NCBI GenBank assembly: GCA_947302895.1
Contig: CAMYWU010000001.1
Span: 1 to 28,121 of the forward strand
DNA length: 28,121 nucleotides
Direction: 5' to 3'
DNA from: an uncultured Clostridia bacterium
Lineage (GTDB): Bacteria > Bacillota > Clostridia > Oscillospirales > Acutalibacteraceae
Part shown: positions 1 to 28,121 of the stretch, piece by piece
Position numbering within the stretch: the first letter of the stretch is position 1
Layout: every line of letters starts with the position of its first letter
The notes under the pieces: generated by a model
What the model was told of the DNA's origin: nothing
What the model saw: the letters and a program-made list of their open reading frames with translations, nothing else
Databases searched by the model: none
Translations under genes and position numbers: made by a program

Positions 1-2
1 GT

Positions 3-647
3 TCGGTCAATGAGGTCTATGATCTCATGCGCAAATACCGGTTCTATATCACCCACAGCATCAAACTGTTCATCGGTCACGCCCTGCTTGTGCCCCACGG
101 TGTGAATTTGAGCGACATCAAGATCGTATATTCCCATCCCCAGGCGCTTTCGCAGTGCAGCACATTTATCAAAAGCTTTGATATCACGGGGATTAACTAT
201 TCAAATACTGCTGCCGCAGCACAATACGTCAGCCAGAGCGATAAAAACAATATTGCCGCAATATGCTCCGAGCAGGCGGCTAAGAAATATGGGCTTAAAA
301 TTCTCAGAAAAGGCGTTCAGAATGTTACTAACAACACAACCCGCTTCATAGTTATTTCTAAGGATTTAGTTATTGATGAGGATGCTCAGAAGATTTCTCT
401 TATTTTCTCCGCACCTCATACCACGGGCTCGCTTTACAGAGTTCTCGGCAGATTTTCAATGAGCGGGCTGAATTTAACAAAGCTTGAATCACGCCCCGTT
501 GCAAACGGAAAATTTGATTATCTGTTTTATGTTGATATTCTCGGCAATATTAATGATGAAGAAACAATAGATTTGCTTTGTGCGCTTTATGATGAGCTTG
601 AAGAGTTCACTTTCCTTGGCAATTACCACGAGATTTTGCAGTCTTAA
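3..647 (+). CDS. pheA: Prephenate dehydratase (C-terminal part, cut by window edge)
   Basis: This is the 3' end of a gene that begins before the window. The frame is open from base 3 (reading SVNEVYDLMRKYRF), so the ATG at 27 is internal. Prephenate dehydratase converts prephenate to phenylpyruvate in phenylalanine synthesis, in the cytoplasm. The visible part holds the end of the catalytic domain, with the TRF signature in NNTTRFIVIS, followed by an ACT domain containing the ESRP motif (KLESRPVANGKFDYLFYVDI). In this family ESRP belongs to the phenylalanine-binding site for feedback inhibition. Whether an N-terminal chorismate mutase domain is present cannot be seen. The next gene starts 20 bp downstream on the same strand, so the two are probably cotranscribed. 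The ACT domain and TRF motif make the assignment firm. Confidence 0.93.
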   Translation, partial: SVNEVYDLMRKYRFYITHSIKLFIGHALLVPHGVNLSDIKIVYSHPQALSQCSTFIKSFDITGINYSNTAAAAQYVSQSDKNNIAAICSEQAAKKYGLKILRKGVQNVTNNTTRFIVISKDLVIDEDAQKISLIFSAPHTTGSLYRVLGRFSMSGLNLTKLESRPVANGKFDYLFYVDILGNINDEETIDLLCALYDELEEFTFLGNYHEILQS

Positions 648-667
648 ATATTTGGGAGGTGTGGCGT

Positions 668-1438
668 ATGAAAAAAGTTAAGCGCCGCCAAACAAATTTA
701 ATATCGTTTATAATAGCCCTGGCAACAATAGGACTTCTGATATTTTTATCAATTGTTCTTGCAAATCATACCAAGCTTGAAACGCAGTTCAACGCAGTAA
801 CAACCTGGCTTACAAGGGTTGATAATGCGATAGCGAGGCTGGATACGGAAAAGGAAATACTGATTTGTATATTTGCGCTGTATATCGCAAAATGCCAGCT
901 TCCCATCCCCCTCAGCGTTCTTTGTGCAATTTCGGGAATGGTTTTCCCGCTTACCCAGGCGCTTGTTATCAACGCCGTGTTTATGCTTTTCTTCTTTGCT
1001 GTTAAGTATTTTGAAGGAATGTGGATAGGCGGCGGCTGGGCAGGAATGATTTTGAATATTAAAAAAATCAAATTCCTAAGAGACTGGATTCAGTTCAAGG
1101 GCAACGGAAATCCGTATTTCTTATCGGGAACAAGGCTGATTCCCGTTATCCCCATCGGTATGGTTTCAAAATACTATGGCTCAATGAGATATGATTTTGT
1201 ATACTACTCTGTTTTAAGCCTTATAGGCTTTGCTCCAAGACTTTATATCTATACAAAGCTTGGCGCAGCATTCACAAATCCATTTTCAACGCAGTTCATT
1301 TTGTTGTTGATGATAATAGTCGGCTTCACCGGCATAACAAGCTTGGCATTCAATATCTTTTACGGTATTAAATCAAAGCAAATGACTCAAACGCTGCTTA
1401 TCTACAGCGCAAAAGAAAAATATAGAATTGTTTTATAG
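668..1438 (+). CDS. TVP38/TMEM64 (VTT/DedA-like) membrane protein
   Basis: A predicted integral membrane protein of 256 residues. The start is ATG 668, 7 bp after GGGAGGT (654-660); a GTG at 659 in the same frame overlaps that ribosome binding site and is unlikely to be used. Hydrophobic segments lie near residues 11-32, 64-84, 90-114, 175-200 and 205-233. The block GTRLIPVIPIGMVSKYYG (about 154-171) with a following GFAPR resembles the conserved arginine/proline/glycine region of the VTT (SNARE-associated/DedA superfamily) domain. Members are linked to lipid scrambling or flux across the membrane, but the substrate here is unknown. The N-terminus is basic (MKKVKRR), fitting a cytoplasmic start. 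The gene sits between pheA and a GHMP kinase with very short gaps, and the context does not indicate a specific pathway. Confidence 0.8.
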   Translation: MKKVKRRQTNLISFIIALATIGLLIFLSIVLANHTKLETQFNAVTTWLTRVDNAIARLDTEKEILICIFALYIAKCQLPIPLSVLCAISGMVFPLTQALVINAVFMLFFFAVKYFEGMWIGGGWAGMILNIKKIKFLRDWIQFKGNGNPYFLSGTRLIPVIPIGMVSKYYGSMRYDFVYYSVLSLIGFAPRLYIYTKLGAAFTNPFSTQFILLLMIIVGFTGITSLAFNIFYGIKSKQMTQTLLIYSAKEKYRIVL

Positions 1439-1449
1439 AGGTAGAAAAA

Positions 1450-2730
1450 ATGAAGGTTAAAGAGTTAATCAATGCAATCAACAGCGGCTTAATGGATTTA
1501 AATTTAAAAGCCGTTTATGTTAATGATGAAGCAGTTATGGCGCAGAAGCCACGTTATATCGAAACGCTGAATACATTCGGTGAGCTGTTCGGCTTTGAGC
1601 GTGAGGTTTTCGTTATGTCCGCTCCCGGCAGAACCGAGGTTTGCGGAAATCATACCGACCATAATCACGGAAAGGTTCTTGCAGCTTCAATCAATCTTGA
1701 TGCAATTGCAGTTGTTTCAAAAAACGGCGATAATACCATAAGGGTTAAATCAAAGGGTCATAAGATGAATGTTGTTGACCTTTCCGATCTGGAGCCCGAT
1801 GAAAAGAGATACGGCGATTCAACAACTCTTGTTCAGGGTGTTGCAGCTGGAATTAAGAATTTAGGCTTTGAGGTTAAGGGCTTTGATGCCTGCACAACAA
1901 GCGATGTTATGGGCGGTTCGGGACTTTCCTCATCGGCAGCCTTCGAGGTTCTTCTCGGAACAGTTCTTTCATATCTTTATAATGACGGCAAAATCAGCGA
2001 GGTTGATATTGCAAAGGTTGCTCAGTACAGCGAAAATGTTTTCTTCGGCAAGCCCTGCGGACTTCTTGACCAGATGGCTGCATCCGTTGGAACCTTCGTT
2101 ACAATTGATTTTAAATCAACAACCGAGCCCGTTATTAAAAAGGTTAATTTTGATTTTTCAAAATCGGGTCATTCGCTTTGCATTGTTGATACGGGCGGAA
2201 GCCATTCCGATTTAACCGATGATTATGCTGCGGTTCGAGGCGAAATGGAATCTGTTGCAAAGGTAATGGGCAAGGATGTTTTAAGAGAAATCAGCTATGA
2301 GGATTTCTTTAAGGCAATCCCCTCACTTCAGGGCAAGGTTAACGATAGAGCCATTTTAAGAGCAATTCATTTTTATAATGAAAACAGAAGAGTTGACGAA
2401 GCAATCAAATGCCTTGAAAGCGGCGATTTTGAGGGCTTTAAGGATATAATTATTGAATCGGGCAAATCCTCTTATGAGCTTGCTCAGAACGTTTATACAC
2501 CAAAGAATCCAACCGAGCAGAAGCTTTCTCTTGCACTTGCAGTAAGCGAAGAAATACTTAAAGGCAAGGGCGCTTGGAGAGTTCACGGCGGCGGCTTTGC
2601 AGGAACTATTCAGGCTTTTGTTCCGAATGATTTGCTTGCGGAATATAAAGAGGCTATGGAAAGCATTTTCGGCAAGGGCAGATGCTATGTACTTATTATC
2701 CGTCCTGTTGGAGGAACCCAGGTTATCTGA
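1450..2730 (+). CDS. Galactokinase-like GHMP kinase
   Basis: A cytoplasmic sugar-kinase-like protein of 426 residues with the three GHMP kinase motifs. Motif 1 is at 59-74 (PGRTEVCGNHTDHNHG), the ATP-binding motif 2 at 155-165 (GGSGLSSSAAF), and motif 3 at 376-386 (RVHGGGFAG). The candidate catalytic aspartate is D207 in CGLLDQM. The length and the CGLLDQM segment fit galactokinase rather than mevalonate or homoserine kinases. Motif 1 is unusual: classical galactokinases have G-E-H-T-D-Y-N, and here the glutamate is asparagine and the tyrosine is histidine. In classical enzymes that glutamate lies in the sugar-binding site, so the substrate may differ from galactose (inference). No galT, galE or sugar transporter lies next to it. 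The start follows AGAGGTAG, which overlaps the upstream stop codon. Confidence 0.8.
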   Translation: MKVKELINAINSGLMDLNLKAVYVNDEAVMAQKPRYIETLNTFGELFGFEREVFVMSAPGRTEVCGNHTDHNHGKVLAASINLDAIAVVSKNGDNTIRVKSKGHKMNVVDLSDLEPDEKRYGDSTTLVQGVAAGIKNLGFEVKGFDACTTSDVMGGSGLSSSAAFEVLLGTVLSYLYNDGKISEVDIAKVAQYSENVFFGKPCGLLDQMAASVGTFVTIDFKSTTEPVIKKVNFDFSKSGHSLCIVDTGGSHSDLTDDYAAVRGEMESVAKVMGKDVLREISYEDFFKAIPSLQGKVNDRAILRAIHFYNENRRVDEAIKCLESGDFEGFKDIIIESGKSSYELAQNVYTPKNPTEQKLSLALAVSEEILKGKGAWRVHGGGFAGTIQAFVPNDLLAEYKEAMESIFGKGRCYVLIIRPVGGTQVI

Positions 2731-2762
2731 GACTTGGCACATATTGAGGAGAATATTGAAAA

Positions 2763-3722
2763 GTGAAATACATATTTATTATTAACCCGATTGCGGGCAA
2801 CGACGATAAGGCGAGATTTATGTCGAGAATTAAATCCGCCTTTCGTGAAACCGATGATGAAATGATAATTGAGGAAACTCAGACCAGCGGTGATGCAAAA
2901 AGAATTGCTGCAAAATATGCAAATGAATACGGCAGCGATTGCATTGTTGTTGCCTGCGGAGGCGACGGAACCGTTCACGAGGTTGCGGGCGGACTTGCTT
3001 TTACCCAAACGCCGATGATGCTTCTTCCCTTCGGAACGGGAAATGATTTTGCAAAAAAGATTTATAACACAAAAAAAGCCGACCTTGAAGAGATAATTTC
3101 AAAGTTCGGTTTGTTCAGCGGCAAGCCACAATATGAGGTTAAGCCAATTGATGTTATTGAATACAACGGCGAAATCTGCAACAATGTTATGAGCTTCGGA
3201 CTCGATACCCTTGTTGCAGCGCTCGGCAAGAGAATGGCTGATAAAGCGCCCTTCCTCGGACATCAGGCGTATAACCTTGCAGTTATGCCGATATTAATGA
3301 AATCGCTTCATTATAATATCAGCTACGATCTCACCTGTGTTGATAAAAAAACAGGCGAGGAATATAAAATGCAGGAAGTAAATAAGGATTATGCGCTCTT
3401 TGCAATCTGCAATGCGAGCTATTATGGCGGCGGCTTCTGTCCCGCTCCCGATTCAAAGCTTGATGACGGACTGCTTGATTTTGCGCTTGTTAACGGAATG
3501 TCGCTCTTTAAAGCGCTTCCGATTATTCCCAAGTATTCAGAGGGAACAGCAAACGAGGAAACCTACCCGGGCATTTTCAACAACGGATATCTTAAATCGG
3601 GCAGAATCTGGAGCGAGGATGGTTCACCCCTTCCCGGAAACTGCGACGGAGAGATGTTTGAATACAACGAGGTTAATTTTGCAGTAAAGGAAAAAGCGCT
3701 CAAGCTTTGCTTGCTGAAATAA
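2763..3722 (+). CDS. Diacylglycerol kinase-family lipid kinase (YegS/DagK-like)
   Basis: A 319-residue protein of the DAGK catalytic family, which phosphorylates diacylglycerol or related lipids with ATP at the inner face of the membrane. The N-terminal nucleotide-binding domain has the NPIAG motif (8-12), the GGDGT loop (66-70) and PFGTGNDFA (89-97). The C-terminal part has the usual beta-rich sections, including a glycine-rich YYGGGFCPAPD segment and the late GSPLPGNCDGE segment. The start is GTG 2763, 12 bp after GAGGA (2746-2750), and gives the typical MKYIFIINP beginning. It is the last gene of the pheA-led group and is followed by a strong terminator. In clostridia this family includes DgkB, which recycles diacylglycerol, but the exact lipid cannot be told from sequence alone. 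Confidence 0.88.
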   Translation: MKYIFIINPIAGNDDKARFMSRIKSAFRETDDEMIIEETQTSGDAKRIAAKYANEYGSDCIVVACGGDGTVHEVAGGLAFTQTPMMLLPFGTGNDFAKKIYNTKKADLEEIISKFGLFSGKPQYEVKPIDVIEYNGEICNNVMSFGLDTLVAALGKRMADKAPFLGHQAYNLAVMPILMKSLHYNISYDLTCVDKKTGEEYKMQEVNKDYALFAICNASYYGGGFCPAPDSKLDDGLLDFALVNGMSLFKALPIIPKYSEGTANEETYPGIFNNGYLKSGRIWSEDGSPLPGNCDGEMFEYNEVNFAVKEKALKLCLLK

Positions 3723-3751
3723 AAAACAATTTGAAGACCTTTTAAAACACC

Positions 3752-3786
3752 AAAAAACCCACGGATTCAATGTCCGTGGGGTTTTT
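3752..3786. terminator. Bidirectional intrinsic terminator
   Basis: A perfect 8-bp stem (CCCACGGA 3758-3765 with TCCGTGGG 3773-3780) and a 7-base loop, flanked by A6 on the left and T5 on the right. It ends the plus-strand lipid kinase transcript. Read from the other side it has a T-run as well, so it can also end the minus-strand small gene at 3849-3983. Confidence 0.9.
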
Positions 3787-3806
3787 CATTCATAAACGTA
3801 TTAGCT

Positions 3807-3835
3807 GCGGTGCGTCGAGGACGCCGCACCCTACA
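3807..3835 (+). repeat. Hairpin repeat, copy A (forward)
   Basis: A short palindromic unit ending in CCCTACA. The stem pairs GGTGCG (3809-3814) with CGCACC (3825-3830) around a TCGAGGACGC loop. It matches copy C at 26453-26481 except for a few bases, and the stem change T to A is matched by A to T on the other arm. Related inverted copies lie at 5808-5835 and 26500-26527. It lies downstream of the minus-strand small gene. Confidence 0.7.
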
Positions 3836-3848
3836 TTATTTGCCCTTG

Positions 3849-3983
3849 CTATCGTAATACTGCAAAACCGAGGTCGATTACTCCTGAAAGAATACGGGAG
3901 GTCTTATGCATTCCGAGGGTTTCGGTCAGCCAAAGAATCATAAGCGCAATTAAAATTGCAATTATCATTGCTTCCTTGCTCAT
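3849..3983 (-). CDS. Small hydrophobic peptide, 44 aa (unrecognised)
   Basis: A small gene not matching any family I recognise. It begins with ATG at 3983-3981 and ends with TAG at 3851-3849. It begins MSKEAMIIAILIALMILWLT, so about residues 5-22 would span or sit in the membrane, followed by a short tail with basic residues (MHKTSR) and a hydrophobic end (GVIDLGFAVLR). Support for a real gene is strong in its control signals: a perfect AAGGAGG site (3997-3991) 7 bp before the ATG, a near-consensus promoter at 4043-4015, and a bidirectional terminator downstream at 3786-3752. It is transcribed divergently from oadG. It could be a small regulatory or stress membrane protein, or a type I toxin-like peptide. 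The sequence does not decide between these. Confidence 0.72.
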   Translation of the reverse strand: MSKEAMIIAILIALMILWLTETLGMHKTSRILSGVIDLGFAVLR

Positions 3984-4014
3984 TTATTTTCCTCCTTAAT
4001 ATTATCTTATATTT

Positions 4015-4043
4015 ATTATAATCATATTATTAATAGAAATCAA
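4015..4043 (-). promoter_or_regulatory. Sigma-A-type promoter for the 44-aa peptide gene
   Basis: On the minus strand, TTGATT (4043-4038) and a perfect TATAAT (4020-4015) are separated by exactly 17 bp. Transcription would begin near 4008 and leave a leader of about 25 nt before the ATG at 3983. Confidence 0.75.
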
Positions 4044-4065
4044 TAGAAAATTATGATAATTTATG

Positions 4066-4094
4066 TTGAAAAATGCAGGGAGTTGATATATAAT
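4066..4094 (+). promoter_or_regulatory. Sigma-A-type promoter for oadG-oadB
   Basis: TTGAAA (4066-4071) and a perfect TATAAT (4089-4094) have 17-bp spacing. The start point would be near 4101, about 27 nt before the oadG ATG. A second TATAAT at 4108-4113 has TTGATA at 4083 with a poorer 19-bp spacing and could be an alternative. The two divergent promoters of this region lie 22 bp apart and could be regulated together. Confidence 0.75.
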
Positions 4095-4127
4095 GATAAC
4101 AACATTTTATAATGGGGTAGTTTTGAT

Positions 4128-4577
4128 ATGGACTTAATTACGCTAAAGACTTCTATTGTTCCTGATACATCACCTGCGTTTACCTCAACGGTTGTTGTTG
4201 CAGGATTTTTAGTGGTTTTGCTTATATTGACCATTTTGATAATAGTTTTCAGCTTGTTTTCAAAAACAATGTCGAAAACTCAGAACAAAAAAGGAAAAAA
4301 GAAAGTTGAGAAGGCTATTATGACTGAAGATTTAAAGGTTGTTTCTCCTTTTGCACAGGCTAATCCAACACCTGCAATGCCCGTTGCAACAGCTCCTGCT
4401 CCCCGGATTCAACAGGGAGTCAGCGAGGAAATAGTTGCGGCAATTTCGGCAGCAGTTTATATGATGGAGGGCGAAAACGCTGTTATCACAAGCATTAAGC
4501 CGCTCCGCAAAAACCCGATTAATACAAGAAATCCCTGGGCGATGGCGGCAATTGTTCAGAACACTAAGCCCTTCTAG
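4128..4577 (+). CDS. oadG: Na+-pumping decarboxylase gamma subunit (OadG family)
   Basis: A 149-residue, single-span membrane protein. The hydrophobic segment is at about 22-44, followed by a lysine-rich cytoplasmic stretch (KKGKKKVEK) and a proline/alanine linker (NPTPAMPVATAPAP). The C-terminal block (EEIVAAISAAVYMMEG and RNPWAMAAIVQNTKPF) is characteristic of OadG/MmdD-type subunits. In oxaloacetate, methylmalonyl-CoA and glutaconyl-CoA decarboxylases this subunit anchors the carboxyltransferase (alpha) to the membrane pump (beta). The gene precedes the beta subunit by 11 bp, and the ribosome binding site of the beta gene overlaps its stop codon, indicating coupled translation. A weak GGGGTAG lies before its ATG. 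The substrate class cannot be told, because the alpha subunit is not in the window. Confidence 0.83.
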   Translation: MDLITLKTSIVPDTSPAFTSTVVVAGFLVVLLILTILIIVFSLFSKTMSKTQNKKGKKKVEKAIMTEDLKVVSPFAQANPTPAMPVATAPAPRIQQGVSEEIVAAISAAVYMMEGENAVITSIKPLRKNPINTRNPWAMAAIVQNTKPF

Positions 4578-4588
4578 GAGGATTTTCC

Positions 4589-5803
4589 ATGGAAGTATTA
4601 CAAGGCATTTTTGAAGTTTTAAAAAGCATATGGTTAAATAGCGGATATGCTTTTTTCTTCAACGGTGAAGGCTATAAAAACTTAATAATGCTTTTATTTG
4701 CCTTCTTATTCCTATGGCTCGGAATAAAGAAAGGCTTTGAGCCGCTTTTGATGATACCGATTGCATTCGGAATGCTGCTTGCAAATCTCCCGGGCGCAAA
4801 TCTTGCGGTGCAATACCATGACTTGCAGGGCTTTATTGATTTGCTTGCAGGAAGATTAAGCGATGCCTCGGGGCATGTTTTAACGCCGGGATTAATGGAT
4901 TTTCTCTATTTCGGGGTTAAGGCAGGAATATATCCGCCGTTGATATTCCTCGGAATTGGCGCAATGACAGATTTTACCTCGCTTATCGCACGCCCGAGTT
5001 CTCTCATCCTCGGCGCCGCAGCTCAGCTTGGTATTTTCGTTGCATATATTATTGCCATAACACTCGGATTTTTGCCGAATGAAGCAGGCTCAATTGCTAT
5101 TATCGGCGGTGCGGACGGCCCCACAGCGATTTTTGTAACCTCAAAGCTCGCTCCCCATATGCTCGGTCCCATTGCCGTTGCGGCATATTCATATATGGCG
5201 CTTGTTCCCGTTATTCAGCCGCCTATTATGAGAATGCTTACAACAAAAAAAGAGCGAAGCGTTGTTATGGAAAACCTTCGCCCTGTTTCAAAAACTGAAA
5301 AAATACTCTTCCCGATAATGGTAACAATTTTCGTTTCTCTGTTCTTGCCCGATGCGGCAACTCTTGTTGGTATGCTCATGCTCGGCAATCTTCTTAAGGA
5401 AAGCGGAAGAACGGAAAGAATTGCAAAGGCCGCTCAGAATGAATTGATGAATATTGTAACAATTCTTCTTGGCTTATCCGTTGGCGCAACAACCTCGGCT
5501 CAGGCATTTTTGAACTGGAATACAATAAAGATTGTTATTCTCGGTCTTGTTGCCTTTGCTTTCGGAACAGCGGGCGGAACCCTTTTCGGAAAGCTTATGT
5601 ATATTCTTACAAAGGGCAAGGTAAATCCGCTTATCGGCTCTGCAGGTGTTTCGGCAGTTCCGATGGCAGCCCGTGTTTCCCAGAAGGAAGGTCAGAGGGA
5701 GAATCCTTCAAACTTTCTTCTTATGCATGCCATGGGTCCGAATGTTTCGGGCGTTATCGGCTCCGCAGTTGCAGCAGGTATTTTATTAACACTTTTAGGA
5801 TAA
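4589..5803 (+). CDS. oadB: Na+-pumping decarboxylase beta subunit (OadB/MmdB/GcdB)
   Basis: A 404-residue polytopic membrane protein with about nine to eleven hydrophobic segments. It is the part of biotin-dependent decarboxylases that decarboxylates carboxybiotin and drives Na+ outward. The family hallmark GGADGPTAIF is present at 173-182; its aspartate (D176) corresponds to the residue essential for Na+ coupling in characterised OadB proteins. The C-terminal region holds the conserved NVSGVIGSAVAAGILL segment. It is translated from ATG after AGGAGG and directly follows oadG. No carboxyltransferase alpha subunit or biotin carrier gene follows; the next gene is pcrA. The enzyme's other parts must be elsewhere if the complex is functional. 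Confidence 0.93.
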   Translation: MEVLQGIFEVLKSIWLNSGYAFFFNGEGYKNLIMLLFAFLFLWLGIKKGFEPLLMIPIAFGMLLANLPGANLAVQYHDLQGFIDLLAGRLSDASGHVLTPGLMDFLYFGVKAGIYPPLIFLGIGAMTDFTSLIARPSSLILGAAAQLGIFVAYIIAITLGFLPNEAGSIAIIGGADGPTAIFVTSKLAPHMLGPIAVAAYSYMALVPVIQPPIMRMLTTKKERSVVMENLRPVSKTEKILFPIMVTIFVSLFLPDAATLVGMLMLGNLLKESGRTERIAKAAQNELMNIVTILLGLSVGATTSAQAFLNWNTIKIVILGLVAFAFGTAGGTLFGKLMYILTKGKVNPLIGSAGVSAVPMAARVSQKEGQRENPSNFLLMHAMGPNVSGVIGSAVAAGILLTLLG

Positions 5804-5807
5804 AAAA

Positions 5808-5835
5808 TGTAGGGGAGGGTCTCCGTGCCCTCCCG
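5808..5835 (-). repeat. Hairpin repeat, copy B (reverse)
   Basis: TGTAG followed by a stem GGGAGGG with CCCTCCC around TCTCCGTG, then T-rich sequence. Read on the minus strand it has the same layout as copies A and C: stem, loop, stem, then CCTACA. It fills most of the 55-bp gap between oadB and pcrA and might weakly attenuate read-through, as it is followed by ATTTT. Confidence 0.6.
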
Positions 5836-5858
5836 ATTTTAATGTTTAAGGAATTGAT

Positions 5859-8147
5859 ATGAACAAAGACGCAGTTAAACCGAATATTCAGCAGCAGAAG
5901 GTTATTGATGCTGTTGACGGTCCTGTTCTTGTTGTTGCAGGCGCAGGAACGGGCAAAACCGCAACAATAGTTAAGCGAATAGAGAATATTCTGAACCAGG
6001 GCTATGCAAATGCCTGGCAGGTGCTTGCCATAACCTTTACGAATAAGGCGGCAGGCGAGCTTAAGCAAAGACTTCTTGATACCGTTGGCGATGAGGCAAA
6101 CGATATTTGGGCTCACACCTTTCATTCAATGTGCGCAAGAATGCTCCGCCGATTCGGCGACAGGCTCGGCTATTCCCAGCATTTTACAATCTATGATACG
6201 GACGACCAGAAGCGTGTTATGAAGCGTGTTCAGAAGAGCCTGGGAATTGAGGATAAATTCCTCAACCATCGCTCAATTCTTGCCGAAATCAGCCACGCAA
6301 AGGATAGTCTTATCGACCCCCGTGAATATAAGGCAGGAACCGTAAACGATTTTCGCAAGGCAAAAATTGCCCAGTGCTACGAGGAATACCAAAAAGAGCT
6401 TCTCAATTCAGACGCAATGGATTTTGATGATATGATTTTCAACACCGTGCGCCTTCTCAAAGAGAACGAGGATGTTTTGCAGCTCTATCAGCACCAGTTT
6501 AAATATATAATTGTTGACGAGTATCAGGATACGAGCTATGCTCAGTATGTTTTAACCTATCTGCTTGCAGGCGAGTATCATAATATCTGTGTTGTCGGGG
6601 ATGACGACCAGAGTATTTACCGCTTCCGTGGCGCAACCATTGAAAACATTATGCGTTTCAGGGAGCGCTATGAAAAAGAGGGACTCAGGGTTATTCAGCT
6701 TGAGCTTGCTGAAAACTACCGCTCAAAGCAAAACATACTTGATGCGGCTAATTCCGTTATTAAAAACAATAAAACACGCCTTGCCGAAAAGCATCTTAAA
6801 TCATATACTCATCAGGATGGCGAAAGGGTTGTTTTATACACCGCCGCAAGCGAAACGGATGAAGCGCAGTTCATTATCGATGAGATAAATGAAAACGTTA
6901 AAAACGGCAGAAGCTATCGGGACCACGCTGTTTTATACCGTATGAATGCCCAGTCGAGAAACATAGAAATTATGCTTGCAAAATCGGGCATTTCATATAA
7001 GATTATCGGCGGAAACCGATTCTTTGACCGCAAGGAAATCAAGGATATAATTTCATATTTTGCGCTTATCAGCAATACTGCGGATAATGTTCGTCTGCAA
7101 AGGATTATCAACACTCCCAAGCGTGGAATAGGCGATACAATGTTCAGCTATATCCTCGAAATTGCCTCACTCAACCGTATGAGCGCATTCGAGGTTTGCG
7201 AGCATGCGGATGAGTTTTCAAAAACCCAGCGCAGCGCCGCAAAACTAAAGGATTTCTGCGAGCTCATCAGGCATTTTCAGACCTGTCTTGAGGATGGTAT
7301 GAGCGTTAATGATTTGCTCCAGGAGATTCTTGAAAAAACGGCGTATTTTGATTATCTTGATGAGGAAGACCCGACTAAAGCGGACGACAGAAAGAACAAC
7401 GTAAACGAGCTTTCAACAATGCTGATTAAATATCAGGAGGAGGAAGAGAGTTTTTCGCTTACGGATTTTCTTGAGGATGTTGCCCTTGTTTCGGATATTG
7501 ATTCATATAACGAGGATGACGACTGCGTTGTTTTGATGACTCTTCATTCGGCAAAGGGACTTGAATTTCCCGTTGTTTTCATTCCCGGACTTGAGGAGGG
7601 AATATTCCCAGGCAATCAGAGCCTTTACAGCGAGGAGGAGCTTGAAGAGGAGCGCCGCCTTGCCTATGTTGGTATAACAAGGGCAAAGGAAAAGCTCTAT
7701 CTTATCAATGCCCGCCAGAGAATGCTTTACGGAACAACCAACCGAAACGCTCTTTCAAGATTTGTTAAGGAAATTCCTCAGGATATAACCGAGGATAAAA
7801 CGGTTTATCAGCAAAAAAGTTATTATTCACCGTCGGGCTTTGAGCCGGATAATGATTATTATAGCTTCGGAACTCCTAAAAAAGACCATATGTACAGTCG
7901 TTCAAGACAAATCGGCGACCCGAAGCAAAGTTCATCTGCGGCGCACAGCTTCGGTCAGACAGGCGGCGCAAGCGCACCCTCAGGCGTTACATATGCAGTT
8001 GGCGATACTGTTCGCCATAAGAGCTTTGGAACGGGCGTTATTCTTTCAACCCAGCCGATGGGCAACGACGTTCTTCTTGAGGTTGCTTTTGACAAAGCAG
8101 GAACGAAGAAATTAATGGCTAACTTTGCTAAGCTGGAGAAGCTTTAA
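5859..8147 (+). CDS. pcrA: ATP-dependent DNA helicase PcrA/UvrD
   Basis: A superfamily 1A 3'-5' DNA helicase of 762 residues, the usual PcrA length. It unwinds DNA in nucleotide excision repair, mismatch repair and removal of replication blocks. Visible motifs in order are the Q motif (NIQQQKVI, 9-16), Walker A (GAGTGKT, 28-34), Ia (ITFTNKAAGELKQRL), II (VDEYQDT, from D220), III (VVGDDDQSIYRFRGA, about 246-258), IV (LAENYRSKQNIL), V (TLHSAKGLEFPVVFIPG, from 561) and VI (RRLAYVGITRAKEKLYL, from 599). The C-terminal tail after about 700 ends with a small beta module (VGDTVRHKSFGTGVI), which in PcrA contacts RNA polymerase. The start follows AAGGAAT. It is intact and independent of the mutS/mutL locus 5 kb downstream. 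Confidence 0.96.
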   Translation: MNKDAVKPNIQQQKVIDAVDGPVLVVAGAGTGKTATIVKRIENILNQGYANAWQVLAITFTNKAAGELKQRLLDTVGDEANDIWAHTFHSMCARMLRRFGDRLGYSQHFTIYDTDDQKRVMKRVQKSLGIEDKFLNHRSILAEISHAKDSLIDPREYKAGTVNDFRKAKIAQCYEEYQKELLNSDAMDFDDMIFNTVRLLKENEDVLQLYQHQFKYIIVDEYQDTSYAQYVLTYLLAGEYHNICVVGDDDQSIYRFRGATIENIMRFRERYEKEGLRVIQLELAENYRSKQNILDAANSVIKNNKTRLAEKHLKSYTHQDGERVVLYTAASETDEAQFIIDEINENVKNGRSYRDHAVLYRMNAQSRNIEIMLAKSGISYKIIGGNRFFDRKEIKDIISYFALISNTADNVRLQRIINTPKRGIGDTMFSYILEIASLNRMSAFEVCEHADEFSKTQRSAAKLKDFCELIRHFQTCLEDGMSVNDLLQEILEKTAYFDYLDEEDPTKADDRKNNVNELSTMLIKYQEEEESFSLTDFLEDVALVSDIDSYNEDDDCVVLMTLHSAKGLEFPVVFIPGLEEGIFPGNQSLYSEEELEEERRLAYVGITRAKEKLYLINARQRMLYGTTNRNALSRFVKEIPQDITEDKTVYQQKSYYSPSGFEPDNDYYSFGTPKKDHMYSRSRQIGDPKQSSSAAHSFGQTGGASAPSGVTYAVGDTVRHKSFGTGVILSTQPMGNDVLLEVAFDKAGTKKLMANFAKLEKL

Positions 8148-8173
8148 AACGTTCCCTTAACAGCACACGGGGA

Positions 8174-8400
8174 CTCGTCAGAACACACTGCGTGATTGAA
8201 ATATATTTCTCTTAGTAATTTGAAGTGAGAAATATATTAATAATCACTCCGAATGTTCTTCCTCTCAGCTTCGGTACAAGTATCCGAAGCTGTATACAAA
8301 TCAAAATGCAAAACATTTTGATTTGAGAGGATAAACATATGTAGCGATTCATAGTATTTTGCTCGCAAAATGCTTCAATCGCGTAATATGTTTGGACGAG
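8174..8400 (+). ncRNA. Candidate structured RNA: four-way junction in a gene-free stretch
   Basis: The 374-bp gap after pcrA (8148-8521) has no plausible gene but is densely self-complementary. A closing stem pairs CTCGTC (8174-8179) with GACGAG (8395-8400). Inside are three arms with 0-2 unpaired bases between them. Arm 1 (8180-8259) has stems AGAAC/GTTCT, GTGATT/AATCAC and a perfect 12-bp stem (8200-8211 with 8227-8238). Arm 2 (8261-8330) is CCTCT/AGAGG around a 9-bp hairpin (8266-8274 with 8284-8292) and a 12-bp hairpin (8297-8308 with 8314-8325). Arm 3 (8333-8393) has AAACATAT/ATATGTTT, GCGATT/AATCGC and a 9-bp tip containing one T.G pair (8355, 8372) that works only in plus-strand RNA. 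I match it to no known RNA class; a MITE-like DNA element is the main alternative. Confidence 0.55.
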
Positions 8401-8461
8401 CGAACGAATAGACGTTACCGCAACACTTCACTAACGGCAAAAAACAATTAACAAATATAAC

Positions 8462-8515
8462 ACTCCTTCATAGAATGGATTGAAGATACATCTTCAAAAA
8501 ATTCTGTGAAGGAGT
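8462..8515 (+). promoter_or_regulatory. Hairpin that sequesters the ribosome binding site of the 8522 gene
   Basis: A 15-bp stem (8462-8476 with 8501-8515, one T.G pair at 8471/8506) encloses a second hairpin (TTGAAGA/TCTTCAA, 8480-8497). The AAGGAG ribosome binding site (8509-8514), 7 bp before the ATG at 8522, is entirely inside the stem. There is no T-run after it, so it is not a terminator. It would block translation unless opened by a ligand, protein, antisense partner or the upstream structured region (inference). Confidence 0.65.
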
Positions 8516-8521
8516 AATATT

Positions 8522-9328
8522 ATGTCCGATGTTCCTATTATCGATAATAGCGAGAGAAGAATAAATGAAACAGTATGCATCGACACAAAACGAATCTTTG
8601 ATTCCTGCGTAAGCAAGGATTGTCTTGAGGATTTAAGAATAACCTTTTTCGGCAATTCTCAAAGACTTGTTGACGATGCGGTAACCGTTAAAACAAGGGA
8701 TGCAAGCGTTACAGCGGTCAGCATTGATGTTGATGAGGTTCCTTTCAACAGGGGATACTACAGTGTAGACATAACCTTCTATTTTAAACTGAGATTTGAT
8801 ACTTATTCCGCCCCCTGCACAACTCCCCAGATTGCCGTTGGCTATACGAGCTTCAACAAAAAATGCATTCTTTTCGGCTCCGAGGGCAATGTTAAAATCT
8901 TTACCTCTGATGCGGCAACCGATAATCTTGAATGCCCCGAAGCTCCGCAGTATACCAACCCGAATGCAAAGGTTCAGTGTGTTGACCCCGTTGTTCTTTC
9001 AACCGATATAATTGACGTTTGCGAGTGCCCGATACCCTATGCAACCTCGTTCCCGCAAAGCGTTCTTCAGAATATCGGCGATGCAACGATTTTTGCAAAT
9101 CCAAGCAAGGCTGTTCTTGTAACTCTCGGTCTGTTTTCAATTGTTCAGATGGAGCGTGATTGCCAGATTCTTATCCCTGCATACGATTATTGCATTCCCG
9201 AAAGAGAGTGCGAATGCTCAACCCAGGACCCCTGCGAAACCTTCAGGGATATTGAATTCCCCGTTGAGGAATTCTTCCCGAGCGAGAGGGAAGAGGGAAA
9301 TCCAACCTGCTGCGGAGAGAATAATTAG
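8522..9328 (+). CDS. Cysteine-rich hypothetical protein, 268 aa
   Basis: I cannot assign a function. The protein has 268 residues with 16 cysteines, no signal peptide and no membrane segment, and is acidic overall. Cysteines fall at 19, 29, 34 and 99-169, with a dense C-terminal group (214, 224, 230, 232, 238, 263, 264) including the pattern CIPERECECSTQDPC. The middle (about 35-130) alternates hydrophobic residues in a beta-rich style and contains VPFNRGYYSVDITFYFKLRF and KKCILFGSEGNVK; the general layout resembles conserved clostridial proteins of unknown role. Disulfide cross-linking in a spore coat, or metal binding, are possible readings but unproven. Its ribosome binding site is locked in the hairpin at 8462-8515, so expression is probably controlled at translation. 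A terminator follows within 35 bp, making it a single-gene unit unless transcribed through from pcrA. Confidence 0.75.
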   Translation: MSDVPIIDNSERRINETVCIDTKRIFDSCVSKDCLEDLRITFFGNSQRLVDDAVTVKTRDASVTAVSIDVDEVPFNRGYYSVDITFYFKLRFDTYSAPCTTPQIAVGYTSFNKKCILFGSEGNVKIFTSDAATDNLECPEAPQYTNPNAKVQCVDPVVLSTDIIDVCECPIPYATSFPQSVLQNIGDATIFANPSKAVLVTLGLFSIVQMERDCQILIPAYDYCIPERECECSTQDPCETFRDIEFPVEEFFPSEREEGNPTCCGENN

Positions 9329-9359
9329 TGCGTAATGCAAAGTGCATAGTTCAACACAT

Positions 9360-9393
9360 AAAAAGAAAAACGGCTTTAGCCGTTTTTCTTTTT
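9360..9393. terminator. Bidirectional terminator shared with malQ
   Basis: A near-perfect palindrome: A5GA5CGGCT (9360-9375) pairs with AGCCGT5CT5 (9378-9393) around a 2-base centre, with T-rich tails on both strands. It ends the plus-strand 8522 gene. The malQ stop codon (TAA, 9378-9376) and its last codons (FDKKKNG) lie inside the stem, so coding sequence and terminator overlap. Confidence 0.9.
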
Positions 9394-10920
9394 GTCAAAT
9401 ACGGGATACATTCTTCTGTATAGCGCATTTATTTGCTTGAAATATTCTGTATCAACATTGTCAATTGTATCCGCAGATGTTCTGAAACGCCAGTTTTTAT
9501 CGGGCACTCCGGGGGTATTCATTCTTGCGTCCGAGCCGAAGCCGCACATATCCTGAAGCGGAATGATTGCAACGTTTGAAGAGCTCTTCCAGACCGCCTC
9601 GATAATCTTTCTGCACGAGGCTGAACGGTAGCCGCCCTCGCCCCAGTTATCGCCTGAAAAGCCGCAGTATTGCAGGGCAAAACGGCGTTCATCCTCGCTT
9701 GCTTCCCATAGCCAGCCGAGCAGGGTATTATTGTCGTGGGTGCCAACGTAATTAATTGAATTCTGCGTTGCGTTATGGGGGAGATGTGAGGAATCCGAGC
9801 CTGGGTCAAAGGCAAACTGAACAACTTTCATTCCCATAAGCTGAGTATCCTCAAGAAGCTGAATAACATCCTCGCCGAAAACGCCCAAATCCTCGGCGAT
9901 AATCGGTGCATCATTTCCGAAGGCTTCAAAGATTTTGCCAAAGAAATCCATTCGGGGACCGTCTATCCATTCGCCAACCTTTGCTGTTTTGCTCTCGGCA
10001 GGAATTGCCCAGTAGGAAGCAAAGGCACGGAAGTGGTCTATGCGAACAATATCATATGTTTTAAGCGCCTGGGAAAGACGGGAAATCCACCAGGAATAGC
10101 CGTCTTTTTTCATCTTTTTCCAGTCGTAAATCGGGTTGCCCCAGAGCTGACCGTCCTCGGAAAAATAATCGGGCGGAACGCCTGCAACCTTCTCAACTTT
10201 AAGCGTTTTTTCATCGATTAAAAACATCGGAAGATTGCTCCAGACATCAACGCTGTCCATAGCAACATAAATTGGCATATCGCCAATAACGGCAACGCCT
10301 TTTTTATTTGCATACGCCTTTATTTTATTCCATTGCTTAAAGAAAACAAACTGAACGAATTTCCAGAATGCAGCGTCTTCCTCATAGGTGAAAACATCCT
10401 TGATGCAATCAAAATATCTTGCGTGGTTTTCGCTCCATTCCCACCAGGGCCTGAAGTCCTCTTTTTCCTTAACAGCCATATAAACCGCATAGTCCGTGAG
10501 CCAGTCGTTTTCAAGCTCAAATTCCTTGATTTCGGCAGCTGTTTCGCTGTTGATATTAAGAAATGCCTTACGAAGCGTTTTGAGCCTTTTTTCTGCTGCA
10601 AATTCGTATGCAGCGGTGTATGGAGAGCCGTCGTATATGTTTTCTCTTAAGTCGTTCTCGTCAATAAGCCCCATATCCCTGAGTCCCTGAGGATTTATAT
10701 AGAGATAGTTTCCTGCAAATGCGCTCGGGGAGCAGTAGGGGGAATTTGCGCCGTCTATCGGATTGAATGGCAAAACCTGCCAGTAGGAAAAGCCCATATC
10801 CGAAATTCGGTCGATGAAATGTTTTATATTATCATCGAAAACGCCAACGCCGTAGGGCGAGGGCATTGAGCTTATATGTAAAAGAACGCCTGAGCCTCTT
10901 TGCTTAAGCAAATTTTTCAC
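9376..10920 (-). CDS. malQ: 4-alpha-glucanotransferase (amylomaltase)
   Basis: A GH77 enzyme of 514 residues that transfers alpha-1,4-glucan segments between maltodextrins in the cytoplasm. The catalytic residues are visible: nucleophile D295 in VRIDHFRAF, acid/base E343 in IIAEDLG and the transition-state stabiliser D396 in GTHDNNT. The conserved VPPDYFSEDGQLWGNPIYDW segment is at 248-267. The N-terminal GVLLHISSMPSPYGVG is typical of the family. The GTG at 10920 is the furthest start, but it lies inside a good ribosome binding site (GAGGTG). A TTG at 10911, 6 bp after that site and giving a protein three residues shorter, may be the real start. It is a lone gene with its own promoter and no neighbouring glycogen or maltose genes. 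Confidence 0.95.
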   Translation of the reverse strand: MKNLLKQRGSGVLLHISSMPSPYGVGVFDDNIKHFIDRISDMGFSYWQVLPFNPIDGANSPYCSPSAFAGNYLYINPQGLRDMGLIDENDLRENIYDGSPYTAAYEFAAEKRLKTLRKAFLNINSETAAEIKEFELENDWLTDYAVYMAVKEKEDFRPWWEWSENHARYFDCIKDVFTYEEDAAFWKFVQFVFFKQWNKIKAYANKKGVAVIGDMPIYVAMDSVDVWSNLPMFLIDEKTLKVEKVAGVPPDYFSEDGQLWGNPIYDWKKMKKDGYSWWISRLSQALKTYDIVRIDHFRAFASYWAIPAESKTAKVGEWIDGPRMDFFGKIFEAFGNDAPIIAEDLGVFGEDVIQLLEDTQLMGMKVVQFAFDPGSDSSHLPHNATQNSINYVGTHDNNTLLGWLWEASEDERRFALQYCGFSGDNWGEGGYRSASCRKIIEAVWKSSSNVAIIPLQDMCGFGSDARMNTPGVPDKNWRFRTSADTIDNVDTEYFKQINALYRRMYPVFDKKKNG

Positions 10921-10947
10921 CTCATTATTATGTTAAATCACTAAATT

Positions 10948-10976
10948 ATGATACCATTTAATTAATTAAAAATCAA
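10948..10976 (-). promoter_or_regulatory. Promoter for malQ
   Basis: On the minus strand, TTGATT (10976-10971) and TATCAT (10953-10948) are separated by 17 bp. The region 10921-11132 between malQ and miaB is very AT-rich and contains divergent promoters. I see no clear catabolite-response or MalR-type operator in it. Confidence 0.55.
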
Positions 10977-11041
10977 TAAGCATTAGTCAATTTATATATA
11001 ATATATTACTAAAAAGTTTCTAATATTTAATATTTTATATA

Positions 11042-11070
11042 TTGAATGTAATATTGCTATTTGATATAAT
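11042..11070 (+). promoter_or_regulatory. Promoter for the miaB-ymcA-mutS-mutL-miaA group
   Basis: TTGAAT (11042-11047) and a perfect TATAAT (11065-11070) have 17-bp spacing, putting the start near 11077. The leader of about 56 nt contains an 8-bp hairpin (ATATGCGC 11093-11100 with GCGTATAT 11107-11114, T6 loop, one G.T pair) just before the miaB ribosome binding site. Confidence 0.65.
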
Positions 11071-11132
11071 ATTGCAGAATGGGTTATTCTATATATGCGC
11101 TTTTTTGCGTATATTCGGGGCAGGTGATTTAA

Positions 11133-12554
11133 GTGGCTGAAAAATCAAAAATTGTTGATAGCGCCGAGCTTGAAAAGCAGCGTGATTATTCATCAAAAAT
11201 AACAAGTATTCTTCAAAGCCGCTATACCCAGCAGCCCCTTGCCTGCGTTGTTACCTACGGTTGCCAGCAGAATGTTGCCGATAGCGAAAAGATAAAGGGA
11301 ATGCTTTCGGTTATGGGCTATGGCTTTACCGAGGAGAGAACCAAGGCGAAGCTGATTATTTTCAACACCTGTGCTGTTCGTGAACACGCTGAAGACAGAG
11401 TTTTCGGAAATGTCGGAGCGCTTAAAAAATACAAGCTTGCAAATCCCGATGTTATAATTGCCCTTTGCGGCTGTATGATGCAGCAAAAGCATATCGCAGA
11501 TAAAATCAGGGAATCGTTTCAGTTTGTTGATTTGGTTTTCGGAACCCATGTTGTTCACAAGCTCCCCGAACTGCTTTTTAAAGCCTTAACCCAGAGGAAG
11601 AGAGTTTTTGAGCTTCCCGATATCGACGGCGTTATTGCCGAGGGGCTTCCCGTTAAGAGGGATAACGATAAAAAAGCATGGCTGCCGATTATGTATGGCT
11701 GCAACAACTTCTGCTCCTACTGTATTGTTCCCTACGTTCGAGGAAGGGAACGCAGCAGGCAGGTTCAGGATGTTGTTAACGAATTCAAGCAGCTCGTTTC
11801 TGAGGGCTATAAGGAAATAACCCTTCTCGGTCAGAATGTTAATTCCTACGGCAAGGACCTTGAACCGAGGGTAAGCTTTGCTCAGCTGCTAAGAATGCTC
11901 AGCGCTCTTGAAGGCGATTTCCGTATTCGTTTTATGACCAGTCATCCAAAGGACTGCACAAGGGAGCTTCTTGAAACAATGGCGTCCTGTGAAAAGGTTG
12001 CAAAGCATCTTCATCTTCCGTTCCAGAGCGGAAACAACAGAGTGCTTAAAGCTATGAACAGGTGTTATACAAGGGAGAGTTATCTTGAACTTATCAACTA
12101 TGCCAAAGAGCTTATGGGCGATGAGCTTTCAATAACAAGCGATATAATAGTCGGTTTCCCAGGTGAAACCTATGAGGAGTTTGAGGATACCTATTCTCTT
12201 GTTGAAGAGCTCGGAGCAACAAGCCTGTTTACTTTCATTTATTCCCCGAGAGTCGGAACTCCTGCCGCAAAGCTTGACGACCCGATAAGCTATGATGAAA
12301 AATCAAAGTGGCTGCGTGAGCTTCTTGCGCTTCAGGAAACAATCTCGGCAAAGCAAATGGCGCTTCACTCAGGCAAAACCTTTAAGTGCTTCGTATACGG
12401 GAAGGGAAAAACATGCGATAATTATCTTGCCGCAAGAACAGACGGCAATTTGATTATAGAATTTGAGGGAGACGAAGGGCTCATCGGCTCCTTCCGGAAT
12501 ATCAAGGTAACAGAGCCGCTCACCTATGTTTTACTGGGCGAGCTTGTAAAATAA
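11133..12554 (+). CDS. miaB: tRNA-2-methylthio-N6-dimethylallyladenosine synthase MiaB
   Basis: A radical-SAM methylthiotransferase of 473 residues. It adds the methylthio group to i6A37 of tRNAs reading codons that start with U, after MiaA has added the isopentenyl group; miaA lies at the end of the same gene group. The N-terminal UPF0004 domain carries C44 (TYGCQQN), C80 (NTCAVRE) and C114 (LCGCMMQ) for the auxiliary iron-sulfur cluster. The radical-SAM cluster is C190, C194 and C197 in CNNFCSYCIVP. A C-terminal TRAM domain follows from about residue 410. The QQN after C44 in place of the more common QMN is a mild variation. The start is GTG 11133, 5 bp after AGGTGA, with no better ATG nearby. 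Synteny with B. subtilis ymcB-ymcA-mutSL supports MiaB over MtaB or RimO. Confidence 0.95.
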   Translation: MAEKSKIVDSAELEKQRDYSSKITSILQSRYTQQPLACVVTYGCQQNVADSEKIKGMLSVMGYGFTEERTKAKLIIFNTCAVREHAEDRVFGNVGALKKYKLANPDVIIALCGCMMQQKHIADKIRESFQFVDLVFGTHVVHKLPELLFKALTQRKRVFELPDIDGVIAEGLPVKRDNDKKAWLPIMYGCNNFCSYCIVPYVRGRERSRQVQDVVNEFKQLVSEGYKEITLLGQNVNSYGKDLEPRVSFAQLLRMLSALEGDFRIRFMTSHPKDCTRELLETMASCEKVAKHLHLPFQSGNNRVLKAMNRCYTRESYLELINYAKELMGDELSITSDIIVGFPGETYEEFEDTYSLVEELGATSLFTFIYSPRVGTPAAKLDDPISYDEKSKWLRELLALQETISAKQMALHSGKTFKCFVYGKGKTCDNYLAARTDGNLIIEFEGDEGLIGSFRNIKVTEPLTYVLLGELVK

Positions 12555-12579
12555 TATAACAAACAAGGAGAACAAAATT

Positions 12580-12990
12580 ATGAGTTTAGAATCAGTACTC
12601 AGAGAACTTGGAAAAGAAATTCAGAAGGACGAGCGCTTTGCCGCTCTCAAGGCTGCAGCAGCAGTTAACGATGCAAACGAAGACCTCCAGAAGCAGATGC
12701 AGGAGCTTCAGCTTATTTCGCTTAAGTATCAGCAGGAAATGCAGAAGGGCGAGGAAGCAAGCCAGGAGAGAATCACAGAGCTCCAGGGCGAATACCAGAG
12801 CGTATATAACGACATTATGTCAACAGAGAGCATGCAGAAATACTCAGAAGCTGCTTCTGAAATGGAGCAGATGGCTCAGTATATCAGCGGTATGATCGGC
12901 TTATTCTTTGACGGACAGGACCCTGAAACCTGCGAGCTTCCGCCTCAGGATTGTACACATGATTGCTCCACCTGCGGAGGCTGCCACTAA
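12580..12990 (+). CDS. YlbF/YmcA-family protein with cysteine-rich tail (RicA/RicF-like)
   Basis: A 136-residue helical protein of the Com_YlbF family. Residues 1-105 are mostly amphipathic helix and coiled coil. The C-terminal tail carries five cysteines (118, 125, 129, 132, 135) in CELPPQDCTHDCSTCGGCH, suitable for holding an iron-sulfur cluster. In B. subtilis, YmcA (RicA), YlbF (RicF) and YaaT (RicT) form a complex with iron-sulfur clusters that guides RNase Y processing of some mRNAs and affects sporulation, biofilm and competence. The position directly after miaB and before mutS-mutL matches B. subtilis ymcB-ymcA-(cotE)-mutS-mutL, so the ymcA role is the better guess. Translation starts from ATG after AAGGAG, 25 bp downstream of miaB. 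A palindromic element begins at its stop codon. Confidence 0.85.
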   Translation: MSLESVLRELGKEIQKDERFAALKAAAAVNDANEDLQKQMQELQLISLKYQQEMQKGEEASQERITELQGEYQSVYNDIMSTESMQKYSEAASEMEQMAQYISGMIGLFFDGQDPETCELPPQDCTHDCSTCGGCH

Positions 12991-13095
12991 TTTTGGAGAT
13001 CTTTTGGCTAGCTTGGCTCTTTAAGGCTTGCGCGACCACAAAGGTCAGCGCTGTGCCTGAAAAAACCAATCTCATCCAAAATCTCAACCAAAATT
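12989..13095. repeat. Palindromic intergenic element between ymcA-like gene and mutS
   Basis: About 107 bp of imperfect inverted repeat. The tips are AATTTTGG (12989-12996) and CCAAAATT (13088-13095). TTTTGG (13002-13007) and CTTGG (13012-13016) on the left have matching CCAAAA (13076-13081) and CCAA on the right. A central hairpin pairs AGGC, GCGC and GACC with GGTC, GCGC and GCCT (about 13024-13057) around ACAAA. The left tip overlaps the TAA stop of the upstream gene. There is no gene inside. It looks like a MITE/REP-type unit; transcript folding or attenuation before mutS is possible. Confidence 0.6.
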
Positions 13096-13139
13096 CTTAG
13101 CAACACTATTATTAAAATTTTGAAAGGAGGGGGAATGAA

Positions 13140-14366
13140 ATGGCTAAACAGGGTGAGCTTTCCCCGATGATGAAGCAATACTTTCAAATAAAGAAGGATT
13201 ACCCCGGCGTTATTTTATTCTTCCGCCTCGGTGATTTCTACGAAATGTTTTTTGATGATGCAAAAACTGCCTCGAAGGAGCTTGATCTGGTTCTTACGGG
13301 CAGGGATTGCGGTCAGGAGGAGAGAGCTCCTATGTGCGGAGTTCCTTTCCACAGCGCAGACAGCTATATTGCAAAGCTCGTATCCCGAGGATACAAGGTT
13401 GCAATCTGCGAACAGACCGAGGACCCGAAAGCCGCAAAGGGCATCGTTAAAAGAGACGTTATAAGAGTTATAACTCCGGGAACGGTTATCGAAAGCAACA
13501 TCCTTGAAGATGGAGTTAATAATTATCTTTGCTCAATCTGCAAGGGCGATAATGAAACGGGTATGTGCTTTGCGGATGTTTCAACGGGTGAGTTTCATAT
13601 AACCGTTATAAACGGCGAAAACGAGGAAGAAAAGATTATAAATCAGCTTTCAACCTATTCGCCAAAAGAAATCATTGTTAATTCTGCGGCGTCTGCGCTT
13701 GATAACGTTCAGCGCTTTGCCTCGGTTCGCCTTTCCTCATCATTTGAAAAGCTTGAGGATGAGAACTTCGATTTCAATAATGCAACCGAGCTTATACTCC
13801 AGACCATAAGCAAGGAGGAAATCTCCTCCCTCGGTATTGGTCATAGCAAGGCTGCGGTAAGTGCGCTCGGTGCAGTTATCTCGTATCTTCGCAATACACA
13901 GAAAACAGACAGAATTGAAGCGCCAAGCGAGCTTGATTTTTATGATAAAGACGATTTTATGTCGCTTGATATCAGCGCAAGAAGAAATCTTGAGCTGACA
14001 AAATCAATGATGAGCGGAGATAAAAAGCATTCGCTTCTCTGGGTTGTTGATAAAACAAAAACTGCAATGGGAAAAAGAATGCTCCGTTCGTGGATTGAAA
14101 GACCGCTTGTTAACGTAACCAAAATAACAAAGCGCCAGAACGCTGTTGCAGAGCTTTTCGATAACGAGCTTCTCAGGGACGACCTCAGAGAAGCGCTGAC
14201 GGGAATAAACGATATTGAAAGGTTGCTTTCAAGAATTGCATATTCAACTGCAAATGCAAAGGAGCTGAGGTCGCTTTCCTCGGCTATCGAGCATTTCCCG
14301 ATTATCAAAAACAGACTTGAAAACACCTCCTCTTCAATGATTTGCTCGAGGATGTTAAATCGCTGA
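13140..14366 (+). CDS. mutS: DNA mismatch repair protein MutS, N-terminal piece (frameshifted)
   Basis: The first 408 residues of a MutS split by a one-base frameshift. The mismatch-recognition domain is complete, with the F-x-E motif at F33 and E35 in RLGDFYEMFFDDA. The connector domain and the beginning of the lever/core domain follow (SLDISARRNLEL, WIERPLVNVTKI). The true MutS sequence ends near LENTSS at about 14333; the remaining residues (SMICSRMLNR) are out of frame and end at TGA 14366. This piece lacks the ATPase and cannot function alone. The gene continues in another frame at 14342-15748. Joined with one added base, the two pieces give 869 residues, the normal MutS length. The ribosome binding site AAAGGAGG is excellent. 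Another ATG at 13135 is out of frame. Confidence 0.9.
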   Translation: MAKQGELSPMMKQYFQIKKDYPGVILFFRLGDFYEMFFDDAKTASKELDLVLTGRDCGQEERAPMCGVPFHSADSYIAKLVSRGYKVAICEQTEDPKAAKGIVKRDVIRVITPGTVIESNILEDGVNNYLCSICKGDNETGMCFADVSTGEFHITVINGENEEEKIINQLSTYSPKEIIVNSAASALDNVQRFASVRLSSSFEKLEDENFDFNNATELILQTISKEEISSLGIGHSKAAVSALGAVISYLRNTQKTDRIEAPSELDFYDKDDFMSLDISARRNLELTKSMMSGDKKHSLLWVVDKTKTAMGKRMLRSWIERPLVNVTKITKRQNAVAELFDNELLRDDLREALTGINDIERLLSRIAYSTANAKELRSLSSAIEHFPIIKNRLENTSSSMICSRMLNR

Positions 14367-15748
14367 TAGACAGCGCAATTGTTGATGAGCCCCCGTTCAG
14401 TCTTCGTGAGGGCGGACTTATCAGAAAAGGCTTCAATGCCGAAATTGATGAGCTGAATGATATAGTCGGCGGAGGTACAAGCCTTCTTGCCGATATTGAA
14501 GCAAGAGGAAAGGAAAAAACGGGCATACCAAAGCTCCGTGTTTCATATAACAAGGTTTTCGGCTACTTTATTGAGGTAACAAATTCATATCTTGATTTAG
14601 TTCCCGAGGACTACATAAGAAAACAAACACTGACAAACTGCGAGCGTTTCATAACCCAGGAGCTCAAGGAGCTTGAGGGCAAGGTTCTCGGCGCAAAGGA
14701 GCGCCTTGTTTCCCTTGAATATGAAACCTTTGCAACAATAAGAAATCAGATAGCGGGAGAGGCTATGCGTGTTCAGAAAACCGCACAGGCTCTTGCAACA
14801 CTGGATGTTTTTGCCTCCCTTGCCCAGACAGCGTATGAAAACAACTACTGCTGTCCGAGCATAACAAACGATGGAGTTATTGATATTAAGGACGGACGTC
14901 ATCCCGTTGTTGAAACCCTGCTTGATAATGCAGTATTTGTTCCAAACGATACACTGCTTGATAACAATAAAAACCGCTGTTCAATAATCACGGGTCCGAA
15001 TATGGCGGGTAAGTCAACCTATATGCGCCAGATTGCGCTTATAACCCTTCTTGCCCAGATTGGCTCGTTTGTTCCTGCAAAGAGCGCAAGGATATGCGTT
15101 GTTGACGCTATATTTACAAGAGTCGGAGCTTCCGACGACCTTGCAACAGGACAGTCAACCTTTATGGTTGAGATGAACGAGGTTTCATACATCATTAAAA
15201 ATGCAACTGAAAACTCGCTGATTATTCTCGACGAGATAGGCAGAGGAACATCAACCTTCGACGGTATGAGTATTGCAAGGGCGGTGCTCGAATACGTTGT
15301 TAAGAAAAAAACGCTTGGCGCAAAAACTCTTTTTGCAACTCATTACCATGAGCTTACCGCAATGGAGGGAATGCTCGACGGCGTTAACAACTATTCAATT
15401 GCCGTTAAGAAGAGGGGCGATGATATAACCTTCCTTCGCAGAATTGTTCGCGGCGGCGCCGACCAGAGCTTCGGTATTGAGGTTGCAAAGCTTGCAGGAA
15501 TACCAGGCAGCGTTATAAAGCGTGCAAAGGTTATTCTCAAAGAGCTTGAATCAAATAAAATTGAAATAGAATTCAAATCCGATGAGGCTCTTATTGAAGA
15601 GGACGAAACGGATATTCAATATAACTTTAAAACAAATTCAACCGATGATATTCTTGAGCTTATCAAAACGGTTGATGTAAACACTTTAACGCCGATAGAG
15701 GCAATGCAAACTCTATACGACCTTAAAAAGAAAGTTGAAGAATTATAA
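14342..15748 (+). CDS. mutS: DNA mismatch repair protein MutS, C-terminal piece (frameshifted)
   Basis: The remainder of MutS in the -1 frame relative to the first piece. It continues the core/clamp domain (AIVDEPPFSLREGGLIRKGF) and contains the full ABC-type ATPase: Walker A (GPNMAGKST), the YFIEVTN segment, Walker B and signature region (LIILDEIGRGTSTFDGMS) and the THYHEL histidine loop. The nominal start, TTG 14342, has no ribosome binding site, and no other start lies before the conserved domain begins. The sequence homology also runs upstream of it (FNDLLEDVKSL) to about 14333. So this is the second half of one gene, not a separate gene. Either the genome carries a real one-base deletion in the CCTCCTCTTC stretch (about 14326-14335) or the assembly has an indel error. 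Confidence 0.9.
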   Translation: MLEDVKSLIDSAIVDEPPFSLREGGLIRKGFNAEIDELNDIVGGGTSLLADIEARGKEKTGIPKLRVSYNKVFGYFIEVTNSYLDLVPEDYIRKQTLTNCERFITQELKELEGKVLGAKERLVSLEYETFATIRNQIAGEAMRVQKTAQALATLDVFASLAQTAYENNYCCPSITNDGVIDIKDGRHPVVETLLDNAVFVPNDTLLDNNKNRCSIITGPNMAGKSTYMRQIALITLLAQIGSFVPAKSARICVVDAIFTRVGASDDLATGQSTFMVEMNEVSYIIKNATENSLIILDEIGRGTSTFDGMSIARAVLEYVVKKKTLGAKTLFATHYHELTAMEGMLDGVNNYSIAVKKRGDDITFLRRIVRGGADQSFGIEVAKLAGIPGSVIKRAKVILKELESNKIEIEFKSDEALIEEDETDIQYNFKTNSTDDILELIKTVDVNTLTPIEAMQTLYDLKKKVEEL

Positions 15749-15812
15749 TCGGGTGTGGGCAGAGCCCGCCCGAAACTCTTCACTTTTCACTCTTAACTTT
15801 TAACTCATTAAC
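15749..15812. repeat. Hairpin and simple repeats before mutL
   Basis: The gap between mutS and mutL holds a hairpin (TCGGG/CCCGA and GGGC/GCCC, 15749-15773), possibly a worn copy of the CCTACA-type repeat family, followed by a degenerate tandem stretch of ACTTTTCACTCTTA-like units (about 15781-15807). The mutL ribosome binding site AAGGAGGTGA follows at once. Confidence 0.45.
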
Positions 15813-15827
15813 AAGGAGGTGAGGGGA

Positions 15828-17678
15828 ATGCCGGAAATAAACATACTGCCAAAGGAAGTCTATCAGCTGATTGCAGCGGGAGAGGTTGTTGAGCGCCCCT
15901 CGTCGATTGTTAAGGAAATGATAGAAAACTCCGTTGATGCAGGTGCAAAGAATATAACCGTTGAAATCAAAAACGGAGGAATAACATATATCCGCATAAC
16001 CGATGACGGCTGCGGAATCGCAAAAAGCGAAATCAAAAAAGTTTTTGTATCCCACGCAACAAGCAAGATAAAAAGCGGCGAGGATTTAAATTCCATTTCA
16101 ACCCTCGGCTTTAGGGGCGAGGCAATGGCTTCAATTGCGGCTGTTTCAAGGGTTGAGCTTTTAAGCAGGGAAAAGGGCGCCCCGCTCGGAACAAGATATG
16201 AAATCGCAGGCGGCGAGGAAATTGATTTTTCCGAAGCAGGATGTCCCGAGGGAACAACTATTGTTGTTCGTGATATTTTCTTCAACACTCCTGCGAGAAT
16301 GAAGTTTCTCAAGAAGGATGTAACCGAGGGCAATTCGGTTGCAGGCGTTGTTGACAGAATGGCTATAAGCCATCCTGAAATTTCCTTCAGATTTATCAGG
16401 GACGGTAAGCAAACCCTCATTACCTCGGGCAACGGCGAACTTAAAAGCGCTGTTTATTCGGTTTTCGGCAAGGAGTTTTCCTCCTCACTTATCGAGGTTG
16501 ATTATTCCGTAAACAATATGAGAATAAGCGGTGTTGTAACAAAACCGAGCGCTTCAAGAAAAAGCAGGGCAATGCAGTTCTTCTTTATAAACTCACGCCT
16601 TGTTAAATGCCAGACTGCTATGGCTGCGCTCGAGCAGGCATATAAAAACTCAATTATGGTTGGGAAATTCCCCGGCTGTGTTTTGAATATTGAATGTGAT
16701 ACATCATTTGTTGATGTTAACGTTCACCCTGCAAAAATCGAGGTGCGTTTTGCAAACGAGCGCCCCGTTTTCGAGCTTGTTTATTACGGAGTTAAATCCG
16801 CAATTGAGCAGGGCGATACTCCAAAGGAGATTGTTTTTGAAAACAAGCCCTCATTCTCAACTGCAAGCGGAAGGCTTGATATATTCAAAAGAAATGAGGA
16901 TAAGCCCCGGCAAATGGAGTTCAGGCAGAAGAGCAACCCCGAAAACTTCTGGGAGGTTGCCTCTCCGAAGCAGGAATATAAAACCTCAAAGAGCTTTGAG
17001 CAAAACAAAGAGGTTTATGAAAAAACGCTTGATGAAGCTAAGAGCTTTGAGGAAGAAAAAAATGAAGCTCCTGCAATTGAGGAGCCTGAAATTGAAGCGC
17101 CGAAGGTTGAAATACCCGATTTCAGAGTTATCGGCGAAGCGTTTAAAACCTACATAATTGTTGAAATTGATAATGCGCTTTATCTCATTGATAAACATGC
17201 GGCACACGAAAGAATGAATTTTGAAAAGCTCAAAAGCAGCACTCAGATTAATTCCCAGGTGCTTCTTGCTCCCGTTGCGGTTCGTTTATCAAAGGATGAA
17301 TACAATGCTGTTTGCTCAAATCTTGAGCTTTATAAAAAATGCGGTTTTCTTGTTGAAGATTTCGGAGATTCAAGCGTTATTGTCCGTGAATGTCCGTCGA
17401 TGCTCAGCGGCGAGGATATCGAGGATTTAATCTGCGAAACCGCAGGCAAGCTGCTTGAGGGCAAAACCGATATAACCCCTGAGCGGATGGATTGGATTTT
17501 TCATTCAACCTCGTGCAGAGCGGCTGTTAAGGCAGGGGATTATACCTCTCCCTATGAAAGAGAGCTCTTTGTTAAAAAGCTTCTTTCAATGCCGAATATA
17601 AGATACTGCCCCCACGGCAGACCCGTTATGATAAAAATGACGAAATATGAAATTGAAAAGCTCTTCGGAAGGTCTTAA
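15828..17678 (+). CDS. mutL: DNA mismatch repair protein MutL (endonuclease type)
   Basis: A 616-residue MutL, intact. The N-terminal GHKL ATPase has E30 and N34 in KEMIENSVDAGA, the DDGCGI loop (59-64) and GFRGEA (94-99), followed by the transducer domain (VDVNVHPAKIEVRF). A low-complexity acidic linker spans about 335-430. The C-terminal dimerisation domain carries the metal-binding endonuclease motifs DKHAAHERMNFE (455-466), SCRAAVKAGD (562-571) and CPHGRP (594-599). This marks it as a nicking MutL, as in organisms without MutH. The start is ATG 15828, 5 bp after AAGGAGGTGA; a GTG at 15819 in frame overlaps that site. With mutS broken, mismatch repair would be lost despite a sound mutL. 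Confidence 0.96.
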   Translation: MPEINILPKEVYQLIAAGEVVERPSSIVKEMIENSVDAGAKNITVEIKNGGITYIRITDDGCGIAKSEIKKVFVSHATSKIKSGEDLNSISTLGFRGEAMASIAAVSRVELLSREKGAPLGTRYEIAGGEEIDFSEAGCPEGTTIVVRDIFFNTPARMKFLKKDVTEGNSVAGVVDRMAISHPEISFRFIRDGKQTLITSGNGELKSAVYSVFGKEFSSSLIEVDYSVNNMRISGVVTKPSASRKSRAMQFFFINSRLVKCQTAMAALEQAYKNSIMVGKFPGCVLNIECDTSFVDVNVHPAKIEVRFANERPVFELVYYGVKSAIEQGDTPKEIVFENKPSFSTASGRLDIFKRNEDKPRQMEFRQKSNPENFWEVASPKQEYKTSKSFEQNKEVYEKTLDEAKSFEEEKNEAPAIEEPEIEAPKVEIPDFRVIGEAFKTYIIVEIDNALYLIDKHAAHERMNFEKLKSSTQINSQVLLAPVAVRLSKDEYNAVCSNLELYKKCGFLVEDFGDSSVIVRECPSMLSGEDIEDLICETAGKLLEGKTDITPERMDWIFHSTSCRAAVKAGDYTSPYERELFVKKLLSMPNIRYCPHGRPVMIKMTKYEIEKLFGRS

Positions 17679-17679
17679 T

Positions 17680-18597
17680 ATGGAGAAGATTAAGATTATC
17701 TGTGTTGTCGGACCAACCGCCTCGGGCAAAACCTCGCTTTCGGTTGAGCTTGCAAAGCGCTTTGGCGGCGAGATTATTTCTGCTGATTCAATGCAGGTGT
17801 ATAAAGGAATGCCAATTGCAACTGCGGCGGCAACCGAGGAGGAAAAGCAGGGAGTGCCCCACTATTTTGTTGAGTTTCTTGATGCAAGCGAAAGCTTTTC
17901 GGTTGCTCAGTTCATAACTCTTGCAAAGGATAAGGCTTTTGAGATTGCTCAAAGGGGCAATGTTCCGATTATTGCCGGCGGAACAGGGTTCTTTATAGAC
18001 AGCTTAGTTAACAACATAACCTTCAGTGAGGTAGGAATTGATGAAACACTCAGAAAAAGACTCGAACAAAAAACAGACGACGAGCTTTACTCAATGCTTA
18101 TCGAAGTTGATGAAGGCGCTGCTAAAGATATTCATAAAAAAAATCGAAAAAGAGTTATTAGGGCATTGGAGCTTTATTTTGGAGGCACCTCAAAAACTCA
18201 GCAAAATGAGGAGTCAAAAAAAATAGAAAGCCCGTTTGAAGCGCTTTACATAGGAATCAATTATAAAAACAGGGAGCTGCTCTATGAGCGCATAAACAAG
18301 CGTGTTGATATTATGGCTCAGAGCGGACTTATTGAGGAAGCAAAGGAAATGCTTTCAAGGGAGGGTTCAACCTCCGCTCAGGCAATAGGTCATAAGGAGC
18401 TTAAGCCGTATTTTGAGGGAAGCATAACCCTTGATGAAGCGCTTGATAAAATCAAACAGGAAAGCCGAAGGTATGCAAAACGCCAGCTTACCTGGTTCAG
18501 AAGAAATGATAAAATAAACTGGCTCTATGCCGATGAATTGCAGGGAAACGAGCTTGTTGAGAAAGCCTGCGGGCTTGTTGAAGAATTTTTAAAATAA
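17680..18597 (+). CDS. miaA: tRNA dimethylallyltransferase MiaA
   Basis: A 305-residue enzyme that transfers the dimethylallyl group to N6 of A37 in tRNAs reading U-starting codons. The product is the substrate of MiaB, encoded at the front of the same gene group. The P-loop GPTASGKT is at 11-18, the DSMQVYKGMPIATA segment at 36-49, and GGTGFFIDSL and the late QAIGHKELKPYFEG and RRYAKRQLTWFR segments are all typical. The chosen start is ATG 17680, one base after the mutL stop, with GGAAGG at 17667-17672 about 7 bp upstream; in-frame codons further upstream lie within mutL and lack support. The tight packing suggests cotranscription with mutL. Confidence 0.95.
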   Translation: MEKIKIICVVGPTASGKTSLSVELAKRFGGEIISADSMQVYKGMPIATAAATEEEKQGVPHYFVEFLDASESFSVAQFITLAKDKAFEIAQRGNVPIIAGGTGFFIDSLVNNITFSEVGIDETLRKRLEQKTDDELYSMLIEVDEGAAKDIHKKNRKRVIRALELYFGGTSKTQQNEESKKIESPFEALYIGINYKNRELLYERINKRVDIMAQSGLIEEAKEMLSREGSTSAQAIGHKELKPYFEGSITLDEALDKIKQESRRYAKRQLTWFRRNDKINWLYADELQGNELVEKACGLVEEFLK

Positions 18598-18615
18598 AGT
18601 GAAAGGAGTTTTGAT

Positions 18616-19839
18616 ATGAAGATGAAAAAAGATACAATTGCAATAATTATCGCAGTTGTTCTTGTTTTTGCATATATTTTCTATCAGTGTTATTCGGTTT
18701 TGCATATAACCTTTGAAACCGAAACTGCGCTTCTTTCAACAGTCTATGAGAAAATAGACACAACGGCGCTTGTTGTCCGTGATGAACATACCATAAGCGC
18801 CGAGGCAAACAAGGTAACTGTTCCGTGCTTATCCGACGGGGATAAAATCAATGTCGGCGGAAATATTGCAATGACCTTTTCCTCAAACGAGGCGGCAAGC
18901 AATTATTCAAAATACCTTGATTTGCAAAACGACCTTAAATATTATGAAAACCTTGAATCCCAGACAGTTGGCCAGGCGGCAAGCGTTGAATCGATTAACA
19001 GCGAAATTGACGAAAACGTAAACACCTTCGTAAGGAGTGCTGCAACGGGAAATGCTCAGAGCCTTGACGACTGCGCTTCACAGCTTGGCGACAGTATTTT
19101 GCGCCGCCAGATGATAATCGGCGAAAATGTTGATTTGATTTCAATCATTCAGGATTTGAGAAAGAAAACCCAGAGCTTTTCCTCATCAAAGCCCGATAAA
19201 TTCATAACAACCAATGAATCGGGAATCTTTTCAAGCTATACCGACGGTTTTGAAAGCCTTGTTGATTATAAAAAGGTTAAGGATATCAGTATTGATGAAA
19301 TAAATGGCGCAATTAAAGAGGTTTCCTCTTCAAAGGAAAAAACCTCGGATTATTTCGGAAAGCTCATAACAAGCTATGCGTGGTATTTTGTCTGCGTTGT
19401 TGACAGCGATTCCGTGCTTAATCTTGAAAACGGACAGAAGGTTCAGGTTGCACTGAAAAATAACGACAGGGATGTTTTCACCGTTCAGATAATAAGCGGT
19501 GCAGAGCCGAAGGCGGGCGAAAAGCAAACGGCGCTTGTTATGAAATCAAGCGTTATGAACTCAAAGCTTGCTTCGCTCAGAAAAGAGGATATTGAAATAA
19601 GAACAAAGTCGCTCGAGGGAATAAAGGCGCCAGCCTCGGCGCTCCACGTTTCCGAGGGCAAAAAGGGCGTTTACGTTCTTGTTTCAAGCCAGGTTAAGTT
19701 CAGAGAAGCCGAGATTGTTTATTCGGAGGGTGATTGGGTGCTGCTTACCTACGACCCCGATTCACCGAATTCCATCAGGCTTTACGATAGAATAATAACG
19801 CAGGGAAAGGAGCTTGAGGATGGAAAGGTTTATACCTGA
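18616..19839 (+). CDS. HlyD-like membrane-anchored protein
   Basis: A 407-residue protein with one N-terminal membrane segment (about 7-26) and a large extracytoplasmic part. The region after the anchor (TALVVRDEHTISAE, then VPCLSDGDKINVGGNIAMTF) resembles the barrel-sandwich/lipoyl-like half of HlyD/membrane-fusion proteins. A helical section (about 95-185) and a later beta-rich part (VLNLENGQKVQVALKN, APASALHVSEGKKGVYVLV) follow. No transporter gene is adjacent, so a classical efflux role is not supported by context. It begins ahead of yggS and the division genes, suggesting a link to the cell envelope or division, which is inference. The start follows AAAGGAG. Its end overlaps yggS by 20 bp, so translation is coupled. 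Confidence 0.65.
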   Translation: MKMKKDTIAIIIAVVLVFAYIFYQCYSVLHITFETETALLSTVYEKIDTTALVVRDEHTISAEANKVTVPCLSDGDKINVGGNIAMTFSSNEAASNYSKYLDLQNDLKYYENLESQTVGQAASVESINSEIDENVNTFVRSAATGNAQSLDDCASQLGDSILRRQMIIGENVDLISIIQDLRKKTQSFSSSKPDKFITTNESGIFSSYTDGFESLVDYKKVKDISIDEINGAIKEVSSSKEKTSDYFGKLITSYAWYFVCVVDSDSVLNLENGQKVQVALKNNDRDVFTVQIISGAEPKAGEKQTALVMKSSVMNSKLASLRKEDIEIRTKSLEGIKAPASALHVSEGKKGVYVLVSSQVKFREAEIVYSEGDWVLLTYDPDSPNSIRLYDRIITQGKELEDGKVYT

Positions 19840-20545
19840 TGAAAAACGCATTGAGCAAACGATTGATAACTACAGGCGGGTTAAAAATCAGGTTGCCGAG
19901 GCGGCAATCAAGGCAAACAGAAACCCCGATGATGTTCGCCTGATGTGCGTTACCAAAACAGTTGAAGCCGAGTATATAAATCCCGTGCTTGATATGGGAG
20001 CGGATTTAATCGGCGAAAACAGGGTTCAGGAATTTCTTGGCAAAAAGGATGCCCTGCATCTTGAAAGGGTTGAAAAACACCTCATAGGTCATTTGCAGAG
20101 CAATAAGGCAAAGCAGATTGTCGGCGAGGTTGATATGATTGAATCGGTTGATTCAATCAAGCTTGCAAAGGAAATCAGCAGGCAATCCGTTATTAAAGAG
20201 GTTAATACAAATATTCTTGTTGAGGTTAATGTCGGCAAGGAGGAAAGCAAGAGCGGAATATTCATTGAAGGGCTTGAGGAGCTGCTTTATCAGATAGCCG
20301 AGCTTCCGAATATAAGGGTTAAGGGCTTGATGACAATTCCTCCGATTTGCGATGAAAACGAAGCAAGAAGGTATTTTGCATCAATGTTTAAATCCTTTGT
20401 TGACATTAAAGATAAAAGAATGGATAATATTGATATGGAAATTCTCTCGATGGGAATGAGCGGTGATTATGAAAGCGCCATTGCCGAGGGTTCAAATATA
20501 GTAAGAGTTGGCTCCGCAATATTCGGAGCAAGAAAATATTTTTAA
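19820..20545 (+). CDS. yggS: YggS-family PLP homeostasis protein
   Basis: A 241-residue protein of the YggS/PROSC (YlmE) family: a single-domain alanine-racemase-like barrel that binds pyridoxal 5'-phosphate and buffers its supply, with no known catalytic activity. The PLP lysine is K46 in LMCVTKTVEA. Other family signatures are GENRVQEFLGK, HLIGHLQSNKAKQI, VNVGKEESKSGI and GLMTIPP, with the phosphate-binding end LSMGMSGDYESAIAEGSNIVRVGSAIFG. The start is ATG 19820, 7 bp after AAGGAG, within the end of the preceding gene; a TTG six bases earlier is less likely. As in B. subtilis (ylmE next to sepF), it lies directly upstream of sepF. Confidence 0.95.
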   Translation: MERFIPDEKRIEQTIDNYRRVKNQVAEAAIKANRNPDDVRLMCVTKTVEAEYINPVLDMGADLIGENRVQEFLGKKDALHLERVEKHLIGHLQSNKAKQIVGEVDMIESVDSIKLAKEISRQSVIKEVNTNILVEVNVGKEESKSGIFIEGLEELLYQIAELPNIRVKGLMTIPPICDENEARRYFASMFKSFVDIKDKRMDNIDMEILSMGMSGDYESAIAEGSNIVRVGSAIFGARKYF

Positions 20546-20563
20546 AAATGTGAGGTAGAAAAG

Positions 20564-22129
20564 ATGGGATTTTTTGATAAGGTTAAGGATATTTTAAACG
20601 AAGACGACGATAGCGATTTTGAAGAATTCTATGATGATGGCGCATCATCATTCAACAGAGCTTCAAGAAGCAGCAAGGCTGTTGAGCCCCCTGTTTACGA
20701 AAAGGAGGAGCGCACCTCAGAGCGTTCTGCACGCCGTCAGAAGAGCGATAAGGTTGTTAATATCAACACAACCGCTCAGTTTCAGGTTGTTCTTGTTAAG
20801 CCTGAAAGATATGAGGAGGCTGCTGCTATTGCAGACCATTTAAACACAAAGCGCTCCGTTGTGCTCAATCTTGAAAGCACAAACAGGGATATTGCAAGAA
20901 GACTTCTTGACTTTCTTTCGGGCGTTGCTTATGCAAATAATTTTGGAGGAGAATATATTATGATAAGCGCAAACGATTTAAGAAACACAAAATTTTCACC
21001 CGAGCAAAACGGATATAATGTTGACGAGGTAAACGCTGCACTCAGCGAAGCAGCAGAAACCATCGAAGGCTATATCAACGAAAATAAAGAGCTCTATCGC
21101 AAAATGGAGCTTCTTGCAAAGAAGATTGAGGAATACAGAGAGGAAGAGGATTCAATCAAATCCGCTCTCATAACAGCTCAGAAGATGGCTGATAAGCTTG
21201 AAAAGGAGAGCAAGGAAACTGCTGCTCAGCTTATTGACGAAAGCAACTCAACAGCTGAAAAAACCATCGCTGAGGCTAATGAAAATGCAGAAAAAATCGT
21301 TGGCGAGGCAAGAGCTTTCTCTTCAAATCTTATCAACGAAAAAACTCAGGAAGCAGATTCAATTATAGTTGATGCCGAGAAGAAGGCAAATGATGCAATT
21401 AATTCATCAAAGGTTGTTGCCCAGAACATACTTGACCAGGCAAAAGAGATTTCTGATGATTTAATCGAAAAATCAAAGGCTGAAGCTGAGGCATATAAAA
21501 TTCTTGCAAAAACAGTTAAGAGCGATGCAAAGGAGCTTATTGCAAAGCTTATCGCTCTTTACAGCGAACAGCTTGAGGTACTTAACGGCGCAAACCTCGA
21601 CTCCTCCGAGGATAACGAGCAGGAGCAGGAGGTTGAGGAGCTTCACAGCGAGGTTAACTCCCTTGTAAACGAGATGGACGAAATTCAGAGCTCAATTCCC
21701 GAAGAGGTTGTTATTGAAGATAACGACGATGAAGAGGAAGAAGAGGACGACGAAGACGAGGACAACGAGGAAGAAACCGAGGAAGAAGCAGAATACGAAA
21801 AAGAAATTGAAGAAATAGAAGAGCTTGAAGCTGAGGTTGAAGAAGAGCCCCAGGACCCTATGAAGGCCGTTGAGGCATTTTCCGCAGATGAGATAACTCC
21901 TATTGATATTTCATCGGGCATTCCCGAAATCGAAGAGGAAGCAGAGATGGAAGGCGAAGAGGATAAGTCGCTTTTTGATAACGATGGCTCTCAGCCCTTT
22001 GAGTCGTATTTCAACGTAAACTCCTCCGATGCGCATTATGACAGAAGCCAGACTATTTCGTTGGTTCCGCCCGAGGATGATGAAGACGACCAACCAAAAT
22101 TCAAGGGCTTTTTCAATAAAAAGAAATAA
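20564..22129 (+). CDS. SepF-DivIVA fusion protein (cell division)
   Basis: One 521-residue reading frame that joins two normally separate division proteins. Residues 1-125 are SepF: the amphipathic membrane anchor MGFFDKVKDIL, a variable linker, then the core (AQFQVVLVKPERYEEAAAIA, LDFLSGVAYAN). The SepF core stops short; the final strands expected after FLSGVAYA are missing. From M133 the sequence is DivIVA-like: MISANDLRNTKFSPEQNGY and VDEVNAAL, then coiled coil (about 160-340), and an extremely acidic tail (about 350-460). The bases just before codon 133 form a full ribosome binding site (GGAGGAG). In B. subtilis, ylmG and ylmH lie between sepF and divIVA; here they are absent. SepF ties FtsZ to the membrane and DivIVA marks poles and septa. 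Deletion-born fusion is the likely origin; a chimeric assembly remains possible. Confidence 0.85.
   Translation: MGFFDKVKDILNEDDDSDFEEFYDDGASSFNRASRSSKAVEPPVYEKEERTSERSARRQKSDKVVNINTTAQFQVVLVKPERYEEAAAIADHLNTKRSVVLNLESTNRDIARRLLDFLSGVAYANNFGGEYIMISANDLRNTKFSPEQNGYNVDEVNAALSEAAETIEGYINENKELYRKMELLAKKIEEYREEEDSIKSALITAQKMADKLEKESKETAAQLIDESNSTAEKTIAEANENAEKIVGEARAFSSNLINEKTQEADSIIVDAEKKANDAINSSKVVAQNILDQAKEISDDLIEKSKAEAEAYKILAKTVKSDAKELIAKLIALYSEQLEVLNGANLDSSEDNEQEQEVEELHSEVNSLVNEMDEIQSSIPEEVVIEDNDDEEEEEDDEDEDNEEETEEEAEYEKEIEEIEELEAEVEEEPQDPMKAVEAFSADEITPIDISSGIPEIEEEAEMEGEEDKSLFDNDGSQPFESYFNVNSSDAHYDRSQTISLVPPEDDEDDQPKFKGFFNKKK
20945..20962 (+). promoter_or_regulatory. Internal ribosome binding site and ATG of the former divIVA gene
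   Basis: GGAGGAG (20945-20951) stands 8 bp before ATG (20960-20962), in frame inside the SepF-DivIVA gene. Ribosomes starting here would make a 389-residue DivIVA alone, so both fused and free DivIVA may be produced. The site encodes FGGEYI in the fusion. Confidence 0.75.
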
Positions 22130-22147
22130 ACGAGATTTGAATTATTG

Positions 22148-22208
22148 ATTGAGCGAAGCGAGAAACCTCAATTCGTAATTCGTCATTCGTAATTCGTAAT
22201 TCGTAATT
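22148..22208. repeat. Hairpin plus 7-bp tandem repeat before ileS
   Basis: ATTGAG (22148-22153) and CTCAAT (22167-22172) form a small hairpin. Five consecutive 7-bp units follow from 22171 to 22205 (ATTCGTA, with one ATTCGTC as the second unit), plus a partial unit. It lies about 15 bp before the ileS ribosome binding site (AAGGAG). No T-box features were seen in this 103-bp gap. Confidence 0.7.
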
Positions 22209-22232
22209 ATACAAACCAAGGAGCACAGATTA

Positions 22233-25028
22233 ATGGATTATAATCAAACACTTAATTTACCCAAAACCGAATTTCCGATGAGGGCTTCCCTTCCTCAGAG
22301 AGAGCCCGAATTCCTTAAAGCGTGGGAGGAAAACAAGCAGTATGAGGAGCTTATGAAGCATAATGCCGATAAGCCTATGTTCCTCCTTCACGACGGACCT
22401 CCGTATGCAAACGGAGATATACATATCGGCCACGCACTCAATAAAACCCTTAAGGATTTCATTGTTCGTTATAAGAATATGACGGGCTTTAAATCCCCAT
22501 ATGTTCCAGGCTGGGATACCCACGGTCTGCCGACTGAGCTTGCGGCAAGAAAGAAGGCGGGCATCAGCGCAACAAGCGACATCAGCGACCTTGAGCTTCG
22601 CAAAATCTGTCGTGAAACAGCGCTTGGCTATGTTGATATTCAGCGTGAAAGCTTTAAAAGACTCGGCGCAATCGGTGAATGGGATAACCCGTATATAACT
22701 CTTCAGAAGGAGTTTGAGCAGGAGCAGATTAAAGTTTTTGCTTCAATGGCAAACAAGGGATATATCTATAAGGGCTTAAAGCCTGTTTATTGGTGTCCCG
22801 ATTGTAATACCGCTCTTGCAGAAGCAGAAATTGAATATGGCGATGATCCCTGCCACTCAATTTATGTTAAATTCAAGGTAACCGATGATATGGGCAAGCT
22901 TGAAGCTCTCGGCGCAGACCTTGATAAAACCTATTTTGTAATCTGGACAACAACAACCTGGACTCTTCCTGCAAACCTTGCAATCTGCGTTGGTCCTAAC
23001 TATGAGTATTCCCTTCTTAAAGCAAACGGCGAATACTATGTTATGGCAACCGACCTTGCAGGCGTTGCAATGGAGGATGCGGGCATAAGCGATTATGAAA
23101 CTGTTGGTATCATCAGAGGTAACGAGCTTGAATATATGAAAACAGCTCATCCCTTTATCGACAGAACCTCGCTTGTTATCGTTGGCGACCACGTAACTCT
23201 TGAAAGCGGAACAGGCTGCGTTCACACAGCTCCCGGCCACGGTGTTGACGACTTCATCGTTTGCAAAAACTATCCTGAAATCCCGATAGTTGTTCCCGTT
23301 GACGATAAGGGCTATTTAACCGAGGAAGCAGGCCAGTTTGCAGGTCTTTCAACCGAGGAAGCAAATAAGCCAATCGCTGAGCACCTTGAAAAAACAGGCA
23401 ATCTCTTTGCTCTTAAAAAGATTAAGCACCAGTATCCTCACTGCTGGAGATGCCATAATCCGATTATTTTCAGAGCAACAAGCCAGTGGTTCTGCTCTGT
23501 TGACGACTTTAAAGACGATGCAGTTAAGGCTGCTGAGGAAGTTAAATGGTTCCCTGAATGGGGTAAGGACAGACTTCAGTCAATGGTTCAGGAAAGAGCC
23601 GACTGGTGTATTTCCCGTCAGAGAAAATGGGGCGTTCCGATTCCTGTTATCTATTGCAAGGATTGCGGAAAAGAGATTATTGATGCCGATGTTATGAATA
23701 AGGTATCCGATATTTTCGGCGAGGAAGGCTCGGATGCATGGTATGCTCACGAGGCTGAATACTTTGTTCCCGAAGGCTTCAAGTGCCCCCACTGCGGAGA
23801 GTCAAACGGCTTTGAAAAAGAAAAGGATATTATGGACGTTTGGTTTGATTCGGGCTCCTCACATTTTGCAGTATGCAAGAACCGCCCCTATCTCAAATGG
23901 CCCGCAGATGTTTATCTTGAAGGCGCAGACCAGTACAGAGGCTGGTTCCAGAGCTCACTTTTAACCTCAGTTGCAGCAGGAAAGGGCGCTCCGTACAGAG
24001 AGATTATTACCCACGGCTGGACCGTTGACGGCGAGGGAAGAAAGATGAGTAAGTCCCTCGGAAACGGTATTGCTCCTCAGGAGGTTATCAATAAATACGG
24101 TGCGGATATTCTTCGTTTATGGGTTGCTTCGGCAGACTACCATGCAGATATCCGTATCAGCCCCGAAATTCTCAAGCAGATTTCGGATAACTACAGAAAA
24201 ATCAGAAACACCGCAAGATACTGCCTTGGAAACCTCTATGATTTTGATCCCGATAAGGATATGGTTTCAAATGATGAGCTTGAAGAGCTTGATAAGTATG
24301 CGCTTATGAAGCTTACCGAGGTTATGGAGGTTGCAAAGCAGGGCTATGATAACTATGAATATCATATGACTGCCCACGCTCTTCATAATTTCTGCGTTGT
24401 TGATATGAGTAATTTCTATTTCGATGTTCTCAAGGACAGACTTTATACAAGCGCTCCCGACTCAGTTTCAAGAAGAGCTGCTCAGACTGTTTTATATAAG
24501 GTTCTTGATGCGCTTACCCTCATTTTAACTCCGATTCTCGCATTCACCTGTGATGAAATCTGGAAGGAAATGAAGCACGATTCATCAAAGGATGTTCGCT
24601 CACCCCTCTTCAATGAGATTCCGAGCGGAAAATATATTGAAACAGATGAAGCCTTCATTGAAAAGTGGGATAGAATCCACGAAATCAGAACTGATGCCCA
24701 GAAGGCTCTCGAGCTTGCAAGAGCCGATAAGATTATCGGTAAGCCCCTTGAAGCAAAGGTAACCCTTTTTGCTGAGGGCGAGCTCAAGGAGTTCCTTGAA
24801 AGCGTAAAAGAAGCGCTTCCCGAAATCTTCATCACCTCCGCTGTTGAGGTTGAAGAGGGAACAGGCGAGGTTAAGGGCGATGTTGAGGGTCTTACACTCT
24901 CTGTTTCAAAAGCAGAGGGCGAAAAATGTGAGCGCTGTTGGAAGTTCACAAGAAATATCGGCTCCAATCCTGCTCATCCGACTCTTTGCGCTTCCTGTGC
25001 AAAAACAATGGAGCTCTTAAATCTCTAA
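22233..25028 (+). CDS. ileS: Isoleucyl-tRNA synthetase
   Basis: A 931-residue class I aminoacyl-tRNA synthetase, full length, that charges tRNA-Ile in the cytoplasm. HIGH is at 64-67 (HIGHALNKTLKDF) and KMSKS at 604-608 (GRKMSKSLGNG). The CP1 editing domain is indicated by WTTTTWTLPANLAI and TGCVHTAPGHGVDD. Cysteine pairs suggest three zinc sites: C188/C191 with C404/C407, C475/C478 with C518/C521, and the C-terminal finger C899/C902 with C919/C922 (CERCW and CASC). The ending fits the bacterial (type 1) form. The start follows AAGGAGCACAG. Upstream there is a tandem repeat, not a T-box leader. The order divIVA-ileS-lspA-rluD matches B. subtilis. Confidence 0.97.
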   Translation: MDYNQTLNLPKTEFPMRASLPQREPEFLKAWEENKQYEELMKHNADKPMFLLHDGPPYANGDIHIGHALNKTLKDFIVRYKNMTGFKSPYVPGWDTHGLPTELAARKKAGISATSDISDLELRKICRETALGYVDIQRESFKRLGAIGEWDNPYITLQKEFEQEQIKVFASMANKGYIYKGLKPVYWCPDCNTALAEAEIEYGDDPCHSIYVKFKVTDDMGKLEALGADLDKTYFVIWTTTTWTLPANLAICVGPNYEYSLLKANGEYYVMATDLAGVAMEDAGISDYETVGIIRGNELEYMKTAHPFIDRTSLVIVGDHVTLESGTGCVHTAPGHGVDDFIVCKNYPEIPIVVPVDDKGYLTEEAGQFAGLSTEEANKPIAEHLEKTGNLFALKKIKHQYPHCWRCHNPIIFRATSQWFCSVDDFKDDAVKAAEEVKWFPEWGKDRLQSMVQERADWCISRQRKWGVPIPVIYCKDCGKEIIDADVMNKVSDIFGEEGSDAWYAHEAEYFVPEGFKCPHCGESNGFEKEKDIMDVWFDSGSSHFAVCKNRPYLKWPADVYLEGADQYRGWFQSSLLTSVAAGKGAPYREIITHGWTVDGEGRKMSKSLGNGIAPQEVINKYGADILRLWVASADYHADIRISPEILKQISDNYRKIRNTARYCLGNLYDFDPDKDMVSNDELEELDKYALMKLTEVMEVAKQGYDNYEYHMTAHALHNFCVVDMSNFYFDVLKDRLYTSAPDSVSRRAAQTVLYKVLDALTLILTPILAFTCDEIWKEMKHDSSKDVRSPLFNEIPSGKYIETDEAFIEKWDRIHEIRTDAQKALELARADKIIGKPLEAKVTLFAEGELKEFLESVKEALPEIFITSAVEVEEGTGEVKGDVEGLTLSVSKAEGEKCERCWKFTRNIGSNPAHPTLCASCAKTMELLNL

Positions 25029-25042
25029 TTTAAGGATTTTTT

Positions 25043-25528
25043 ATGCACAAAAAGAAACATATTTCCTGCGCCGTTATGATTGTTTTAATCGTGGCGTTTG
25101 ACCAGATAACTAAATATCTTGCAAAAACGCATCTTCAAAGCGGCGCAGTAACCTTTATTAAAAACTTTGTTCAGTTTCGGTATGCCGAAAATACGGGTAT
25201 GGCGTTTTCAATGTTCAGCGGCGCAAGGTGGATATTTGTTGCCTTAACCGTTGCTATCTGTGCCATAGGGCTTTGGTATCTCTTTTCTAACAGATGCACG
25301 AATCTCTTGTATTATTGGAGCATCGGCGTTGTTATTGCAGGCGGTATGGGCAATCTTATCGACAGAGCTTTAAACGGATATGTTATTGATTTCATTGAAC
25401 CGCTGTTTGTTGATTTTGCAATCTTCAATATTGCCGACTGCGCCGTAACCTGCGGCGCTGCGGTGCTTATAGCAGCTATGGTTATTGACCTTTTCAGGAA
25501 AGACGAAAATGGAAAAGATAAATCTTAA
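25043..25528 (+). CDS. lspA: Lipoprotein signal peptidase II
   Basis: A 161-residue membrane aspartic protease that removes signal peptides from prolipoproteins after lipidation. Four membrane segments can be seen (about 8-25, 62-82, 88-106 and 126-150). Conserved blocks are DQITKYL (20-26), RYAENTGMAFSMF (46-58), GGMGNLIDRALNGYVIDFI (100-118) and FNIADCAVTCG (128-138). The catalytic pair is D116 and D132. It starts at ATG 25043, 14 bp after ileS, with a weak AAGGA ahead of it, and overlaps the next gene by 20 bp, so the two are probably translated together. The length and motif set match the family. Confidence 0.95.
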   Translation: MHKKKHISCAVMIVLIVAFDQITKYLAKTHLQSGAVTFIKNFVQFRYAENTGMAFSMFSGARWIFVALTVAICAIGLWYLFSNRCTNLLYYWSIGVVIAGGMGNLIDRALNGYVIDFIEPLFVDFAIFNIADCAVTCGAAVLIAAMVIDLFRKDENGKDKS

Positions 25529-26432
25529 ATGCGAAATATCGGGCGCAAGAATAGATAAATTCATATGCGAAAAGCTTGAAGATATAACACGCTCCTCCGT
25601 TCAGAAGCTGATAGAAGAGGGCAATGTTAAGGTAAACGCAGCCATAGTTTCAAAAAACTATAAGTGCAAAGCGGGGGATGAGCTTGAAATCATAATTCCC
25701 GACGCTCAGCCCCTCGATGTTAAGGCGGAAAATATCCCCCTTGAAATCATTTATGAGGATGATGACTTACTGGTTGTTAATAAACCAAAGGGAATGGTTG
25801 TTCATCCTGCAAACGGCAACTATGAGGGAACGCTTGTTAATGCGCTGCTCTATCATTGCGGCGATAGCCTTTCGGGAATAAACGGCGTTATACGCCCCGG
25901 TATTGTTCATAGGATTGATAAGGATACCTCGGGACTGCTTATAGTTGCAAAAAACGATGCCGCCCATAACAGCCTTGCTTCCCAGATAAAGGAGCATTCG
26001 TTTACAAGAGCATATGAAGCGGTTTTATACGGCAATTTAAAGGAAGACGAAATAACCGTTAATCAGCCGATAGGCAGAAGCCCTAAGGACAGAAAGAAGA
26101 TGGCGGTTGTTTATAAAAACTCCAAAAATGCCGTAACTCATTTTAAGGTTATAAAGCGATACGGTGATTTTACCCATGTTCGCTGCGTTCTTGAAACGGG
26201 ACGAACCCATCAGATAAGAGTTCACTCAGCATATATCGGTCATCCCGTTGCAGGCGATGAGGTATATGGACCCAAGAAGGTTATAACCTCACTTGGCGGA
26301 CAGTGTCTTCACGCAAAGCAAATCGGCTTTGTTCACCCGAAAACGGGCGAATATATGGAGTTTGAAAGCGAGCTTCCCGAATACTTCAAAAGGTTTTTAA
26401 AAAAGCTTGACAACAAGAGCAATAATATATAA
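25509..26432 (+). CDS. rluD: RluA/RluD-family 23S rRNA pseudouridine synthase
   Basis: A 307-residue pseudouridine synthase. An N-terminal S4 RNA-binding domain (ARIDKFICEKLEDITRSS, about 13-60) is followed by the catalytic domain with HRIDKDTSGLL at 134-144, where D137 is the catalytic aspartate. Further blocks are VVNKPKGMVVHP (89-100), ETGRTHQIRVH and GHPVAGDEVYG. In the RluA family these enzymes convert uridines of 23S rRNA helix 69 (RluD) or other sites; the exact target is inferred from the position next to lspA (B. subtilis ylyB). The start is ATG 25509 with AGGAAAG upstream, inside the end of lspA; an earlier in-frame start at 25485 lies deeper in lspA and lacks a ribosome binding site. 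Confidence 0.93.
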   Translation: MEKINLKCEISGARIDKFICEKLEDITRSSVQKLIEEGNVKVNAAIVSKNYKCKAGDELEIIIPDAQPLDVKAENIPLEIIYEDDDLLVVNKPKGMVVHPANGNYEGTLVNALLYHCGDSLSGINGVIRPGIVHRIDKDTSGLLIVAKNDAAHNSLASQIKEHSFTRAYEAVLYGNLKEDEITVNQPIGRSPKDRKKMAVVYKNSKNAVTHFKVIKRYGDFTHVRCVLETGRTHQIRVHSAYIGHPVAGDEVYGPKKVITSLGGQCLHAKQIGFVHPKTGEYMEFESELPEYFKRFLKKLDNKSNNI

Positions 26433-26452
26433 ACTGCTTTAAAACATATCTT

Positions 26453-26481
26453 GCGGAGCGTCGGGGTCGCCGCTCCCTACA
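26453..26481 (+). repeat. Hairpin repeat, copy C (forward)
   Basis: The same unit as copy A (3807-3835). The stem is GGAGCG with CGCTCC, against GGTGCG with CGCACC in copy A: a T-to-A change on one arm is answered by A-to-T on the other. It ends in CCCTACA and faces copy D. Confidence 0.75.
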
Positions 26482-26499
26482 ATATGTCTGAGCAGGTTT

Positions 26500-26527
26500 T
26501 GTAGGGGATGACGACCTCGGCATCCCG
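26500..26527 (-). repeat. Hairpin repeat, copy D (reverse)
   Basis: TGTAGGGGATG, loop ACGACCTCGG, then CATCCC. The stem is GGGATG with CATCCC. It is inverted relative to copy C, and the two CCTACAA/TTGTAGG ends face each other 18 bp apart, forming a larger palindrome (26453-26527) between rluD and the HAD gene. A terminator function is possible but there is no T-run. Confidence 0.7.
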
Positions 26528-26559
26528 ATAAATCAACAACATTTAGCCCGGGAGAAAAA

Positions 26560-27417
26560 ATGGCAAATACCTTTGAAAACTGGCTTGTTGTTTCGGATAT
26601 AGACGGCACCTTGAAAAACAAGATGCGAACAATTCCGAAGGTTAACATTGAAGCAATCAGGAAGTTTACCGACCTTGGCGGAAACTTCACTCTTGCTTCG
26701 GGAAGAACCCAGTCAAGCCTTGGAAGAAACTATAACAGAATAACTCCCAACCAGCCTGCCGTTGTTTTAAACGGTGCAGGCTTATACGACTTTAATCAGC
26801 AAAAAATGATTTGGCGAAACACCATCGGCGAAAAGGGAAGGGAATTTGTTAAGTATATTTCAAATGAATTTGACGACCTTTTCAAGAGCGTTGACGTTGG
26901 AATTTATTTTGATGATTATGTTTATATCGTTCATAGCGGCTTGCTTTCAAAAACAACAATGCGTTTTGATAAAGCGCATTTTGAATATGTTAAATCGGTT
27001 GACGAGGTTCCCGAGGAGGGCTGGATGAAGGTTATTTTCTGGGCGCTCCCCGCAACCATGATGACCTTGCAGGCAAGAATTTTAACAATGGAAAATCCCG
27101 ATGCAAACTTTATGCCCTCAACCGCAATAACGCTTGAAATGCTTCAGAAGAATACCCATAAGGGCGTTGGCATAATGAAGCTTGCCGATATGCTCGGCAT
27201 TGAAAAAAGCCATGTTGCCGCAATCGGAGATTACTATAACGATTGGGATATGCTTCACACCGTCGGGCTTCCTGCTTGCGCAGGTCAGGCGCCCTCATCA
27301 ATTAAAAGAATCAGCAAGTACCATGCCTGCCATTGCAATCAGGGCTGCGTTGCCGATTTGCTGAATTATATTATGAGCGGCAAGGCGGATGAGGATATTA
27401 TTAACGGAAGAATTTAA
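26560..27417 (+). CDS. HAD-IIB (Cof-like) phosphatase
   Basis: A 285-residue HAD-superfamily hydrolase. Motif I is DIDGTL with nucleophile D13 and acid/base D15, motif II is the serine in LASGRT, the motif III lysine probably lies in the TH-K-GVGIMKL segment, and motif IV is GDYYNDWD (223-230) with D224 and D228 as Mg2+ ligands. A C2-type cap domain lies between motifs II and III (about 85-195). Relatives dephosphorylate sugar phosphates, nucleotides or cofactors, and the substrate cannot be read from sequence. The start is ATG 26560, 6 bp after GGGAGAA. Repeats bound it on both sides, so it probably forms its own unit. Confidence 0.9.
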   Translation: MANTFENWLVVSDIDGTLKNKMRTIPKVNIEAIRKFTDLGGNFTLASGRTQSSLGRNYNRITPNQPAVVLNGAGLYDFNQQKMIWRNTIGEKGREFVKYISNEFDDLFKSVDVGIYFDDYVYIVHSGLLSKTTMRFDKAHFEYVKSVDEVPEEGWMKVIFWALPATMMTLQARILTMENPDANFMPSTAITLEMLQKNTHKGVGIMKLADMLGIEKSHVAAIGDYYNDWDMLHTVGLPACAGQAPSSIKRISKYHACHCNQGCVADLLNYIMSGKADEDIINGRI

Positions 27418-27422
27418 TCCTT

Positions 27423-27623
27423 CCAACCTATGTGCCTCCCTTGTAAAGGGAGGGTGACCGCTTGCGGTGGAGGGATGGGCGCTTTCTCTTAGAACGCCTG
27501 CATGCAACGCGGTCTGAATTATTAAAAGTGTTGCCGAAAAGCGTTTTCTCACTTCGTTCGGATAACGACTATCCCTCCGACACTTCGTGCCACCTCCCTT
27601 TACAAGGGAGGCAATAAGGTTTG
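27423..27623. mobile_element. MITE-like palindromic element, about 200 bp
   Basis: A gene-free element with long imperfect terminal inverted repeats. The perfect core GCCTCCCTTGTAAAGGGAGG (27434-27453) recurs inverted at 27593-27612. Outside it, CCAACCTATGT on the left resembles the inverted CCAAACCTTATT on the right. Inside, each arm adds its own small palindrome (ACCGC/GCGGT on the left, CACTTCGTG on the right) and GGAGGGAT. No transposase is encoded, so it would be non-autonomous if mobile. Its right tip runs into the ribosome binding site region of the next gene. Confidence 0.75.
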
Positions 27624-27632
27624 GTGATTTTT

Positions 27633-28052
27633 ATGATGAAAGTTAAATTTGCAGGGGAAAATGATTTTGAGCTGGTTCAGAAGCTGAATGACGGAATTAT
27701 TTTTCCTGAGTTTAAAAAATGGATTGATAATAAACAGGTTTATTTGATTTATGAAGATGATGCGCTTGCAGGCTGGCTGCAATACAGCTTCTTTCTTGAA
27801 AGAATTCCGTTTGTAAACGAATTCTATCTTCTGCCCGAATTCCGTGGAACAGGAACGGGAACGCTCTCGCTTCTCATCTGGGAGAGGCAGATGATGGAAA
27901 GAATGTATGATAAGTTTATGACAGCGCTTCCTGCCGACGATACAGCCCTTATTGATTTCTTTGAGCAAAAGGGCTATAAAAAAATCGGAGATATAAATAT
28001 CCCCGATAATGAAGAAAGAGTATTCTATTTCAAACATAAACCTTTGTTTTAA
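27633..28052 (+). CDS. GNAT-family N-acetyltransferase
   Basis: A small acetyltransferase of 139 residues. The acetyl-CoA-binding motif A is visible as VNEFYLLPEFRGTGTGTLSL, with the R-G-x-G-x-G pyrophosphate loop. The central strands (VYLIYEDDALAGWLQYSFFL) and the late ALIDFFEQKGYKKIGDI element are typical of GNAT folds. The substrate is unknown. The start may be ATG 27633 or 27636; GGTGA stands 5 bp before the first. In-frame TTG 27621 lies within the palindromic element and is less likely. The gene's leader and perhaps its ribosome binding site derive from the end of the MITE-like element, so its expression could be affected by that insertion. Confidence 0.85.
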   Translation: MMKVKFAGENDFELVQKLNDGIIFPEFKKWIDNKQVYLIYEDDALAGWLQYSFFLERIPFVNEFYLLPEFRGTGTGTLSLLIWERQMMERMYDKFMTALPADDTALIDFFEQKGYKKIGDINIPDNEERVFYFKHKPLF

Positions 28053-28070
28053 AAAAGAGCCCGAGCGGCA

Positions 28071-28091
28071 ATGTCATTAAGTTAATGACAT
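28071..28091. other. Perfect 21-bp palindrome at the window edge
   Basis: ATGTCATTAA and TTAATGACAT are exact inverted copies around a single G. It lies 18 bp after the acetyltransferase stop and before AT-rich sequence. It could be an operator for a gene outside the window or part of the end of a repeat; nothing else supports either reading. Confidence 0.5.
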
Positions 28092-28121
28092 AAAAATGAA
28101 AAAACGACACACTTGCATACG

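Follow-up and report, generated by a model that had tools for sequence, protein, structure and literature searches.

A single frame joins part of SepF to a complete DivIVA

The window analysed here, a stretch of 28,121 nucleotides, is the whole of one contig (C1) in a draft genome of an uncultured Clostridia bacterium (G000; 254 contigs, 1.6 Mb, 81.6% complete). At 20564-22129 on the forward strand a single open reading frame codes for 521 amino acids without an internal stop, and in it residues 1-126 of SepF run in frame into a complete 389-residue DivIVA. Upstream lies a YggS-like gene (19814-20545; PF01168) and downstream an ORF of 931 amino acids (22233-25028), labelled ileS in the preliminary description of this DNA, which is 88.7-94.4% identical to the syntenic ORF of five relatives. 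The SepF model (PF04472) matches residues 75-126 of the fused protein with 60.7 bits (cut-off 27), and the N-terminal domain of DivIVA (PF05103) matches residues 134-250, corresponding to model positions 1-117 of 131, with 78.4 bits (cut-off 28). Since both matches are far over their cut-offs, and an ATG within the frame corresponds to residue 1 of an annotated DivIVA of 389 amino acids (P0002), the domains of the fused frame are beyond chance. A complete SepF core would cover model positions 1-72; here the match begins at position 1 and stops at 52, bearing out the earlier remark that the core ends early.

The sepF part (codons 1-126; 20564..20941, forward strand) encodes the N-terminal helix, the linker and the first part of the core, and lacks 35 codons at the end of the 161-codon gene together with its stop. 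Its product begins with MGFFDKVKDIL, which forms a helix at low confidence in an AlphaFold2 model and is a candidate amphipathic membrane helix. At the deletion junction (20939..20942, forward strand) approximately 110-130 nt appear to be absent, namely this end of sepF with its stop and a portion of the short spacer after it, and the ends would share a microhomology of about 3 nt (TAA); both estimates derive from the DNA of relatives and the size also from an intact SepF, P0122. Beyond the junction GGAGGAG (20945..20951, forward strand), the ribosome binding site of a free-standing divIVA, now lies within the frame, with 8 nt between it and the in-frame ATG at 20960-20962. From this ATG the complete divIVA extends for 389 codons (20960..22129, forward strand), its product starting at the same Met as P0002 and being identical to it at 382 of 389 positions. 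Purine-rich sites resembling GGAGGAG precede divIVA in relatives too. The preliminary description, which saw SepF joined in frame to DivIVA with the ribosome binding site of divIVA kept inside, is borne out in these respects, and the locus is compatible with the deletion it proposed, which runs from the late part of sepF to a point shortly ahead of divIVA.

Near-identical SepF and DivIVA occur as separate proteins

We searched the fused protein against 5.8 billion proteins and scored the 7988 candidates sharing the most words with it. The best match among those listed (the best 120 of 1011 hits) is P0002, with 4 member sequences on 2 contigs, whose start is the internal Met of the fused frame. 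A search with the SepF part led to P0122 (4 member sequences on 4 contigs), a SepF of 161 amino acids with the usual tail, identical to the window's copy at 125 of 126 residues. The longest contig of each cluster measures 30,445 bp, and on this one ground the genes for P0122 and P0002 probably lie on one contig; going by the sequences, their source assemblies are probably of the same species as G000, and in them the two genes would be adjacent, with a spacer between, as in relatives. Among the best 120 of 1011 hits there is no second SepF-DivIVA fusion of this kind, which would score above P0002, and the window's own fused protein is likewise absent among these matches. A genuine fusion should recur in other, independent assemblies of the species or the genus; what we find instead is P0122 and P0002 as two distinct proteins. 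The presence of intact, unfused genes in close relatives had been named beforehand as the mark of an assembly chimera, and at the protein level this is the state encountered.

A search for fusions of the two proteins, also proposed earlier, gave a divided answer. Two further proteins, P0269 (443 amino acids) and P0280 (386 amino acids), do carry SepF and then DivIVA in a single frame, but in both the SepF is complete; none of the same kind as the window's is among the matches listed. Whether genuine or erroneous, these two frames represent a different event from the fusion studied here. P0269, which comes from a 119.5-kb contig, is matched at E <= 1e-60 by 12 of 394 genomes of the order, all 12 with one or two stops inside the match. 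A conserved SepF-DivIVA family was considered and rejected, the two other cases being single sequences with complete SepF. More widely, 45 proteins of 286-912 amino acids include a SepF part, 42 of them known from a single member sequence and 40 with a longest contig below 10 kb. Their partners vary, with YggS-like and YlmH-like parts among them and others that, by accession, we take to be an ABC transporter, MMPL and Hsp70; such variety would be typical of chimeric sequences, of short errors or of neighbouring genes that have been joined. The literature searched yielded no paper for the term SepF-DivIVA, and nothing useful on FtsA-less Clostridia or Firmicutes.

Gene order around sepF in relatives

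SepF was found in 59 of 60 related genomes, G000 included, while G019 (75% complete) gave no SepF match. In 58 of the 59 other relatives the match extends to position 69 of 72 or beyond, that of G000 alone ending at 52. The draft yielded one copy of sepF; a second complete copy elsewhere in the genome, suggested earlier as something to look for, was not found in the 81.6% of the genome represented, and an intact second sepF in the draft is rejected. In an order-wide survey SepF matches were present in 361 of 394 genomes, with two or three matches per genome in G043, G048, G068, G071, G174, G238, G248 and other members of the order.

None of the 80 named related loci, which are those kept from 316 confirmed stretches, contains a sepF-divIVA fusion. 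In 66 of the 80 sepF lies directly before divIVA, with the DivIVA start, as estimated from alignments, about 14-117 nt past the sepF stop, and in the other 14 the start so estimated lies 330-889 nt past it; the loci overlap with the 60 genomes (contigs of 45,939 and 56,361 are in both), and the two sets of counts are not independent. No YlmG (PF02325) was detected within the genus (37 genomes, among them G000), whereas it occurs in 13 of the order's remaining 23 genomes; YlmH is present in 50 of the 60 genomes. The preliminary description had held that ylmG and ylmH went with the deletion and had proposed a search for them in the rest of the genome: ylmG was indeed not found, whereas ylmH is present on contig C52. 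Given the absence of YlmG from the genus, the YlmH on C52 and the prevalence of sepF directly before divIVA, the deletion did not remove these two genes. As judged from the gene orders, the short sepF-divIVA arrangement predates the event, and what G000 lacks is only some 35 codons with their stop and a portion of the spacer.

The missing tail of SepF and its FtsZ contacts

The lost positions 127-160 (34 in all) comprise 32 that are invariant and 2 that are at least 90% conserved across 23 SepF proteins, hand-picked for this comparison from 120 listed. In an AlphaFold2 model of P0122, whose core has a pLDDT of about 90, two strands and the last helix make up the lost part. In the truncated fusion this core is modelled with a pLDDT of about 42-57, and part of this fall may stem from the unequal runs, as the other rows of the fusion's alignment are misaligned past the junction. 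In a study of C. glutamicum SepF (PMC7118173), double mutation of K125 and F131 abolishes detectable FtsZ binding and complementation. The equivalents on P0122, as placed by an ungapped alignment to the C. glutamicum chain and the six-residue spacing of K and F, are R131 and Y137, and both are absent from the fused frame. The FtsZ-contact residues expected of a SepF past helix 2 thus have their equivalents in the missing tail.

FtsA and the need for SepF

The SHS2_FTSA domain was detected in none of the 60 relatives, 43 of which are at least 90% complete, while it was positive in 8 of 14 control genomes. The FtsA model TIGR01174 likewise exceeded its cut-off in none of the 60; 55 of them show partial matches to it, most of these near positions 160-346. 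FtsZ is present in 52 of the 60. Two papers describe SepF as essential where FtsA is absent (PMC8178401; PMC7118173). With FtsA undetected in all 60 relatives, loss of the only sepF would likely be lethal, and we infer that SepF is essential in this clade. Given also that sepF is the immediate upstream neighbour of divIVA at 66 of the 80 loci, SepF is likely to be what chiefly anchors FtsZ in this clostridial order.

Frame-breaking losses elsewhere in the draft

A further small loss lies within the window itself: in mutS (13140..15748, forward strand; named via a relative's ORF) about 25 nt net are missing near 14340, which leaves the gene divided between two frames; in the five relatives compared the ORF is intact. 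Over 41 stretches of G000, the window included, which cover 549 kb of the 1.6-Mb draft, we found frame-breaking net losses in 6 of 173 distinct conserved genes, as opposed to 0 of 119 in G002 (749 kb) and 0 of 121 in G007 (798 kb), or 0 of 240 in the two controls together (Fisher p 0.005; p 0.012 without a doubtful sixth case); the queries were relatives' ORFs, with G000 tested against those of two genomes and each control against those of one. The sepF-divIVA deletion is not among the six, which are all net losses, of 1, 5, 7, 7, 25 and 32 nt; the 32-nt case, in an ORF of 572 amino acids (L146), is uncertain, since the sequence around it is divergent and the break may be natural. By NCBIfam the relatives' intact ORFs are gyrA, recG, hpt and mutS, and two are without a family at the threshold used. 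The five breaks outside the window lie at about 13164 on C9 (L150), 4367 on C34 (L175), 2188 on C31 (L172), 6797 on C28 (L169) and 2366 on C5 (L146), and the genes concerned are gyrA, recG, hpt and two unnamed ORFs, the last being the uncertain one. For gyrA no match in G000 is over the cut-off, the only match being split between two frames on C9. This gene is essential, and a frameshift in its only copy speaks for error rather than biology.

In the reverse test the ORFs of G000 revealed 0 breaks in 83 against G002 and 1 in 131 against G007, this one being the fused ORF itself. In-frame stops show no clear excess in G000 (11 matches for 125 queries and 3 for 84; controls 8 for 119 and 3 for 121). 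For nine neighbour genes, under labels that we assigned, 536 tests across the 80 loci, window excluded, gave 6 breaks in 4 loci, with one of the six in ileS, and so other drafts are not free of breaks. Those at this same locus in other drafts affect mutS, mutL or ileS (L086, L101, L106 and L083).

Discussion

We consider it probable that the fused frame is the product of a spurious small deletion in the draft assembly and not a gene of the organism, since near-identical separate proteins exist elsewhere and the same draft has other small deletions in conserved genes. Such a deletion would connect an otherwise normal sepF, at its codon 126, with the leader of the equally normal divIVA beside it, with the end of sepF and part of the spacer, an estimated 110-130 nt, missing between them, and the frame would stay open by the chance of the deletion's length. 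The ribosome binding site of divIVA would look 'preserved' since the missing sequence all lies on its upstream side. The deletion may have arisen at the consensus stage, through the joining of a gap or from chimeric reads. Shared ends of approximately 3 nt, the estimate from relatives, would be too little for unaided de Bruijn joining, so that reads or a gap-closing step would have to supply the join; we also considered a repeat-mediated misassembly, for which the join would offer only this 3-nt match.

A real deletion in the sampled strain, which would inactivate sepF while the internal ribosome binding site and ATG continue to yield DivIVA, we regard as unlikely. In such a case the 521-residue product would be a by-product without SepF function. 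The intact start signals of divIVA, the undamaged DivIVA half and the presumed scarcity of homology at the join, as natural end-joining deletions can show, would all suit it, but the copy concerned is the only sepF found in the 81.6% complete draft, its loss would likely be lethal where FtsA goes undetected in all 60 relatives, and the same draft has further small losses, one of them in its only gyrA. A functional SepF-DivIVA fusion, in which a DivIVA coiled coil bearing the N-terminal helix of SepF and half of its core would serve to anchor or position FtsZ, seems to us very improbable. The frame is open, and P0269 and P0280 show that such joins can occur in sequence data; those two, however, keep a complete SepF, whereas here the equivalents of the FtsZ-contact residues are missing, the predicted confidence of the core falls from about 90 to about 50, and near-identical separate proteins are found elsewhere. 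The earlier suggestion of a protein linking FtsZ to a polar or septal scaffold accordingly lacks support, given the missing tail and the low-confidence core. Least probable of all is that one strain of an FtsA-less clade has replaced its only FtsZ anchor by a half-SepF on DivIVA, the polar scaffold holding the Z-ring and free DivIVA coming from the internal start.

Were the fusion true, it would show how distinct division factors can become one anchor-scaffold protein in a single step; if it is an artefact, as we favour, it is a warning that neighbouring genes of an operon seen fused in frame in one draft genome should be checked in a second assembly. Of more consequence may be a side result of the analysis, the likely role of SepF as principal FtsZ anchor of this clostridial order.

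Compared with the FtsZ membrane anchor SepF (PF04472; solved relatives 3zih, 3p04 and 6sat), residues 1-126 are the ordinary start, with N-terminal helix, linker and half core, whereas the fused frame is without the modelled two strands and last helix, as well as the FtsZ-contact equivalents, stopping at model position 52 of 72. Compared with the polar and septal scaffold DivIVA (PF05103), the second part is complete from its own Met and identical at 382 of 389 positions to the free protein, the sole difference being that it is read through from sepF. P0269 and P0280 share with it the order of SepF and then DivIVA in one frame, and differ in having a complete SepF and a short linker and in being single sequences. 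Finally, in Corynebacteriales FtsZ is linked to the DivIVA-type protein Wag31 via Glp/GlpR (PMC10522489); there, too, the divisome is physically tied to a DivIVA-type scaffold, but the link is built by separate proteins without a fusion.
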